Shown: piece after piece, positions 1 to 64,000 of the stretch
Layout of the letters: every line of letters begins with the position of its first letter
Position numbering within the stretch: the stretch's first letter is position 1
Source of the DNA: Tepidicaulis marinus
GTDB lineage: Bacteria; Pseudomonadota; Alphaproteobacteria; Parvibaculales; Parvibaculaceae
DNA length: 64,000 nucleotides
Assembly: GCF_000739695.1 (NCBI RefSeq)
Contig: NZ_BBIO01000002.1
Location: forward strand, 124,001-188,000
Reading direction: 5' to 3'
Program-made: the position numbers and the translations under genes
The notes under the pieces: model-generated
What the model saw: only the letters and a program-made list of their open reading frames with translations
The model's database searches: none
What the model was told of the DNA's origin: nothing

Positions 1-1
1 G

Positions 2-436
2 GCCGGCATCGGCATGGCGCTCAAAGAGCGCAACAAGGATGTGGTGATCGGCCTTGCCGACCCGATGGGCGCCGCGCTTTACAATTATTATGCCCATGGC
101 GAACTGAAAGCCGAAGGCAGTTCCATTACCGAGGGCATCGGCCAGGGCCGCATCACCGCCAATCTGGAAGGCGCGCCCATCGACGAGCCGTTCCAGATTC
201 CGGATACCGAGGCCCTGCCCATCGCCTTCGATCTTCTCCAGCATGAGGGCCTTTGCATGGGCGGCTCGACGGGCATCAATGTCGCCGGCGCCATCCGCCT
301 TGCCAAAAAGATGGGGCCCGGCCACCGGATCGTGACGATCCTCTGCGATTACGGGAACCGCTATCAAAGCAAGATGTTCAACCCGGCCTTCCTGAAAGAA
401 CAGGGTCTGCCGGTACCGCCATGGATGGACAAATGA
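2..436 (+). CDS. cysK: Cysteine synthase, C-terminal part (5' truncated by window edge)
   Basis: The reading frame is open from the left edge, so the start and the PLP-lysine domain lie outside. What remains is the C-terminal part of an O-acetylserine sulfhydrylase-type enzyme, which makes cysteine from O-acetylserine and sulfide with PLP. Visible hallmarks are VIGLADPMGAAL, the glycine-rich GGSTGINVAGA loop that belongs to the PLP-phosphate/active-site region, and the typical ending ILCDYGNRYQSKMFN. Its stop overlaps the sseA start (ATGA), so the two sulfur genes are probably co-translated. A cystathionine beta-synthase-like paralogue cannot be fully excluded from this fragment. Confidence 0.88.
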   Translation, partial: AGIGMALKERNKDVVIGLADPMGAALYNYYAHGELKAEGSSITEGIGQGRITANLEGAPIDEPFQIPDTEALPIAFDLLQHEGLCMGGSTGINVAGAIRLAKKMGPGHRIVTILCDYGNRYQSKMFNPAFLKEQGLPVPPWMDK

Positions 437-1296
437 GCGGCGCCGCTGAGACCCGCACCATCCCCGCGCTCGTGGCAACCGAGTGGCTCGCCATTCATTT
501 GAGCGAGCCCGACGTCAAACCGGTCGATGCGTCCTGGTATCTGCCGCAAATGAACCGGGACCCGAAAGCCGAGTTCGAGGCAGCGCATATTCCCGGCGCC
601 GTCTTCTTCGATATCGACGCCGTCAGCGACACCAAAAGCCCCTACCCGCATACGCTGCCCGCGCCTGAAGATTTTGCCGAAGCGGCGGGCAAGCTCGGCC
701 TTTCCAATGAAGATCACATCATCGTCTATGACACGGCAGGCCTGATGAGCGCGCCGCGCGTCTGGTGGATGTTCAAGACCATGGGGCATGAAAAAGTTTC
801 CGTGCTGAATGGCGGCTTCAAGAAATGGCAGGCCGAGCACCGCCATGTCAAAGCCGGCTGGCCGGAGAAAAAGGCGAAACGATTCACCGCGCGCCTTCGC
901 AAGGAGAACCTGCGCACGCTGGATGAGATGCGCGGTCTTCTGGAAAGCGGCAACGCGCAAATCCTGGATGCCCGCTCCAAAGGCCGCTTTGAAGGCACGG
1001 CGCCGGAGCCGCGCCCCGGCCTTGCCTCGGGGCACATGCCCGGAAGCCTCAACCTGCCTTTCGATGCGCTGACAGCGCCGGATGGCACGGTGAAGGCGAA
1101 AAGCGAGCTGAAAGCGCTTTTCAAGCACGCAGGGCTTGCGCTTGAAAAGCCGGTCGTCACCACTTGCGGTTCGGGCGTAACGGCTGCCGCCCTCTATCTG
1201 GCGCTTACCCATTTGGGAAAAGACGACCTTGCCTTATATGATGGTTCATGGGCGGAATGGGCGGCGCAGCCGAATGCGCCGATTGAAACAGGCTGA
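433..1296 (+). CDS. sseA: 3-mercaptopyruvate sulfurtransferase (rhodanese family)
   Basis: A 287-residue tandem-rhodanese protein that would transfer sulfur from 3-mercaptopyruvate to thiols or cyanide in the cytoplasm. The N-terminal inactive rhodanese domain contains HIPGAVFFDID and the C-terminal domain contains GHMPGSLNLPF. The active-site loop is CGSGVTA with the catalytic cysteine at about residue 245. The CG[ST]GVTA form is typical of mercaptopyruvate sulfurtransferases, whereas thiosulfate sulfurtransferases usually have CRKGVTA. The ATG at 433 was chosen because it overlaps the cysK stop by four bases; an open extension upstream to 253 only reads the shadow of cysK. Confidence 0.9.
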   Translation: MSGAAETRTIPALVATEWLAIHLSEPDVKPVDASWYLPQMNRDPKAEFEAAHIPGAVFFDIDAVSDTKSPYPHTLPAPEDFAEAAGKLGLSNEDHIIVYDTAGLMSAPRVWWMFKTMGHEKVSVLNGGFKKWQAEHRHVKAGWPEKKAKRFTARLRKENLRTLDEMRGLLESGNAQILDARSKGRFEGTAPEPRPGLASGHMPGSLNLPFDALTAPDGTVKAKSELKALFKHAGLALEKPVVTTCGSGVTAAALYLALTHLGKDDLALYDGSWAEWAAQPNAPIETG

Positions 1297-1298
1297 AA

Positions 1299-1829
1299 AT
1301 GCCAAAACGCTACCGAACGACAGTGACCCACCTTGAAATGCGCGAGGACCCGCGCGTGCATTGCCCGCCGCCATTCGGGCATTACGCGCTTTTTCGCGCC
1401 GTCGATATGCCCATCCACTTTTACCGCTACCTCTATCACGTCGTGGGCCATAATCACGTCTGGGTGCACCGCAAGAAGTTGGATGATGAAGCCCTTGCCG
1501 CCATCGTCCATTCGCCCAATGTGGAAATCTACGTACTTTATCTGGACGGCAGCCCGGCCGGATTTTTCGAGCTGGACCTGCGGCACCTGCCCCGTGCCGA
1601 GCTTTCCTTTCTCGGCATCGTGCCGGAATTTATCGGGCGCGGGCTCGGGCGTTTTCTCTTATGCGAGGCCATTCGCACGGCCTGGGACCGCAACCCGAGC
1701 AAAGTTACCATCCAGACCTGCACGCTCGATCATCCGCGCGCCCTGCCGCTTTATCAGCGCCACGGCTTCGTGCCTTACGCGCAAGAAGAAGTTGAGCTGG
1801 AAGATGACGGCGAAGGGCCGGGCTTCTGA
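1299..1829 (+). CDS. GNAT family N-acetyltransferase
   Basis: A 176-residue protein with a GNAT fold. It shows the acetyl-CoA phosphate-binding stretch VPEFIGRGLGRFLL (matching the R/QxxGxG/A motif) near residues 105-118, then a typical C-terminal segment with LDHPRALPLYQRHGF. The substrate is unknown; the residues before the motif (AGFFELDLR) are the usual strand 4 of the family. It starts two bases after the sseA stop and probably ends the cysK-sseA transcription unit. It converges on aapP with only a few bases between the stops. Confidence 0.8.
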   Translation: MPKRYRTTVTHLEMREDPRVHCPPPFGHYALFRAVDMPIHFYRYLYHVVGHNHVWVHRKKLDDEALAAIVHSPNVEIYVLYLDGSPAGFFELDLRHLPRAELSFLGIVPEFIGRGLGRFLLCEAIRTAWDRNPSKVTIQTCTLDHPRALPLYQRHGFVPYAQEEVELEDDGEGPGF

Positions 1830-1832
1830 CAC

Positions 1833-2579
1833 TTAGCCGATGATTTGGCTGAGGAAGGCTTTCGTCCGCTCGCTTTGCGGGTTCGTGAAGAAAGTTTCCG
1901 GCGGTGCGATTTCGATAATCTCGCCCTCATCCATGAAGATCATCCGATCCGCCACTTCCCGCGCAAAGCCCATTTCGTGCGTTACACAGAGCATGGTCAT
2001 GCCGGACCCGGCAAGGTCCGTCATCACATCTAGCACTTCGCGGATCATTTCCGGGTCGAGCGCGGAGGTCGGCTCGTCGAAAAGCATGATCTTGGGGTTC
2101 ATGCACAGCGAACGGGCAATCGCCACGCGCTGCTGCTGGCCGCCGGAAAGTTGGCCGGGAAACTTGTCCGCCTGCTCCGGGATGCGCACGCGCTCCAAGT
2201 ACCCCATGGCCGTCTCTTCCGCTTCTGCCTGCGCCATCCCGCGTACATGAATGAGCGCCAGTGTGCAGTTTTCCAGCACGCTCATATGCGGGAAGAGATT
2301 GAAATCCTGAAAGACCATGCCGACTTCCCGGCGCACTTCGTCGATCCGTTTCAGGTTTTCCGTCAGCTCGATTCCGTCAATAACAATGCGGCCCTGATCG
2401 TGCGCTTCCAGCCGGTTGATGCAGCGGATCAGCGTCGATTTGCCCGAGCCAGACGGACCGGCGATGACGATGCGCTCGCCTTCCGTCACGTTCAAATTGA
2501 TGTCGCGCAGAACGTGAAAATCCTCGAACCATTTATGCATGTTCTCGATCTGAATGATCGGGTCGGCGGATTGCGGCAA
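1833..2579 (-). CDS. aapP: General L-amino acid ABC transporter, ATP-binding protein
   Basis: A 248-residue polar amino-acid ABC ATPase. Walker [10 protein letters not shown] lies at residues 41-49, the signature LSGGQQQ near 144-150, Walker B IMLFDEP near 164-170, and the H-loop in CVTHEMGFA. It is the last gene of a minus-strand aapJ-aapQ-aapM-aapP operon and would energise uptake through the AapQM permease. Family knowledge: the Aap system of rhizobia takes up a wide range of L-amino acids. The gene order and the companion subunits make this assignment firmer than the ATPase sequence alone. Confidence 0.92.
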
Positions 2580-2599
2580 AACTGTCTCCTCGTTCCGGT

Positions 2600-3724
2600 C
2601 TAGCGGCGCTCGCCCTGGCTCAGTTGCTTTTCCATGTAGAGCGAGTAGCGCGACATGGCGAAACAGAACATCCAGAAAACGAATGCGGCAAAGACATAGC
2701 CCGTTGCCGCGGTATTAGGGGATGCCCAATTGGCATCGGTGAAATTGGCGCGAATGATCCCGAGAAAATCGAAAAGCCCGATGATCAGTACCAGCGTCGT
2801 ATCTTTGAAAAGCCCGATAAACGTATTGACGATACCCGGAATGACGACGCGCAGCGCCTGCGGCAACACGATGAGCCCCATCATCTGCCAATAAGAAAGG
2901 CCAAGCGCTTTTGCCGCTTCGTATTGTCCGGAGGGCACGGCTTGCAGGCCGCCGCGCACCACTTCGGCCATGTAAGCGGAAGCAAAAAGCGCAACGCCGA
3001 TAATCGCCCGGAGCAGAAGATCGAAGGTCACCCCTTCCGGTAAAAAGAGCGGTAACATCACGCTTGCCATGAAAAGCACGGTGACAAGCGGCACGCCGCG
3101 CCAGAACTCGATAAAGAGGACTGAGAGTGTGCGGATCACCGGGAGTTTGGAACGCCGGCCGAGCGCCAGCAATATGCCGAGCGGCAAAGAGGCAAGAATA
3201 CCGGAAAGCGCAATCACGAGCGTGAGCAGCAACCCGCCCCAGTCGGAGGTTTCCACCACCGACAAGCCGAACTTGCCGCCATGCAACACGCCCCAGGCAA
3301 ACATGGGGAAAATGAACAGCAGCGTTGCCGCCAGCCAGCCCTTATACGGCATGCGCGGGGTGAGCACGGCGGCAAGATTGAGGAAGAAGAGCAGCAGAAC
3401 AAGATTGGGCCGCCAGATTTCTTCCGCCGGATAGCGGCCATAGATGAACTGGCCGAACTTCGCTTCGACAAAGGCCCAGCACGCCCCCGCGCCCTCCACC
3501 CGGCAAAGGCCGCCATCGCTTGCATACCAAACCGCATCGAGTACGGCCCAGTTGAAAAAAGGCGGCACGGTCAGCGCGATGATCGCGGCACACACGAGCG
3601 TCGTGATCGTGTTGCCAGCGCTTGAGAAAAGGTTGCGGCGCATCCAGCCGATAAGGCCCGTGGCCTTGCCCGGCGGGGGCAGCGCCGGATGGCGGCGGGT
3701 TTTGACGTAAGTTTCCATGCTCAT
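2600..3724 (-). CDS. aapM: General L-amino acid ABC transporter, permease subunit
   Basis: An inner-membrane permease of the HisM/GltK type with the long N-terminal extension typical of AapM. The C-terminal half carries the binding-protein-dependent transport domain, including the EAA loop region [22 protein letters not shown] that contacts AapP. The ATG at 3724 overlaps the aapQ stop by four bases and was preferred over an upstream in-frame start at 3766 lying inside aapQ. It lies 20 bases upstream of aapP in the operon. Several hydrophobic segments precede the transport domain. Confidence 0.9.
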
Positions 3725-4935
3725 GCCACCCCCCGCTCTTTCAGCGCAAGGCGCGCATTGTACCAATTCATGAAGAGCGAAGTGCCGAGACTGATCAGAA
3801 GATAGACCACCATGGTCATGGCGATGATCTCAACCGCCTGCCCCACCTGGCTGAGCGCGGTATTCGCAAAGACAAGCACAAGGTCCGGATAAGCGATTGC
3901 CACGGCAAGCGAGGAGTTCTTCGTCAGATTGAGATACTGGCTTGTGAGCGGCGGCACGATCACCCGCATGGCCTGGGGCAGAATGATCTTGCGCATGATA
4001 AGCCCTGAGGGAAGCCCCAGCGCCTTTGCCGCTTCCACTTGGCCTTTGGGCACGGCCTGCACGCCCGAGCGCACATTCTCCGCCACAAAGGCGCCGGTAT
4101 AGATGGAAAGCGCCAGCAGCAGCGCGATGAATTCCGGGATCAGTGAAATGCCGCCTTGAAAGCCGAACCCTTCCAGCACCGGCATATCGAGGGAAAGCGG
4201 CCAGCCAAGCACCAAAAGCAGGAGGAGCGGCGGCAGCGCCGCAATGGCCAGCACCTTCCAGCCTTCAAGCGCAAATTTTTTGCGGGCAAAAAAGGCGAGC
4301 ACCAGACTGGCGAAAAGCGCGGCGCAGAACGGCGCGAAGGTGCCCGCCTCCCACAAAATCCGCGGCACGAAGAGACCGCGATTATTGAGAAAGATACCGC
4401 CGCCCGGCGTCAGGCTTTCCGCTTGAGAGGGCAAAAGCTGCAGAACGACGAAATACCAGAAGAAGAGCTGCAAGAGCAGCGGGATATTGCGCAAGGTTTC
4501 GATGAAAAGCCCCGCAAGCCGCGCCACCAGCCAATTGGGGGAGAGCCGCGCGATGCCGACGGAAAACCCGATCAGCGTCGCGAGCACAATGCCGAGCACG
4601 GCAACGAGCAGCGTATTCAGCACGCCGACGAAAAAGGCGCGCAGAAAATCCGACTGGGCCGAATACTCGATCAAGCTGAAATTGATCGCAAAGCCTGCCG
4701 GGTTTTCCAGAAAGCCGAAGCCGGAGGCGATATTAGCTTTTTGCAGATTAAGGACCGTGTTCTGCACCAGCTCGAAAATCCCGAGCGCAACCAGTAAAAG
4801 CACGGCGGCCTGCATCAGCCAGCCGCGAATGCGCGGGTCCTGAAAGCTGCGTGCCAGCGCGTTGTCCCCGGACAGCCCAATAGCGCTGGAAAGCCCAATA
4901 ACACTAGAAAGCCAAGACTTGATCATCGAGCCCAT
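3721..4935 (-). CDS. aapQ: General L-amino acid ABC transporter, permease subunit
   Basis: An inner-membrane permease of roughly 400 residues, larger than ordinary HisQ-type permeases, as is usual for AapQ. It has the EAA-loop stretch [22 protein letters not shown] in the C-terminal third and GIARLSPNWLVARLAGLFIETLRNIPLLLQ earlier. The start at 4935 (MGSMIKSW) is seven bases after the aapJ stop; an in-frame start at 4962 would overlap aapJ, and 4926 is also possible. It would pair with AapM to form the transmembrane channel. Confidence 0.9.
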   Translation of the reverse strand: MGSMIKSWLSSVIGLSSAIGLSGDNALARSFQDPRIRGWLMQAAVLLLVALGIFELVQNTVLNLQKANIASGFGFLENPAGFAINFSLIEYSAQSDFLRAFFVGVLNTLLVAVLGIVLATLIGFSVGIARLSPNWLVARLAGLFIETLRNIPLLLQLFFWYFVVLQLLPSQAESLTPGGGIFLNNRGLFVPRILWEAGTFAPFCAALFASLVLAFFARKKFALEGWKVLAIAALPPLLLLLVLGWPLSLDMPVLEGFGFQGGISLIPEFIALLLALSIYTGAFVAENVRSGVQAVPKGQVEAAKALGLPSGLIMRKIILPQAMRVIVPPLTSQYLNLTKNSSLAVAIAYPDLVLVFANTALSQVGQAVEIIAMTMVVYLLISLGTSLFMNWYNARLALKERGVA

Positions 4936-4942
4936 CCCGCAC

Positions 4943-6046
4943 TCACCGGACCGGCATGGCATACATCAGCCCGCCCTTGGTCCAGAGCGCATTGAGGCCC
5001 CGGGGAATACCGAGCGGTGTATTCTTGCCGACATTACGCTCGAAAATCTCGCCGTAATTGCCGACCTGCGTGATGATCTGAAACGCCCAGTCGCCGCGCA
5101 GCCCGAGATTTTGCCCATAGGAATTCTCGACACCGAGCAGGCGGCGGATGGCGGGGTTGTCGCTTTTCTTCATTTCCTGCGCATTGGCGCTATTCACACC
5201 CAGCTCTTCGGCCTCGATCATCGCGTAAAGCGTCCAGCGTACAATGTCGGCCCAGCGGTCATCGCCTTGGCGCACGGCCGGCCCGAGCGGTTCTTTGGAA
5301 ATAACTTCCGGCAGGATGATGTGCTCGTCCGGGTTCTTGAGCTTCAGCCGCTCCGCATAAAGGCCCGAGGCATCCGTTGTGTAAGCCTCGCAGCGCCCGG
5401 CATCGTAAGCAGCGATCACTTCGTCGGTCTTTTCAAAGACCACCATCTCGAACTCGAGCCCGTTGGTGCGGAAATAATCCGCCGCATTCAGCTCCGTCGT
5501 CGTGCCGGTATTGGCGCAGATCGTTGCCCGGTCGAGCGCCAGCACGCTGGAAACGCCGAGGTCCCGGCGCACCATGAAGCTTTGACCGTCGTAATAAGTC
5601 ACCCCGGCAAAATCGAGCCCAAGAACCGTGTCCCGTGTCAGCGTCCAGGTCGTGTTGCGCGAGAGAACATCAATCTCCCCGGCCTGCAGCGCGGTAAAGC
5701 GCTCTTTGGCCGACAGCGCCCGGAAGCGGACTTTTGAGGCATCGCCGAAAATCGCAGCCGCCATGGCCCGGCAGACATCCACATCGATGCCGCGCCAATC
5801 GCCTTTGTCATCCGGATTGGAAAAGCCGGGAAGGCCTTGGCTCACCCCGCATAGAAGCTCGCCCCTGTCCCGCACCACGCGCAGCGTGCCGCCGCGGGCC
5901 GCCTCCGGCGCAAGGTTTTCCTGCTCCGCCTTGCTGAGGTCCTGCGCATCGCGGGCGGGGCCGGATGGCGCGCCCGGCAAGAACAGATAAACTAACAAGG
6001 CACCGAAAACGATGCCGAAGATCAAGGCCGGAGCCTGATTGCGCAT
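4943..6046 (-). CDS. aapJ: General L-amino acid ABC transporter, periplasmic binding protein
   Basis: A 367-residue solute-binding protein of family 3. A single hydrophobic N-terminal segment (about residues 7-24) could be a signal peptide or an anchor. The mature part begins with GGTLRVVRDRGELLCGV and carries GLPGFSNPD and a ligand-binding arginine and aspartate typical of the family. AapJ delivers broad-specificity L-amino acids to AapQMP. It is first in the operon and divergent from the metC-like gene, so the 120-base gap to 6167 should hold both promoters. Confidence 0.92.
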   Translation of the reverse strand: MRNQAPALIFGIVFGALLVYLFLPGAPSGPARDAQDLSKAEQENLAPEAARGGTLRVVRDRGELLCGVSQGLPGFSNPDDKGDWRGIDVDVCRAMAAAIFGDASKVRFRALSAKERFTALQAGEIDVLSRNTTWTLTRDTVLGLDFAGVTYYDGQSFMVRRDLGVSSVLALDRATICANTGTTTELNAADYFRTNGLEFEMVVFEKTDEVIAAYDAGRCEAYTTDASGLYAERLKLKNPDEHIILPEVISKEPLGPAVRQGDDRWADIVRWTLYAMIEAEELGVNSANAQEMKKSDNPAIRRLLGVENSYGQNLGLRGDWAFQIITQVGNYGEIFERNVGKNTPLGIPRGLNALWTKGGLMYAMPVR

Positions 6047-6166
6047 GCCCTACCCCCGCAAAGCCCGTCTGGCGGCGAAAAGCGCCGCTTCTCTTTCTGC
6101 TTATCGATTTGACCGCTATTCTTACACCGAAGCCGCGCAAGATCATAGGCAGGGAGCCGCAAAGGC

Positions 6167-7330
6167 ATGAAGAAAGGCGAGAAAAGACCCGAAACGCTGC
6201 TGGTGACCAGCGGCAGAAAGCCGGATGAGAATCACGGCATCATCAATCCGCCCGTCTATCACGCCTCCACCATCCTTCATCCCACGATGAAAGTGCTGAA
6301 AGAGGCAAGCCAGCCTTACACTTATGGCCGCCGCCGCACCCCCACCATCGAGGCGCTACAGGAGGCAATGTGCGAGCTGGAAGGCGGACATGGCTGCGTC
6401 ATCACCCCCTCCGGCCTGTCCGCGGTTTCGACAGCGCTGCTTGCAAATCTGAAAGCCGGCGATCACTTGCTGGTGACGGATTCGGTTTACGGGCCCTCCC
6501 GCACCTTCTGCGAACAGATGCTGACCCGTTACGGTGTGGAAGTGGAGTTTTACGATCCGCTGATCGGCGCGGATATCGGCTTGCTGATGAAAGACAATAC
6601 GGCCGTAGTCTTCACCGAAACGCCCGGCTCGCAAACATTTGAAGTCCAGGATCTGCCCGCCATCTCCGAGGCCGCCCATGCGAAGGGCGCCATCGTCATG
6701 CTCGACAATACTTGGGCGACGCCGCTTTTCTTCGATGCCTTTGCAAACGGCGCGGACATAAGCATTCAGGCGGCAACGAAATATATTGTCGGCCATTCCG
6801 ACGCAATGATGGGCACGATCACCTGCAACGCGCGCACGTTCAAAGCCACGCTGCGCGGCCATGGCCATTTGGGCGTCACGGCAGGGCCCGACGATATTTA
6901 TCTCGCGCTACGCGGCATCCGTACCATGGGCGTGCGTTTACGCCAGCATATGGAAACGGGGATCGCCCTTGCCCGCTGGCTGGAGCAGCGCCCGGAAGTA
7001 AAAGAGGTCATTCACCCCGCGCTTGAAAATCACCCCGGACACGCCATCTGGAAGCGGGACTTCAAAGGGGCGAGCGGGCTTTTCGCCGCCGTCCTGCACC
7101 CGGTGCCGGAAAAGGCGCTCGCCGCCATGCTGGACGGGCTGGAGCTTTTCGGCATGGGCTATTCCTGGGGCGGCTATGAAAGCCTGATCGTACCGGCAGA
7201 GCCCCATCGCAGCGCGACGGAATGGAAAGAGGAAGGCCCGCTTTTGCGCATCCATGCGGGACTTGAGCATATCGACGATCTGACCGCCGATCTGGACGCC
7301 GGGTTCGCGCGCCTGAATAAGGAAAAATAA
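6167..7330 (+). CDS. metC: Cystathionine beta-lyase (PLP, Cys/Met metabolism family)
   Basis: A 387-residue PLP enzyme of the Cys/Met metabolism family, which would cleave cystathionine to homocysteine, pyruvate and ammonia. The PLP-binding lysine sits in SIQAATKYIVGHSD (about residue 205) and the substrate/PLP region shows YGRRRTPTIEALQ and MLDNTWATP. The ending with a WGGYESL signature is typical of MetC-type lyases rather than cystathionine gamma-synthases. It is followed after one base by modA, so it may be co-transcribed with the molybdate transporter, an unusual pairing. Confidence 0.88.
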   Translation: MKKGEKRPETLLVTSGRKPDENHGIINPPVYHASTILHPTMKVLKEASQPYTYGRRRTPTIEALQEAMCELEGGHGCVITPSGLSAVSTALLANLKAGDHLLVTDSVYGPSRTFCEQMLTRYGVEVEFYDPLIGADIGLLMKDNTAVVFTETPGSQTFEVQDLPAISEAAHAKGAIVMLDNTWATPLFFDAFANGADISIQAATKYIVGHSDAMMGTITCNARTFKATLRGHGHLGVTAGPDDIYLALRGIRTMGVRLRQHMETGIALARWLEQRPEVKEVIHPALENHPGHAIWKRDFKGASGLFAAVLHPVPEKALAAMLDGLELFGMGYSWGGYESLIVPAEPHRSATEWKEEGPLLRIHAGLEHIDDLTADLDAGFARLNKEK

Positions 7331-7331
7331 C

Positions 7332-8135
7332 ATGACGCGGCGCGGCACATTTCTCTTCGGGCTTTTACTTGCGCTGTCTTTGCTGACCGGCGCACCGGCG
7401 GCACGGGCTGCCTGCGAGCCCATGACCATCTACGCCGCCGCCAGCACCACGGAAGCGGTGAAAGAAATCGCCGGACAATTCGGCATCGAAGAAGCCTGTG
7501 CGGTCACGACCGTCTTTGCCGGTTCTTCCACCCTTGCCCGCCAGATCGATCAGGGCGCGCCCGCGCAGCTTTTTCTTTCAGCCAATGAAAGATGGATGGA
7601 CTGGCTGGAGGCGCGCGGTCATGCCGTACCGCAAAACCGCACACCGCTTCTCACCAACAAGCTGGTGCTGATCGTACCGAAGAACGAGAACCTTGCACCG
7701 CTCTACCTCGACGATCCGGGCAGCCTGAAAAAGCTGATCGGTGACGGCAAACTTGCGCTTGCCAACCCGGATGCCGTGCCTGCCGGTATCTATGCCAAGG
7801 AAGCGCTGCAAAGCCTCGGCCATTGGGGAGAGGTGCATCAGCAAATCGTGACAGCGGATTCGGTCCGCGTTGCACTCGCCTGGGTGGAACGCGGGGAAGC
7901 CGCCGCCGCCGCCATTTACCGCACCGACGCGCTGATCAGCGACAAGGTCACGGTTGCCGCACAATTTCCAGAGACGAGCCATTCGCCGATCACCTATCCG
8001 CTCGCCATGCTGGGCCGTGCGCCCCATCCCGACACGGCACGTTTTTTCGCTTATCTCAAAAGCTATGAGGCAGCGGAAATCTTCGCCAAATACGGGTTCT
8101 CCCGTATCGAGGATGTAAAGGAAGCCGTGCGGTGA
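7332..8135 (+). CDS. modA: Molybdate ABC transporter, periplasmic binding protein
   Basis: A 267-residue exported protein. The signal peptide covers about residues 1-26 and ends ARAA. The mature domain has the ModA family motif AAASTTEAVKEI near its start, the anion-binding SSTLARQIDQGAPAQLFLSAN segment, and RVALAWVERGEA later. It captures molybdate or tungstate in the periplasm for ModBC. It overlaps modB by four bases (GTGA). Molybdenum supply fits the Mo-hydroxylase cluster at 28-37 kb. Confidence 0.92.
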   Translation: MTRRGTFLFGLLLALSLLTGAPAARAACEPMTIYAAASTTEAVKEIAGQFGIEEACAVTTVFAGSSTLARQIDQGAPAQLFLSANERWMDWLEARGHAVPQNRTPLLTNKLVLIVPKNENLAPLYLDDPGSLKKLIGDGKLALANPDAVPAGIYAKEALQSLGHWGEVHQQIVTADSVRVALAWVERGEAAAAAIYRTDALISDKVTVAAQFPETSHSPITYPLAMLGRAPHPDTARFFAYLKSYEAAEIFAKYGFSRIEDVKEAVR

Positions 8136-8830
8136 ACCTTACGCCCGCAGAACTGGAAGCGCTGCGCCTCTCGCTCCTCGTTGCGACCGTGGGCACAGCC
8201 GCCTCGCTCCTTCCCGCGCTCGGTATTGCCTGGGCACTGGCACGTTACCGCTTTCCCGGAAAAATCCTGCTTGATGGGCTCATCCATTTACCGCTCGTCC
8301 TGCCGCCCGTCGTTATCGGTTATATCCTGCTTGTCGGGCTGGGCCGGCGCGGCGTTATCGGCGCCTGGCTCTATGAAAGTTTCGGCATCACATTCGCCTT
8401 CACCTGGAAGGGCGCTGCCATCGTCGCCGCCGTGATGGGTTTTCCGCTGCTCGTGCGTGCGCTCCGTCTTTCCATCGAAACCTTGGATGACGGGCTCGTC
8501 GGCGCGGCCCGTACACTTGGCGCGGGGCCCTTGCGCGCCTTCATGACCGTCACCTTGCCGCTTATCACACCGGGGCTTCTAACCGGCGCGATCCTCGCCT
8601 TTGCCCGCGCGCTGGGCGAGTTCGGCGCGACCATCGCTTTCGTCGGCAACATTCCCGGCCAAACGCAGACCCTGCCGCTCGCGCTTTATTCGGCCCTGCA
8701 ATTACCCGGCGGCGAAGAGGCCGCCTGGCGCATTGTGTTCATCTCGACACTCTTTGCCGTCCTCCTGTTGGCGCTTTCGGAAATCAGCAACCGCTTGCTG
8801 ACGCGCCGGCTTACGGGAACACGGCCATGA
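8132..8830 (+). CDS. modB: Molybdate ABC transporter, permease
   Basis: A 232-residue inner-membrane permease with about five membrane spans. It starts at GTG 8132, overlapping the modA stop in GTGA. The ABC-permease cytoplasmic loop reads AARTLGAGPLRAFMTVTLP, followed by TGAILAFARALGEFGAT, which is characteristic of ModB. It forms the channel between ModA and ModC and overlaps modC by four bases (ATGA), indicating tight translational coupling. Confidence 0.93.
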   Translation: MNLTPAELEALRLSLLVATVGTAASLLPALGIAWALARYRFPGKILLDGLIHLPLVLPPVVIGYILLVGLGRRGVIGAWLYESFGITFAFTWKGAAIVAAVMGFPLLVRALRLSIETLDDGLVGAARTLGAGPLRAFMTVTLPLITPGLLTGAILAFARALGEFGATIAFVGNIPGQTQTLPLALYSALQLPGGEEAAWRIVFISTLFAVLLLALSEISNRLLTRRLTGTRP

Positions 8831-9948
8831 GCGTAAGACTGGCCGCCCATATCCGCCACCGGGCAGGCGATTTCAGCCTCGATGTGGCGCTTCAGGCAGG
8901 AGCGGGCATTACCGCCTTGCTCGGCCCTTCAGGTGCCGGCAAGACCATGCTGCTCAATGCCATTGCCGGGCTCATCCGCCCCCATGAGGGCCATGTGCAT
9001 TTGAACGGGCGCGCGCTTTTCAGCACCGCGGAAAAAATCTGGCAGCCGCCGGAAGCACGGCAAATCGGTTATGTCTTTCAGGATGCCAAACTCTTTCCCC
9101 ATCTCAGCGTGCTGCAGAACCTGTCCTATGGCCGCGCGCGGGCAAGCGCCGTGCCCCATGCGCTGCCGTTCGATGAGGTGATCGAGCTGCTGGCGCTGGG
9201 CGCGCTTTTGGATCGCCGCCCGCATCATCTCTCCGGAGGGGAAAAACAGCGTGTCGGCATCGGCCGCGCGCTTCTTTCCGCCCCGCATCTATTGTTGATG
9301 GACGAGCCGCTCGCCAGCCTTGATCCCAAACGGCGCGGCGAGATCCTTCCCTTTCTCGATGCGCTTCACCAAAAACTCAAACTCCCGGTGCTCTATGTCA
9401 CCCATAATGTGGATGAGAGCCTGCGCCTGGCGGACCGGCTCATCGTTATGGATAAGGGCCGCGTCGCTGCGCAAGGCAGCATCGAAGCGGTGCTGAATGA
9501 GGAAAATGTGCAATCGCTGCTCTTCGGCCAAGTCGGCGATGTCACGTCGGAGCCTGTGACATTCCTCAGCGGGCGCTGCCTCAGCGCCCTTGAAGATGTG
9601 GCCGAGATCGAAACCGCTTGGGGCACCTTCCTCATTCCCGCGCGCCACATCGCCAAGGGCGACATCCGCCATTTGCGCATTCAGGCGCGCGAAGTGGCGC
9701 TCGCAACCCGCAAACCGGAAGGGCTCAGCATTCAAAATGCCTTGAAGGCGCGCATCAAAAAGATCACCAGCGTCGGCAGCGGGCTCTGCGATCTTTGTCT
9801 CGTCTGCGCAGCGGACGAAAAAGCCCCGCTCCTGCGCGCCCGTATCACGCGGCGCGCGGTCTATACGCTCGGCCTTGAAGAAGGCGCAACAGTTTGGCCG
9901 CTCATCAAGACCGCGGTGCTTGCAAGGCCGGGCCCAATCACGCAATAA
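8827..9948 (+). CDS. modC: Molybdate ABC transporter, ATP-binding protein
   Basis: A 373-residue ABC ATPase. Walker A GPSGAGKT is at residues 33-40, followed by the signature LSGGEKQRVGIGRALL, Walker B LLLMDEPLASLD, and the switch histidine in VLYVTHNVDE. The last ~75 residues resemble the MOP molybdate-binding domain of ModC (NALKARIKKITSVGSG), which in relatives allows transinhibition by intracellular molybdate. No Mo-box or riboswitch is visible just upstream of modA because the operon continues from the metC-like gene. Confidence 0.92.
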   Translation: MSVRLAAHIRHRAGDFSLDVALQAGAGITALLGPSGAGKTMLLNAIAGLIRPHEGHVHLNGRALFSTAEKIWQPPEARQIGYVFQDAKLFPHLSVLQNLSYGRARASAVPHALPFDEVIELLALGALLDRRPHHLSGGEKQRVGIGRALLSAPHLLLMDEPLASLDPKRRGEILPFLDALHQKLKLPVLYVTHNVDESLRLADRLIVMDKGRVAAQGSIEAVLNEENVQSLLFGQVGDVTSEPVTFLSGRCLSALEDVAEIETAWGTFLIPARHIAKGDIRHLRIQAREVALATRKPEGLSIQNALKARIKKITSVGSGLCDLCLVCAADEKAPLLRARITRRAVYTLGLEEGATVWPLIKTAVLARPGPITQ

Positions 9949-9974
9949 GAAAGAACGGATAGAAGGAGAGCGAC

Positions 9975-10199
9975 GTGGCGGATATCGAAGTCAGAAGCGA
10001 GATCACCGGCAAGGTCTGGAAGATCGAGGTCAAAACCGGCGAACGGGTCGAGGAAGACGAGCCGATCCTCATTCTGGAATCGATGAAGATGGAAATTCCC
10101 GTCGCCGCGCCGAAAAGCGGCAAGCTCGTCAAGTTGCTCGTCGCCGAGGAAGACCCGGTCGAGGAAGATCAAGTCGTCGCCATTCTCGAAGAAGACTGA
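9975..10199 (+). CDS. Stand-alone biotinyl (BCCP-like) carrier domain protein
   Basis: A 74-residue protein consisting of one biotinyl/lipoyl domain. The biotinylation motif ESMKMEIPV lies near residues 35-43, and the second half has the mirror-image hammerhead GKLVKLLVAEEDPVEEDQ. Start is GTG at 9975, supported by AAGGAG six bases upstream. Small free carriers like this serve acyl-CoA or urea-amidolyase type carboxylases, but no carboxylase gene is nearby, so the partner is unknown. It abuts the convergent gene at 10200 with no spacer. Confidence 0.85.
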   Translation: MADIEVRSEITGKVWKIEVKTGERVEEDEPILILESMKMEIPVAAPKSGKLVKLLVAEEDPVEEDQVVAILEED

Positions 10200-11519
10200 T
10201 CATTCTTCTCCGAGCAGCGCTTTCATGTAAGGCGTCATAAACTTGCCGCCTGGGTCCATCTCCCCGCGCAGCTTCGTAAATTCCTGCCATTTGGGATAAA
10301 GCCCTGCAAGCTCATCGCCTTTCAGCCAGTGCAGCTTGCCCCAATGGGGCCGCCCGCCATAGCGGCGGAACACTTTTTCCACTTCCCGGAAAAGCCCTTC
10401 ATAAGGTTGCTTGAAATATTGATGGACGGAGATGGTTGCGCTGTCCCGTCCGTAAAAGGGACTGAGCCAAATATCATCGCCCTTCACATAGCGGTATTCG
10501 AGCGGGAAGAGAAAATTATACCCTGCCTCGCGCATGATGCGCCCGACTTGCCTGATGCAGTCCGGCCCGTTTTCCGCCGGGACCGCAAATTCCATCTCAT
10601 TGAAGCGCACGGTCCGGTCGCTCGGAAATGCATCATGGGACCAATAGACATGTCCTTTACGCGGCGCCGCAACATCCAGCGGCCTGCCCGCCCCCGCCAT
10701 CAGCGCCTGAAGGCCGGCGCGTTTGACCGGGAAATGGATCGTAAGTTCACACGCCGCACGGAAGAAATCATCCGACGGCGCATCTTCCCCTTCCGGCACG
10801 CGGCGCTTTTCTTCCGCCGGCGCCGCGCTTTCGTTCAGGAGTTTCACATAGGCTTCCTCTGCGTAAGGAAACCAGAAAAACTCGAAATGCCGGTTATCCC
10901 GGGCCAGCGTGTCCATCTGAGCGAAAAGCCGGTCGAGCGGCATCCGCCCGCCTGTCTCCTCCAGCTTGTAAGCCGGGCGGCACACCATCTCTATGGCGCT
11001 CATGACACCGAGCGTGCCGAGCGACACGCGGCCCGCTTCGAAAAGCGCCGTGTTCTCATTTTCGCTGCAGGTAAGGAACTCGCCGCTTGCGGTTACAAGA
11101 CGGAAGCCCGACACCGCCCCTGAAATGGAAGGCAGCTCCTTGCCTGTCCCATGCGTGCCGGTGCCGACGGCGCCCGCCAGGCTCTGCGCGTCGATATCGC
11201 CCTGATTGGCGAGCCCAAGCCCTTGATCATGCAAAAGCGGACCGAGCGCACGCAGCTTGGTCCCTGCCCTGATCCAGGCGCGGCCTGTCGCAGGATCGGC
11301 GCTTTCCACGCCTGACAGCGCGCTGAGGTCGGCAAGCGTGCCCTCTGTCGCGGCGATGGGCGTGAAAGAATGCCCCGCCCCGCACACCCGCAGCGGTCCC
11401 TGCGCAGCCCTGACGCCTGCTGCAAGCGCTGCCTCGCTCTCAGGCCTAAGGCGCGCGCGAGGCACCGCCGTCACCCAGCCCGACCAGTTTTGCCATGCTT
11501 CACGCTGCGCTTTTGCCAT
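10200..11519 (-). CDS. FAD-linked oxidoreductase, D-arabinono-1,4-lactone oxidase family
   Basis: A 439-residue flavoprotein with an N-terminal PCMH-type FAD domain (AGHSFTPI near residue 47, in which the histidine is the usual covalent 8-alpha-histidyl-FAD site, and GAVGTGTHGTG) and a C-terminal ALO domain ending with RPHWGKLHWLKG and MDPGGKFMTPYM. The family oxidises sugar lactones or alditols (arabinonolactone, gulonolactone, xylitol), so the exact substrate is open. No signal peptide is seen. The gene upstream on the same strand is separated from it by a strong terminator, so it should have its own promoter near 11520-11545. Confidence 0.85.
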   Translation of the reverse strand: MAKAQREAWQNWSGWVTAVPRARLRPESEAALAAGVRAAQGPLRVCGAGHSFTPIAATEGTLADLSALSGVESADPATGRAWIRAGTKLRALGPLLHDQGLGLANQGDIDAQSLAGAVGTGTHGTGKELPSISGAVSGFRLVTASGEFLTCSENENTALFEAGRVSLGTLGVMSAIEMVCRPAYKLEETGGRMPLDRLFAQMDTLARDNRHFEFFWFPYAEEAYVKLLNESAAPAEEKRRVPEGEDAPSDDFFRAACELTIHFPVKRAGLQALMAGAGRPLDVAAPRKGHVYWSHDAFPSDRTVRFNEMEFAVPAENGPDCIRQVGRIMREAGYNFLFPLEYRYVKGDDIWLSPFYGRDSATISVHQYFKQPYEGLFREVEKVFRRYGGRPHWGKLHWLKGDELAGLYPKWQEFTKLRGEMDPGGKFMTPYMKALLGEE

Positions 11520-11544
11520 ATCCCTCTCCCTTTGGCTTCAGCAT

Positions 11545-11578
11545 ACAAAAAACCCGGCAGCTAGGAAGCTGCCGGGTT
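11545..11578 (-). terminator. Rho-independent terminator of the DUF1329 gene
   Basis: A perfect 12-base-pair stem (11551-11562 with 11567-11578, arm AACCCGGCAGCT) closes a four-base loop. On the minus strand it is followed by six T residues. It lies 28 bases past the stop of the gene ending at 11606 and before the start of the next minus-strand gene, so it separates the two. Confidence 0.93.
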
Positions 11579-11605
11579 AAAGCGTGACGCGTTAAACGCT
11601 AAGGC

Positions 11606-12985
11606 TTAGCGCGTGGCCAGACGGCGGATCGCCGCCGGCGTGAACATGTCCTCGGTGATCTCGTCCGCATTGAAGTTGATCATCGGTTCGTTGTTCTTCA
11701 GACCTTGGATGACGTAACGGCCAGCCGTGATGTCGTAGGTCACGTCAGACGCGTTCCAGCAAGAGGGCACATCGTAATACTGAATCATGTGACCTTCCTG
11801 GATCCGCCACAGCTCGCCGCGGGCGTCATAAAGCTCGCCCGCCGCCATGGTCCAGCTGTCTTCGTCAAAATACTTCACACGGCGCGTGTAAACGTGGCGG
11901 TGGCCATCGCGCAGATTGCCTTCCACTTCCCACACGCGGTGAAGCTCATAGCGCACCAGGTCCTGATTGATGTGCTGGGGCTGAGCGATATCGGAATAAG
12001 GAATGCCCTTCGCGCTCAGCTTGTAGCTGTTATAGGCAATGTATTTTTCTTTCTTGCCTTTCAGGTCCCACTTATAGCGGTCCGGCGCCCCGTTATAGAG
12101 GTCGAAATTGTCCGCCGTCTGCAGACCTTCCGAATAGCTCTGGGGGTTGTCATACGCAATGGTGGGCGCGCGGCGCACACGGCGCTGACCGGGGTTGTAA
12201 GACCACGCCTTACGCGGGCCCTGCACCTGGTTGATCGTGTCGTGCACGAGGATGATTTCCCCGGCACGGCGGGCAGGCTCGATCACGCTCTGCATATACA
12301 TAAGCGAGATATTGTTGAGTTCCTGGATCGATTCCTTGGTCGGGTCCGTATAGGTGAAGATCACCTGGTCCTGCACGACGATCGGCGTGAACTGAGCCGA
12401 CGTGGTCGGCGCCAGCGCGGCGAACTGGCGGGTCAGTTTGAAACCGCGGTAACGCAGGTTGTGGTTCCAGACCACCTCGACACCTTCCTGAGGGATCGGG
12501 AAGGGGAAGCCCAGAAGCGCGCCGTCGACGCCGTTACCATCGGCAACCAGCTTGCCGGTCACGGCATTGCGTTTCGTTGCTTCATAAACCTTTTCCGGGA
12601 ACGCACAAGAACGGCGCGTCGGATAGACGTTCATCTTGTACGTGTCATACGTCTTGAGCAGCTTGAGCTGGCCGGGGGTCAGTTTGTCCGCATGCTGATC
12701 CGCATTGGCGCCGGTGATCGTCATTTTGATCGCATCATCGGCATAAGGATCGGGGTGATGATCACCGGGAGAATAAGAAACATTGGAGGGGGGCTTGGAA
12801 AGGCCGCCGGTCCATTCGGGAATGGTGCCGTCGGCATTGCCGGCTTTTTCGGCACCGATGGGGGTCAAGTCTTGGCCAAGACGTGCGGCTTCCTGTTCGG
12901 AAACGCCTGCCTGGGCGGGAAGGCTGAGAGCGAGTACAGCCAGAAGGCTAGCAGCCGAAGCGGCTGCGGATTTACAGAGCGACAT
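11606..12985 (-). CDS. DUF1329 exported protein
   Basis: A 459-residue secreted protein with a clear signal peptide (about residues 1-27, ending PAQA) and the DUF1329 body. Family members are outer-membrane or periplasmic proteins with a LolA/LppX-like fold, often beside RND exporters and lipid or hydrocarbon genes, but their substrate is not established. The start at 12985 (MSLCKS) is chosen because AGGGAG lies suitably upstream; the frame is open up to 13012. The gene stands alone, with its own long leader and a strong terminator, which suggests a highly expressed monocistronic unit. Confidence 0.85.
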   Translation of the reverse strand: MSLCKSAAASAASLLAVLALSLPAQAGVSEQEAARLGQDLTPIGAEKAGNADGTIPEWTGGLSKPPSNVSYSPGDHHPDPYADDAIKMTITGANADQHADKLTPGQLKLLKTYDTYKMNVYPTRRSCAFPEKVYEATKRNAVTGKLVADGNGVDGALLGFPFPIPQEGVEVVWNHNLRYRGFKLTRQFAALAPTTSAQFTPIVVQDQVIFTYTDPTKESIQELNNISLMYMQSVIEPARRAGEIILVHDTINQVQGPRKAWSYNPGQRRVRRAPTIAYDNPQSYSEGLQTADNFDLYNGAPDRYKWDLKGKKEKYIAYNSYKLSAKGIPYSDIAQPQHINQDLVRYELHRVWEVEGNLRDGHRHVYTRRVKYFDEDSWTMAAGELYDARGELWRIQEGHMIQYYDVPSCWNASDVTYDITAGRYVIQGLKNNEPMINFNADEITEDMFTPAAIRRLATR

Positions 12986-13158
12986 CTGTAACTCCCTGAT
13001 CATGGGTTTCATATGTCGCGCGCTTCATTTTTATTGGGAGGAGTTGGCGCGCAGTCGTATTTTCAGATGCCTATTCAACGAACAGGCAGAGCCAATGTGT
13101 CTAGCAAAGTGTAACTTTTTTGCAAATACAGAACTGATCAGGCGATTTCAGCGGTGAA

Positions 13159-13944
13159 TCAACCGTCCTTGGCCTGAATTTCTTCCCACTTTTTAGCCTG
13201 GAAGGTCCGGGCCATTCCGGTCGCTTCCTTGATCTGGGTGGGCGACATCATGCGCGATACATTCTCCAGCGCCGTCGTCGCAAATTGTGCGAATCCGCCT
13301 TCCACAGCAAGGAGATAGTACATATAGGCGCGCTCCAAATCGAGCTCCAGCCCGTCGCCTTTTTCATAAAGCGTCGCCACATTATACTGCGCTTCGACCA
13401 TGCCTTGCTGGGCTGCCGCCAGATACCATTTGGCCGCTTCCGCAATGTCCCGTTCCACACCCCAGCCATTGTCATAGAGCGTGCCAAGGTCCATTTGAGC
13501 GCGCGGATCTCCGCCATTCGCGCCAATCCGGTAGTATTTCAGCGCTTTTTCGATGTCGCGCTTGACCACCTTGGCATCGAAATATTCCTCGCCGAGGCGA
13601 TATGCCGCACCGACATCGCCCTGTTCGACGGCCTTAGCCCACTCTTTGAACGCTTCCTTGTAAAGCCCTCGCCGGTAAAGGCGGAAACCGGTTTCCTCCG
13701 AGGGCACGGAAGTCTCCGCTTCCTCGCGCACTTCCTCGATAATTGCATCGACCGGCATATCGAGCGGCGCGGCGTCCACGGTAATTTCCGGCGCCTCTTC
13801 CGCTTTTTGCGCCAGCGCGCGCCCGCCGATCAGCACCGCAAGGAGAAGCGTCAGCGCGCTGCCCAATACCCAGAGAAGCCTGACACCCCGCTCCCGCCGT
13901 TCCCGGTTAAGCGCTACAGCTTTGACTTCCGTTCTGCGTATCAT
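13159..13944 (-). CDS. Membrane-anchored Sel1-repeat protein
   Basis: A protein of about 261 residues with one N-terminal membrane segment (LLWVLGSALTLLLAVLIGG) followed by an acidic linker and four or five Sel1-like repeats. Clear repeat cores are AAYRLGEEYFD, AQMDLGTLYDNGWGVERDIAEA and AQYNVATLYEKGDGLELDLERA. Sel1 repeats are helical protein-interaction solenoids; here they would face the periplasm. I prefer the ATG at 13944, with AGGA eight bases upstream; in-frame starts at 13962 and 14037 are alternatives. Function unknown. Confidence 0.75.
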   Translation of the reverse strand: MIRRTEVKAVALNRERRERGVRLLWVLGSALTLLLAVLIGGRALAQKAEEAPEITVDAAPLDMPVDAIIEEVREEAETSVPSEETGFRLYRRGLYKEAFKEWAKAVEQGDVGAAYRLGEEYFDAKVVKRDIEKALKYYRIGANGGDPRAQMDLGTLYDNGWGVERDIAEAAKWYLAAAQQGMVEAQYNVATLYEKGDGLELDLERAYMYYLLAVEGGFAQFATTALENVSRMMSPTQIKEATGMARTFQAKKWEEIQAKDG

Positions 13945-14241
13945 TCCCGATCCTATTTCCATCCCCAGAATTTTCCGCCCGGTGCGGCATTTATCCAAAA
14001 CCACCAGCCAAGTTCCGCCGCTTTCAGTGTTGATCATGCGGCATCGGCTTCAACATGGTTACCTTCCGCCTATAGGCAGCGGTCAAACTCCAGACGCCCT
14101 GGCACCTATTATTTTTATTCTTCAGCACCTTGCCTTTATGATCGGCCTGCGGGGTCTTCCCCAGCAAGTTAATAATTCGTCACAAAGTTGTGTGCCTGCG
14201 AATAATGTGGACAGGATGCGGGCGCGGTCAAGGCGGCAGAA
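13945..14241. other. Divergent intergenic region, AT-richer
   Basis: A 297-base gap between the Sel1 gene (minus) and the zinc-ribbon gene (plus). It is AT-richer than its surroundings around 14090-14200 and so should contain both promoters. The only element I can point to is an imperfect inverted repeat CACAAAGTTGTG at 14181-14192, which could be an operator but may be chance. No RNA gene is recognisable. Confidence 0.3.
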
Positions 14242-14832
14242 ATGAGCGCTGACTTACTTTTGGGATTTGCCCTTTACGTGGGCGCGCTCACCGTCTGTGT
14301 CGGGGGGGTCGCCTATCTGGCCCATGAAGTAAAGGGCCGCAGCGCGCTGGGCTGGGGACTCTTCGCCTTCATCTTGCAAATTTTGGCGCTCGCCCTGCCC
14401 ATTACGGCAGGCGCGCTGCTCGGCCTTTTCGACCCGCGCCTCTGGCTCACCGAGGGGCTCGGCGCCGTACCGCCCGATATTCTTTCTCTCTCAGGCGAAC
14501 TGGCCATGATCGCCGGCGGCGCGGCGCTCGCCGTCCTTGCCTTCCAGTCCCAGATGCGCTGGAAAGCCTGCCCCGCCTGCCGCAGCCGCATCGGCTGGGC
14601 GAGCACGGTCTGTCCGGAATGTTTGACGCCGCAGCCCGCCTCGCCGAGGTCCCAGGTTGAAAGGCCTGAAAAACTGACAGAGTTCCGGGTCTTCCTGCCC
14701 CTGCCGCTGGCCGAGCGCCTGCGCCAATATGCGCGGGAGAGCGGCCAGCCCGGCAAAAAACAAAAACTGGGTGAAGACGCGCTTGTCGGCCGCGTCATCC
14801 GCGAGTGGGTCAGCCAAAAGCTGGATGGCTGA
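14242..14832 (+). CDS. Membrane protein with zinc ribbon and RHH-like C-terminus
   Basis: I do not recognise this 196-residue protein as a named family. It has two or three N-terminal membrane spans (residues ~5-60 and ~85-105), a cytoplasmic four-cysteine knuckle CPAC...CPEC (about residues 111-132) and a C-terminal segment FRVFLPLPLAERLRQYARE that resembles a strand-helix-helix (ribbon-helix-helix) fold. The spacing of the cysteines predicts a bound zinc. A membrane-tethered regulator is one possible reading. It starts next to the divergent Sel1 gene and stands 128 bases before the SulP gene. Confidence 0.6.
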   Translation: MSADLLLGFALYVGALTVCVGGVAYLAHEVKGRSALGWGLFAFILQILALALPITAGALLGLFDPRLWLTEGLGAVPPDILSLSGELAMIAGGAALAVLAFQSQMRWKACPACRSRIGWASTVCPECLTPQPASPRSQVERPEKLTEFRVFLPLPLAERLRQYARESGQPGKKQKLGEDALVGRVIREWVSQKLDG

Positions 14833-14960
14833 AAGACCTTAAAAATACTATGGACACCTTGACAGCGCCTGCCCGCGGGAACGAAATATCGGTCCTTCCC
14901 ATAGGTCTGCCCGTTTCTCCGCCCGGTCCAGCTTAGACAACGCTTCCAGGAGCAATCCCG

Positions 14961-16670
14961 ATGCCCTCATCCGCCGATCAACCCGGCGTCCCTCCAAGCC
15001 CCGGCTTTGCCGAGCTTTACACACCGAAGCTCGTGACCGTGCTGAAGGAAGGGTATGGGCTTAACGAACTGCGAGCCGATATTCTGGCCGGGCTCACCGT
15101 CGCCATCGTCGCTTTGCCCCTCTCCATGGCAATCGCCATTGCGTCCGGCACCTCTCCCGATAGAGGGCTCTATACGGCCATTATCGGCGGCTTTCTCGTT
15201 TCGCTGCTGGGCGGCAGCCGTTTTCAGATCGGCGGGCCCGCGGGCGCCTTCATCGTGCTTGTCGCTGGCACCGTGGCGCAGCACGGGATTGACGGGCTTA
15301 TCCTTGCCACGTTCATCTCCGGCCTGCTGCTCGCCGCAGCGGGCTTTCTAAGGCTGGGCACTTACATCAAGTTCATTCCCTATCCCGTCACGGTCGGCTT
15401 CACCGCCGGGATCGCCGTCATCATCGCCGTAAGCCAGATCAAAGACCTGCTCGGCCTGCCCGCCGGGCAAGGCGATACCGGCTCGCTGATCGAAAAGCTC
15501 TCCGCCGCAGTAACCGCCTTGCCGGAGGTAAGCCCGGCCGCCCTTCTCATCGCCGCGCTCACCATCGCCCTCATTCTTGCTCTCAAAGCATTCCGCCCCG
15601 GCTGGCCGGGAATGCTGATCGCCATTGCCGCGGCCTCTCTGCTCGCCTTCTTCGCCGGACTGCCGGTGGAGACGATCGGCACCAAGTTCGGCGGTATTGC
15701 CCGCACGCTGCCGCTCCCCGCCTTGCCGGACCTTTCCGCGCCGCTTTTCTGGGCCGTCCTGCCCAACGCCTTCGCCTTCACGCTTTTGGGCGCGATTGAA
15801 TCGCTGCTATCCGCCGTGGTCGCCGACGGTATGACGGGGCGGCGGCACCGCTCGAACTGCGAGCTTGTCGCCCAAGGCGCGGCCAATATCGGCTCGGCGC
15901 TCTTTGGCGGCATGTGCGTCACGGGCACCATCGCCCGCACCGCAACGAATGTGCGCGCCGGCGCGCGCGGGCCCGTCGCAGGCATGTGCCACGCGCTTTT
16001 TCTGCTGGCTTTCATGCTGATCGCCGCGCCGCTTGCCAGTTATATTCCGCTGGCTGCCTTGGCCGGCGTTCTGGTGCTCGTTGCCTGGAACATGATTGAA
16101 AAACATGCCATTGCGATTCTGGTGCGCACCTCGCCCGGTGACACGCTCGTTCTCAGCGCAACCTTTCTCTTCACCGTTTTCCGGGATTTGACGGAAGGCA
16201 TCATTATCGGTTTTTCCATCGGCACACTGATCTTTTTGAACCGCATGGCGAAATCGATCCGCATCGAACATCACATGCCCTTTGTACCCGAAGACAAGGC
16301 CGATTGGGAAAACGGCACCCGCGCGCCCTATGACGCCAAGCTGGCATCCGATCCAGGTCTCGTCGTCTACCGGATTTCGGGCGCGTTCTTTTTCGGTTCC
16401 GCCTCAACCGTCGCCGCGGTTCTGGACCGCATTGCCGAGCGCCCGCAAACGCTCGTCCTCGATTTTTCGGATGTGCCCTTTCTCGATTCCACGGCGGCCA
16501 ATACGGTCGAGAGCGCTTTGCGCAAGGCGCGCGCCAGCAAGGCCCGCATCTTCATCACCGGCACATCGGAACCGATCCGCAAGGCGCTTAACGCGCACGG
16601 CATCAAGGAGCCCGAAATCTCGTTTGCCGAAACCGTGGAGGCCGCGCTTAAAGCCAGCCGCGGCGCTTGA
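14961..16670 (+). CDS. SulP family anion transporter with STAS domain
   Basis: A 569-residue SLC26/SulP protein. About 12-14 membrane spans cover residues 30-430, with the family signature ADILAGLTVAIVALPLSMA, the substrate-site region GGPAGAFIVLVAGTV, and EHHMPFVPE after the last span. A cytoplasmic STAS domain follows (VLDFSDVPFLDSTAANTVE near residue 500). Members carry sulfate, bicarbonate or dicarboxylates; the surrounding sulfur genes make sulfate attractive but do not prove it. AGGAG lies eight bases upstream of the ATG. Its 3' end overlaps the convergent corA gene by 23 bases. Confidence 0.88.
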   Translation: MPSSADQPGVPPSPGFAELYTPKLVTVLKEGYGLNELRADILAGLTVAIVALPLSMAIAIASGTSPDRGLYTAIIGGFLVSLLGGSRFQIGGPAGAFIVLVAGTVAQHGIDGLILATFISGLLLAAAGFLRLGTYIKFIPYPVTVGFTAGIAVIIAVSQIKDLLGLPAGQGDTGSLIEKLSAAVTALPEVSPAALLIAALTIALILALKAFRPGWPGMLIAIAAASLLAFFAGLPVETIGTKFGGIARTLPLPALPDLSAPLFWAVLPNAFAFTLLGAIESLLSAVVADGMTGRRHRSNCELVAQGAANIGSALFGGMCVTGTIARTATNVRAGARGPVAGMCHALFLLAFMLIAAPLASYIPLAALAGVLVLVAWNMIEKHAIAILVRTSPGDTLVLSATFLFTVFRDLTEGIIIGFSIGTLIFLNRMAKSIRIEHHMPFVPEDKADWENGTRAPYDAKLASDPGLVVYRISGAFFFGSASTVAAVLDRIAERPQTLVLDFSDVPFLDSTAANTVESALRKARASKARIFITGTSEPIRKALNAHGIKEPEISFAETVEAALKASRGA

Positions 16671-17613
16671 AATAAAGATAAGGCAGGATGGAGGAAACAA
16701 CCATTAACACCAGTGAAAGCGGATAACCGGCCAGCCAATCAAGCTCCGGCATGAACTTGAAGTTCATGCCATAGATACTCGCGATCAATGTCGGCGGCAG
16801 AAACACAACCGCCGCGACGGAAAATATCTTGATGATCCCGGTCTGCTCGATATTGATCATGCCAAGCGTCGCATCGAGCAAAAAGGTGATGTTGTTCGAC
16901 AGGTAAGACGCATGATCGGAGAGCGAGGAAACATCCCGCGAAACGGTTTTGAAAAGCCGTGCCGTCGTCTTGTCCAGCTTGGTCTCGCCGGGGCGCGACA
17001 CGAAAGTCAAAACCCGCCCGATGGTCAAAAGACTCTCATTGGTGCGCATGGTCAGGCCCTGGGCCTGGCCGACAATGCGCAGCACATCGTTGAAATCCAC
17101 ATCGCCGCGCGCGCGGTCCTTGGCAAAAATCCGGGCGGAAAGCTTATCGAGTTCCTGCTGCACGCTCTCCAGAATATCGGCAATCCGGTCCACAATGGCA
17201 TCGAGAAGACCGGCCAGCACATCCTCACCCGTAAAGATGTGGTTCAGTCTTTCGACCTGGCCGGCAAATTGCCGGAAGGGCAAGGGGTCGGCATAACGCA
17301 CAGTCACCAGTTTTTTGCCGACAAGCACGAAGGTGATGGGCACCGATTGGGGCCTGTCGCTTTCCGAACGCGCAATAACCGTCGCCGTCATATAGGAGGC
17401 CGAGCCTTCCTGATAGAGACGGCTGGAAACTTCGATTTCCTCCATCACGGCACGGTTGGGAAGTTTGAACCCGAGCGCTTCTTCCACCACGCGGGCCTCG
17501 TCTTCCTCCGGCTCGCGAATATCGACCCAGATCGCGTCGTCAGGCAGCGCCACACCCGGCTCAAGCCCTTCATGTTCGATGCTGCCGTTCCGGCGCCTAT
17601 AGACCTCAATCAT
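16648..17613 (-). CDS. corA: CorA family magnesium/divalent cation transporter
   Basis: A 321-residue protein with a large acidic cytoplasmic N-terminal domain and two C-terminal membrane helices. The selectivity motif YGMNFKFMPELDW between them is the CorA hallmark, and the end KRRGWL gives the basic cytoplasmic tail. The start at 17613 (MIEVYRRR) has AGG seven bases upstream; the frame is open to 17682 but that extension lacks similarity. It would be a pentameric Mg2+ (or Co2+/Ni2+) channel of the inner membrane. Its stop codon lies inside the end of the SulP gene. Confidence 0.9.
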   Translation of the reverse strand: MIEVYRRRNGSIEHEGLEPGVALPDDAIWVDIREPEEDEARVVEEALGFKLPNRAVMEEIEVSSRLYQEGSASYMTATVIARSESDRPQSVPITFVLVGKKLVTVRYADPLPFRQFAGQVERLNHIFTGEDVLAGLLDAIVDRIADILESVQQELDKLSARIFAKDRARGDVDFNDVLRIVGQAQGLTMRTNESLLTIGRVLTFVSRPGETKLDKTTARLFKTVSRDVSSLSDHASYLSNNITFLLDATLGMINIEQTGIIKIFSVAAVVFLPPTLIASIYGMNFKFMPELDWLAGYPLSLVLMVVSSILPYLYFKRRGWL

Positions 17614-17725
17614 CGAAAGACCTGCCTTCCGCCATCTGCCAGAGCCGCATAAAAGATCGTTCCGGCAGCCTAAAAGCAGCACGGAGCCAGCGCAAACGGG
17701 TTGATTGATGGACGGCCAGGATGGA

Positions 17726-17802
17726 TGGCGATCCCGGCAGGACTCGAACCTGCAACCTGCTGATTAGAAGTCAGCTGCTCTATCCAGTTGAGCTACGGGA
17801 CC
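17726..17802 (-). tRNA. tRNA-Arg (anticodon TCT)
   Basis: A 77-base tRNA on the minus strand. The acceptor stem GGTCCCG pairs with CGGGATC (one G-U), the anticodon loop CTTCTAA gives anticodon TCT reading AGA, the T loop GTTCGAGTC is canonical, and the 3' CCA is encoded. No integrase gene or attachment-site duplication is seen nearby. Confidence 0.95.
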
Positions 17803-17871
17803 TTTGCGCGTCAACACTGGTTAAGGGTGCGCTGCGCGGGCGGCATTAATGGGGCCGCTCAATGTGCCCAC

Positions 17872-18177
17872 TCAATGCGTCCATTGGCCGACGCGGCCGA
17901 ACTTGAAATTATCGGCATAGGCCTTGAGCTTCGGGCGGCGGGGTTTGGGCGCATAAACATCATAGGGAATGTTGTGCTTTTCCGCGTAGGCGACGGCCTC
18001 TTCCCGGCTGTCGAAGAAAAGCCGGACTTGCGAACGCATATCGCCGGAACTCGTATAGCCCATGAGCGGGTCGATCGATCTGGCCTCTTCGGGCTCATAA
18101 TCGAGCACCCATTTGCGGGTTTTGGCCATGCCGGACTGCATGGCGGTTTTTGCAGGTCGATAAATTCGCGCGCGCAT
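17872..18177 (-). CDS. NADH dehydrogenase accessory subunit, NDUFS4-like (ETC complex I subunit)
   Basis: A 101-residue protein of the ETC complex I subunit family, the bacterial equivalent of mitochondrial NDUFS4 (18 kDa). It begins RARIYRPAKTAMQSG, followed by WVLDYEPE and ends with the conserved PKLKAYADNFKFGR. In alphaproteobacteria and mitochondria it binds the peripheral arm of complex I. The start at 18177 follows AAAGGGA; the frame is open to 18315, but only the region from 18177 matches the family. No other nuo genes are in the window, which is common for this subunit. Confidence 0.87.
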   Translation of the reverse strand: MRARIYRPAKTAMQSGMAKTRKWVLDYEPEEARSIDPLMGYTSSGDMRSQVRLFFDSREEAVAYAEKHNIPYDVYAPKPRRPKLKAYADNFKFGRVGQWTH

Positions 18178-18447
18178 TCGAACATCCCTTTCAGCCGTTA
18201 AATCCGGCTCCGGACCGCGCATCGGAAGGCGCCCGGGAACCGGCTCGGTCAGCCTTGGCCTGTATCGCCCGTCCGGCCCATTTTGGCAAGCATTTCGGCA
18301 CAATTTAAGGGCCACAAAGCTGCCCCAATAGGTTCGCGAGAAGATTGCGCCACTGTCACATCACCGACAAATGCCGCGCCTATTTCTGCCCCCGTAGCGG
18401 CGCTCCATCCCGGCGCCCGGTACCGCCCCCAGAGTCGAGGACAGACC
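18178..18447. other. Intergenic region without recognised gene
   Basis: About 270 bases between the divergently read complex I subunit gene and a small hypothetical gene. I see no convincing promoter, tRNA or riboswitch. A few short stretches (GCCACTGT at about 18349-18356, AGTCGAGGACAGACC just before 18448) recall cobalamin-riboswitch boxes, but the rest of the aptamer is missing. Confidence 0.3.
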
Positions 18448-18774
18448 ATGACACGCCCCCTTCCCGCCTCCGCTTTCCGCGCCCGCCAGCCCTCCAGCCT
18501 AAACGGGGCCTTGCCAGCCCCGTCCGGCCCGCTGCCAAACGAGCGGCAAGACAGCCAGCAGGGCGACCAACGGCTGATCCATAAATCGGACCTGGTCGAC
18601 CTTCTCAATGCCTGGAAATTCAACCCGCATGACCGGGCTTGCCTGCTGGAACTTGCCCCGTCTTTCGAACTCGACGGGCAGGTCTTCTATCACCTGCCCG
18701 TTGTCGAGCGGCTGCTGGCCCGGGCTTATTGGGTAGGCAATGACGCCGCCCGCAGTTTCCCCGCCGCTGCCTGA
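18448..18774 (+). CDS. Small hypothetical protein
   Basis: A 108-residue protein I do not recognise. The first ~45 residues are low-complexity and rich in Pro, Ala, Ser and Gln. The rest is a compact, probably helical domain with KSDLVDLLNAWKFNPHDRA and VVERLLARAYWVG. No membrane span or signal is seen. The ATG at 18448 has GAGGA seven bases upstream; the frame is open to 18283 but that part is unsupported. It precedes tRNA-Pro and its role cannot be inferred from neighbours. Confidence 0.5.
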   Translation: MTRPLPASAFRARQPSSLNGALPAPSGPLPNERQDSQQGDQRLIHKSDLVDLLNAWKFNPHDRACLLELAPSFELDGQVFYHLPVVERLLARAYWVGNDAARSFPAAA

Positions 18775-18843
18775 GGCACGGTGAAACGAGGTTCCTCGCG
18801 AGGCCCCGGCCGCTCAGACTTGACGGATGTACTCAGGAAAGAG

Positions 18844-18920
18844 TGGTCGGGGCAGCAAGATTCGAACTTGCGACCCCCTGGTCCCAAACCAGGTGCGCTA
18901 CCAGACTGCGCTATGCCCCG
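18844..18920 (-). tRNA. tRNA-Pro (anticodon TGG)
   Basis: A 77-base tRNA on the minus strand. The acceptor stem CGGGGCA pairs with TGCCCCG, the anticodon arm CCTGGTTTGGGACCAGG presents TGG (reads CCA), the T loop GTTCGAATC is canonical, and ACCA is encoded at the 3' end. Confidence 0.95.
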
Positions 18921-19011
18921 ACCGGGCAGGCCGCATCGCGGCCAACAGGCCTCACCGGCCTTCGAGGCATGAATTACACAGGTCCCATGCCCGGCGCAAC
19001 CGGAATAGGCC

Positions 19012-19449
19012 TTAGCCGCCAAGCAATTTGAAGACGCCGGTTGCCGCCACGACCTGACGCCCTTCGCTTTCGATATGACCGCGCACGAAAACCACGTCGC
19101 CGTCCACCTGCGTGACATGGGCTGTGCCTTGCAGCCAGCCGCCCTCCTTGGCGCTGGCCAGAAACTCGGCATTGATCTTCACGGTGACCGAAGGCCGCTT
19201 CACCGCGCGGAACACCGCCGTCGCCAGAACCCCGTCCGCGAAGGTCATGAGCATGCCGCCATGCACGATGCCGCGCGAATTGCAGTGCCGGCGGCGCAGA
19301 CGTAATCCATGCCAAAAGCCGTCATCCGACGTCTTGTGATAAAAGGGGCCGTTATGGCTGGAAAACGGCCCTCGGGTGCGGCTCGGCTCGAAGCCGGCCG
19401 GAGGATTGTCTTCCAGCTCCTGGCGCGCATCGCTGCCGGCTGTCGTCAC
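19012..19449 (-). CDS. PaaI-type hotdog thioesterase
   Basis: A 145-residue single hotdog-fold protein of the PaaI/YbaW group. The helix-preceding motif RGIVHGGMLMTFADGVLA contains the conserved HGG and the acidic residue used for acyl-CoA hydrolysis in this group. The ending FVRGHIESEGRQVVAATGVFKLL is typical. The natural acyl-CoA is unknown. It is one of two such thioesterases in the window (the other at 60942) and lies alone between tRNA-Pro and the cold-shock gene. Confidence 0.82.
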   Translation of the reverse strand: MTTAGSDARQELEDNPPAGFEPSRTRGPFSSHNGPFYHKTSDDGFWHGLRLRRRHCNSRGIVHGGMLMTFADGVLATAVFRAVKRPSVTVKINAEFLASAKEGGWLQGTAHVTQVDGDVVFVRGHIESEGRQVVAATGVFKLLGG

Positions 19450-19499
19450 GTTTCAACCCGTTTACTTACTGCTTGCTGCCCGGCCTGAAATAACAGGGC

Positions 19500-20042
19500 T
19501 CAATTATGGGATTCAGCGTTCAGGATTTCGGCAACGGCAAGGCCCTTTTGCCCTTCCCCGAAACGCACCCGCACCTGCTGGCCCGGCACAAGCTCGCGCA
19601 GGCCGAAACGGCGCAGCGTTTCCATATGCACGAAAATGTCCGGCGTGCCCTCACCGCGCGTGACGAAACCATAGCCCTTGGCCCGGTTGAACCATTTGAC
19701 GGTGGCAATCTCATAACCGCTGACGGGCACAACCGCCGTCGAGGGCGATTTCTGCGCCGCGCGCACCGGCTCTTTCACTGCCGTCGTATCGTCGATTTCG
19801 AGGATCTTGACCGCCTGCAGGCCCTTGGGGCGCTTGGCCGCCTCGCAGGTCAGCGTGGTGCCTTCCGACAACGTGTCATGCCCCGCCGAACGCAGGCAGG
19901 ATAAATGGATCATGACATCTGCTTCGCCCGTATCGGGAATTAGAAAGCCGTACCCTTTAACAGGATCGAACCATTTGACGACGCCGGTAACTTCATAAAG
20001 CGGTTCGGTACCATGAGCCGCACTCTGAATTTGTTCTTCCAT
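19500..20042 (-). CDS. Double cold-shock-domain protein
   Basis: A protein of about 180 residues with two complete cold-shock domains joined by a linker. Domain 1 (residues ~17-85) has [17 protein letters not shown] and [10 protein letters not shown]; domain 2 (~113-178) has [16 protein letters not shown] and DIFVHME. These are the RNP1/RNP2 aromatic patches that bind single-stranded nucleic acid. Tandem CSD proteins of this size are typical of alphaproteobacteria, unlike the ~70-residue enterobacterial Csp. Start 20042 follows GGGGTGGGG; an in-frame start at 20093 is less likely. A long leader precedes it. Confidence 0.88.
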
Positions 20043-20423
20043 CCCCACCCCGACAGCAATGTCACTCAGAACCTCGCAGCTTGCGCTATCCAATACGCGA
20101 CATCGAAGCTCTTCTCACTACGGCGCAGCAAAACACTACACCGCCTCCTCCGAGTTAACTATAGCAGTGCAACAGCTCTCTTCAAAAGAAATCAAGTTTT
20201 CAGCTAGGGGTTTTTCCGTCCGGACCGGTCTATATTGTCACTTTGGCACACCCGCCGCAAAAATAGGCAAGATTGAGCACAACTTGCAGCACCGGAGGGA
20301 TGCATTTAATAAGGAACAGCGCACCCTATATGACTCGATATAGAACAGATTAACTGTTATTCGGGCTGGGAACGCGTCAACAGGAACCGGGATAACCGGA
20401 CGATCAGGGCGGAGAAACGGGGC
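20043..20423. other. Divergent intergenic region before the antiporter operon
   Basis: About 380 bases without a gene, AT-richer than the neighbours. It holds the predicted cold-shock promoter on the minus strand. On the plus strand a weak candidate promoter is TTGCAG (20284-20289) with TAATAA (20307-20312), spacer 17, followed by an inverted repeat CTATAT/ATATAG at 20326-20343 that could be an operator for the antiporter operon. Confidence 0.35.
20158..20185 (-). promoter_or_regulatory. Predicted sigma-70 promoter of the cold-shock gene
   Basis: On the minus strand TTGAAG (20180-20185) and TATAGT (20158-20163) are 16 bases apart. The predicted transcript would start about 110 bases before the coding start, giving a long 5' leader as is usual for cold-shock mRNAs. 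Confidence 0.5.
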
Positions 20424-20900
20424 ATGGTAAAGGCGATCACCTTGGGACTGGGGCTTTTCGCCCTTTGGTTCCTTTTGTCCGGTTATACGATCCCCCTCAT
20501 CCTCACTTTCGGCGTTCTTTCCTGCATTCTCTGCGTCTGGCTGGCTGCCCGCATGGACCTGATCGATGAAGAGGCCGTGCCGCTGCAGCTCAGCGCCGGC
20601 ATTTCGAGCTATTGGGGCTGGCTGGGGCGCGAAATCGCCAAAGCCAATTGGGCAGTCGTCAAAATCATTCTCTCGCCGCGCCTCAAGCTCGACCAGCAGC
20701 TTGTCTATGTGCCCAACAGCCAGAAAAGCGACATGGGCAAGGTCATTTACGCCAATTCGATCACCCTGACACCGGGCACCATCACGGTCGAGACGGAGCC
20801 GGGTAAATTTCTGGTCCATGGCATCACGGGCGCGTTCACCGATCCTGAAGGCCTTGCCGAGATGGACCGCCGCGTTACAGCTATCGAGAGCCGTACATGA
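20424..20900 (+). CDS. mnhE: Mrp-type cation/H+ antiporter subunit E
   Basis: A 158-residue MnhE/MrpE (MbhA-like) protein with two N-terminal membrane spans and a cytoplasmic C-terminal domain. The family signatures YANSITLTPGTITVE and FLVHGITGAF are present. It is the first gene of the operon, preceded by GGCGGAG, and overlaps the next gene by four bases. In the Mrp complex subunit E lies with F and G in the cation-translocating part. Confidence 0.92.
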   Translation: MVKAITLGLGLFALWFLLSGYTIPLILTFGVLSCILCVWLAARMDLIDEEAVPLQLSAGISSYWGWLGREIAKANWAVVKIILSPRLKLDQQLVYVPNSQKSDMGKVIYANSITLTPGTITVETEPGKFLVHGITGAFTDPEGLAEMDRRVTAIESRT

Positions 20901-21208
20901 TGTTTACCGCCGCTATGTTCGCGTTGGCCGTTGCCATGCTGCTCGTGCTGGTGCGCCTGTTTGCCGGTCCCACGCTTTATGACCGCGTCCTTGCGCTGAA
21001 CGCGTTCGGCACCATGACGGTGCTTTTGATCGGCGTTGTGGGGTTCATGACGGAACGGCCCGACTTTCTCGACATCGCGCTGCTCTACGCGCTGATCAAT
21101 TTCGTCGGCACGATCGCCATCTTGAAGTTCTTCCGCTACAAAGACCTCGGTCAGGGCTTGGCGGCAAGCGAAGAGCAGAACTCCCTTCGGGACGGAGGCT
21201 CCCAATGA
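20897..21208 (+). CDS. mnhF: Mrp-type cation/H+ antiporter subunit F
   Basis: A 103-residue protein with three membrane spans, of the MrpF/MbhB family. The hallmark is GPTLYDRVLALNAFGT after the first span and FLDIALLYALINFVGTIA in the third. It overlaps both neighbours (ATGA with mnhE; four bases with mnhG), indicating one translationally coupled operon. Confidence 0.92.
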   Translation: MMFTAAMFALAVAMLLVLVRLFAGPTLYDRVLALNAFGTMTVLLIGVVGFMTERPDFLDIALLYALINFVGTIAILKFFRYKDLGQGLAASEEQNSLRDGGSQ

Positions 21209-21558
21209 ACCTCTCCCTTGATCTCATTCTCGACATCGCAAGCTGGATTTCTTTCGGCCTCGGCGCTTTCTTTCTGATCGTGGGCGCCTTCGGCATGATC
21301 CGCCTGCCCGATTTCTGGTCGCGCCTGCATGCCGCCGGCGTCATCGACACGCTAGGCGCGGAACTGATCGTGCTCGGCATGCTCTTTCAGGCCGGCTTTA
21401 CGATCGTCGCCGTCAAATTGCTGCTAATCGGCGCCTTCGTCTTTCTGACGAGCCCGACCGGCACCCATGCCGTCGCCAATGCTGCCTTTGTGGCGGGGTT
21501 GCGCCCGCTCGGCCTCACCCGCGACGACACGGCCGCCAAAACCGATAAAGGAGCCTGA
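21205..21558 (+). CDS. mnhG: Mrp-type cation/H+ antiporter subunit G
   Basis: A 117-residue protein with three membrane spans, MrpG/MbhC family. It carries GAFGMIRLPDFWSRLHAAGVIDTLGAE, the most conserved stretch of this family (seen here in two parts), and FVFLTSPTGTHAVANAA near the end. It follows mnhF with a four-base overlap. Confidence 0.92.
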   Translation: MNLSLDLILDIASWISFGLGAFFLIVGAFGMIRLPDFWSRLHAAGVIDTLGAELIVLGMLFQAGFTIVAVKLLLIGAFVFLTSPTGTHAVANAAFVAGLRPLGLTRDDTAAKTDKGA

Positions 21559-21563
21559 GCCCC

Positions 21564-22130
21564 ATGGAAGCCTTTATCGACATCGTGCTTTTCGGATTTT
21601 TGATCCTCACCGCCATCGCCATCATGCGGCTGCGTAATCTTTTCGCGGTGGTCATGCTCTCAGGCGTTTTTAGCCTGCTTTCCGCCGGGCTTTTCGTGGT
21701 GATGGACGCCGTGGATGTGGCCTTTACCGAGGCTGCGGTCGGCGCGGGCATTTCCACCGTCCTCATGCTCGGCACCATGGCCATGACCAGCCGGGAAGAA
21801 AAGCCGCCGGTCCATAACCGGCTCTTTTCCTTTGCCATTGCCGTCATCGTCGGCGCGGCGCTGATCTATGGCACGACGGACATGCCGCCTTTCGGCTCCC
21901 CCGATGCGCCGGCGCATCAGCATGTAGGCCCGGATTATATCGAACGCACACCGAAGGAAATCGGCGTGCCCAATGTCGTCACCGCCGTACTCGCCAGCTA
22001 CCGGGGCTTCGATACGCTGGGCGAGGTCGCGGTGATCTTCACCGCAGGCATCGCCGTGATCGTGCTCCTGCACGGACGCACGCGGCCCGCCCGCACCGCC
22101 CGGGCGCGCAAAAAAGAAAAGGACGTCTGA
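21564..22130 (+). CDS. MrpA C-terminal-type subunit (DUF4040; fused MbhD/MbhE-like)
   Basis: A 188-residue membrane protein equal to the C-terminal part of MrpA, separated from any NuoL-like domain. The first half is MbhD-like/DUF4040 with the conserved VAFTEAAVGAGIST, whose glutamate is part of the ion path in relatives. The second half is MbhE-like with VLASYRGFDTLGEVAVIFTA. In typical Mrp operons these modules are fused to a large MrpA; here no large MrpA precedes them. It is five bases from mnhG and overlaps the next start by one base. Confidence 0.85.
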   Translation: MEAFIDIVLFGFLILTAIAIMRLRNLFAVVMLSGVFSLLSAGLFVVMDAVDVAFTEAAVGAGISTVLMLGTMAMTSREEKPPVHNRLFSFAIAVIVGAALIYGTTDMPPFGSPDAPAHQHVGPDYIERTPKEIGVPNVVTAVLASYRGFDTLGEVAVIFTAGIAVIVLLHGRTRPARTARARKKEKDV

Positions 22131-22567
22131 TGCACCACCATCTGATCCTGCGCGTCGTCTCCAAGATGCTCATTCCGCCGATCCTGCTTTATGCGCTTTA
22201 TGTGCAATTTCACGGCGATTTCGGACCCGGCGGCGGTTTCCAGGCCGGGGTGATCTTCGCCGTGGCTTTCATTCTTTACGGTATCGTCTTCAGCCTCGAC
22301 CATCTGCGCCGCGCCGTGCCGCCGCATATCGTGCGCCGCTTCGTGGCGCTGGGACTGCTTATTTATGCCGGTGTCGGGGTCGCCAATCTCTTTTTGGGCG
22401 GCAATTTCCTCGATTATTCCACCCTCGCCCACGACGCCAAGCACGGTCAACATTACGGCATCTTGCTGGTGGAACTCGGCGTCGGCATCACGGTGGCCGC
22501 CGTGATGATTTCCATCTTCTTCGCCTTTGCCTCCCGCCCGCCCACGATCAAGGACACGGACTGGTAA
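22130..22567 (+). CDS. mnhB: Mrp-type cation/H+ antiporter subunit B
   Basis: A 145-residue MrpB/MbhF protein with four membrane spans. The signature is HGDFGPGGGFQAGVIFAVAFIL, followed by a long loop and a final span EVGVGITVAA-like (here ELGVGITVAAVM). The start shares a base with the previous stop, and the stop shares a base with the start of mnhC. Confidence 0.92.
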   Translation: MHHHLILRVVSKMLIPPILLYALYVQFHGDFGPGGGFQAGVIFAVAFILYGIVFSLDHLRRAVPPHIVRRFVALGLLIYAGVGVANLFLGGNFLDYSTLAHDAKHGQHYGILLVELGVGITVAAVMISIFFAFASRPPTIKDTDW

Positions 22568-22962
22568 TGTTCGACGATTTCTCATCCAGCTTCATCATTC
22601 AGCACTACAATTATTGGATGGTCATCGTGTTGATGATGGTCGGCCTTTACATCGTGGTCAGCCGCGGCAATCTGGTGAAGAAGATCGTCGGCCTTAATCT
22701 CTTCCAGACCGCCGTTTTCATGCTCTACATCTCGGTGGGCAAGATCATCGGCGGGACCGCACCGATCCTGACCGGCAACCCGGACGAGGTTTACTCCAAC
22801 CCGCTGCCTCACGTCCTCATCCTCACCGCCATTGTGGTGGGCGTGGCAACGACGGCGCTCGGCCTTGCGCTGATCGTGCGTATCAACGAGCGCTACGGCA
22901 CGATCGAAGAAGATGAGATTGCCGATATAGAACAAGAAATCGACCGGCAGGAGAGCGCCTGA
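22567..22962 (+). CDS. mnhC: Mrp-type cation/H+ antiporter subunit C (NuoK-like)
   Basis: A 131-residue protein with three membrane spans related to NuoK. It has GLYIVVSRGNLVKKIVGLNLFQTAVF and LPHVLILTAIVVGVATTALGLAL. Subunit C sits beside the antiporter-like subunits and carries conserved acidic residues for proton transfer. Its acidic C-terminal tail is cytoplasmic. Start and stop overlap neighbouring genes by one base each. Confidence 0.92.
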   Translation: MFDDFSSSFIIQHYNYWMVIVLMMVGLYIVVSRGNLVKKIVGLNLFQTAVFMLYISVGKIIGGTAPILTGNPDEVYSNPLPHVLILTAIVVGVATTALGLALIVRINERYGTIEEDEIADIEQEIDRQESA

Positions 22963-24503
22963 TGTTATCCGCAATTCTGGCGCATGCCCCTGCCTTGCAA
23001 ACGGTGGTGCCGCTGATCGCCGCACCGCTCTGCGTGCTTTTCGGCCGCCGGCATCTCGCTTGGGCCATTACGCTGGCCGCGAGCCTCATCTCGGCCCTTT
23101 TCGCCGCCTATCTGCTTGCCCAGACACTGGACGGCAGCGTGATTTCCTATGAACTGGGAGGCTGGGCGCCGCCGCTTGGCATCGAATACCGGATCGATGC
23201 GGTCAACGCCTTCGTGCTTTTCATCGTCGCCAGCGTCGGCGCGCTTGTCGCCCTTTATGCGCGCGAAAGCATCGAGCAGGAAATCGACCCGGCGCTTCAC
23301 GTTTATTTCTACACCGCCTTCCTGCTCTGCCTGACCGGGCTTTTGGGCGTGACGATTACGGGGGACGCCTTCAACGTTTTCGTCTTCCTCGAAATCTCCT
23401 CGCTCTCCACTTATACGCTGGTGGCGCTCGGCGCAGGCCGCGATCAACGCGCGCTCACCGCCGCTTATAATTACCTGATCATGGGGACGATCGGGGCGAC
23501 CTTCTTCGTCATCGGCATCGGCTTTCTTTACATGCTGACCGGCACACTCAACATGGCCGATCTTGCCGAACGGATTGCCGCCCTCGGTGACAACCGCACC
23601 TTGCGCATCGCCTTCGTTTTCATCTTCGTGGGCATCGGGCTGAAGCTCGCCATGTTCCCGCTGCATCTCTGGCTGCCCAACGCTTATAGCTACGCGCCGT
23701 CCGTCGTGTCCGTCTTCCTGGCGGCAACGGCCACCAAGGTCGCGGTCTATGTGATGCTGCGTTTCCTCTTCACCGTCTTCGGCTTCGATTACGGCTTTCA
23801 GGCGGCAACGCTGCAGACCATCGTCGTGCCGCTCGCCGTCATTGCCATGTTCGCTTCTTCCATCGTGGCGATTTTCCAGAGCGACCTGAAACGGATGCTC
23901 GCCTATTCGAGCGTCGCGCAGATCGGCTACATCCTGCTCGGTATCTCGCTCCTCAATAAGCCGGGGCTGACGGCTGGCATCATTCACCTCTTCAACCACG
24001 CGGTGATCAAGGGTGCGCTTTTCATGGCCGTCGGCGCCTTCGTTTACCGCATCGGCTCCTCGCGTATCGAAGACCTGCGCGGCATCGGCAAGCAAATGCC
24101 CTGGATGGCTGCCGCCTTCGTTGCCGCAGGTCTCGGCCTTATCGGTGTGCCGCTGACCGCCGGTTTCATTTCCAAATGGTACCTCATTCAGGCAACGCTG
24201 GATGAAGGGGCCTGGTGGCTCGCCCTTCTCATTGTCGGCTCGTCGCTGCTTGCGGTGATTTATGTCTGGCGCGTGGTCGAGGCGATGTATCTGGCAGCGC
24301 CCGTGCAAGACGCGCCGGTGAAAAAAGCCCCCTGGTCCATGATCGTCCCGACCTGGATCATGGTGCTGGCGAGCCTTTATTTCGGCATCAATACCGAGCT
24401 GACCGGCAAAGCGGCCAGCACCGCCGCCGATCTTCTGATCCAGGCAACGCAAATAGAAAAAGCGCCGGAAACAGTTCCCGGCGCACCGGCGGCGGGAGAG
24501 TAA
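22962..24503 (+). CDS. mnhD: Mrp-type antiporter subunit D (NuoL/M/N family), first copy
   Basis: A 513-residue protein with about 14 spans of the NuoL/M/N proton-pump family. It keeps the charged residues of an active channel: glutamate in VFLEISSLSTY, lysine in GIGLKLAMFPLHLWLPNAY, lysine in ATATKVAVY, and histidine/lysine in LFNHAVIKGALFM. Its position directly after mnhC matches MrpD (MbhH). The operon has three proteins of this family; this copy is the most MrpD-like by position. Confidence 0.92.
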   Translation: MLSAILAHAPALQTVVPLIAAPLCVLFGRRHLAWAITLAASLISALFAAYLLAQTLDGSVISYELGGWAPPLGIEYRIDAVNAFVLFIVASVGALVALYARESIEQEIDPALHVYFYTAFLLCLTGLLGVTITGDAFNVFVFLEISSLSTYTLVALGAGRDQRALTAAYNYLIMGTIGATFFVIGIGFLYMLTGTLNMADLAERIAALGDNRTLRIAFVFIFVGIGLKLAMFPLHLWLPNAYSYAPSVVSVFLAATATKVAVYVMLRFLFTVFGFDYGFQAATLQTIVVPLAVIAMFASSIVAIFQSDLKRMLAYSSVAQIGYILLGISLLNKPGLTAGIIHLFNHAVIKGALFMAVGAFVYRIGSSRIEDLRGIGKQMPWMAAAFVAAGLGLIGVPLTAGFISKWYLIQATLDEGAWWLALLIVGSSLLAVIYVWRVVEAMYLAAPVQDAPVKKAPWSMIVPTWIMVLASLYFGINTELTGKAASTAADLLIQATQIEKAPETVPGAPAAGE

Positions 24504-24506
24504 GAG

Positions 24507-26036
24507 ATGGACATGAGCCCTTCCTTCGCCATTAGCCTCGCAGTCCTCCTGCCGCTTATCGGCACGGTGCTGATCGGCATGTCGGACCGCCGCCCCAACC
24601 AGCGCGAGGCGGTTTCCATTCTCACTTCGATCGCGCTTTTCTACGTCGTTGCGGGTTTCCTGCCCGATGTCATGAGCGGCGCGCGCCCGAGCGCCACCTG
24701 GTTCGAAGTGCTGCCAAGCCTTTCCCTTGCCTTCGAGATCGAGCCGCTCGGCATGCTCTTCGCGCTTGTCGCCTCGGGCCTTTGGATCGTTACGGCGCTT
24801 TATTGCATCGGCTATATGCGCGGTAACAAGGAAAGTCACCAGACGCGCTTTTACATGTGTTTCGCGCTGGCGATCTCGGCGGCCATCGGTATCGCCTTTG
24901 CCGCCAATATGTTCACGCTCTTCATCTTCTACGAAGTGCTGACGATTTCGACCTACCCGCTCGTCGCGCATAAGCAGAACGAGGCGGCGAAATCCGGCGC
25001 GCGGACCTATCTCGGCATTCTGATCGGCACGTCCATCGGCTTCCAGCTCATTGCCATCATCTGGACCTGGATCCTTGCGGGCACGCTCGACTTTAAACTC
25101 GGCGGCATTCTGGCGGGCAAGATCGACCCCACCATCCTGCCCGTCCTTCTCGGCCTTTACGCTTTCGGTATCGGCAAGGCCGCGCTTATGCCGTTTCACC
25201 GCTGGCTGCCTGCCGCCATGGTGGCGCCGACCCCGGTCAGCGCGCTCCTCCATGCCGTGGCCGTTGTGAAGGCGGGCGTCTTCACCATGCTCAAAGTGGG
25301 TGTCTATATCTTCGGCATCGACCTTCTGGCCGTCACGCAAGCCTCCGACTGGCTGATGTGGCTTGCCGCCGCATCGATCCTCATTGCCTCCACCATTGCG
25401 CTGACGAAAGACAATCTGAAAGCGCGGCTGGCTTATTCCACCGTCTCACAGCTTTCCTACATCACGCTCGGCATGGCGCTTGCCACCTCGCTCGGCGTCA
25501 TGGGCGGGGCGATGCATATCGCCATGCACGCGATGGGCAAGATCACGCTCTTCATGTGCGCGGGCGCCATTTATGTCGCCACTCATAAGACAGAGATCAG
25601 CGATATGGATGGGCTGGGGCGCATCATGCCCTTCACTTTCGGCGCCTTCCTCATCGGCGCGCTTTCGATCATCGGCCTGCCGCCGCTCGGCGGGGCCTGG
25701 AGCAAATGGTATTTGATGCTGGGCGCGGCCGATGCCGGTCATCAAATCATGATCGTTGTTTTCATGGTAAGCTCGCTGCTCAATGTCGCTTATCTGCTGC
25801 CCATCGTGGCGCGGGCTTTCTTCGTGCCCGCCCCGCGCTTTGCCAGCGCCGGTGCGGCAGCAGTGCCAGTGCGCGGCGGCATTCAGGAAGCCCCGATCCT
25901 GTGCGTGCTGCCGCCGGTCATCACCGCGATCGGCTGCCTCCTCCTCTTCTTCTATGCCGGGGAAATTTACAGCCTCATCTATCCAGTCGCCTTCCCCGAT
26001 CCTTCTTCCGCCGCCGTTCAAAGCTTGGCACCATAA
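24507..26036 (+). CDS. Mrp/NuoL/M/N-type proton-conducting subunit, second copy
   Basis: A 509-residue NuoL/M/N-family membrane protein with about 14 spans. Channel residues are retained: E in FYEVLTISTYPLV, K in GIGKAALMPFHRWLP, K in HAVAVVKAGVFTM, and K in MHAMGKITLFM. It starts three bases after the first copy, so it is part of the same operon. It is annotated in relatives as MnhD or as a proton-conducting transporter; whether it substitutes for the missing MrpA head is inference. Confidence 0.88.
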   Translation: MDMSPSFAISLAVLLPLIGTVLIGMSDRRPNQREAVSILTSIALFYVVAGFLPDVMSGARPSATWFEVLPSLSLAFEIEPLGMLFALVASGLWIVTALYCIGYMRGNKESHQTRFYMCFALAISAAIGIAFAANMFTLFIFYEVLTISTYPLVAHKQNEAAKSGARTYLGILIGTSIGFQLIAIIWTWILAGTLDFKLGGILAGKIDPTILPVLLGLYAFGIGKAALMPFHRWLPAAMVAPTPVSALLHAVAVVKAGVFTMLKVGVYIFGIDLLAVTQASDWLMWLAAASILIASTIALTKDNLKARLAYSTVSQLSYITLGMALATSLGVMGGAMHIAMHAMGKITLFMCAGAIYVATHKTEISDMDGLGRIMPFTFGAFLIGALSIIGLPPLGGAWSKWYLMLGAADAGHQIMIVVFMVSSLLNVAYLLPIVARAFFVPAPRFASAGAAAVPVRGGIQEAPILCVLPPVITAIGCLLLFFYAGEIYSLIYPVAFPDPSSAAVQSLAP

Positions 26037-26043
26037 AGGCCCC

Positions 26044-26364
26044 ATGATGAACGCTAAGACAGACACCTCCCTTCCCGCGATCGCCCGGCTTCTTGGCCGC
26101 CTCGACGGCCGAATGCTCTTTTGGCTGCTGGTACTTGCAGGCGTCCTTCTCGCCTTGAGCGATTTCGCCTATCACCGCCATGAGATTTTCGATTTCGAGG
26201 CAGTGCCGCTTTTCTATGCCGGTTTCGCTGCCGCTTCCGTTCTTGTGCTGGTGCTGGCGGGCGGGATCTTCCGGGCACTCTTCAAGCGCGGCGAGAATTT
26301 CTACGCGCCCTTCAGCACCGACAGCGAGCCGCCTTTGAAAGCGCAGGAGCGCGATCATGCCTGA
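26044..26364 (+). CDS. Small two-span membrane protein of the antiporter operon
   Basis: A 106-residue protein with two predicted membrane helices (about residues 25-43 and 58-78) joined by a charged loop FAYHRHEIFDFE, then a basic stretch and an acidic tail. I do not recognise a named family. It sits seven bases after the second and overlaps the third NuoL/M/N-type gene by eight bases, so it is almost certainly co-translated and may be an accessory subunit. The ATG at 26044 was chosen over 26047 arbitrarily; the frame is open far upstream but only as a shadow of the previous gene. Confidence 0.75.
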   Translation: MMNAKTDTSLPAIARLLGRLDGRMLFWLLVLAGVLLALSDFAYHRHEIFDFEAVPLFYAGFAAASVLVLVLAGGIFRALFKRGENFYAPFSTDSEPPLKAQERDHA

Positions 26365-28069
26365 TATTTTTCCCCCCGCGCTCATATTCATTGCCGCCGC
26401 CATCGTTTTGCCCGTTCTGCCCAAAGGCAATTTGCGCGCGCTGTTCCTGCTCGCCGTGCCGCTCGTCGCCGCCCATGAAATCTGGCAGCTCTCAGAAGGC
26501 GTCACCCATACATATGAGCTGCTGGGCTATTCCCTGACGCTGATGCGGGTCGATCAGCTCAGCATCGTTTTCGGGCTGATTTTTTCTTTCGCCGCCTTCC
26601 TGGCGCTTCTCTATGCCTGGCACGTCAAGGATACGGTGCAGCAGGTCACGACGCTGCTTTATGCAGGTTCGGCCATCGGCGCCGTCTTCGCGGGCGATTT
26701 CGTCACGCTCTTCATTTTTTGGGAAGGCACGGCGGTCGCCTCCGTCTTCCTCATTTGGGCGCGCGGCACCGAGGGCGCTTATTACACCGGCATGCGCTAT
26801 CTGATCATTCAGATCGCCTCCGGGGTCATTCTCGTTGCCGGCATGGCGCTGCATTATCACGAAACGGGCTCGCTTGCCTTCGGCGCGCTGACGCTCGGCT
26901 CGCTTGGCACTTGGGCGATCCTCATTGCCTTCGGCATCAAGGCCGCCTTCCCGCTGCTTCACACCTGGTTGCCCGACGCCTATCCTGCCGCAACGCCGAC
27001 GGGCACGGTCGTGCTTTCCATCTTCACGACGAAACTGGCGATCTATTCCCTGGCGCGCAGTTTCGCGGGCACCGAAATCCTAATCTATATCGGCACCGTC
27101 ATGGTCTTCTGGCCGCTCATCTATGCCGCCGCCGAGAACGATCTGCGCCGGGTGCTTGCCTATGCGCTCAACAATCAGCTCGGTTTCATGGTGATCGCCG
27201 TCGGCATCGGCACGCCCCTGGCGCTAAACGGTGTCGCTGCGCATGCCGTTGCCCATATTCTCTATAAATCGCTGCTCTTCATGGCGATGGGCGCGGTGCT
27301 TTACCGCACGGGCACGGCCAAAGCTTCCGGTCTCGGCGGGCTTTACCGCTCCATGCCCATCACAGCATTGCTTTGCATTGTGGGCGGGCTGGCCATGTCC
27401 ACACCGCTCTTTGCCGGCTTCGTCTCGAAATCGCTCATTCTTTCCTCCGTCGCCAAAGCCTATGAGCCTCTGATCTGGGCGGCGCTGCTGTTCGGCTCAG
27501 CGGGGATTTTCTATGTCGCCGGTGTGCGCCTGCCTTATCTAGCCTTTTTCGGCGAGGATAAGTTTGCCGGCGCCCCGGAGCGCCCGAAGGAAGCGCCTTG
27601 GAACATGCTGCTTGCCATGGGCCTGACGGCGGCAAGCTGCTTCGCGCTCGGCCTGATGCCTGCCACTTTCATGAGCTTTCTGCCCTATGACGTCGCCTAT
27701 GACGCCTATACGCCGGATCACATTCTCACCCAGCTTCAAGTGCTCAGCTTTACCGCCATCGCCTTCTTCGCGCTTTGGCGCTTCGGCCTCATCAAACGGC
27801 CTGCGCCCGGTATTCTGGTCGATAGCGACTGGCTGAACCGGCGCCTTGCCCTGGCAATCGTCAAACTGGGTGCTTATATAAGCCGGAATATGTGGGGCCT
27901 CATGAGCCGCACGGCCACCCGCCGCCTCGATGCCTTCCTGGCCAGTATTTACCGAGCGCATGGACCGCAAGGACCGCTTGCGCGCAGCTGGCCGGCCGGT
28001 TCTATGGTATTGTGGATTGCCGTGCTCTTGGGCTTCACGCTCATTCTCAGCTTCAGCCAATCACTTTAA
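26357..28069 (+). CDS. Mrp/NuoL/M/N-type proton-conducting subunit, third copy
   Basis: A 570-residue NuoL/M/N-family membrane protein. It retains E in FWEGTAVASVFLIWARG, K in GIKAAFPLLHTWLPDAY, K in FTTKLAIYSLA and K in HILYKSLLFMAMG. The C-terminal ~120 residues extend beyond the common 14-helix core and include another hydrophobic helix (VLWIAVLLGFTLILSF), which recalls NuoL/MrpA-type extensions though shorter. It is the last gene of the operon; the next gene starts 24 bases later and belongs to the Mo-hydroxylase cluster. Confidence 0.88.
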   Translation: MPDIFPPALIFIAAAIVLPVLPKGNLRALFLLAVPLVAAHEIWQLSEGVTHTYELLGYSLTLMRVDQLSIVFGLIFSFAAFLALLYAWHVKDTVQQVTTLLYAGSAIGAVFAGDFVTLFIFWEGTAVASVFLIWARGTEGAYYTGMRYLIIQIASGVILVAGMALHYHETGSLAFGALTLGSLGTWAILIAFGIKAAFPLLHTWLPDAYPAATPTGTVVLSIFTTKLAIYSLARSFAGTEILIYIGTVMVFWPLIYAAAENDLRRVLAYALNNQLGFMVIAVGIGTPLALNGVAAHAVAHILYKSLLFMAMGAVLYRTGTAKASGLGGLYRSMPITALLCIVGGLAMSTPLFAGFVSKSLILSSVAKAYEPLIWAALLFGSAGIFYVAGVRLPYLAFFGEDKFAGAPERPKEAPWNMLLAMGLTAASCFALGLMPATFMSFLPYDVAYDAYTPDHILTQLQVLSFTAIAFFALWRFGLIKRPAPGILVDSDWLNRRLALAIVKLGAYISRNMWGLMSRTATRRLDAFLASIYRAHGPQGPLARSWPAGSMVLWIAVLLGFTLILSFSQSL

Positions 28070-28093
28070 ACGACAAGACGGGGAGAGACGCTC

Positions 28094-28699
28094 ATGGATA
28101 TGTCAGGCGAGGTTCGCATTCCCGCGCCGCGCGAAACCGTGTGGGATGCGCTCAACGATCCCTCCATTCTTCAACAGGCCATCCCCGGCGCTGAAACCGT
28201 GGAAAAAACCTCCGACACTGAGTTCGAGGCGGCAGTGAAAGCCAAGGTCGGCCCGGTCAGCGCGAAGTTTAAAGGCAAGGTCACGCTTTCCGACATCAAC
28301 GCGCCCGCCGGTTACACGATTTCCGGTGAAGGCTCGGGCGGTGCAGCCGGTTTCGCCAAAGGTTCGGCCAAGGTCGATCTCGTGGAAGATGGTAGTGACA
28401 CGATTGTCAAATATGAGGTGCACGCCACCGTCGGCGGCAAGCTCGCCCAGATCGGTCAGCGCCTCATAGATTCAACCGCCAAGAAAATGGCGGACGAGTT
28501 TTTTGCCAATCTGCGCAATGCCGTTGCCGGGCCCGTGGAAGCGGACCGTCCGGGCGCGCACCCGGAAAGCGACGCGGTTGCGCCTACCGATGCGCCGATG
28601 CTGCCCAATGAGGACGCAGGCATGGGCCTAGCGCCCTGGATGTGGGGCACATTGGTCATTCTCGGCGTGCTTATCGTGATTTATTTCGTGGGAACGTGA
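28094..28699 (+). CDS. coxG: CoxG-like SRPBCC protein with C-terminal membrane anchor
   Basis: A 201-residue CoxG-family protein. Residues 1-145 form the SRPBCC/CoxG domain (VWDALNDPSILQQAIPGAE, then the GEGSGGAAGFAKGSAKV strand), then a Pro/Ala/Asp linker, and a C-terminal helix WMWGTLVILGVLIVIYFVG that would anchor it to the inner membrane. In Oligotropha CoxG recruits CO dehydrogenase to the membrane. Here it is followed by coxS, coxL and coxM, so it probably does the same for this Mo-hydroxylase. Confidence 0.88.
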   Translation: MDMSGEVRIPAPRETVWDALNDPSILQQAIPGAETVEKTSDTEFEAAVKAKVGPVSAKFKGKVTLSDINAPAGYTISGEGSGGAAGFAKGSAKVDLVEDGSDTIVKYEVHATVGGKLAQIGQRLIDSTAKKMADEFFANLRNAVAGPVEADRPGAHPESDAVAPTDAPMLPNEDAGMGLAPWMWGTLVILGVLIVIYFVGT

Positions 28700-28840
28700 A
28701 CGAAACCGCCACCTTGGCGGTTGACGCTTGCCCTGCAAGTTCCCACACTTAAGCAAAGGACAATTGCGCCGGATGCCGCACCATCCGGCCCTATTCCATC
28801 CTGCGTATATGAACCCGCTAATTCAAATGGGGAGGTGCCC

Positions 28841-29308
28841 ATGCCCGTTGTCACCATGACGGTCAACGGCAAGTCGGTGAGCGGCGAAGTGGAAGGCCGC
28901 ACGCTTCTTGTTAATTTCATCCGCGATCAACTGAACCTGACGGGCACGCATGTCGGCTGCGACACTAGTCAGTGCGGCGCTTGCGTTGTGCATATTGACG
29001 GCAAAGCCGTGAAATCCTGCGCCACCCTCGCCCTGCAGGCGGACGGCGCGGAAGTTACGACGATCGAAGGCCTTGCCGCGGGCGGCGATCTTCATCCCGT
29101 GCAGCGCGCCTTCAAGGAACATCACGGCCTGCAATGCGGCTTTTGCACGCCGGGCATGATCATGACCGCCGTCGACATGATCCGCCGTAAGCCGGAACTC
29201 GACGAAAAAACCGTCCGCGAAGAGCTGGAAGGCAATCTGTGCCGCTGCACCGGCTATCACAATATCGTCAAAGCGATCCTGGCCGCATCGGAGGAAATGC
29301 GCGCTTAG
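28841..29308 (+). CDS. coxS: Mo-hydroxylase small subunit, 2x[2Fe-2S] (CoxS-like)
   Basis: A 155-residue iron-sulfur subunit. The N-terminal plant-type cluster ligands are in [12 protein letters not shown] plus a later CATL cysteine; the C-terminal cluster ligands are in CGFCTPGMI and CRCTGYHNI. It transfers electrons from the Mo site to the FAD subunit. Start 28841 follows GGGGAGG; the frame is open from 28721 but without similarity. It is 53 bases before coxL, giving the order S-L-M. Confidence 0.93.
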
Positions 29309-29361
29309 GCTCCGGCAGAGACCGGATCGCATCGCACTTGGCGGAAAATGGGAGGAGAGCC

Positions 29362-31725
29362 ATGTCGGAATGGGGTATCGGTAAACCGGTTCGCCGGCGC
29401 GAGGACGACCGTTTCATTCGCGGGCGCGGGCAATATACGGACGACATCAACCGCCCGAACCAGACCCATGCGGTCTTCGTGCGCTCGCCCCATGCCCACG
29501 CGCTGATCCGTTCCATCGATCTTGAAGAAGCCAATGCCGCGCCCGGCGTCGTGGCCGTTTTTACCGGCAAGGATGTGGCCGAAGACGGGCTCGCCGGGCT
29601 CATTTGCGGCTGGACCGTCCATTCCAAGGACGGTTCGGAAATGAAGGCAGGCGGCCATCCCATTCTCGCCGCCGAAAAAGTGCGCTATGTCGGCGATCAT
29701 GTCGCTCTCGTCATCGCGGAGACGAAGGCGCAAGCGCTGGCCGCCGCCGATCTCGTGCTCGTCGATTACGAACCGCTGCCTGCCGTCTCTTTGAAAAACA
29801 GCACCGAGCCCGGCAGCGCGCAGGTGCATGAGGAAGCCCCCGGCAATCTCTGCTTCGAATGGGAGCTTGGCGACAAGACGGCGACCGAAGAGGCTTTTTC
29901 GAAAGCCGCCCGCACCGTCAGCATCGATCTTGCCAATAACCGCCTCGTACCGAACGCCATGGAGCCGCGTGCGGCAATCGGCGATTATGATGCGGGCCGC
30001 GATGAATATACGCTCTGGACCACGAGCCAGAACCCGCATGTCGCCCGGCTTGTGCTTTCCGCCTTTGTGGGGGTAGCGCCGGAACACAAACTCCGCGTCA
30101 TTGCGCCGGATGTCGGCGGCGGCTTCGGCTCGAAGATTTTTATCTATCCGGAAGAGACCGCCTGCGCCTGGGCCTCGAAGAAGATCGGCCGCCCCATCAA
30201 ATGGACGGCGGACCGCTCCGAAGCATTCCTTGCGGATGCTCATGGCCGCGATCATCTGAGCCATGCGGAACTGGCGCTCGATGAAGACGGCAAATTCCTC
30301 GGGCTCAAGGTCAAAACCAAAGCCAATCTCGGCGCCTATCTTTCCACTTTCTCCGCCGCCGTGCCGACCTATCTTTACGGCACGCTTCTTTCGGGCCAAT
30401 ACGACATTCCCGCCATCTATGTGGAAGTCGACGGCGTTTACACAACCACCTCCCCCGTCGATGCCTATCGCGGCGCGGGCCGGCCGGAGGCGACTTACAT
30501 TGTCGAGCGGATCGTGGAAACGGCGGCGCGGGAAAACGGTTTCGATCCGGCGGAAATTCGCCGCATGAATTTCGTCAAAACCTTCCCGCACCAAACCCCG
30601 GTTATCATGAATTACGACATTGGGGATTTCGAAGCCTCGCTCGATAAGGCGCTGGAAGTTGCGGACTATGCGGGCTTCCCGGATCGCAAGGAAGAAGCAG
30701 CCAAACGCGGCAAGCTGCGCGGTATCGGCTTTTCTACGTATATTGAAGCCTGCGGCATTGCGCCCTCCGCCGCTGTCGGTTCGCTCGGCGCCGGTGTCGG
30801 GCTCTGGGAGTCCGCAGAGGTGCAAGTCGCACCCACCGGCAAGATCGAAGTCTTTACCGGTTCGCACTCACATGGCCAGGGGCATGAGACGACTTTTGCC
30901 CAGCTCGTTTCCGAACGCACGGGCCTGCCGCTTGAGGATATCGAGATCATTCACGGCGACACGGGCCGCGTGCAATTCGGTATGGGCACCTATGGCTCGC
31001 GCTCCGGTGCGGTCGGCATGAGCGCCATTTTCAAAGCCATCGACAAGGTGGAAGCCAAGGCCCGCAAGATCGCCGCACAGCTTATGGAAGCAGCCGAAGA
31101 CGATGTGGTGCTGGAGAACGGTGCCTTCACCGTCAAAGGCACGGATAAAAGCCTGAGCTGGCCGGAAGTAACGCTTGCCGCCTATACCGGCCACGGCTTC
31201 GATACGGCGGAGATCGAGCCCGGCCTTAAGGAAAGCGCCTTTTACGATCCGCTCAACTTCACCTTCCCTTCCGGCTGCCATATCTGCGAAATCGAGATCG
31301 ACCCGGAAACCGGCGTGACGGAGATCGTCAATTTCACCGCCATCGACGATTTCGGCACCATCATCAATCCCATGATCGTCGAGGGGCAGGTGCATGGCGG
31401 GCTCGTTCAGGGTATCGGCCAGGCGCTTTACGAGCACGGCATCTACGATGAAGAAAGCGGCCAGCTCATGACCGGTTCCTTCATGGATTACTGCATGCCG
31501 CGTGCGGATAATTTCCCCGGCTTCAAACTCGGCTTCACGCCGACCGTCTGCCCCTCGAACCCGATGGGCATGAAAGGCTGCGGGGAAGCCGGCGCCATCG
31601 GCTCGCCGCCCGCCGTCATCAACGCCATTACCGATGCCCTCGGCATCAAGGACATTCCCATGCCCGCCACGCCTGCGCGGGTCTGGGCCGCCATTCAAAA
31701 CAGTGCCACACCGAAAGCTGCATGA
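29362..31725 (+). CDS. coxL: Mo-hydroxylase large subunit, form II CoxL-like
   Basis: A 787-residue molybdopterin-cytosine-dinucleotide subunit of the xanthine oxidase family. The active-site motif is AYRGAGR at residues 368-374, the form II (BMS-clade) signature; genuine aerobic CO dehydrogenases of form I have AYXCSFR. The catalytic glutamate lies in [12 protein letters not shown] near the C-terminus, and DVGGGFGSK and [10 protein letters not shown] are conserved cofactor contacts. The physiological substrate of form II enzymes is mostly unknown. Start 29362 follows GGGAGGAG. Confidence 0.9.
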
Positions 31726-31737
31726 GGACGACCTCAA

Positions 31738-32535
31738 ATGTATCAATTCGACTATCACCGCCCCGCAAGCCTGAAAGAAGCCTCCGAGCTTTTGAAGAAC
31801 TGCGATGAGGCAAAAATCCTGGCCGGGGGCCAGACATTGATCCCGACGCTGAAGCAGCGCCTGGCCATGCCGAGCGATCTCGTCGATCTCGGCGCGCTGA
31901 AAGAGCTCTCCTTCATCAAGGCCGAGGGCGATGCGATCATGATCGGGGCCGCCACGCCCCATGCCGATGTCGCGGTCAATGCGGATGTGCGCAAGCACCT
32001 GCCCTCCCTTGCCAAACTCGCCGAAGGGATCGGCGATCCCGCCGTCCGCCACAAAGGCACGATCGGCGGCTCGCTCGCCAATAACGATCCTTCCGCCGAT
32101 TATCCGGCAGCCGTCCTCGCCCTCGATGCGAAAATTCACACGACGAAACGGCTGATCGAGGCGGACGAGTTTTTCAAAGGCATGTTCGAAACGGCCCTCG
32201 GGGACGATGAGATCATCACCGAAATCACCTTCCCGCACCCCAAACGCGCCGCTTATGTGAAATTCCCGAACCCGGCATCCCGCTACGCCATGGTCGGCGT
32301 CTTCGTCGCCGAAACGCCCATGGGCATCCGTGTGGCCGTCACGGGCGCGGGCCAGGAAGGTGTTTTCCGGGTCAAGGAAATGGAAGAGGCGCTTGCAAAG
32401 AACTGGTCGGCGGATGCGATCAGCGGCATCAAAGTGCCGGTGGAAAACATGCTCTCCGATCTTCATGGCGACGCCGAATACCGCGCCCATCTCGTCACCG
32501 TCATCGCCAAACGCGCGGTCGCGGCGGCCATTTAA
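31738..32535 (+). CDS. coxM: Mo-hydroxylase medium subunit, FAD-binding (CoxM-like)
   Basis: A 265-residue FAD subunit of the CoxM/CutM family. It shows the two FAD pyrophosphate motifs AGGQTLIPTLKQRL (residues ~31-44) and TIGGSLANNDPSADYP (~104-119), and a typical C-terminal CO_deh_flav_C domain. It accepts electrons from CoxS. It starts 12 bases after coxL. A palindromic repeat pair follows the stop and may mark the end of the structural-gene transcript. Confidence 0.92.
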   Translation: MYQFDYHRPASLKEASELLKNCDEAKILAGGQTLIPTLKQRLAMPSDLVDLGALKELSFIKAEGDAIMIGAATPHADVAVNADVRKHLPSLAKLAEGIGDPAVRHKGTIGGSLANNDPSADYPAAVLALDAKIHTTKRLIEADEFFKGMFETALGDDEIITEITFPHPKRAAYVKFPNPASRYAMVGVFVAETPMGIRVAVTGAGQEGVFRVKEMEEALAKNWSADAISGIKVPVENMLSDLHGDAEYRAHLVTVIAKRAVAAAI

Positions 32536-32564
32536 ATTCGATGCATCGGCTAAAAAATACAATC

Positions 32565-32650
32565 GTCACCCCGGGCTTAACCCGGGGTCCATGCAGCGCC
32601 TCAAATTGCTGATATACTGTTATGGACCCCGGCATGAAAGCCGGGGTGAC
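32565..32650. repeat. Paired palindromic repeat element, copy A
   Basis: Two inverted units face each other: 32565-32592 (GTCACCCCGGGC...GGGGTCCAT) and 32621-32650 (ATGGACCCCGG...CGGGGTGAC), separated by about 28 bases. Each unit is itself a hairpin (CCCCGGG...CCCGGGG) and the two units are reverse complements of each other. The same unit occurs as a pair at 37485-37587 in the opposite order. It resembles REP/BIME-type intergenic repeats. Confidence 0.88.
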
Positions 32651-32699
32651 ACTTAGAATGTGCAGCGCCTCTTTGCCAAACGGTCTTACACGGTCCCTC

Positions 32700-33626
32700 A
32701 TGTCCCTTCCCGCCTCCATCGACGAAACGGTCAAGCTGCTTTCCACCGGCGCCTATGTGGCCGAGCGGCCGCTGGCGACCGTGCTCTACCTTGCCTTGAA
32801 GATGGGAAAGCCGCTGCTGCTGGAAGGGGAAGCCGGTGTCGGCAAAACCGAGGTCGCCAAAGTTCTGGCAAGCGCGCTGGGACGCAAGCTCATCCGCCTG
32901 CAATGTTATGAAGGGCTCGACATTTCCGCCGCCGTTTACGAGTGGAACTATCAGGCGCAGATGATCGAGATCCGCCTTGCCGAGGCTAGCGGCACGGCGC
33001 CGCGCGAGGATCTCGCCAGCGATCTTTTCTCCGAAAAATTTCTGCTGCACCGCCCGCTCCTGCAAGCGCTGGAGCCGGACACTGCCGGGCCGCCGGTCCT
33101 GCTGATCGACGAGCTCGACCGCACGGACGAGCCTTTCGAGGCTTATCTTCTCGAGCTCCTCTCCGATTTCCAGGTCACGATCCCCGAGCTCGGCACGATC
33201 AAGGCGAAAGAGCCGCCCATCGTCATCATTACATCGAACCGCACCCGCGAGATTCATGACGCGCTGAAGCGCCGCTGCCTTTATCACTGGGTGGATTACC
33301 CGTCCGAAGAGCGCGAGCTTGAAATCCTGCGCGCCCGCCTGCCTGAAGCGCCCGAAACGCTTTCGCGCGAAATCACGGCCTTCGTGCAGCGCCTGCGGGG
33401 CGAAGATCTTTATAAAAAGCCCGGCGTTGCTGAAACGCTCGACTGGGCCCGCGCGCTGATCGAGCTCGATGCCGTCTCCCTGACCGGCGAGAACATCAAC
33501 GACACGCTGGGCACCGTTCTAAAATATCAGGAAGACATTGCCCGCATCGAAGGCTCGGAAGCGGCCCGGCTTCTGAGTGAGATCAAAACCCGCCTCGCGG
33601 CGGGCGAGGAAAAGGTGGGGCTTTGA
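32700..33626 (+). CDS. MoxR-type AAA+ ATPase (CoxD-like)
   Basis: A 308-residue AAA+ ATPase of the MoxR group. Walker A is LLEGEAGVGKTEVAKVLA, Walker B VLLIDELDRTDEPFE, sensor 1 IVIITSNRTREIHDALKRR. In Oligotropha, CoxD of this family works with CoxE in assembling the Mo/Cu active site; form II clusters carry it too. I choose ATG 32700 because the upstream open frame runs back into the palindromic repeat. It overlaps the VWA gene by four bases, supporting a MoxR-VWA chaperone pair. Confidence 0.88.
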   Translation: MSLPASIDETVKLLSTGAYVAERPLATVLYLALKMGKPLLLEGEAGVGKTEVAKVLASALGRKLIRLQCYEGLDISAAVYEWNYQAQMIEIRLAEASGTAPREDLASDLFSEKFLLHRPLLQALEPDTAGPPVLLIDELDRTDEPFEAYLLELLSDFQVTIPELGTIKAKEPPIVIITSNRTREIHDALKRRCLYHWVDYPSEERELEILRARLPEAPETLSREITAFVQRLRGEDLYKKPGVAETLDWARALIELDAVSLTGENINDTLGTVLKYQEDIARIEGSEAARLLSEIKTRLAAGEEKVGL

Positions 33627-34831
33627 GCGCCGCGCCGCCTGCCGGGCATTTTGCCGAGAATATCGTCCATTTCGGACGGGTACTGCGCCGGGCCGGGATG
33701 AGCGTCGGCCCGCGTGACATTCTCGATGCCGTGGAAGCGGTGGAATATGCGGGCTTCCACTCCAAAGCCGATTTCTACTGGACGCTTCATGCCGCCCTTG
33801 TGCGCAGCCATGAGGCCCATGAGCTTTTCTCCCAAGCCTTCCATATTTTCTGGCAGGAGCCGAAGCTGCTTGAGCGGATGATGGCGCTCGCCTTGCCTGA
33901 GCTGCGTACGCCGGAGAACAAAGAGCCCGGCGAAAAGGCGCTGCGCCGTCTCGCCGAAGCCCTGATGAGCGGCGATGAGGAGCGGCGGGAAGAAGAGCCC
34001 AATATCGAGATCGACGCCCGTGAAACGCTCTCCCGCGAGGAAGTGCTGCGTGAGCGTGATTTCGAGCAGATGAGCACGGCGGAACTGGCCGAGGCGAAAG
34101 CCGCGCTCCGCCGCCTGCGCCTGCCCGTCAAAGAGCAGCTCACCCGCCGCGCCCGGCCCGCCCTGCGCGGCCGGCAGGTCGACATGCGCCGCACCCTGCA
34201 GCAGAGCTTCCGCGGCCATGACCTCATGGAACTGCGGCGCAAAGAGCCCCACCGGCGCATGCCGCCCATCGTGGTGCTGCTCGATATTTCAGGCTCCATG
34301 TCGCTTTACGCGCGCGTCTTTCTGCATTTCCTCCACGCCATCACCCATGAATGGGACCGGGTCCATGCCTTTCTTTTCGGCACCAGACTCACCAACATTA
34401 CCCGCCATCTTCACCACCGGGATATCGATGCGGCGCTGGGGGAGATTTCCAAAGCCGCCGAGGATTGGGACGGCGGCACCCGGATCGGCGAGACGCTGCG
34501 CCGCTTCAATGTGGAATGGGCCCGCCGGGTGCTGGGTCAGGGCGCTGTGGTGCTGCTCGTGACGGACGGGCTCGACCGGGAAGGCGGCGGCGGGCTGGAA
34601 CCTGAAATCAAGCGCCTCGCCCGCCTCTCCCGGCGGCTTATCTGGCTCAATCCGCTCTTGCGTTATGATGCCTTCGAGCCCAAGGCCGCCGGCATCCGGG
34701 CCATGCTGCCTCATGTGGATGAATTCCGGCCCGTCCATAATCTCAATAGTTTGAGCGCCCTGGTGGACGCGCTCTCCGGCCCTTCCCATATGAAGGGCAA
34801 CCGGCATTCCAGCATGAGGACCCTTCTATGA
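33623..34831 (+). CDS. VWA-domain protein (CoxE-like)
   Basis: A 402-residue VWA_CoxE protein. The C-terminal half has a von Willebrand A domain with the MIDAS motif DISGSMS and the later threonine/aspartate positions in VTDGLDREGG; the N-terminal half is the helical region common to CoxE. It starts at TTG 33623 overlapping the MoxR stop (TTGA). With the MoxR ATPase it probably acts in maturation of the Mo-hydroxylase, by analogy with CoxD/CoxE. Confidence 0.88.
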   Translation: MSAAPPAGHFAENIVHFGRVLRRAGMSVGPRDILDAVEAVEYAGFHSKADFYWTLHAALVRSHEAHELFSQAFHIFWQEPKLLERMMALALPELRTPENKEPGEKALRRLAEALMSGDEERREEEPNIEIDARETLSREEVLRERDFEQMSTAELAEAKAALRRLRLPVKEQLTRRARPALRGRQVDMRRTLQQSFRGHDLMELRRKEPHRRMPPIVVLLDISGSMSLYARVFLHFLHAITHEWDRVHAFLFGTRLTNITRHLHHRDIDAALGEISKAAEDWDGGTRIGETLRRFNVEWARRVLGQGAVVLLVTDGLDREGGGGLEPEIKRLARLSRRLIWLNPLLRYDAFEPKAAGIRAMLPHVDEFRPVHNLNSLSALVDALSGPSHMKGNRHSSMRTLL

Positions 34832-35163
34832 GTGACACCTTCACGGACGATCAGGTCCTGGAACAGGCCGCCGCCTGGCTGGCGGGTGGCCACAAAGTCG
34901 CCCTTGCCACGGTGATCGAGACCTGGGGCTCGGCGCCCCGGCCCGTCGGCAGCCAGCTCGTCATCCGCGACGACACGGCCTTTACCGGCTCCGTTTCCGG
35001 CGGCTGCATCGAGGGGGACGTGATCACCCGCGCCCTCGATCTGATGGAGGGGGACGCGCCCGAAATCCTCGAATATGGCGTCTCGGACGCCATGGCCTGG
35101 GAAGTCGGCCTTGCCTGCGGCGGGCGCATCCGCGTCCTGATCGAGCCGGTAAAGGGGGTCTGA
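34828..35163 (+). CDS. XdhC/CoxI-family protein, N-terminal (CoxI) part
   Basis: A 111-residue protein equal to the N-terminal XdhC_CoxI domain: VALATVIETWGSAPRPVGSQ, then the conserved FTGSVSGGCIEGDV, and ending GGRIRVLIEP. In XdhC this part binds molybdopterin cofactor and hands it to the apoenzyme. Here it is encoded separately from the Rossmann half. It overlaps the VWA gene by four bases and shares one base with the next start. Confidence 0.86.
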   Translation: MSDTFTDDQVLEQAAAWLAGGHKVALATVIETWGSAPRPVGSQLVIRDDTAFTGSVSGGCIEGDVITRALDLMEGDAPEILEYGVSDAMAWEVGLACGGRIRVLIEPVKGV

Positions 35164-35840
35164 TGCAACGCCAAACCCTCGACGCCTTGCTGCGCGCCCG
35201 CGATGAAAAGCGTGCCGTTGTGCTGGCAACACGGTTAAGAGATGGAATCGAAAAACTTATCTATCCATATGATAATATTGAAGAAAAATGGTTAATTGAA
35301 CCAGTTTCTCAAGTTGTGAAATCCGACAAATCGCGCACTGTGGAAGGCCCGGACGGCGAGTGGTTTCTCAACGTTTTCAATCCCCCGCTCCGCCTTATTT
35401 TGGTGGGCGCGGTGCATATCGCCCAGCCGCTGGCGCGCATGGCAGGCGATCTTGGCTATGACGTGGCGGTCATCGACCCGCGCGAGGCCTTTGCCAGCGA
35501 GGAACGCTTTCCGGGCGTCCGGCTGGTGCGCAGCTGGCCGGATGAAGCCATGGCGGAGCTCGCGCCCGATGCCCGCACCGCCGTCGTCACTCTCACCCAT
35601 GATCCCAAACTCGACGATCCGGCCCTTCAGGTCGCCCTCAAGGCGCCTTGCTTCTATATCGGCTCGCTCGGCTCCAAGAAGACCCATGCCGCCCGGCTGG
35701 AGCGGCTCACGGTAGCCGGTTTCGACGAGGCTGCCCTTTCCCGCATCCACGGGCCGGTCGGCCTTGCCATCGGCGCGCGCAGCCCGGCGGAAATCGCCGT
35801 CTCCATCCTTGCAGAAATGACAGCGAGGCTGCGGACATGA
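35163..35840 (+). CDS. XdhC-family protein, C-terminal Rossmann part
   Basis: A 225-residue protein carrying the XdhC Rossmann domain: LRLILVGAVHIAQPLARMA, DYDVAVID-like GYDVAVIDPRE, then VVTLTHDPKLDDPAL and FYIGSLGSKKTHAARLERL. Together with the preceding gene it makes a complete XdhC, probably a cofactor sulfuration/insertion chaperone. Bases 35233-35322 inside it are strikingly AT-rich (26 G or C of 90 by hand count) with rare TTA and AGA codons, unlike the flanks, yet the frame is intact. Confidence 0.86.
   Translation: MQRQTLDALLRARDEKRAVVLATRLRDGIEKLIYPYDNIEEKWLIEPVSQVVKSDKSRTVEGPDGEWFLNVFNPPLRLILVGAVHIAQPLARMAGDLGYDVAVIDPREAFASEERFPGVRLVRSWPDEAMAELAPDARTAVVTLTHDPKLDDPALQVALKAPCFYIGSLGSKKTHAARLERLTVAGFDEAALSRIHGPVGLAIGARSPAEIAVSILAEMTARLRT
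35233..35322 (+). other. AT-rich island inside the XdhC-like gene
   Basis: Ninety bases with about 29 percent G+C by hand count, embedded in coding DNA that is visibly near 60 percent. The reading frame continues and encodes the expected family segment LRDGIEKLIYPYDN. The codons switch abruptly to TTA, AGA, GAA, AAA, AAT and ATT on entry and return to GC-ending codons on exit. Confidence 0.85.
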
Positions 35841-37465
35841 AATTCGCCGATCTGCCCCTGGAAGAGGCCGAAGGCGCGCTCCTTGCCCATAGCCTGCGCG
35901 CCGGGACCAAAGCCTTCAAAAAGGGCCGGAAACTCAGCGCCGCCGACATTGCCGCCCTGCGAGTTGAAGGCATCGAATCCGTCTTTGCCGCCCATCTCGG
36001 CGCGGGTGAAGTGCCCGAAGATGAGGCCGCCGCAAAGCTTGCCGAAGCGCTCGGCGCCGATAGCGGGCTGCGGCCCGGCGCGCCCTTCACTGGCAGGGCC
36101 AATCTTTTCGCCGAAACGGCGGGCCTCACCCTGATCGACCGCAGCGCCATCGACAAGATCAACGCCGTTCACGAGGCGATCACGCTTGCCACCCTTGCCC
36201 CTTATGAAAGCGTGAGCGAGGGGCAGATGGTGGCGACCGTCAAGATCATCCCCTTCGCTTGCCCGAAAGAGGCGCTGGAGGAGGCTTGCGCCATCGCCCG
36301 TGAGCAAACAGCCCTCGGCCTTGCTCCTTTCCAGCCGCAGCGCTACGGCCTTCTTTCCACGCAGCTGCCGAGCCTGAAGGAAAGCCTGCTCGACAAAACC
36401 CGCCAGGTCCTGGAAGCACGCATCACGGCGCTGGAAGGCACGCTGGTGGACGAGGCCCGCCTTGCCCACGAGGTGGGCCCCCTCGCCGCGGCCCTGCAGG
36501 AAATGGCCGGGAAGGCCGACATTCTTCTCGTCTCCGGCGCCTCGGCCATTGTCGACCGGCAGGATGTGGTGCCCGCCGCGATCGAAGCAGCCGGCGGAGC
36601 GGTCCTCCATTTCGGCATGCCTGTCGATCCCGGCAATCTTTTGCTGCTGGGCGAGCTATCCGGCAAACCCGTGCTCGGCCTGCCAGGCTGTGCCCGCTCG
36701 CCCAAGCTGAACGGCGCGGACTGGGTGATGCAGCGCCTCGCCGCCAATCTGCCCGTGGCGCGCGAAGACATCACCGCCATGGGGGTCGGCGGCCTTTTGA
36801 AGGAAATCTCGAGCCGCCCGCAGCCGCGCGAAGGCGGCAAGGTGGGCAGCGCCCGCCCGCGCGTCGTAGCGCTCATTCTCGCCGCCGGGCGCTCCTCGCG
36901 CATGGGGCTTCAGAACAAGCTCCTCGCCCCCATCGAGGGCGTGCCCATGGTGGCCCGCACGGCAAATGCCGCTCTGGCCTCCGGCGCTGACACAATTATT
37001 GCCGTCACCGGCCACGAGAAAGAGGCGGTCGAGGCCGCACTTGCCGCTCACCTGCCCGCCGGAAACAAGCTCCGCCTCACCCATAATCCGGATTACCGCG
37101 AAGGCCTCAGCGCATCCTTGAAAGCCGGCATCGCCGCCGCCGAAAAGGAAGGCGCCGATGCGCTCCTCATTCTCCTCGGCGACATGCCGGATGTAAGCGC
37201 CAGTGTCATCGACCGGCTGATCGCCGCTTACGACCCGGAAGAAGGCCGCCTCATCTGCATTCCCACATTCGCCGGCAAACGCGGCAACCCTGTGCTGTGG
37301 GATGCGCGCTTCTTCGAGGAAATGCAGTCGCTGAGAGGCGATATCGGCGCCAAGCCGCTCATTGCGCAGTATGAAGAAGCGGTCTGCGAGGTGCCGGTAC
37401 CGGAGGACACCATTCACCGGGACCTCGATACGCCCGAAGCGCTGGCGGCCCGGACGAAGACGTAG
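35837..37465 (+). CDS. Molybdopterin-binding / molybdenum cofactor nucleotidyltransferase fusion (MocA-like)
   Basis: A 542-residue two-domain protein. Residues ~1-335 resemble a MoeA/MogA-like molybdopterin-binding region (DILLVSGASAIVDRQDVVPAAIEAAGG and FGMPVDPGNLLLLGEL). Residues ~343-540 are a MobA/MocA nucleotidyltransferase with LILAAGRSSRMG, LLILLGDMPDVS and GKRGNPVLWD. MocA makes molybdopterin cytosine dinucleotide, the cofactor form used by CoxL-type enzymes. It overlaps the XdhC gene by four bases and closes the maturation part of the cluster. Confidence 0.87.
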   Translation: MKFADLPLEEAEGALLAHSLRAGTKAFKKGRKLSAADIAALRVEGIESVFAAHLGAGEVPEDEAAAKLAEALGADSGLRPGAPFTGRANLFAETAGLTLIDRSAIDKINAVHEAITLATLAPYESVSEGQMVATVKIIPFACPKEALEEACAIAREQTALGLAPFQPQRYGLLSTQLPSLKESLLDKTRQVLEARITALEGTLVDEARLAHEVGPLAAALQEMAGKADILLVSGASAIVDRQDVVPAAIEAAGGAVLHFGMPVDPGNLLLLGELSGKPVLGLPGCARSPKLNGADWVMQRLAANLPVAREDITAMGVGGLLKEISSRPQPREGGKVGSARPRVVALILAAGRSSRMGLQNKLLAPIEGVPMVARTANAALASGADTIIAVTGHEKEAVEAALAAHLPAGNKLRLTHNPDYREGLSASLKAGIAAAEKEGADALLILLGDMPDVSASVIDRLIAAYDPEEGRLICIPTFAGKRGNPVLWDARFFEEMQSLRGDIGAKPLIAQYEEAVCEVPVPEDTIHRDLDTPEALAARTKT

Positions 37466-37484
37466 CAACGTGTTGCAAACTCAG

Positions 37485-37587
37485 ATGGACTCCGGGTCAA
37501 GCCCGGGGTGACGATTTGAGTCTGCCGCACCGCCTTTGCCTTTTATAGAAGCTGTCACCCCGGCCCCCGTGCCGGGGTCCATGCAGC
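37485..37587. repeat. Paired palindromic repeat element, copy B
   Basis: Two inverted units: 37485-37512 (ATGGACTCCGGG...CGGGGTGAC) and 37554-37587 (GTCACCCCGGCC...GGGGTCCATGCAGC), about 41 bases apart. Units match those at 32565-32650 but in opposite order. The element lies between the convergent ends of the MocA-like gene and the alpha-glucosidase gene, where it might also act as a terminator. Confidence 0.88.
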
Positions 37588-37603
37588 TTTTGCAGCCCGG
37601 CAC

Positions 37604-39211
37604 TCACACCTTCATCACAACACCCGCATGGGCCCCAAGCTCTAGCATCCCCTCACTCAAGCTCCCCACGCCCGTTTGGAACAGCACCTCGCCTTGCGCC
37701 GGAACGCGCCGCGCCTCCCGCGTCAGATTGAAAAGGCAGCGCCGTTTCTCGCCTTCATAAGCGCGCTCGTAAATCAGTACACCGTCCGGCCCTTCCTCGA
37801 AACGGATGGCGCCCCAGGTGAGCGCCGCATCGCTTTTGCGCAAGGCGATTGCCGCGCGGGTGAAATGCAAGACGGAGGTCAGGTCTTTTTCCTGCGCCTC
37901 CACGCTGCGGGTCAAATGGCTCTCAGGCATCGGCAGCCAGGGTTTGCCGGAGGTGAAGCCCGCATGGGGCTTTCCTTCTTCCCAGGGCATCGGTGTGCGG
38001 CAGCCGTCACGCCCCTTGGCGAAGGGGAAATAGAGATCGCCCACCGGGTCTTTGATGTCCTCGCGGGCAAGATCGGCCTCGGGCAGGCCAAGCTCCTCGC
38101 CCTGATACATCAGCACCGTGCCGCGCAGCGTGAGGAGAATGAGCAGGCAAAGCTTTGCCAGCTCGTCATCCCCCGCGCCGCCGCCCCAGCGTGTCACCGT
38201 GCGGATCACATCATGGTTGGAAAAGGTCACGCAGGGCCAAAGATCGGGCACCGCCGCCAGCACGTCTTCGTAATAGGCACGGAAGGTCGCGGGCTCGAAA
38301 GACCAGCTTTCCAGGAAATGAAACGTATAGCCCGTATGCAGCTTGTCCGGCTCGCCTGCATAAAGCGGCAAGCGTTTCGGCTCTTCGGAAAACTCGCCGA
38401 AGGCCCAGCTTCCTTCGTATTCGTCCATCACGCGGCGCACCTCGCGCATCGACCGTTCGTTTTCCAGCGTATTGGCATCATGGATATGACGCTGCAGGCG
38501 CGGTGCATGGGCCCAATCGAGGAAGGTGCGTTCCTCCATCGGCAAAGGCGGATTGTCGGTCAGTTTTTCGTCATGCACGAAACTGTTCGCCACATCGAGA
38601 CGGAACCCGTCCACCCCGCGCTCCAGCCAGAAGCGCAGCACGTCCATCACCGCTTTGACGACGTCTTTATTGTGAAAATTCAGCTTCGGCTGCTGGCGCA
38701 GAAACTTATGGAAGTAATATTGCCGGCGCAGCGGATGCCAGGACCAGGCGGCCCCGCCAAAGGCGCTCAGCCAATTATTCGGCACCGTGCCGTCTTCCTT
38801 CGCCTCTGCCCAGACATACCAATCTTTTTTGGCGTTATCCCGCGAAAGCAAACTTTCCTGAAACCAGGGATGCTGGTCCGAGGTGTGGCTGAGCACCTGA
38901 TCGAGAATAAGTTTCAGCCCGCGCCCGTGCAGGTCTTTCACCAGCATGCCGAATTCGGCAAGCGTGCCGAATTTCGGGTCGATATCGCAATAATCCGACA
39001 CGTCATAGCCATAGTCCCGGTCCGGCGAGGGATAGACCGGCGAGAGCCAGAGCGCGTCCGCTCCCAGTTTTTCCACATAATCGAGCTTGCTGCGCAAGCC
39101 CGCCAGATCGCCGATCCCGTCCCCATTCGTGTCGCAAAAGCTTCGCGGGTAGATCTGATAGACAATCGCCCCTTTCCACCAGGCTTGTTGGCCGCCCGTT
39201 ACATCGTTCAT
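37604..39211 (-). CDS. GH13 alpha-glucosidase (oligo-1,6-glucosidase type)
   Basis: A 535-residue glycoside hydrolase family 13 enzyme. It begins WWKGAIVYQIYPRSFCDTNG and shows the family regions: DQVLSHTSDQHPWF (region I), GFRLDVANSF with the nucleophile aspartate (II), AFGEFSEE with the acid/base glutamate (III), and TFSNHDVIR with the stabilising aspartate (IV). No signal peptide, so it acts on imported oligosaccharides such as maltose, isomaltose or sucrose. No sugar transporter is adjacent. It is divergent from the dehalogenase-like gene. Confidence 0.9.
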   Translation of the reverse strand: MNDVTGGQQAWWKGAIVYQIYPRSFCDTNGDGIGDLAGLRSKLDYVEKLGADALWLSPVYPSPDRDYGYDVSDYCDIDPKFGTLAEFGMLVKDLHGRGLKLILDQVLSHTSDQHPWFQESLLSRDNAKKDWYVWAEAKEDGTVPNNWLSAFGGAAWSWHPLRRQYYFHKFLRQQPKLNFHNKDVVKAVMDVLRFWLERGVDGFRLDVANSFVHDEKLTDNPPLPMEERTFLDWAHAPRLQRHIHDANTLENERSMREVRRVMDEYEGSWAFGEFSEEPKRLPLYAGEPDKLHTGYTFHFLESWSFEPATFRAYYEDVLAAVPDLWPCVTFSNHDVIRTVTRWGGGAGDDELAKLCLLILLTLRGTVLMYQGEELGLPEADLAREDIKDPVGDLYFPFAKGRDGCRTPMPWEEGKPHAGFTSGKPWLPMPESHLTRSVEAQEKDLTSVLHFTRAAIALRKSDAALTWGAIRFEEGPDGVLIYERAYEGEKRRCLFNLTREARRVPAQGEVLFQTGVGSLSEGMLELGAHAGVVMKV

Positions 39212-39320
39212 TGTGACGCCTCTTCCTCCCGCTTATGATCCTGCCAGCATAATAACAATCGCACTCATGCGTAAATCGGCAAGGCTGCACAGCCTGGCCG
39301 CGAGAAAGGGAGAAGCCGTT

Positions 39321-40055
39321 TTGCCCCGCACCGTTCTGATTACCGACGTCACCCGTTTCATCGGCATACCCGGCACGAAAGCGCTGCTGGAGGAAGGCTA
39401 TAAAGTCTTCGGCACCGATCCCGATTTCACCGATGACAGCAAACGCAGCGCCTATGAAAAGGCCTGCCCCGGCGCAACGGCGCTCTTACCGGATTCGTCT
39501 GACAATTTGGTGAAAGCTACGGTGGAAGCAGGCGGCACGCTCGATGTGCTCATCAACAACGATGCCTATCCGGCCCATCGCGCCAGCGTGGAAGAGGCAA
39601 GCGACGAGCTTCTGCGAAAAACCTTCGATATGCTCTTTTTCAAAGCCTATGCCATGGCCCGCGCCGCCGTGCCGCAAATGAAAAAGCAGGGCAGTGGCAA
39701 AATCATTTTCAACACCTCCGCCGCGCCGCTGAACGGCTTGCGCAATTATTCGGTCTATGTGTCCGCCCGCGGCGCGGCCAATGCGCTCGCCCGGACGCTG
39801 GCGCTGGAACTTGCCGCCGACAATATTCAGGTCAACGCCGTCGCTCCCAACTTCGTGGACAACCCGGATTATTTCCCGCCCGAACTTATGGCCGATCCGG
39901 ACAAGGCCGCGCGCATTCTGAAGAACATTCCGATGGGCCGGCTCGGCAAGCCGGAAGAAGCCGCCTCCCTGCTTGCCTATCTTGCCAGCGAGAAGTCGAG
40001 TTTCATCACGGGACAGATCATTCCCCTTGCCGGCGGCTGGGCAAGCGCCCGTTAA
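39321..40055 (+). CDS. Halohydrin dehalogenase (SDR-derived)
   Basis: A 244-residue protein with an SDR scaffold but without the cofactor glycine motif. At the N-terminus it has T8-x4-F13-x-G15 (TDVTRFIG), the halide-pocket motif of halohydrin dehalogenases. The catalytic residues are S133-x12-Y146-x3-R150 (TS...YVSAR), the Ser-Tyr-Arg triad with arginine in place of the SDR lysine. The position is offset by one from HheC (S132, Y145, R149). PNFVDNPDYFPPE also resembles the HheC pocket segment. Start TTG 39321 has AAGGGAGA upstream; an ATG at 39267 is possible. The enzyme would convert vicinal haloalcohols to epoxides and open epoxides with azide, cyanide or nitrite. Confidence 0.88.
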   Translation: MPRTVLITDVTRFIGIPGTKALLEEGYKVFGTDPDFTDDSKRSAYEKACPGATALLPDSSDNLVKATVEAGGTLDVLINNDAYPAHRASVEEASDELLRKTFDMLFFKAYAMARAAVPQMKKQGSGKIIFNTSAAPLNGLRNYSVYVSARGAANALARTLALELAADNIQVNAVAPNFVDNPDYFPPELMADPDKAARILKNIPMGRLGKPEEAASLLAYLASEKSSFITGQIIPLAGGWASAR

Positions 40056-40091
40056 AAGTGCCGGAAACGGGCCTCAACCAAGGACACGCGC

Positions 40092-40580
40092 ATGCTTTCG
40101 GAAAATCCCGTTGAAGTGACCGCCATGGACCATCTTTATCTCTCCGTCTCGGATATCGAGCGGTCCATGCGCTTTTACGACACGGTATTCGGCATTCTGG
40201 ATTTCCGGCGCGGCGACATGAAAATCGCCGGGGCACCGCATTATCACTATTTCAACAAGGTGATGCAGATTTCCATCCGCCCAGCCTCGCCGCATGCGCC
40301 GGCCCATGATCCTTATCAGCCGGGGCTGCACCATCTTTGCCTGCAAGTGAAAGACGAAGCGGCGCTGAAAGAAGCCTGGCATCAGCTAAAAGCCGCCGGG
40401 ATCGAGGCAAGCGAGCCCGCCTATCACACCGATTATGCGCCGGATTATTACGCGATCTTTTTCAGCGATCCGGACGGGCTGCGCCTGGAGCTCGTCGCCC
40501 GCCGTGCGCAACGTGAGCGCATTCAAGCCGAATGGGCGCGCCTCACCCGTTTTGAAAACCCGTTTGACGCGCTGGACTGA
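40092..40580 (+). CDS. VOC (glyoxalase/bleomycin-resistance) family protein
   Basis: A 162-residue single-domain VOC protein with two beta-alpha-beta-beta-beta halves. Likely metal ligands are the histidine of DHLYLSV, the histidines of GLHHLCLQV and the glutamate in DPDGLRLELV. The reaction is not predictable from sequence: the superfamily includes glyoxalases, dioxygenases, epimerases and thiol transferases that open epoxides. It starts 36 bases after the halohydrin dehalogenase-like gene on the same strand and is probably co-transcribed with it. Confidence 0.82.
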   Translation: MLSENPVEVTAMDHLYLSVSDIERSMRFYDTVFGILDFRRGDMKIAGAPHYHYFNKVMQISIRPASPHAPAHDPYQPGLHHLCLQVKDEAALKEAWHQLKAAGIEASEPAYHTDYAPDYYAIFFSDPDGLRLELVARRAQRERIQAEWARLTRFENPFDALD

Positions 40581-40582
40581 TC

Positions 40583-41323
40583 TCAGTTCAGCATGGCCAC
40601 GGCGCGCAGTACCGGGCCGATTTCCTCATGCAGAACGAGATCGGCAATCTCGTCCATATCCGTTTCTTCCCGGTTGATGATGATCAGCCGCGCGCCGTTG
40701 CGCTTGGCCAAAATGGGAAAGCCCGCCGCCGGAAAGACCTGCAAGGACGAGCCGATGGCAAGAAAGAGATCGCAGCCCAGCGTTGCCTCATGGGCCCGCT
40801 CCATTTCCTTTTCCGGCATGGCTTGACCGAAAGAGATCGTCGCCGATTTGACGATGCCGCCGCAGTCCCGGCAATCGGGCGCGGCGCCCGAAGCCTCGAA
40901 CAAAGCGCGGACCTCTTCGAGCTCATGACGCAGCCCGCAGCCGAGGCAGGTTGCATAGGTAGCATTGCCGTGCAATTCGATGATTTTGTCTTCCGGCACG
41001 CCGGAGACATGGTGCAGCCCGTCCACATTCTGCGTGATGACATGGCTCACCTTGCCCTCACCCACCCACTTGGCGATCGCCATATGGCCCTTATTGGGCG
41101 CGGCTTTCGCCATGGTTTTGTCCATTTCGAATTTGCGCCGCCAGGCTTCCGCGCGCATATCGGCTGAGGCCATGAATTCCTGGAAATCGATGGGCGCATA
41201 TTTCTTCCAAAGCCCCGTCGGGCTGCGGAAATCGGGAATACCGGATTCCGTGCTGATCCCCGCCCCGGTAAAAACCACCACGCGGTAGCTTTCCTCGATT
41301 GCCCGTTTCAGTTCCTGGCTCAT
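40583..41323 (-). CDS. cobB: Sir2-type NAD-dependent protein deacylase
   Basis: A 246-residue sirtuin. The NAD-binding motif GAGISTESGIPDFRSP is at residues ~21-36, the catalytic histidine is in ELHGN (after QNVDGLHHVSG), and four zinc cysteines appear as CLGC and CRDC. This is a class U/III-like bacterial sirtuin removing acyl groups from lysine. It converges on the VOC gene with only two bases between stops and is divergent from the next glyoxalase-like gene. Confidence 0.9.
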   Translation of the reverse strand: MSQELKRAIEESYRVVVFTGAGISTESGIPDFRSPTGLWKKYAPIDFQEFMASADMRAEAWRRKFEMDKTMAKAAPNKGHMAIAKWVGEGKVSHVITQNVDGLHHVSGVPEDKIIELHGNATYATCLGCGLRHELEEVRALFEASGAAPDCRDCGGIVKSATISFGQAMPEKEMERAHEATLGCDLFLAIGSSLQVFPAAGFPILAKRNGARLIIINREETDMDEIADLVLHEEIGPVLRAVAMLN

Positions 41324-41414
41324 TGCCTCTTCCCGTCGTTTCCATTCACCGTTTCTTTTTTGACCCTGCGGGCCATTTGCTGGATCATGCAGCCAAATTC
41401 AACCTGATTATAGG

Positions 41415-41840
41415 ATGCTCATGCGTTATCTCCATACCATGGTCCGCGTCAGCGACCTCGACGCCTCGCTCGATTTTTATTGCAACAAGCTCGGCCTGAA
41501 AAACATGGGCCGCTTCGACATCGAAGAAGGCCGGTTCTCGCTGGTCTTTCTGGCGCCGCCGGGCCAGGAAGATGCCCAAATCGAGCTGACCTATAACTGG
41601 GACCCGGAAGAGCTCGGCGAAGGGCGCAATTTCGGCCACCTCGCCTATCAGGTCGATAACATTTACGAGACCTGCCAGAAGCTGATGGATCAGGGCGTCA
41701 CGATCAACCGGCCGCCGCGCGACGGGCGCATGGCCTTTGTGCGCTCGCCCGACAACATCTCCATCGAGCTTTTGCAAAAAGGCAGCCCGCTGCCGGCAAA
41801 AGAGCCCTGGGCGAGCATGGAGAACACCGGCCACTGGTAA
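41415..41840 (+). CDS. gloA: Lactoylglutathione lyase-like VOC protein
   Basis: A 141-residue protein close to glyoxalase I: it begins [19 protein letters not shown] with the first metal histidine, then LELTYNW-like [10 protein letters not shown] with a glutamate, [15 protein letters not shown] with a second histidine, and [14 protein letters not shown] with a second glutamate. Glyoxalase I isomerises the methylglyoxal-glutathione hemithioacetal in the cytoplasm. Full-length and free-standing; differs from the VOC protein at 40092. Confidence 0.85.
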
Positions 41841-41950
41841 CCCCCATAAGCGGCAAGTGCGGGCCTAGCTGAACAAGCGGTTCATAAGGCGTTCAGCCAG
41901 CGGGCAACATCCTTTTCTCATCCCGCAACGATGAGTCGGAGAGATGCCCC

Positions 41951-42361
41951 ATGAAAAAGCTCGCGCTCGTACTTGCCGGTGTTGTTGCGCTGACCGCTTT
42001 CAGCGGCGCCCCGCCCGCCCGCGCGGGCGACGTGAATATCGGCGTCTCCATCGGCTGGAACCACGGTTACGGCTATAAGAAACATCACCACAAGCGCTAT
42101 TTCAAACACCACCGGCCCTATATCGCCAAGCGCCATCATTATGCGCCCAAGCGATACAAACACTATTACCGGCACTCCTATCATGGGGGCGGCTGGGGCA
42201 ATCACCATTACCGTTCCTATGGCAAACGTCCCTGCCACCCCGTTTATACGGATGGCTATTGGCGCGGCCGGCCCGCGAAGCTTGGCGGCACGATGTGCTA
42301 TAATGGCCGCGGGCATGGTTATGTGCTGCGCGGCAGCCGCTATCTCATCCATTTTTATTGA
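41951..42361 (+). CDS. His/Tyr-rich exported small protein
   Basis: A 136-residue protein with a signal peptide (residues 1-25, ending ARA). The mature part is very rich in His, Tyr, Lys, Arg and Gly in the first half (YKKHHHKRYFKHHRPY and similar) and then has a more ordered C-terminal segment with two cysteines (RPCHPVYTDG and TMCYNGRG) that could form a disulfide. Similar exported basic proteins are common in alphaproteobacteria without known function; metal or polyanion binding is possible. Preceded by GGAGAG. Confidence 0.7.
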   Translation: MKKLALVLAGVVALTAFSGAPPARAGDVNIGVSIGWNHGYGYKKHHHKRYFKHHRPYIAKRHHYAPKRYKHYYRHSYHGGGWGNHHYRSYGKRPCHPVYTDGYWRGRPAKLGGTMCYNGRGHGYVLRGSRYLIHFY

Positions 42362-42449
42362 GGCAGAGGCGGGGCAAAGGCATGGGCCGCTTGGCAGCGC
42401 TGAAAAGTGGCCAATTGCCCCCTCCCTCAAGACCCTATAACCTTGCCCC

Positions 42450-43154
42450 ATGTTTGAACGGCATGGACCAATGGTTTTGCTTAGAGCTTTTGCCCCGGCT
42501 ATGGCGCTGGGCCTGACGCTGGCCAGCCTGACGGCCCTGCAGGCAGACGCCCAGGGCCTGCCGAACGATCCGCGCCGCCCCGGCTATCTGGAGGTGCGCG
42601 AGCGGGCCAATTACCGCGATCCGAACGAGTTTTACTGGGAAGGTTTCCGCCTCAAAAACGACGGGGAATGCGACGGCGCGGTCGACCGCCTGAAACCGCT
42701 CGCCACACGCGGGCGCGGCTTCGAGCAGGCACAGCTTGCCCTCGGTATTTGCCAGCTCCGCCTCGCCGGCATGCCGCAGGATGCAGCCACCGCGCTGCCC
42801 AATGCGGAAAAGCTGCGCGCCGATCCGGACTTTGCCCAAGGCGTGACCTGGATCGAACGGGCGGCGGAGGCGGGCACCTTCGAGGCTCAGCGCACGCTCA
42901 TCGCACTTTATGTGGCGGGTGTGGGACCGACCGAAGACCCGGTTGACCTCGGCAGCTGGCTGCATCTTTATGATGTAAACCCCATGCGCCTTTCGCTGGG
43001 CGCGCAGGAAAGCGATGACGCGCTGTTGACACGCGCCCGCGCCATGCTCTCCGACAGGCAAGAACTGCTTGGCCGCGCCAGGGCCCGCCAATGGGTGCCC
43101 AGTTTCTGGACCCCCGCTCCCGTAGCAAGCACGATAGGCAAACCCGAAGAATGA
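42450..43154 (+). CDS. Exported Sel1/TPR-like hypothetical protein
   Basis: A 234-residue protein with an N-terminal signal peptide (cleavage after about residue 35, QADAQ) and a helical-repeat body: YWEGFRLKNDGECDGAVDRL, FEQAQLALGICQLRLAG and AAEAGTFEAQRTLIALYVAG look like Sel1/TPR helices. Function unknown. The ATG at 42471 is an alternative start that gives a better signal-peptide length. It overlaps the cytochrome b561 gene by four bases, so it may be linked to that small operon. Confidence 0.65.
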   Translation: MFERHGPMVLLRAFAPAMALGLTLASLTALQADAQGLPNDPRRPGYLEVRERANYRDPNEFYWEGFRLKNDGECDGAVDRLKPLATRGRGFEQAQLALGICQLRLAGMPQDAATALPNAEKLRADPDFAQGVTWIERAAEAGTFEAQRTLIALYVAGVGPTEDPVDLGSWLHLYDVNPMRLSLGAQESDDALLTRARAMLSDRQELLGRARARQWVPSFWTPAPVASTIGKPEE

Positions 43155-43732
43155 AACTGCGCAATACGCCCGAGGCCTATGGGGCCGTCGCCGTAACGCT
43201 GCATTGGCTGATCGCGGCTGCCGTGCTCACCATGCTGGGTGTCGGTTTCTATATGGACTGGCTGCCGAAGGGCGACCCGCTCGTCTATCCGCTCTTTCAG
43301 TTCCACAAATCCTTGGGCCTCAGCATTCTGGTGCTCGTGGTTCTCCGGCTTGCCTGGCGCCTCGGCAACCCCGCGCCCGCGCTGCCCGCGCATATGCCGC
43401 GCTGGGAGCGGCTGGCCGCCAGCGCCACCCATTACGGCTTTTATGCCGCGCTCCTGCTCTTGCCGCTTTCCGGCTGGGTAATGGTATCGGCCTCGCCCTA
43501 CAACATACCCACCCTCTATTTCGGCCTCTTCGAATGGCCGCATTTGGGCTTTGTCTCGCAGAGCCCCGATAAGGCGCTTTATGAGGACATCGCTCATGAG
43601 GTGCATGAAATTCTCGTCTGGGCGGCCATTGCGCTGATCGGCCTGCATGCGGCCGCCGCGCTGCGCCATCACTATATGCTCAAAGACACGGTTCTCACGC
43701 GCATGGCCCCCTGGATGCGCCGCACCTCATAA
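43151..43732 (+). CDS. Cytochrome b561 family protein
   Basis: A 193-residue four-helix membrane cytochrome of the bacterial b561 (CybB) family. Heme-ligand histidines are seen in ALHWLIAA-like TLHWLIAA, FQFHKSLGL, and in HEVHEILVW and GLHAAAALRHH near the C-terminus. It would pass electrons between quinones and periplasmic partners. The start ATG 43151 overlaps the previous stop. YceI follows 11 bases later, and b561-YceI pairs are common. Confidence 0.87.
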   Translation: MKLRNTPEAYGAVAVTLHWLIAAAVLTMLGVGFYMDWLPKGDPLVYPLFQFHKSLGLSILVLVVLRLAWRLGNPAPALPAHMPRWERLAASATHYGFYAALLLLPLSGWVMVSASPYNIPTLYFGLFEWPHLGFVSQSPDKALYEDIAHEVHEILVWAAIALIGLHAAAALRHHYMLKDTVLTRMAPWMRRTS

Positions 43733-43742
43733 AGGATTGCTC

Positions 43743-44315
43743 ATGTTCCCCGCGCGCCGCTTTGCCCGCCACCTTTCGCTTTGCCTTACACTCCTCCTGA
43801 TGAACGCCGCGGCGGCACAAGCTTCCGGCTGGGTGCTCGTGAAAGAGGAAAGCACACTCACCTTCGAGGCAACGCAAGGCGGCAAGCCCTTTACCGGGCG
43901 CTTTGAAAATTTCACCGCCGACATCACGCTCGACCCGGAAAATCTGAAAACCGCCTCCATCCGTGCCGAGATCGACACAGCAAGCGTGAAGACCGGCGCA
44001 GGCGACCGCGACGGCGCGCTGCCCGGCAGCCAATGGTTCAATTCCTCGAACTTTCCCATGGCTATTTTCCAGTCGGAGAGCGTGCGCCGTGTGGACGGCA
44101 ATGAGTATGTGGCCGAAGGAACGCTGACCTTGAAAGGGGTCTCCAATCCACTCGCCCTTCCCTTCACGCTGGAAATCGACGGCGACACCGCCCATGCAAA
44201 AGGCAGCGTCGTCATCGACCGTCTCGCCTTCAAGGTGGGCGAAGGGGAAATGGCAACACCCGGCATTGCCGGGCTGCAAGTCACCGTCAATGTGGACGTG
44301 ACGGCCACCAGATAA
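43743..44315 (+). CDS. YceI family periplasmic protein
   Basis: A 190-residue exported protein with a signal peptide (about residues 1-27, AAAAQAS) and a lipocalin-like YceI barrel. Characteristic stretches are STLTFEATQGGKPFTGRF, IDTASVKTGAGDRD and GTLTLKGVSNPLALPF. YceI proteins bind isoprenoid or quinone-like lipids. It follows the b561 gene by 11 bases. Its stop lies six bases from the convergent GDT1-like gene. Confidence 0.88.
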   Translation: MFPARRFARHLSLCLTLLLMNAAAAQASGWVLVKEESTLTFEATQGGKPFTGRFENFTADITLDPENLKTASIRAEIDTASVKTGAGDRDGALPGSQWFNSSNFPMAIFQSESVRRVDGNEYVAEGTLTLKGVSNPLALPFTLEIDGDTAHAKGSVVIDRLAFKVGEGEMATPGIAGLQVTVNVDVTATR

Positions 44316-44320
44316 GCCGC

Positions 44321-44599
44321 TCACAGTTCGGCAAAGTGGCTATAGACCGTCCACAGGCCGAGCAGCACGAAACCTGCGCCCGCAATCAGCTTGAGCGGCA
44401 GGCGGGCAAGATATTCCCCGGCAAAATGCCCAGCAAAAACCGCCATGGCCGTTGACGCCGTCAGCGCCGCTGCGGCCACGGTAAAAACAAGAAACGGCGA
44501 GACTTCCCGGCTAGAGGCGAACAAAACCGTAGCGAGCTGCGTTTTGTCCCCAAGCTCTGCAAGAAAGACGGCGATAAACATCGCGGCCAATTGTGACAT
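44321..44599 (-). CDS. Half-size GDT1/TMEM165 (UPF0016) family manganese exporter
   Basis: A 92-residue membrane protein with three predicted spans and one copy of the family motif ELGDKTQLATVLFA. Standard UPF0016 proteins have two such repeats (about 190-220 residues); half-size members must assemble as dimers or with a partner, and none is encoded next door. Start 44599 has GGGAG five bases upstream; open frame further upstream is the riboswitch region. Control by a Mn-sensing yybP-ykoY element strongly supports a role in Mn2+ export. Confidence 0.87.
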   Translation of the reverse strand: MSQLAAMFIAVFLAELGDKTQLATVLFASSREVSPFLVFTVAAAALTASTAMAVFAGHFAGEYLARLPLKLIAGAGFVLLGLWTVYSHFAEL

Positions 44600-44604
44600 G
44601 AATG

Positions 44605-44793
44605 CTCCCGAGGGCCGGAGAACGAGACGCGGCTTTACACCCGCCCGGCCCTGCACGAGCGGTAAAGCCGTCGGTCTCGCCAACCCGCAAAAGGCAATGC
44701 TTCTGCGTTGCGCACATGCCATGGCGGATATGCCCGCCAATTATGTTGACATGCGCCCCTCCTAAAAATGGAGGGCGGCTACTCCCCTAAGGT
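44605..44793 (-). ncRNA. yybP-ykoY manganese riboswitch with expression platform
   Basis: Read on the minus strand, the leader of the GDT1-like gene starts with TTAGGGGAGTAGCC (44777-44791), then a strong hairpin with CCCTCC/GGAGGG, then GTCAACATA, a TGGCGG/CCGCCA hairpin, and GGCGAGACCGACGG (about 44668-44681). These are the conserved elements of the yybP-ykoY aptamer that binds Mn2+. Downstream, 44623-44640 can pair with 44661-44681, capturing the 3' aptamer strand, and CCGGCCCT (44611-44618) can pair with 44645-44652 near the GGGAG ribosome-binding site. Translational control is therefore likely; no terminator U-run is seen. Confidence 0.87.
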
Positions 44794-44799
44794 GCGCTT

Positions 44800-44828
44800 T
44801 GGATAGTTCAGCCAGCATGTGCGATCAA
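44800..44828 (-). promoter_or_regulatory. Predicted promoter of the riboswitch transcript
   Basis: TTGATC (44823-44828) and TATCCA (44800-44805) on the minus strand are 17 bases apart. The expected start lies at about 44793, immediately before the first conserved aptamer bases, which fits well. Confidence 0.5.
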
Positions 44829-44882
44829 GAAGAGATTTATAAAGTGAAGTTTTTATTTGCAGTTCCAGGTAGTACATCCCAT

Positions 44883-44899
44883 GCTCTTCAATCAAGAGC
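44883..44899. other. Small hairpin in the leader of the first PAS_5 gene
   Basis: GCTCTT (44883-44888) and AAGAGC (44894-44899) form a perfect six-pair stem with a five-base loop, about 35 bases before the coding start. No T-run follows, so an operator or mRNA structure is more likely than a terminator. Confidence 0.35.
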
Positions 44900-44932
44900 G
44901 CTCGTGAGTTTGGGGGATTAAGGAGACTCGGT

Positions 44933-45520
44933 ATGAATTGCAGCTCTGACTGCGCGCCAGAAGGCGGGAAATACTTTAACAGCCCAAGAAAAGACGAACC
45001 GGTATCCGAAGAACTCCAAGCGCTGATAACGCGGGCAGGCCAATTAAATCCTCCTATCCTGCTCGATCCCACCTTGTCCTTCGAATACCGCATTCCCGCA
45101 GCCGGGCTCGGCTACTGGAACGCCAAGCGCCCGGCGGACGGCCGCCTGCCGCCGCGCAGCGCCGTCAATCCGGCGGAGCTTGCCAAATATCTGCCGGCCC
45201 TTGCCTTGATCGATGTAAGCGAAAATGAAAATGGCGGCATCGAGCTTTTCAGCCGCCTGGCCGGCGCCGAAGTCGAGCGGGTTTTCGGCATGATGAGCCG
45301 GCAGGACCTACGAAAACGGCTGCCGCCGGAAATATTTGCACGCTGGCAGATTATCTTCCGTGCCCTGTGGGTCGCCGAGGCGCCGCTGCGCATCACCAGC
45401 CGCATCGCCTATGAAGACAAAACCTATCTCTATATCGAGTGTCTTTTTGCCCCGCTCGCGAATAGCGACCCCAACTCCATCACATCGCTCATTTTTGCCG
45501 AATTCCGTATGGATAGCTAA
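44933..45520 (+). CDS. PAS_5-domain protein, first of tandem pair
   Basis: A 195-residue protein of the PAS_5 family found in alphaproteobacteria. Family features are YWNAKRPADGRLPPRSAVNPAELAKYLP-type core (YW...R...P...L...LP) and FSRLAGAEVERVFG, with a poorly conserved N-terminal ~45 residues. No output domain is attached. AAGGAG precedes the ATG. A perfect hairpin GCTCTT/AAGAGC lies at 44883-44899 in its leader. It is followed by a paralogue at 45692. Confidence 0.8.
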   Translation: MNCSSDCAPEGGKYFNSPRKDEPVSEELQALITRAGQLNPPILLDPTLSFEYRIPAAGLGYWNAKRPADGRLPPRSAVNPAELAKYLPALALIDVSENENGGIELFSRLAGAEVERVFGMMSRQDLRKRLPPEIFARWQIIFRALWVAEAPLRITSRIAYEDKTYLYIECLFAPLANSDPNSITSLIFAEFRMDS

Positions 45521-45635
45521 AGACCGCCTCCCTTCATTTGGTTAATACCTCTTTACCAAATACTCATAGACTTCTTGACCAAAGAAATTTGCAGTTTCAT
45601 GATCGAGTGGTGAGTCGGAGAGGAACGAGTATTTG

Positions 45636-45669
45636 TCTCAATTTGCGGAATCTTCCGTTTCATTTGAGA
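45636..45669. other. Nested inverted repeat in the leader of the second PAS_5 gene
   Basis: Outer arms TCTCAA (45636-45641) and TTGAGA (45664-45669) enclose inner arms CGGAA and TTCCG. It lies some 20 bases before the start at 45692, so it could be a 5' UTR hairpin or a protein-binding site. Confidence 0.4.
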
Positions 45670-45691
45670 ATGAAGCTCGTTGGGGGGAAAA

Positions 45692-46273
45692 ATGTCATCG
45701 ACATTCCAATCGACTATCGGCACAGATGCTCAGGCCGGGCTGCAGCAGGGCGACACGGACGTCCCGCAAACCCTTGAGGCGGTCATGGCACGCTGCGAAA
45801 ACTTTTCGCCGCCCAGTTTCATCGATACCAAACTCGACTTCCGTTATGAAATCCCCGCCATCGGGCATAAATATTGGCTGTCGAAATGCCGTAACGGCAC
45901 CTTCCCGCACCGGCGCGATATCAGCCCGGTGGAGCTTTCCGCCCAATTGCCCAATGTAGGCCTGTTCGAAATCAACCGGAACGCCGCGCCGCTCAATCTC
46001 TACTGCCGGATCGCTGGGGACAGTATCGAGCAGGTCTATGGCAAGATGCACCGGCAATTCATCCGCGAATGCCTGCCGCTCGAACAGGCAACCCGCTTCG
46101 ATTGCTATGCGGCGGCCGTTCTTCTTTCCGGCGCGCCCATCCGCATCAGCGGCAAGGTGAGCCACGAAGAACGCACCTTCATGGATGCGGAGATGCTGGC
46201 CGCCCCGCTCGCCACGGATGACCAGGACCGCCTGCAGATTATCGTCTTCGCGGAATATCAGCCGGTGTCCTGA
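45692..46273 (+). CDS. PAS_5-domain protein, second of tandem pair
   Basis: A 193-residue PAS_5 protein clearly related to the one at 44933: shared pattern is F.Y.IPA.G..YW, R.I.P.EL...LP, and CRIAGDSIEQVYGKM against SRLAGAEVERVFGMM. Sequence between these anchors has diverged, so the duplication is old. Start 45692 follows GGGGGG; 45680 is an alternative. A 171-base gap separates it from the first gene, so it may have its own promoter. No output domain is present. Confidence 0.8.
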   Translation: MSSTFQSTIGTDAQAGLQQGDTDVPQTLEAVMARCENFSPPSFIDTKLDFRYEIPAIGHKYWLSKCRNGTFPHRRDISPVELSAQLPNVGLFEINRNAAPLNLYCRIAGDSIEQVYGKMHRQFIRECLPLEQATRFDCYAAAVLLSGAPIRISGKVSHEERTFMDAEMLAAPLATDDQDRLQIIVFAEYQPVS

Positions 46274-46387
46274 GGCCAATGGCTCGCGGCACGACTATCT
46301 AAAAATATTTTGGGAGAATTCGCCCTTCCCCGGCCCGGTTTCCGGCCTCTGCAAGAGGCCTCGTCGGTGCCGCCGGGGGAAGAAAAG

Positions 46388-46462
46388 TGGCACGCCCTAC
46401 GGGAGTCGAACCCGTCTTTCCAGATTGAAAATCTGGCGTCCTAACCGATAGACGAAGGGCGC
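46388..46462 (-). tRNA. tRNA-Glu (anticodon TTC)
   Basis: A 75-base tRNA on the minus strand. Acceptor GCGCCCT pairs with AGGGCGT, D arm TCGTCTATCGGTTAGGA is the usual Glu form, anticodon loop TTTTCAA gives TTC, T loop GTTCGACTC is canonical and CCA is encoded. Confidence 0.95.
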
Positions 46463-46528
46463 CCGGCGAGGGCAGCTTATAGGGGGTATTTCGCTATATT
46501 GCAAGCCGGTCCCAAGCCGAAAATGTCA

Positions 46529-48349
46529 TTAAACCGCACTTAAATCGTCAATGTGCAGTTGGACGCCTTTCCGGCCCTGCCAATCGTCCGCTTTAAGGCG
46601 CCCGGCGACATGATAAAGCCCTCTATGGCCGTCCAGCAGCGCCTGTCCGAGCGGTCCTTCCGCCGCACGGAATGCGATTCCCTTGATCGTGCCGCCATCC
46701 TCGCCCGAGAGAATGCAGCTGACATGGTTCTGCCCGACCACCCGCGCGCGGATCAGCCGCAAACGCGGCAGCGCGAATCGTGGTTCCGTATTCCCGGCGC
46801 CGTAAGGCCCGGCCCGTTCGATCATTTCCAGCGTCGCGCGTGTCGCCGCCTTGGGCACCAGCGCGCCGTCCAGGGTCAGCCGCCGGTCACTGGCCGCCGC
46901 GTCCACGTCCGCCTCCATGCGTGCGCTCAGAAAGGCCTCCAGCGCCTCTATCTTGCCCGCCTTCACCGTCAGTCCCGCCGCCATGGCATGGCCGCCGCCA
47001 TTGACGAGCAGCCCTTCTTCCAGCGCGGCGGTAACGGCGCGGCCCATATCGACGCCCGGCACCGAGCGGCCTGAGCCTTTGCCCTCGCCTTTTTCATCGA
47101 CCGCGATAACGAAGCTCGGCCGGTCCCAGCGGTCCTTGATGCGGCTCGCCACAATGCCGATGACACCGGGATGCCAGCCCTCGCCATGCGCCATGATGAG
47201 CGGCGGCAAGGTGTTGCGCCGTGCTTGCTGCAAGCGCATCTCGATGCGCCCCATCGCGTCCTCCAGCACTTCCGCCTCGATCGCCTGACGCTCCTTGTTA
47301 TAGCTGTCGAGCTCACCGGCGATCTGCGCCGCCTCCACCGGATCGTCCGTCGAAAGCAGCCGCGTGCCGAAATCGGCGCGCCCCACGCGTCCGCCCGCAT
47401 TCACGCGGGGGCCGAGCAGAAAGCCTGCATGATACGTCGAAGGACGCCCGTCCAACCGGCTGACATCGGCAAGCGCGGCGATGCCGGGATTGGCGCGCCG
47501 CGCCATCACTTTCAGCCCTTGCGCAACGAAAGCGCGGTTGAGCCCGGTGAGCGGCACCACATCGCAGACGGTGCCGAGTGCCACCAGATCGAGCCATTGC
47601 AGAAGATCGGGCTCCGCCCGCTCGCCATCGAACCAGCCGGCCTGGCGCAGAGTGCGGTTGAGCGCCACGATGAAAAGAAATGTCACGCCGACAGCGGCAA
47701 GTTGTCCTAGCCCGCTCTCATCATCGAGACGGTTCGGATTGACGAGCGCCGTAACGGGAGGCAGCACAGGCTCGGCCTGATGGTGATCGAGAACGAGCAC
47801 ATGCAGGCCCGCTTCCTTTGCCTGGCCGAGCGCCTTATGCGCCATGGTGCCGCAATCGACGGTCAGCACCAGCTTCACTCCCTCCTTGCGCAGGCGCAGA
47901 AGTGCGGGCGCATTGGGGCCGTAGCCTTCTCTTATGCGGTCGGGAATGTAATAGCGCAGCGGCGCGCCCACGGCGCGGCAATAGCGGATGAGCAAGGCCG
48001 AGGATGTCGCCCCGTCCACATCATAATCGCCGAAGACGGCCATGCTCTCGCCCGACATGATGGCCTTGGCGGCGCGCTCCGCCGCCTTGTCCATATCGGT
48101 GAGAACGGATGGGTCCGGCATGTAAGCGCGGATCGAGGGATCGAGGAATTGCGGCGCCTCATCGAGCCCGACGCCGCGGCCCGCGAGCACCCGGGCAAGC
48201 AATTCGGGCAGGTCGTGCCGCTGCGCGAGGGTCAGCGCGAGCCGGTCGTCTTCAACCCGGCTCGCCCATCTTTTGCCCGTGAGCGAGCGTTCGACGCCGA
48301 GAAAGGCGGCACCTGCCGCGCCTTTTGCCTCTGGCCTGACGCCGTTCAC
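46529..48349 (-). CDS. recJ: Single-stranded-DNA-specific exonuclease RecJ
   Basis: A 606-residue RecJ. DHH phosphoesterase motifs are visible: VFGDYDVDGATSSALL (motif I), TVDCGTMAH (II), LVLDHHQAE (III), then the DHHA1 domain with GVIGIVASRIKDRWDRPSFV and the GGHAMAAG signature, and an OB-fold C-terminus. It degrades 5' ssDNA ends in recombination and mismatch repair. It is the last gene of the aminotransferase-hom-glpX-recJ set, 17 bases after glpX. Confidence 0.94.
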   Translation of the reverse strand: MNGVRPEAKGAAGAAFLGVERSLTGKRWASRVEDDRLALTLAQRHDLPELLARVLAGRGVGLDEAPQFLDPSIRAYMPDPSVLTDMDKAAERAAKAIMSGESMAVFGDYDVDGATSSALLIRYCRAVGAPLRYYIPDRIREGYGPNAPALLRLRKEGVKLVLTVDCGTMAHKALGQAKEAGLHVLVLDHHQAEPVLPPVTALVNPNRLDDESGLGQLAAVGVTFLFIVALNRTLRQAGWFDGERAEPDLLQWLDLVALGTVCDVVPLTGLNRAFVAQGLKVMARRANPGIAALADVSRLDGRPSTYHAGFLLGPRVNAGGRVGRADFGTRLLSTDDPVEAAQIAGELDSYNKERQAIEAEVLEDAMGRIEMRLQQARRNTLPPLIMAHGEGWHPGVIGIVASRIKDRWDRPSFVIAVDEKGEGKGSGRSVPGVDMGRAVTAALEEGLLVNGGGHAMAAGLTVKAGKIEALEAFLSARMEADVDAAASDRRLTLDGALVPKAATRATLEMIERAGPYGAGNTEPRFALPRLRLIRARVVGQNHVSCILSGEDGGTIKGIAFRAAEGPLGQALLDGHRGLYHVAGRLKADDWQGRKGVQLHIDDLSAV

Positions 48350-48366
48350 GCCCTCTCCTTCGCAAA

Positions 48367-49347
48367 TCAGGGTTTGACGAATTTTTCCATCTGCGTATGC
48401 GTCGCCTTGATCGAGCGGACGGTGCCCGTGGACGAACGCATCACGATCGTATGGGTAGAAACGGCTGGACCGTTGAAGTGAATGCCATCCAGCATCGAGC
48501 CGTCGGTAACGCCCGTCGCCGCGAAGATCACATCGCCCGAGGCCATTTCTTCCATATTGTATTTACGGTTGAAATCCTCGATCCCCATTCGGGCGGCGCG
48601 GGTCTTCTGTTCTTCATTGCTGGTCACCAGCCGGCCCTGCATCTGGCCGCCGATGCAGCGCAATGCTGCCGCCGCCAGCACGCCTTCCGGCGCGCCGCCA
48701 ATGCCGAGATAAATGTCGATGCCGGTAGAGGCATCCGTCGTCGCGATGACGCCCGCTATGTCGCCATCGGTGATCAGCGTCACCTTCGCGCCGGCCTCGC
48801 GCACTTCGCGAATGATGTCGGCGTGGCGCGGACGGTCGAGAATGCAGGCCGTGATATGGCTGACATCAACGCCCTTGGCTTTGGCGAGCGCCTGCACGTT
48901 TTCTGTGGGGCTTCGGTCGAGATCGACCACCCCTTCGGGCAAGCCGCCGCCAATGGCAATCTTGTCCATGTAAACGTCGGGCGCATTCAGAAGGCTGCCG
49001 CCTTCGGCCATCGCCACCACGGCCATGGCGTTCGGCATGTTCTTCGCCGTCAGCGTCGTGCCTTCCAAGGGGTCGAGCGCGATATCCACCTTCGGGCCTT
49101 TGCCGGTGCCCACCTTCTCGCCGATATAAAGCATCGGCGCTTCATCGCGCTCCCCCTCGCCGATCACGACAATGCCGTCGATATCCAGCGAATTCAGTTC
49201 CTTGCGGATCGCATCCACGGCAGCCTGGTCCGCGGCTTTTTCATCGCCGCGCCCGGCCAGATATGCCGCCGCCACCGCGCCGCGTTCCGTCACGCGCGCC
49301 AGTTCCAATGCCAATGTGCGGCTCAATCCAACCGTCTTGCCTGCCAT
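48367..49347 (-). CDS. glpX: Fructose-1,6-bisphosphatase class II
   Basis: A 326-residue GlpX-type enzyme that hydrolyses fructose 1,6-bisphosphate in gluconeogenesis. Typical stretches are GRGDEKAADQAAVDA, VVIGEGERDEAPMLYIGE (metal-binding acidic residues), IALDPLEGTTLTAKNMPNA and GIGGAPEGVLAAAALR. It sits between hom and recJ, the usual alphaproteobacterial arrangement. Confidence 0.94.
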   Translation of the reverse strand: MAGKTVGLSRTLALELARVTERGAVAAAYLAGRGDEKAADQAAVDAIRKELNSLDIDGIVVIGEGERDEAPMLYIGEKVGTGKGPKVDIALDPLEGTTLTAKNMPNAMAVVAMAEGGSLLNAPDVYMDKIAIGGGLPEGVVDLDRSPTENVQALAKAKGVDVSHITACILDRPRHADIIREVREAGAKVTLITDGDIAGVIATTDASTGIDIYLGIGGAPEGVLAAAALRCIGGQMQGRLVTSNEEQKTRAARMGIEDFNRKYNMEEMASGDVIFAATGVTDGSMLDGIHFNGPAVSTHTIVMRSSTGTVRSIKATHTQMEKFVKP

Positions 49348-49368
49348 GCTAGTCCCCGTCCTTCTTCG

Positions 49369-50670
49369 TTATTCCTGTTCGATGCGGATAAGCAGCGGCT
49401 CGTCCACAACATCCTTATGTTTTGCCAAAAGCGCCAATGCCCGCTGCATCGTGACTTCATCCGTATCATGCGTAATGAAAACGACGGGAAGACGGTTGTC
49501 TTCCTCGGGTATGGGATCTTTGCGCTGCACGATGCGCTCGATGGAAACTTCCGCTTCCGCCAGCGCCCGCGTGATTTCGGCCATGGAGCCTGCCCGGTCC
49601 ACGGCATGGACGCGCAAGTAATAGGCCCCGGTGTGATCTTTGATCGGCTTATAGCTCGCCTCCTCCAACATGGAGGCGGGAAGACCGAAAGGCTGGGCGA
49701 TATTGCCGCGCGCGACATCGACGATATCGGCCACCACGGCGGAGGCCGTCGGCCCCTCGCCCGCGCCGCGTCCCTCCAGCATCACAGGCCCCACATGGCT
49801 GCCGACCACTTCCACCGCATTGAAAACCCCGGTCACGGCGGCAAGCGAGGAATTTTTGCCGACCAGGGTCGGGTGCACGCGCAGCTCCATGCGTTTGCCG
49901 TCGCGCTGGGCGATGCCAAGCAAGCGCACCTTGTAACCGAAATCGTCCGCTAGGCGAATATCGAGCGGCGTGACGGTTTCCAGCCCTTCGACATAAACCT
50001 GATCGAAATCCGGCAGCGTGCCGAAGGCAAGGCTCGCCAGAATGGTCAGCTTATGCGCGGCGTCCGTTCCGCCCACATCGAAGCTCGGATCGGCTTCGGC
50101 ATAGCCGAGCTTTTGCGCATCGGCGAGCACGTCCTCATATTCCCGGCCGGACGTTTCCATCACGGTCAGGATGTAATTGCAGGTGCCGTTCAAGATACCG
50201 GAAACGCGCTCGATCCCGTTGGCCACCAGCCCCTCGCGCAGGGCCTTGATGATCGGCACGCCGCCGGCCACCGCCGCTTCGAATTGCAGTGCCACCTGGT
50301 TTTCCTCGGCCATGCGGGCAAGCGTCGTGCCGTGATGGGCGATCAGCGCCTTGTTGGCGGTAACGACATGTTTGCCGGAGGCCAGCGCCTGCTCGACGGC
50401 CAGCTTCGCCGCCCCGTCCGATCCGCCGATCAGCTCCACAAAAACGTCGCTGTCCGGATCGGCGGCCATGGCAACCGGATCGTCATACCAGCGGAAGGCA
50501 TCGATATCGAAGCCGCGGTCGTGCTGACGGTGGCGCGCGCTCACCGCCACGATCTCGATCTTGCGCCCGCACAGCGCTTCGATGCGCTTTGCTTCTTCGG
50601 TCAATACTTTAACGACACCGCCGCCCACGGTTCCGAGGCCGGCAATAGCAAGTTTAAGCGGCTCCTTCAT
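49369..50670 (-). CDS. hom: Homoserine dehydrogenase
   Basis: A 433-residue enzyme that reduces aspartate semialdehyde to homoserine on the threonine/methionine pathway. The NAD(P) motif GLGTVGGGV is at residues ~10-18, followed by FVELIGGSDGAAKLAVEQAL, the family signature GYAEADPSFDVGGTDAAHKL in the substrate domain, and a C-terminal ACT domain (LRVHAVDRAGSMAEITRAL) for threonine feedback. It overlaps the aminotransferase stop by four bases. It feeds the metY product chemistry at the right edge. Confidence 0.94.
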   Translation of the reverse strand: MKEPLKLAIAGLGTVGGGVVKVLTEEAKRIEALCGRKIEIVAVSARHRQHDRGFDIDAFRWYDDPVAMAADPDSDVFVELIGGSDGAAKLAVEQALASGKHVVTANKALIAHHGTTLARMAEENQVALQFEAAVAGGVPIIKALREGLVANGIERVSGILNGTCNYILTVMETSGREYEDVLADAQKLGYAEADPSFDVGGTDAAHKLTILASLAFGTLPDFDQVYVEGLETVTPLDIRLADDFGYKVRLLGIAQRDGKRMELRVHPTLVGKNSSLAAVTGVFNAVEVVGSHVGPVMLEGRGAGEGPTASAVVADIVDVARGNIAQPFGLPASMLEEASYKPIKDHTGAYYLRVHAVDRAGSMAEITRALAEAEVSIERIVQRKDPIPEEDNRLPVVFITHDTDEVTMQRALALLAKHKDVVDEPLLIRIEQE

Positions 50671-51941
50671 ACCTGACCTGCCCGTCCTTTCTCTTGCGCG
50701 CCCGAACCTGCATAGGTGACGACGTTCGTATTGCGTTCGTACTCGGCCAGAATGCTGTCCGCATTGGCCATGAAGCGTTTCACATTGGCGGCGGCCTGGC
50801 GGACGCGCTGCTCGTTCTCCACGAGCCCGACCCGCACATAACCTTCCCCGTATTCGCCGAAACCGACGCCCGGCGCAACCGCCACATCCGCATGCTCCAG
50901 CAGCAGCGTTGCGAAAGTCAGCGCGCCATGCTCGCGGAACTTCTCGGGAATAGGCGCCCAGGCGAACATCGTTGCGGGCGGCGCGGGAATGTCCCAGCCA
51001 GCCCGGCCCATCGCCTCGACCAGCACGTCGCGCCGGCCCTGATAGACGTTGCGGATGTCCTGGATGCAGTCTTCCGGCCCGTTCAGCGCCGCCGTTGCCG
51101 CCACCTGAATGGGCGTAAAAGCGCCGTAATCGAGATAGGACTTGATGCGGGTCAGCGCGCTGATCAGCTTTTCATTGCCCACGGCAAAGCCCATGCGCCA
51201 GCCCGGCATCGCGAAGGTTTTCGAGAGCGAGGTAAACTCGACGGCAACGTCCTTTGCCCCCGGCACCTGCAGAAGCGAGGGCGGCGGCGCCGTGCCTTTG
51301 AAGTAGATTTCAGAGTAAGCCAGATCCGAAATCAGAATGAGATCGTTCTTCTTCGCCAGATCCACCACTTCCCGGTAGAAATCGAGATCGGCGACATGGG
51401 CGGTCGGGTTCGAGGGATAGTTCAGCACCAGCGCGATGGGCTTAGGCACGGAATGCTTGATCGCCCGGTGCACGGCACGCAGAAACTCCTCGCCCGGTTC
51501 CACCACCGGCATGTTACGGATCACCCCGCCGCAAATGATGAAGCCGAAGGCATGGATCGGATAGGTCGGGTTCGGCACGATGATCACGTCGCCCGGCGCG
51601 GTGATCGCCTGGGCAAGGTTCGCCAAGCCCTCTTTCGAGCCCAGCGTCGCGATAATTTCCGTTTCCGGGTTCAACGTCACCCCGAAGCGGCGCTCGTAAT
51701 AAGCGGCCTGAGCTCTGCGCAGGCCCGGAATGCCGCGCGACGAAGAATAGCGGTGCGTACGCGGGTTCTGCACCGTCTCGATCAGCTTATCGACAATGTG
51801 CTTCGGTGTCGGCATATCGGGATTGCCCATGCCGAAATCGATCACATCGCAGCCTTCCGCGCGCTTCTTGGACCGGAGCCGGTTCACGACATCCAGCACA
51901 TAAGGCGGCAGACGCTTTATCCTGTAAAACTCTTCATCCAT
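50667..51941 (-). CDS. Class I/II aminotransferase (AlaC-like, LL-DAP-AT related)
   Basis: A 424-residue PLP aminotransferase. Motifs: IDFGMGNPDMPTPKHIV near the start, the PLP lysine in TSLSKTFAMPGWRMGFA, and the substrate arginine in YVRVGLVENEQRVRQA. In alphaproteobacteria this gene precedes hom and is called alanine or LL-diaminopimelate aminotransferase-like; substrate preference is uncertain. First gene of the four-gene minus-strand set. Confidence 0.88.
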   Translation of the reverse strand: MDEEFYRIKRLPPYVLDVVNRLRSKKRAEGCDVIDFGMGNPDMPTPKHIVDKLIETVQNPRTHRYSSSRGIPGLRRAQAAYYERRFGVTLNPETEIIATLGSKEGLANLAQAITAPGDVIIVPNPTYPIHAFGFIICGGVIRNMPVVEPGEEFLRAVHRAIKHSVPKPIALVLNYPSNPTAHVADLDFYREVVDLAKKNDLILISDLAYSEIYFKGTAPPPSLLQVPGAKDVAVEFTSLSKTFAMPGWRMGFAVGNEKLISALTRIKSYLDYGAFTPIQVAATAALNGPEDCIQDIRNVYQGRRDVLVEAMGRAGWDIPAPPATMFAWAPIPEKFREHGALTFATLLLEHADVAVAPGVGFGEYGEGYVRVGLVENEQRVRQAAANVKRFMANADSILAEYERNTNVVTYAGSGAQEKGRAGQV

Positions 51942-52102
51942 CTTCGGAAATCTCCCGGCATGCGGGTATGTTCTGGCGGGCCCTTATACCGCCAAATCAG
52001 GTCCCGGGCCATGCCGTAATCTGGGGAAACGCAAACTCCGGCTTCAGCGCACATAAACTGCGGAAACCGGGCCAAATCAAGGCGTTTTGTAAGGTTTGCC
52101 GC

Positions 52103-53590
52103 CTATTCGATATAAATCTCGACCCGTCTGTTGCCTGCCTCACCGGCCGGCATCGTCTCGTGAAAGACGGGGCTCGACTCGCCCTGGCTCTCGATAAGGA
52201 TGCGGGAGGGATCGATCCCCTGACGGGCAAGCTCGGCAGCCACCGCTTCGGCGCGGCGGGCGGCCACATCGAAATTGGCAAGTTTATGCCGGGCAAGCGG
52301 CAGATCGCTGGTACGCGAGGAGGCATGGCCGACCACGCGGAGCGCCGTGCCATACTGGTCGAGCGCAGCTTTGACCTCGGCCAGATTGGCCCGGTCATCC
52401 GCGCTCAAATCCGTTTTGCCATGGCCGAAATAAACCGTGAAGGGCGCAGCCGAGGGTCCGCCCTGGCTGGTAAAGGCAGCGGCGCCGTCGATGATCTGCG
52501 TGTCGAGCGAGGCGCCGGGGCCGGGCGGCGGCAGCGCATCGAGCGCGTCCATATTCACCGTCACGGGCTCGTCCTCACCGCCGACGACCACGGTGCCGTG
52601 GGTCTGCTGGTAGCGCGAGGAAACGACACCGCCTGCCGCTTCCAGTGCTTCAGGCGAAAGCTGGGGCGCGGAAGAACGCTCGAACTGCGTCGCCGAATAG
52701 GTTTGCGTGCCCGGCTGCGCACTAGGCTGCGTTACAGCGGGTGCCTGACGGTTTGCCAGCGAGGGTGAGGTTGCGTTGGAGACTTCCCCCTCGATCGGCG
52801 CCATTTCGGTGCGCGGATTGGCGGGCGCGCGGGCAGCGGACTGGCTGCCGGGGCGCGGCGGCACGGCTGCGCGGCGCTGAGTCTGAGGTTGCGGCTGAGC
52901 CTGGACCTGCGCAGGCTGCGGCGCGGGCGCGGCAGGCTGAGCGGTTTGCTGAGGCAGCGGCGCGGCCTCCTCGCGGGCGACATCTTCAACCGGTGTGGCG
53001 CGGGCATCGGCGGCGGCTTTCGCGGCCTCTTCCGGCGTCGGCCCGGATTGGGCGGTGCCGTTCAGCGAGCGGCGGCCCCCGCGCGGCGGCGGCGGGATCA
53101 CCCCTGCCGTGTCATTGCCGGCATCGCTGGCATTGGAACGGTCCCCATTCGCGCTTTTCGGCAGCGAGGGCAGCGGCGTCGGTTCGGCAACACGCGGAGC
53201 GGAAGCAGGCGGCTCGGTGCCCCCGCGCAGCACTTCATCCGTATAGCGCGAGCGTTCCCGGTCGGCGGCCAGCCCTTCGGCGATACGCTCACGCTCGGCA
53301 GCCGAGGAAGTATCTTGCGGGCGGTCCGGCACGTCCTGAATTTCCGGGAAATCCGAATCAGTACTGGTTTGCTCGGCGGAAGCGGCAGCCGCGCTCTCGT
53401 CGCCATAAATGATGCCGGGCCGGGCCCATTCGGGCGCCGTCGAACAAGCGGCAAGCAGGCTGGCCATCGCGGCGGCGCTCAGCGCGGCGCGCGCCGTGCG
53501 GCCAAAGCGCTGCGTCATGCCGGGGTATCCGCCCCGATTATCCGCGCCGTCCTTGCTCGAAAGCATAAACCCGGTGTTCCGAAGGGCCAT
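52103..53590 (-). CDS. OmpA-family outer-membrane lipoprotein
   Basis: A 495-residue protein. A lipobox-like LLAAC lies at about residues 45-49 after a hydrophobic segment, so a lipoprotein is likely although the n-region is unusually long. The middle ~280 residues are low-complexity, rich in Pro, Ala, Gln and Arg. The C-terminal ~110 residues are an OmpA peptidoglycan-binding domain (VYFGHGKTDLSADDRANL ... NRRVEIYIE). The start at 53590 has AAAGGAG seven bases upstream; an ATG at 53518 would give a shorter, more normal leader. It resembles a peptidoglycan-associated anchor. Confidence 0.8.
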   Translation of the reverse strand: MALRNTGFMLSSKDGADNRGGYPGMTQRFGRTARAALSAAAMASLLAACSTAPEWARPGIIYGDESAAAASAEQTSTDSDFPEIQDVPDRPQDTSSAAERERIAEGLAADRERSRYTDEVLRGGTEPPASAPRVAEPTPLPSLPKSANGDRSNASDAGNDTAGVIPPPPRGGRRSLNGTAQSGPTPEEAAKAAADARATPVEDVAREEAAPLPQQTAQPAAPAPQPAQVQAQPQPQTQRRAAVPPRPGSQSAARAPANPRTEMAPIEGEVSNATSPSLANRQAPAVTQPSAQPGTQTYSATQFERSSAPQLSPEALEAAGGVVSSRYQQTHGTVVVGGEDEPVTVNMDALDALPPPGPGASLDTQIIDGAAAFTSQGGPSAAPFTVYFGHGKTDLSADDRANLAEVKAALDQYGTALRVVGHASSRTSDLPLARHKLANFDVAARRAEAVAAELARQGIDPSRILIESQGESSPVFHETMPAGEAGNRRVEIYIE

Positions 53591-53793
53591 TAATCGCTCC
53601 TTTACAGGCGGCTACTGCCCGTGCCATTTCCTGAGACAAAGATGCCGGTCCAGTCCCTTTGAGTAAAGAGTTCCCCCCAAACCGGCCAACTCAAGGGTAT
53701 AGTATACAGCGTTTCCGAATTGCTAGGCCTGAGTTTGTTTATCTGGCTGAAATTCTTCGGAAACCGGCCGCAGAGAAGTAACCCGGGTAGAGA

Positions 53794-55662
53794 ATGCAAA
53801 GCCGTAACGGCAAAGACCGCCGCCCTCACGACGCCAAACAGGGCAAAGACGCCGGAAAAGGCCCGGGAAAGTCCCCAGGATATCCTGAGGGCGAGTCAGC
53901 GGGCAATCCGCAGAATTTGGGCGAAAACCTGCTCAAAGCCGCCATCGACTTCATGGAGCTTATGGCCGAGCGCGGGCGCACCGAGGACGGCAAGCCGCCC
54001 CAATCGGTGATGGATATCCTAGGTCCCGCGAGCGCTGCCCTTGCCGAAGCCTTCAAAAGCTACACGGTGGAAACCGCCCGCTGGGCCATCGCCGAAGAGC
54101 AACTACGTCATGACTTCTCCGATGTCAGCGAATACGCCCTCAAGCGTATGGTGGGCCTCGCAGATACCCCGCTGATCGACACCTCCAAAGACAAGCGCTT
54201 CCGCCACCCCGCCTGGCGGGAAACCCCGCTTTTCGACATTCTGGCGCAAAGCTATCTGCTCTTTTCGCAATGGTTCATCAGCGTGGTGGACGCGGCGGAA
54301 GGCCTGAACCCGCACCGCCACGACATTGCCCGTTTCTATGCGCGCCAGATTGTGGATGCGCTTTCGCCGTCCAATTTTCTTTTCACAAACCCTGAAGTCT
54401 TGCGCGCAACTGTCGAGACCAACGGCAAAAATCTGGTTGATGGGCTGCAGAATCTGCGCGCCGATTTCGCCAACGGCAATTGGCGGCTGACCCAGACGGA
54501 TATGGACGCCTTCGAGATCGGGCGGAACATCGCCACGACCCCCGGCAAGGTCGTCTATCAGAACGACCTGATGCAGCTCATCCAATATGATCCGGCGACC
54601 GAGGAGGTGCATCAGCGCCCGCTCGTCATCGTGCCGCCCTGGATCAACAAGTATTACATCCTCGATCTGACGGAAGAAAAATCCTTCATTAAATGGGCCA
54701 TATCAAAGGGTTACACGGTTTTCGTCATTAGTTGGGTAAACCCCGACAAAAGCCTCTCCCACAAAACTTTCGAGGACTATATGCGCGAGGGCATTCTCGA
54801 AGCCCTCGATGCCGTGGAAAAAGCGACGGGCGAGCGCGACGTCAATATGATCGGCTATTGCATCGGCGGCACGCTGCTCTCCGCCACACTGGCCTATATG
54901 GCCGCGAAGAAAGACAAGCGCGTCAAATCCGCGACCTTCTTCGCCACGCAGACGGATTTCACTGAAGCGGGCGATCTGAAAGTCTTTATCGACGAAACCC
55001 AGATAGACACCGTCAACAACCTGATGGGCGAGCGCGGCGGCATCCTGCCTGCCTCCGTCATGGCGCATACGTTCAACCTGCTGCGCCCCAACGATCTCAT
55101 CTGGAACTATGTGGTCGGCAATTATCTGATGGGCCGCACCCCGCAGCCCTTTGATCTTCTGTTCTGGAATGCGGATGCCACCCGCATGCCCCAGAAGATG
55201 CATCTTTTCTATTTGAGCGAGTGCTACCTGAAAAACGGCCTGGCCGAGGGCAGCATGGAGCTTGGCGGGGAAAAACTCGACCTTTCCAAGGTCACCTGCC
55301 CCGTCTATCTGCAATCGAGCCGGGGCGACCACATCGCGCCCTACAAATCGGTCTATAAGTCCGTGCATCTTTTCGGCGGCAAAGTGACCTTCACTCTGGC
55401 CGGTTCCGGCCATATTGCCGGCGTGATCAACCCGCCCGCCGCCAAGAAGTATCAATATTGGGCCAATGCCGAGCTGCCGGAAACGGCAGATGAATGGCTC
55501 GCGGGCGCGACCGAGCACAAAGGCTCCTGGTGGCCGGACTGGGAACGCTGGCTGCGCAAGAAATCCGGCAAGAAGGTTCCCGCCCGCATTCCCGGCGACG
55601 GGGCACTCAAGGTCATCGAGGAGGCGCCCGGCTCTTATGTCCGGGTTCACGCCAAGGATTAA
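53794..55662 (+). CDS. phaC: Class I poly(3-hydroxyalkanoate) synthase
   Basis: A 622-residue PhaC. The lipase-like box is GYCIGG with the nucleophile cysteine at residue 356; the catalytic aspartate is in RGDHIAPYKSVY and the histidine in GSGHIAGVINPP. PWINKYYILDL and the N-terminal PhaC_N domain are typical. A Lys/Gly/Pro-rich N-terminal extension of ~45 residues precedes the domain. It polymerises hydroxyacyl-CoA into PHA granules. No phaA/phaB or phasin is adjacent. Confidence 0.93.
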   Translation: MQSRNGKDRRPHDAKQGKDAGKGPGKSPGYPEGESAGNPQNLGENLLKAAIDFMELMAERGRTEDGKPPQSVMDILGPASAALAEAFKSYTVETARWAIAEEQLRHDFSDVSEYALKRMVGLADTPLIDTSKDKRFRHPAWRETPLFDILAQSYLLFSQWFISVVDAAEGLNPHRHDIARFYARQIVDALSPSNFLFTNPEVLRATVETNGKNLVDGLQNLRADFANGNWRLTQTDMDAFEIGRNIATTPGKVVYQNDLMQLIQYDPATEEVHQRPLVIVPPWINKYYILDLTEEKSFIKWAISKGYTVFVISWVNPDKSLSHKTFEDYMREGILEALDAVEKATGERDVNMIGYCIGGTLLSATLAYMAAKKDKRVKSATFFATQTDFTEAGDLKVFIDETQIDTVNNLMGERGGILPASVMAHTFNLLRPNDLIWNYVVGNYLMGRTPQPFDLLFWNADATRMPQKMHLFYLSECYLKNGLAEGSMELGGEKLDLSKVTCPVYLQSSRGDHIAPYKSVYKSVHLFGGKVTFTLAGSGHIAGVINPPAAKKYQYWANAELPETADEWLAGATEHKGSWWPDWERWLRKKSGKKVPARIPGDGALKVIEEAPGSYVRVHAKD

Positions 55663-55776
55663 GGCCCTGCCCCCACATTCTGCAGGGCGATAAGCGGATT
55701 ATCCCTCTAGGGCCGTTTAGCCCCTCCCCCTAATCTCCACGGGCCACATGCTACCGGCTGGAAATGGGAGACAGTT

Positions 55777-56616
55777 CTGGATACCGGCATTCTCTTGGTC
55801 GTCCTGGCGACCGCGCTCATGCATGCAAGCTGGAACGCCATGGTGCGCGCATCGGGCGACAAGCTCGTCTCGCTCGCCAACATGACGGCGCTCTCCGCCC
55901 TGATCGGCCTGCCCCTCATCTTCTTCGTGCCGCTGCCGTCCAGGGAAGTCTGGGGACTGCTCGCCCTCACCACCCTGCTTCACACCGGCTACAAGATCTT
56001 TCTCGTGCGCGCTTATGCCCATGGCGGGCTCGGCCATGTCTATCCGCTCGCCCGCGGCGGCGCGCCGCTTCTGGTGGCGGGCGCAGGCTTCGTGCTTCTG
56101 GGGGAGACCCTGTCCCCCGCCTCCCTTGCCGGTATGCTGCTCGTCACGCTCGGGATCATCTCTCTCGCCTTCCGCAAGAACGGCGGCACGCAGGACGAGA
56201 AGCGCGCTACGCTCTATGCGCTCATCACGGCAGGCTTCATCGCCTCTTACACCACGGTGGACGGTATCGGCGCGCGGCTTGCCGAAACCTCCTTTGCCTA
56301 TGTGGCCTGGCTCTTCGTGCTGGATGGGGCGGCCTTTACGGCGCTGGCGCTCTGGCGGCGCGGACCGGGCGCCGCCTGGAGCCCGGCAACGCTTCTGCGC
56401 CAAGGCCTGCCCGGCGCGCTTCTTCAGGTCGTTGCCTATGCGCTGGTGCTCTGGGCCATGACAAAAGCTCCGCTCGGCCTCGTCTCGGCGGTCCGGGAGA
56501 CAAGCGTCGTCTTTGCCGCGCTCATCTCCTCGCTCATCCTGAAAGAAAAGCTGGGGCCCATGGCAGCGGTCGCCGCCCTTGCCGTGGCCGCCGGGGTCAT
56601 CCTCATCGAAGGCTGA
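55777..56616 (+). CDS. EamA/DMT family transporter
   Basis: A membrane protein of about 280 residues with ten predicted spans in two EamA repeats (ATALMHASWNAMVRASGDK in the first, VRETSVVFAALISSLILKEKLGP in the second). Drug/metabolite transporter superfamily; substrate unknown. The first span needs residues upstream of the TTG at 55795. A CTG at 55777 has GGGAG six bases before it and restores the full helix, so I take CTG as the likely start, with TTG 55795 as the conventional alternative. Confidence 0.8.
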   Translation: MDTGILLVVLATALMHASWNAMVRASGDKLVSLANMTALSALIGLPLIFFVPLPSREVWGLLALTTLLHTGYKIFLVRAYAHGGLGHVYPLARGGAPLLVAGAGFVLLGETLSPASLAGMLLVTLGIISLAFRKNGGTQDEKRATLYALITAGFIASYTTVDGIGARLAETSFAYVAWLFVLDGAAFTALALWRRGPGAAWSPATLLRQGLPGALLQVVAYALVLWAMTKAPLGLVSAVRETSVVFAALISSLILKEKLGPMAAVAALAVAAGVILIEG

Positions 56617-56621
56617 GCGGC

Positions 56622-57569
56622 TTATTCGAGCCCCAATGCCTCGTCCACCCCTGCCATGATGTTGAGGCACTGCACCGCCTGACCCGAGGCACCCTTGCCC
56701 AGATTGTCGAGCTGGGCGACAAGCCGCGCCTGTCCCGTCTTTTCATTGGCAAAAACGAAGAGCTTCATCCGGTTCGTGCCGTTGAGGTCTTCCGGATCGA
56801 GATTGGCAAGGCTGGCGCTTTCCTCCAGCGAGACAACTTCGACGAAATGCGCGCCTTCATAAGCCGCCGACAGCGTTTCATGGATATTGGCCACGCTCGG
56901 CTTGCCCGGCAGCGCCCAGAGCTGCAGCGGCATTTCCACCAGCATGCCCTTGTAATAGCGCCCGACGGCGGGCGAAAAGAGCGGCGGATGCGAAAGGCCC
57001 GTATAGGTCTGCATTTCCGGCACATGCTTATGAGCGATCGTCAGCCCGTAAAGCCGGAAAGGCTGGCAGGAATAGTTCTCGCCCGCTTCATCTTCGAATT
57101 CGGCAATCGTGCCTTTGCCGCCGCCCGAATAACCGGAGACGGCATTGATCGTCACCGGCCAGTCCTTGGGCAGGAGCCCGGCCTCGACGAGCGGCCGGGT
57201 CAGCGCAATCATGCCCGTAGGGTAACAGCCCGGATTGGAAACCCGCTTTGCCCCGGAAATAAGCTGGCGCTGTTCGGGTGCCATTTCCGGAAAGCCATAG
57301 ACCCAATCAGGATCGACCCGGTAAGCGGTGCTCGCATCGATCACGCCCACATCCGGGTTCTCGATCAACGAGACCGCTTCGCGCGAGGCCTCATCCGGCA
57401 GGCAGAGAATGGCGAAATCCGCTTCGTTCAGCTTCTGCGCCCGGGCCTCCCGGTCTTTGCGCCGCTCCGGATCGATCTGCAACAGGTCGATATCCGCGCG
57501 CGCGGCCAGACGCTCACGGATCTGGAGCCCCGTCGTTCCCGCCTCGCCATCGATATAGACCTTGATCAT
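56622..57569 (-). CDS. argC: N-acetyl-gamma-glutamyl-phosphate reductase
   Basis: A 315-residue ArgC of the short (type 2) class. It has the NADP motif GEAGTTGLQIRERL near residue 9, the catalytic cysteine in RVSNPGCYPTGMIAL, and the histidine-bearing HKHVPEMQTYTGL. It reduces N-acetylglutamyl phosphate in arginine biosynthesis. Convergent with the EamA gene, five bases apart. In many alphaproteobacteria argC follows rplM-rpsI; here an MCP gene lies between. Confidence 0.93.
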   Translation of the reverse strand: MIKVYIDGEAGTTGLQIRERLAARADIDLLQIDPERRKDREARAQKLNEADFAILCLPDEASREAVSLIENPDVGVIDASTAYRVDPDWVYGFPEMAPEQRQLISGAKRVSNPGCYPTGMIALTRPLVEAGLLPKDWPVTINAVSGYSGGGKGTIAEFEDEAGENYSCQPFRLYGLTIAHKHVPEMQTYTGLSHPPLFSPAVGRYYKGMLVEMPLQLWALPGKPSVANIHETLSAAYEGAHFVEVVSLEESASLANLDPEDLNGTNRMKLFVFANEKTGQARLVAQLDNLGKGASGQAVQCLNIMAGVDEALGLE

Positions 57570-57756
57570 CCCGGCCTCGCTAAAATAATAAACTCAGTAA
57601 AGAAATGCGTTTCTACAGGAATATTTACCGCAAACTCAAGAACTCGGAAAGCTAGGCACCGCTAGCAATTAATTAAAATTCGAGAACCAAGTCTTAAGAG
57701 TGCCTGTGAATACTGCAGACAAACTCACACACCCTCAACACAGGTGTTCTCCCCCC

Positions 57757-59766
57757 ATGTCGACAAAATCCGCATCCCTGCTCTCCGTTGCTTTCGCAGT
57801 AATGGAGCGCACGTTCAAGAACTTTTCCATTTCCTGGCGCATCGCCGCGCTCGTGGGCTTGGCGCTGGCCGGCCTGACGGCCATTTCCGCAACTTATTTC
57901 GCCGGCAACGCCGTTCTCAATGCAGCCGAAGACCGGCGCTGGGAAGCGGAAAAGTTGCTTGCTCATGTCAGTGACATTGAAAGCGGCGCGCTGCGCATGC
58001 GCCGCCGCGAGAAGGATTTCCTTTTGCGGATGGATGAAAGCTATCTGGCAAAATACGAGAAAGATGCCGAACAGGTAGCGGCAGCGCTCACGCAAGTTCA
58101 GGGTCTGGAAATCGCAAGCGAGCTTCAAGCACCGCTCGCCAAGCTGCGCGAGACCCTGCCCGCACACCGCACAAAGATGGCCGAGGTCGGCGCGCTTTAT
58201 AAAGAAGTCGGTCTTACCGAAGAGCTGGGCCTCAGCGGCACACTACGCAAGGCCGTGCATGAGGTGGAAGAAAAACTCGACGCCGCCAATCTCGACGCGC
58301 TCACCGTCAAAATGCTGATGATGCGCCGCCATGAGAAAGACTTCATGCTGCGCGGCGATGATAAATATATCGGCCGGGTCGATGAACGGCGCAAAGAGTT
58401 CGACAGCCTTATTCAAAGCTCTTCTCTCTTTCCTGCTGAGCGCAAACGCATCAGCGCGCTGATGGACACCTATCAGCAGAACTTCAAAGCCTACGCAGCG
58501 GCGGTGAAAAAAGCCGAAGCCGGCGTTGCCGAGCTTTCCGAAATTTACGCTGTCATGGAGCCGGAATTCGAAGCGCTCTTTGCGCTGGGCCGCGCGCTTT
58601 CCGAAGAAGCGATCGAGGACGGCCACAATGTGCAAAGCACGGTTTCTACATTGATGATTGCCGTGCTGGGCCTGACCGTTCTCGGCGTTGCGCTTTCCAG
58701 CCTCTTCGTTGCCGTTGGCATTTCGCGTCCGATCAACAAGATCACCCGCGCCATGAGCACGCTTGCCGAAGGTGACAAGTCCATCGCCATTCCCGCTCTC
58801 GACCGGGGCGATGAAATCGGCGCCATGGCAAAAGCCATGGAGGTCTTCAAGAAGAACGCCATCGAAGCCGAACGCCTGGCACTCGAACAGGCCGAAGAAC
58901 AGAAGAAACGGGCCGAGCGCGCCGAGGTCATTCAAAAGATCAGCGCGAATTTCGAAGGCTCCGTGAAGCAGGTTCTGGACACGCTTGCAGGTTCCGTCTC
59001 CATCATGCGCTCAAGCTCGGGCGAGCTCACCGCGCTTGCCGGTGAAACGAGCCGCAAGTCGGGCGATGTCACCCATGCCGCAGACGCCGCCGCCGCAAAT
59101 GTGCAGATGGTGGCAAGCGCCACGGAAGAGCTGTCCAGCTCGATCTCGGAAATCTCCCGTCAGGTCAGCTCCACGCGCGATATCTCGGCCAAGGCCATCA
59201 CCCGTGCCGAAAGCGCGGCGGAGACCGTGACACGTCTTTCGGAAGCGGCCCAGCAGATCAACGATGTCGTGACCATGATCAACGACATCGCCAATCAGAC
59301 GAACCTGCTCGCGCTCAACGCCACGATCGAGGCGGCGCGCGCGGGCGAAGCGGGAAAAGGCTTTGCGGTCGTCGCCTCGGAGGTCAAAAGCCTGGCGGGC
59401 CAGACCGCCAAGGCGACCGAAGGCATTACCGGCCAGATCGCCGCGATGCAGGAAGCAACTTCGGCCACCGTCGAGGCGATCCAGCACATCACCGATATCA
59501 TCACCGAAATCGGTCAGGGCACGACGGGCGTTGCCTCCGCCATCGAGGAACAGACCGCCGCCACCCAGGAAATTTCCCGCAACGTGCAGGAAGTCGCCAA
59601 TGGCGTGCAAGGTGTGACGGACAATATGGCGGATGTGAATAACGCAACCCAGGAAACCGGTACCGCCGCGCAGAACGTATCGAGCGCTGCCGAGGACGTG
59701 TCCGGTCAGTCCGCCATTCTGGATACGGAGGTCAAAGACTTCCTCTCCAAACTGGCAGCCGCTTAA
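57757..59766 (+). CDS. Methyl-accepting chemotaxis protein with HBM-type sensor
   Basis: A ~669-residue chemoreceptor. A first membrane span (WRIAALVGLALAGLTAISATY) is followed by a long periplasmic helical domain with two MRR-E-KDFLLR-type signatures (MRRREKDFLLRMDE and MRRHEKDFMLRGDD), typical of the helical bimodular (HBM) sensor. Then come a second span, a HAMP domain (SRPINKITRAM), and the MCP signalling region with the hairpin tip INDIANQTNLLALNATIEAARAGE (split here by memory of the family). Start uncertain: ATG 57757 chosen; GTG 57700 and ATG 57802 also fit and none has a good ribosome-binding site. No che genes are nearby. Confidence 0.87.
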   Translation: MSTKSASLLSVAFAVMERTFKNFSISWRIAALVGLALAGLTAISATYFAGNAVLNAAEDRRWEAEKLLAHVSDIESGALRMRRREKDFLLRMDESYLAKYEKDAEQVAAALTQVQGLEIASELQAPLAKLRETLPAHRTKMAEVGALYKEVGLTEELGLSGTLRKAVHEVEEKLDAANLDALTVKMLMMRRHEKDFMLRGDDKYIGRVDERRKEFDSLIQSSSLFPAERKRISALMDTYQQNFKAYAAAVKKAEAGVAELSEIYAVMEPEFEALFALGRALSEEAIEDGHNVQSTVSTLMIAVLGLTVLGVALSSLFVAVGISRPINKITRAMSTLAEGDKSIAIPALDRGDEIGAMAKAMEVFKKNAIEAERLALEQAEEQKKRAERAEVIQKISANFEGSVKQVLDTLAGSVSIMRSSSGELTALAGETSRKSGDVTHAADAAAANVQMVASATEELSSSISEISRQVSSTRDISAKAITRAESAAETVTRLSEAAQQINDVVTMINDIANQTNLLALNATIEAARAGEAGKGFAVVASEVKSLAGQTAKATEGITGQIAAMQEATSATVEAIQHITDIITEIGQGTTGVASAIEEQTAATQEISRNVQEVANGVQGVTDNMADVNNATQETGTAAQNVSSAAEDVSGQSAILDTEVKDFLSKLAAA

Positions 59767-59786
59767 AGCAGGCAGCAGAGAAACAA

Positions 59787-59815
59787 AAAAGGGCGGCCTC
59801 TCGGGCCGCCCTTTT
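59787..59815. terminator. Bidirectional rho-independent terminator
   Basis: A perfect stem AAAAGGGCGGCC (59787-59798) with GGCCGCCCTTTT (59804-59815) around a five-base loop. T-runs follow on both strands, so it ends the chemoreceptor transcript on the plus strand and the rplM-rpsI transcript on the minus strand. Confidence 0.93.
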
Positions 59816-59835
59816 CGTATCCGGTAGTGGCGCGC

Positions 59836-60324
59836 TTAACGCTTGGAGAACTGGAAGCTCCGGCGGGCTTTCGCGCGGCCGTATTTCTTACGTTCCACAA
59901 CGCGGCTGTCGCGGGTGAGGAAGCCATGCTTCTTCAGGACAGCACGCAGGCCCGGCTCGTAATAGGTCAGCGCGCGGGAAAGACCGTGGCGGATCGCCCC
60001 GGCCTGGCCCGACAGGCCGCCGCCAGTCACGGTCGCCATGATGTCGAACTGGTTTTCGCGGCCGGCCACAGTGAGCGGCTGGTTGATCACCATACGCAGC
60101 ACGGGACGGGCGAAATAGCGCTCGAATTCCTTGCCGTTGATGACGATGCGGCCGGAGCCCGGTTTCACCCACACACGGGCGATGGCGTCTTTCCGGCGGC
60201 CCGTGGCGTAGGAACGGCCCTGGGCGTCGATCTTCGGCTCGGCCTGAACGGCAGCTTCGGCGGCAGCGCCGTCATTGCCCAGCGCGCCTTTGAGATCCTC
60301 AAGAGTGGTGCGTTCTTCTGTCAT
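59836..60324 (-). CDS. rpsI: 30S ribosomal protein S9
   Basis: A 162-residue S9 with the alphaproteobacterial acidic N-terminal extension (about 35 residues). The core begins [20 protein letters not shown] and ends with the basic tail [17 protein letters not shown] that reaches the ribosomal P site. It is three bases after rplM, the usual operon partner. Confidence 0.97.
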
Positions 60325-60327
60325 AGC

Positions 60328-60792
60328 TTACGCACTCCGCGTGTTCTTGGGGTTGAGGGAAGCGATGTCGAGCTTCGCGGGCTTTTGAGCCTCATGCGGG
60401 TGCTCGGAACCGCCATAGACATGCAGGTTGGAGAACTGCCGGCGCGAGAGCGGGCCGCCCGGAAGCATGCGCTTCACGGCAAGCTCGATCACCCGGTTCG
60501 GGTGGTCGCCGCCCAGAACTTTTTCCGGCGTGGTTTCCTTGATACCGCCGGGGTGGCCCGTGTGGCGGTAATACACCTTGTCCGTCAGTTTGCGGCCCGT
60601 CAGAGCCACTTTGTCGGCATTGATGACAATCACGTTGTCGCCGCAGTCGATATGCGGGGTGAAGGTCGGCTTGTGTTTGCCGCGCAGACGCATCGCGATG
60701 ATGGACGCCAAACGCCCAAGCACCAGCCCTTCGGCGTCGATAAGCACCCAGTTTTTCTCGACTTCTGCGGTTTTGGCTGAATAGGTCTTCAT
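60328..60792 (-). CDS. rplM: 50S ribosomal protein L13
   Basis: A 154-residue L13 with [20 protein letters not shown] at the start and the family signature [18 protein letters not shown]. The ATG at 60792 has GGGA six bases upstream; a TTG two codons earlier is possible but unnecessary. It is first in the rplM-rpsI operon, with a promoter about 50 bases upstream. Confidence 0.96.
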
Positions 60793-60847
60793 GCTCAATC
60801 CCAGTCAAATCGCTTCAAGCAGGGGCATCATGCCCCGTTTGAGCCGC

Positions 60848-60876
60848 TTTTTATGGGAGGCGGGCCGGACAGTCAA
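60848..60876 (-). promoter_or_regulatory. Predicted sigma-70 promoter of rplM-rpsI
   Basis: On the minus strand TTGACT (60871-60876) and TAAAAA (60848-60853) are 17 bases apart. A start around 60841 would give a leader of about 50 bases that includes the hairpin GGGGC/GCCCC near 60822-60836. Confidence 0.6.
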
Positions 60877-60922
60877 CGGAAATCGGCCTGAAAAAGCACG
60901 TAAATGCAGCAACTTAAAGACA

Positions 60923-60938
60923 CGGTATTATAATACCG
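60923..60938. other. Perfect 16-base palindrome after the thioesterase gene
   Basis: CGGTATTATAATACCG is a perfect palindrome, flanked by a second inverted pair TAAATGC (60901-60907) and GCATTTA (60938-60944). It starts three bases past the stop of the minus-strand thioesterase gene. It may be a weak terminator or an operator; there is only a short T-rich run after it. Confidence 0.45.
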
Positions 60939-60941
60939 CAT

Positions 60942-61388
60942 TTAGGGCTTTTCAGGCGGAATGGAGTAAGTCACCTGAGCATGGGCGGCGGGCCGCCCCT
61001 CCTCGCCCTCCGACCAGATCGTCACATCGCCGACCGCCAGGCGCTGGCCGAGCTTCATGATCCGTGCTTCCGCCAGAAGGTCGCCGGGCGCGGGTTTGCG
61101 CATGAAATTGATGGTGAGATTGGTCGTCACCGCCAGCGCCACCTTGCCGATATGGGCCAGAATGGCGGCATACATGGCATGATCGGCAAGCCCCATCATG
61201 GCTGGGCCGGAAATCGTGCCGCCCGGGCGCAAATTGCGTTCGGCAAAGGAAAGGCGCAGCCGCGCGCGCATCGGCCCGACTTCTTCCGTCCTTGTGCCGC
61301 GCTCGCCCTCCTGCATTTGCGGAAAAACCTCCGCCAAATAGGCATCGACCTCGGCCGCGCTCATGACCGGCTTTGTTGCTCTTGTCAT
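60942..61388 (-). CDS. PaaI-type hotdog thioesterase
   Basis: A 148-residue hotdog-fold protein of the PaaI group. LRPGGTISGPAMMGLADHAMYAA holds the helix with the conserved acidic position, and NLTINFMRKPAPGDLLAEARIMK follows. The usual HGG is replaced by SGP, so catalysis may differ from PaaI. It is divergent from the crotonase-like gene with about 100 bases between, suggesting shared regulation in acyl-CoA metabolism. Confidence 0.8.
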   Translation of the reverse strand: MTRATKPVMSAAEVDAYLAEVFPQMQEGERGTRTEEVGPMRARLRLSFAERNLRPGGTISGPAMMGLADHAMYAAILAHIGKVALAVTTNLTINFMRKPAPGDLLAEARIMKLGQRLAVGDVTIWSEGEEGRPAAHAQVTYSIPPEKP

Positions 61389-61489
61389 TTTTTTTACCCC
61401 TTTTGCCGCTCAGCCCTTTGCACAAACAACACCTGACGCCGGGCCGCGCGGACACTATCATGGCCGAAACGGAAAAAGGGAGACGGGAA

Positions 61490-62311
61490 ATGAGCGAAGC
61501 TGCAAAGGCGCCCGAAACGGCGATGCCGGTTCTGCTGCGCGAGGATAAAGGCGCCATCGCCACCTTGACCCTCAACCGCCCGAAAGCCCGCAACAGTCTT
61601 TCCGAGGAACTGATGCAGGCTTTGCTCGGCGAGGTGGAAAAGATCGGCGCCGACCCGGATCTCAAGGTTATTGTCCTGAAAGCCAATGGGCCGGGCTTTT
61701 GCGCCGGACACGATTTAAAAGAGCTGACCGCCGCCCGCGGAGAGGCCGACAAAGGCCGGGCCTATTACACCCACATCATGAAGCTCTGCAGCCGAATGAT
61801 GCAGGCCATCGTGCAATGCCCGAAGCCGGTCATTGCCCAGGTGCATGGCATTGCAACGGCGGCAGGCTGCCAGCTCGTTGCCTCCTGCGATCTTGCCGTT
61901 GCCGCCGATGAAGCGAAGTTCGCGACACCCGGCGTCAATATCGGCCTTTTCTGCTCGACGCCCATGGTCGCCCTTTCGCGCAATGTGACCCGCAAACACG
62001 CGATGGAAATGCTGCTTCTGGGCGAAATGATCGACGCGGCGCGCGCCGCCGAATTCGGTCTCGTGAACCGCGCCGTCTCAGCAGACACGCTGGAAGCGGA
62101 AGTGGAAAAAATGGCCGCCACCATTGCCGCCAAATCGCGCCTCACGGTCGAGATCGGCAAGACCGCGTTTTACGAACAGCTCGAAAAACGCCTCGGCGAT
62201 GCCTATGACTATGCAAGCGACGTGATGGTGCACAACATGCTCGCGCACGATGCGCAAGAAGGCATCGGCGCCTTCATCGAAAAACGCGATCCCGTTTGGG
62301 AAAACAGATAA
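61490..62311 (+). CDS. Crotonase-superfamily protein, ECHDC3-like
   Basis: A 273-residue crotonase-fold protein. The oxyanion-hole segment GFCAGHDLKEL is conserved. At the two positions where enoyl-CoA hydratases carry catalytic glutamates there are other residues: CQLVASCDLA has Q instead of E, and TPGVNIGLFCSTP has G instead of E. CQLVASCD and GLFCSTP are the pattern of the ECHDC3 group, which lacks proven hydratase activity. Start 61490 follows AGGGAG; upstream in-frame starts at 61373 and 61460 are less likely. Confidence 0.83.
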   Translation: MSEAAKAPETAMPVLLREDKGAIATLTLNRPKARNSLSEELMQALLGEVEKIGADPDLKVIVLKANGPGFCAGHDLKELTAARGEADKGRAYYTHIMKLCSRMMQAIVQCPKPVIAQVHGIATAAGCQLVASCDLAVAADEAKFATPGVNIGLFCSTPMVALSRNVTRKHAMEMLLLGEMIDAARAAEFGLVNRAVSADTLEAEVEKMAATIAAKSRLTVEIGKTAFYEQLEKRLGDAYDYASDVMVHNMLAHDAQEGIGAFIEKRDPVWENR

Positions 62312-62356
62312 GCACCGGAAACGACAACCGCCTTAAAAAACACGCGAGCCGCCCCC

Positions 62357-62839
62357 ATGTCTCAGACCACGTATACGAGCGATTATCTCGCCGGGATTTT
62401 GAAATCCGCAAAGACCATCGCCATGGTCGGCGCCTCGCCGAAATCCATCCGCCCGAGCTATATCGTGATGAAATACCTTCAAAAGAAAGGCTACCGCGTC
62501 ATCCCGGTCAATCCGGGCGTGGCGGGCCAGGAAATCCTGGGCGAGAAAGTCTATGCCTCGCTGAGCGACATTCCCGAGAAGGTGGACATGGTCGATATTT
62601 TCCGCTCGAGTGAGGCGGCCGGTCCTATCGTCGATGAAGCGATCGCCATCGGCGCGGCGTCCGTCTGGATGCAGATCGGCGTCATCAATCCTGAGGCCGC
62701 AGCAAAAGCGGAAGCGGCCGGTCTTAAAACCGTGATGGACCGGTGCCCGAAAATCGAATATTCCCGCCTCTCAGGCGAGGCCGGTTGGATGGGCATCAAT
62801 TCCAACCTGGTGAGTACACGCAGACAGCACCTGCTTTAA
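62357..62839 (+). CDS. CoA-binding domain protein (YccU family)
   Basis: A 160-residue protein made of one CoA-binding Rossmann domain: [35 protein letters not shown], seen in parts, and [20 protein letters not shown], with the conserved MDRCPKIEY near the end. The family relates to the N-terminal domain of acyl-CoA synthetases but lacks a catalytic part. It lies 45 bases after the crotonase gene and 51 bases before metY, so may share a transcript with them. Confidence 0.87.
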
Positions 62840-62853
62840 ATCAACGTCCATAA

Positions 62854-62868
62854 GCGCGGCATCCGCGC
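62854..62868. other. Short hairpin between the CoA-binding gene and metY
   Basis: GCGCGG and CCGCGC form a perfect six-pair stem with a three-base loop. A TATAAT-like sequence at 62873-62878 lies 13 bases before the metY start. The gap is too short and unlike in sequence for a SAM-II riboswitch. Confidence 0.35.
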
Positions 62869-62890
62869 GATCTATAATGGGGAACCTTCC

Positions 62891-64000
62891 ATGCCGGAAT
62901 ACAGTTTCGACACGCTTTCCATTCATGCCGGCGCCAAGCCGGACCCGGCCACCGGCGCGCGCACCACGCCGATCTATCAGACGACGTCCTTCGTCTTCGA
63001 CGATGTGGACCATGCCGCAAGCCTCTTCAACCTGCAGCAATTCGGCAATATCTACACCCGCATCACAAACCCGACGACGGCGGTTCTGGAAGAACGCGTG
63101 GCGGCGCTGGAAGGCGGCGCGGCAGGCCTTGCCACGGCGTCGGGCCACGGCGCGCAGCTTCTCATCTTCCACACCCTGCTGCAGCCCGGCGATCACTTCG
63201 TTGCCTGCAAAAAACTTTATGGCGGCTCGATCACACAGTTCAGCCAGTCCTTCCAGAAATTTGACTGGCATGTGGACTGGGCCGAAACACCGGATGCCGC
63301 GGGCATCAAAGCCGCGATCACGCCGAAGACGAAAGCCGTCTTCATCGAAAGCCTCGCCAATCCGGGCGGCGTCATCATGGATATCGAGGCGATCGCCAAG
63401 GTCGCCCATGAGGCGGGCGTGCCGCTTATCGTCGATAACACGCTGGCCTCGCCCTATCTCTGCCAACCGATCAAGCACGGCGCGGACATCGTCGTTCATT
63501 CGGCAACGAAATTCCTCGGCGGCCATGGCAATTCGATGGGCGGCATCATTGTCGATGCGGGCACGTTCGACTGGTCGGCCAGCGACAAATATCCGAGCCT
63601 CTCGCAGCCCAACGAGGCCTATCACGGCATGAAGCTGCATGAGACCTTCGGCAATATCGCCTTCGCCATTACCTGCCGGGTGATCGGCCTGCGCGATCTG
63701 GGCCCTGCCATCTCGCCCTTCAATTCCTTCATGCTGATCACCGGCATCGAAACCCTGCCGCTGCGCATGCAGCGCCATTCGGAAAACGCGCTGAAAGTCG
63801 CCGAGTTTCTGGAAAGCCACAAGGAAGTGAGCTGGGTGTCTTATGCGGGCCTGAAGAACAGCCCTTATTACGATGCCCATCGGAAATACTGTCCGAAAGG
63901 CGCCGGCGCGGTGTTCACCTTCGGCGTGAAAGGCGGTTATGAAGCCGGCGTCAAACTCGTCAACGGCATCGAGCTCTTCAGCCACCTTGCCAATGTCGGC
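62891..64000 (+). CDS. metY: O-acetylhomoserine sulfhydrylase-type enzyme, 3' truncated by window edge
   Basis: The frame stays open from ATG 62891 to the right edge (370 codons seen). This is a Cys/Met-metabolism PLP enzyme: FDTLSIHAGAKPDPATGARTTPIYQTTSF at the start (in parts), YTRITNPTT, the PLP lysine in VVHSATKFLGGHGNSMGG, and IESLANPGGVIMDIEAIA. The longer SDKYPSLSQPNEAYHGM insertion separates O-acetylhomoserine aminocarboxypropyltransferase from MetB/MetC. It would make homocysteine from O-acetylhomoserine and sulfide. Confidence 0.92.
   Translation, partial: MPEYSFDTLSIHAGAKPDPATGARTTPIYQTTSFVFDDVDHAASLFNLQQFGNIYTRITNPTTAVLEERVAALEGGAAGLATASGHGAQLLIFHTLLQPGDHFVACKKLYGGSITQFSQSFQKFDWHVDWAETPDAAGIKAAITPKTKAVFIESLANPGGVIMDIEAIAKVAHEAGVPLIVDNTLASPYLCQPIKHGADIVVHSATKFLGGHGNSMGGIIVDAGTFDWSASDKYPSLSQPNEAYHGMKLHETFGNIAFAITCRVIGLRDLGPAISPFNSFMLITGIETLPLRMQRHSENALKVAEFLESHKEVSWVSYAGLKNSPYYDAHRKYCPKGAGAVFTFGVKGGYEAGVKLVNGIELFSHLANVG

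Follow-up and report, generated by a model that had tools for sequence, protein, structure and literature searches.

A chromosomal gene of Tepidicaulis marinus very probably encoding a halohydrin dehalogenase orthologous to HheA3

A stretch of 64,000 nucleotides from Tepidicaulis marinus (hereafter the window; contig NZ_BBIO01000002.1, positions 124,001 to 188,000 of the forward strand) contains a gene that resembles those of the short-chain dehydrogenases/reductases (SDRs), and in which a first-pass annotation recognised the signature of a halohydrin dehalogenase (HHDH). Does this gene encode an HHDH or an ordinary SDR, and what could its product do in the organism that carries it? HHDHs, which convert chloro- or bromo-alcohols to epoxides, are distinguished by two fingerprints, T-x4-F/Y-x-G and S-x12-Y-x3-R, whose SDR counterparts are T-G/A-x3-G/A-x-G and S-x10-14-Y-x3-K (PMC11976700; PMC4989007). 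In the HHDH mechanism the serine positions the hydroxyl, the tyrosine acts as base, the arginine lowers the pKa of the tyrosine, and the halide exits into a pocket standing where the nicotinamide site was (PMC4989007).

Coding sequence and motifs

The gene is a single uninterrupted frame of 244 amino acids and a stop codon (Table 1). Its TTG start is credible, since GGGAG lies 8 nt upstream and the gene of a sibling species, 92% identical, has a methionine at the matching column. The T-x4-F-x-G that had been reported at the position of the dinucleotide motif was found at residues 8, 13, and 15, and the reported triad at residues 133, 146, and 150. All six residues are displaced by one from their equivalents in HheC (T7, F12, G14, S132, Y145, and R149 in the sequence of PDB 1pwx), as had also been stated. 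Neither TGxxxG/AxG nor YxxxK, the motifs of classical NAD(P)-dependent SDRs, occurs in the protein. The pocket segment had been likened to that of HheC. It is a halide-type loop, but its resemblance is to HheA: HheA2 has PNFFNNPTYFPT at the alignment columns of the window loop PNFVDNPDYFPPE, and the loop of HheC is longer.

Table 1. Features of the locus, in window coordinates.
Feature	Position	Strand	Remarks
HHDH coding sequence	39321..40055	+	244 aa, TTG start
Probable Shine-Dalgarno sequence GGGAG	39308..39312	+	8 nt 5' of the TTG; assigned by reading
Motif 1, T8-x4-F13-x-G15 (TDVTRFIG)	39342..39365	+	Predicted nucleophile/halide pocket replacing the SDR glycine-rich motif; definition from PMC11976700
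Motif 2, S133-x12-Y146-x3-R150	39717..39770	+	Catalytic triad; S, Y, and R invariant in 31 relatives
Putative halide-site loop, P176-E188 (PNFVDNPDYFPPE)	39846..39884	+	From the alignment; N177 and Y184 invariant in relatives
Alpha-amylase family glycosidase (PF00128)	37604..39211	-	Divergent neighbour; beside the HHDH gene in most family genomes
VOC/glyoxalase-superfamily protein	40092..40580	+	Co-directional, 36 nt downstream of the HHDH gene
Sir2-family gene	40583..41323	-	Convergent; conserved downstream neighbour

Across the aligned relatives the halide-site residues are strongly conserved. All full-length relatives of at least about 44% identity retain S-Y-R, and nearly all retain T..F/W..G. 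Some variants lie outside the published form of motif 1, with tryptophan in place of Phe/Tyr (T-x4-W-x-G; loci L129, L131, and L132) or serine in place of threonine (L136 and L140).

How often the two motifs occur together by chance was estimated from open reading frames of at least 180 codons in 1.7 Mb of fetched loci. Both motifs, 110-140 residues apart, were present in 51 of 2,321 distinct frames, and every one of the 51 was a homologue of the window protein; these loci were partly chosen for their resemblance to the query, and 51 is therefore not a natural frequency. The informative parts of the control are the complete absence of the in-register pair from the 107 other SDR-like matches in this set, and its appearance in only 2 of 11,605 shuffled frames.

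Relationships in sequence and fold

The best matches of the window protein among Pfam and NCBIfam models were general SDR models, with none named for HHDHs, which fits the earlier expectation that such a gene would usually be annotated as an SDR. Searches against PDB sequences were more specific. The best match was 6a41, described as a 'dehalogenase' (1.4e-60), followed by HheA, HheA2, an HheD2-like entry, and HheC, with ordinary SDRs weaker than the HHDH entries. A single-sequence pattern scan of the genome contigs returned two close named relatives, the remainder being SDRs.

In a tree of 80 sequences, which left out types E, F, and G and whose bootstrap was not fully settled, the HHDH-like set and the SDRs were divided by a split with support 100/100, and the query fell with the HHDHs and away from the NAD(P)-dependent SDRs, a placement among which would have spoken against the first-pass annotation. 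The split was kept (SH-aLRT 93) when the columns of both motifs and of the halide loop were removed; the grouping is thus not derived from the motifs alone. Within the HHDH-like set the query belongs to a clade of 12 (100/97) composed of sequences from Parvibaculaceae and from one other family in the class. It joins HheA2, HheC, and 6a41 at a node supported at 69/80 only, and the label "A" is that of the literature.

A single-chain AlphaFold2 model was built from an alignment of 31 proteins (window protein and locus proteins), with pLDDT 93.6 and pTM 0.91. Foldseek comparison with the PDB placed 6a41 first (TM 0.94, rmsd 1.5, 43% identity), with HheC at 0.91 and HheA at 0.90; ordinary SDRs, human ones included, scored about 0.87 and were interleaved from rank 6. 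The fold, as modelled, separates HHDHs from SDRs weakly, and the discrimination comes from the sequence evidence. Sequence and predicted fold together indicate that a halide-type loop replaces the TGxxxGxG motif, at the point where an intact dinucleotide pocket would have spoken against the first-pass annotation.

One HHDH that has been characterised, and that shows raised thermostability, is HheA3 from Parvibaculum lavamentivorans DS-1 (PMC4989007). A genome (G013) of the Parvibaculaceae, the family of T. marinus, was searched with HheA2, and the top gene (2.3e-38; next match 1.6e-11) was the orthologue of the window gene. It carries TDIAHFVG and SAAPLNGIPNYSIYAAAR, whereas SDR motifs are found in the seven matches that follow it. 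We strongly infer, on grounds that include the uniqueness of its HHDH motifs among the matches examined, that this orthologue is HheA3 of DS-1. The window gene is accordingly a new orthologue of an already characterised HHDH. The two share their place in the tree, both motifs, and their neighbours (the divergent alpha-amylase family gene and Sir2), at about 58% identity. They differ in 42% of residues, and the putative DS-1 HheA3 loop reads FNFIESPDYFPAS where the window protein has PNFVDNPDYFPPE; identity at this level does not guarantee shared substrates.

The closest solved structure is 6a41, annotated as a 'dehalogenation enzyme', which has both motifs and an NPDYFPP loop but belongs to another alphaproteobacterial clade in the tree. 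A literature search for HheE or 6a41 found no papers. HheA and HheA2 (4z9f and 1zmo) have both motifs and a very similar halide loop, but are only about 33% identical and form a separate clade. HheC of Agrobacterium radiobacter AD1 likewise has both motifs, at 33% identity. In HheC a C-terminal extension carrying Trp249 extends to the adjacent active site, a feature that the window protein lacks. HheC was the comparator chosen in the first-pass annotation; the nearest characterised relatives are HheA3 and 6a41. The classical SDRs (FabG-like and glucose 1-dehydrogenase models) share the Rossmann fold and the Ser and Tyr of the triad; TGxxxGxG and YxxxK are missing from the window protein. Taken with its position in the tree, its halide-type loop, and its orthology to HheA3, the product is very probably an HHDH, for which halide release, substrate range, stereochemistry, and a tetrameric state are predictions from homology. 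We hold with high confidence that it is a cofactor-independent enzyme belonging to the A/C branch and the orthologue of DS-1 HheA3.

Distribution, neighbourhood, and selection

Such enzymes had been described as rare, a view that the survey did not bear out for this family or for many Alphaproteobacteria. Within Parvibaculaceae 27 of 40 genomes had a match at E <= 1e-40 (21 of the 27 good genomes), a few of these matches being divergent relatives with HHDH motifs at about 35% identity. Among 385 sampled genomes of the Alphaproteobacteria, 48 had a match at E <= 1e-35, more distant HHDH clades included. Three genomes of the family (G032, G031, and G036; loci L113, L114, and L116) were without a close orthologue at the threshold and had instead a divergent gene with HHDH motifs, about 35% identical and differently placed.

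The usual placement in the family is between the divergent alpha-amylase family gene and the convergent Sir2 gene, and a maturation cluster for molybdenum enzymes (CoxE-like, XdhC, and MobA-like) adjoins the region. In the window, positions 29239-37465 hold a row of genes for molybdenum hydroxylase-like large and FAD-type subunits (both assigned by reading), an AAA ATPase, a CoxE-like VWA protein, XdhC, and a MobA-like NTP transferase, which form a cluster for a CO-dehydrogenase-like enzyme with its maturation genes. The alpha-amylase family neighbour recurs in another alphaproteobacterial family (L172 and L175). Outside these two families the neighbours vary by lineage (COQ9, PurK, acyl-CoA dehydrogenase, amidohydrolase, and BrkB). 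Two further features of the window were recorded: a 520-codon forward frame at 37676-39238, antisense to the alpha-amylase family gene, which is most likely a spurious high-GC ORF, and tandem short PAS_5-domain paralogues at 44933-45520 and 45680-46273, a pair also found in the sibling genome.

Candidate partners of the enzyme were considered in this neighbourhood. The VOC gene is found downstream only in the window's genus among those examined, and is possibly co-transcribed with the HHDH gene. That it might be a FosA-like epoxide-opening partner is speculation, as the matches were weak and far below cut-offs. No epoxide hydrolase or halogen-metabolism gene was found beside the HHDH gene at this locus. 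An operon with an epoxide hydrolase is ruled out here, two EHN-type genes and one limonene-type gene all being located on other contigs. The remaining neighbours offered no functional partner; they are generally conserved within the family and change outside it.

Comparison of the gene with that of the sibling species (NG86) gave dN 0.050, dS 0.368, and dN/dS 0.135, with 15, 10, and 54 changes at codon positions 1, 2, and 3. The gene is under purifying selection and maintained; it is apparently vertically inherited, and not a recent catabolic acquisition.

Unusual relatives were encountered elsewhere in the class. Three genomes of a single family (G243, G332, and G135; loci L188, L189, and L190) have two HHDH-like genes in tandem. 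The first has S-Y-R and a motif 1 of the form T-x4-Y-x-G, except for isoleucine in place of threonine in L188, whereas its partner has glutamine for arginine (S-Y-Q) and P, S, or G for the aromatic residue of motif 1. Retention of the tandem in all three genomes suggests an active/inactive pair, perhaps assembling as a mixed tetramer. Three sequences that group with HheA2 (L194 in G073, L197 in G390, and L202 in G185) keep T-x4-Y-x-G and the arginine, with the catalytic tyrosine missing from its usual place.

Proposed reaction and native role

By analogy with HheC, the hydroxyl of the substrate would be held by Ser133 and deprotonated by Tyr146, whose pKa Arg150 would lower. Attack by the resulting alkoxide would displace the adjacent halide and form an epoxide; the pocket lined by Thr8, Phe13, Gly15, and the loop 176-188 would receive the departing halide. 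In reverse, halide, azide, cyanide, or similar anions would be expected to open an epoxide. The natural role would most likely be a chromosomally encoded removal of halohydrins that the cell encounters in hydrocarbon-rich or marine habitats.

A different native reaction in an enzyme of HHDH fold, for example a lyase reaction or epoxide opening with a natural metabolite and a non-halide anion, would leave dehalogenation as a side activity. We consider this unlikely on balance, yet it is the alternative that deserves most weight: the gene is chromosomal and vertically inherited in 21 of 27 good family genomes, with conserved neighbours that include no dehalogenation partner, and only two HHDH genes have been described that share an operon with an epoxide hydrolase gene, other physiological functions being regarded as possible (PMC4989007). 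Its halide-site residues are strongly conserved, however, and the neighbourhood hints at no alternative substrate or pathway. That the protein is a degenerate, catalytically dead relative of the HHDHs is very improbable; relatives that look dead do occur in other parts of the clade, with Y replaced or with Q for R, but here the motif residues are all present, the frame is intact, and dN/dS is low. Least credible is that the protein is an oxidoreductase of the ordinary NAD(P)-dependent SDR kind which matches the motifs by coincidence. The general family models and the SDR-like fold might suggest this reading, but it is ruled out by the absent glycine-rich motif and the Arg for Lys, by trees that set the protein apart with or without those columns, and by the very low chance rate of the motif pair.

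HHDHs are prized in biocatalysis as a route to chiral epoxides and beta-substituted alcohols, and an orthologue of the thermostable HheA3 is a useful addition to them. For the biology of the group, we tentatively propose that the HHDH is a long-standing chromosomal gene kept by selection in Parvibaculaceae and many Alphaproteobacteria, and that its native task may be an undescribed, ordinary metabolic or detoxification step rather than the degradation of synthetic haloalcohols, a proposal we regard as possible but short of probable. Because its chromosomal placement is conserved across the family, the native function can be tested, and this placement provides a handle for doing so.
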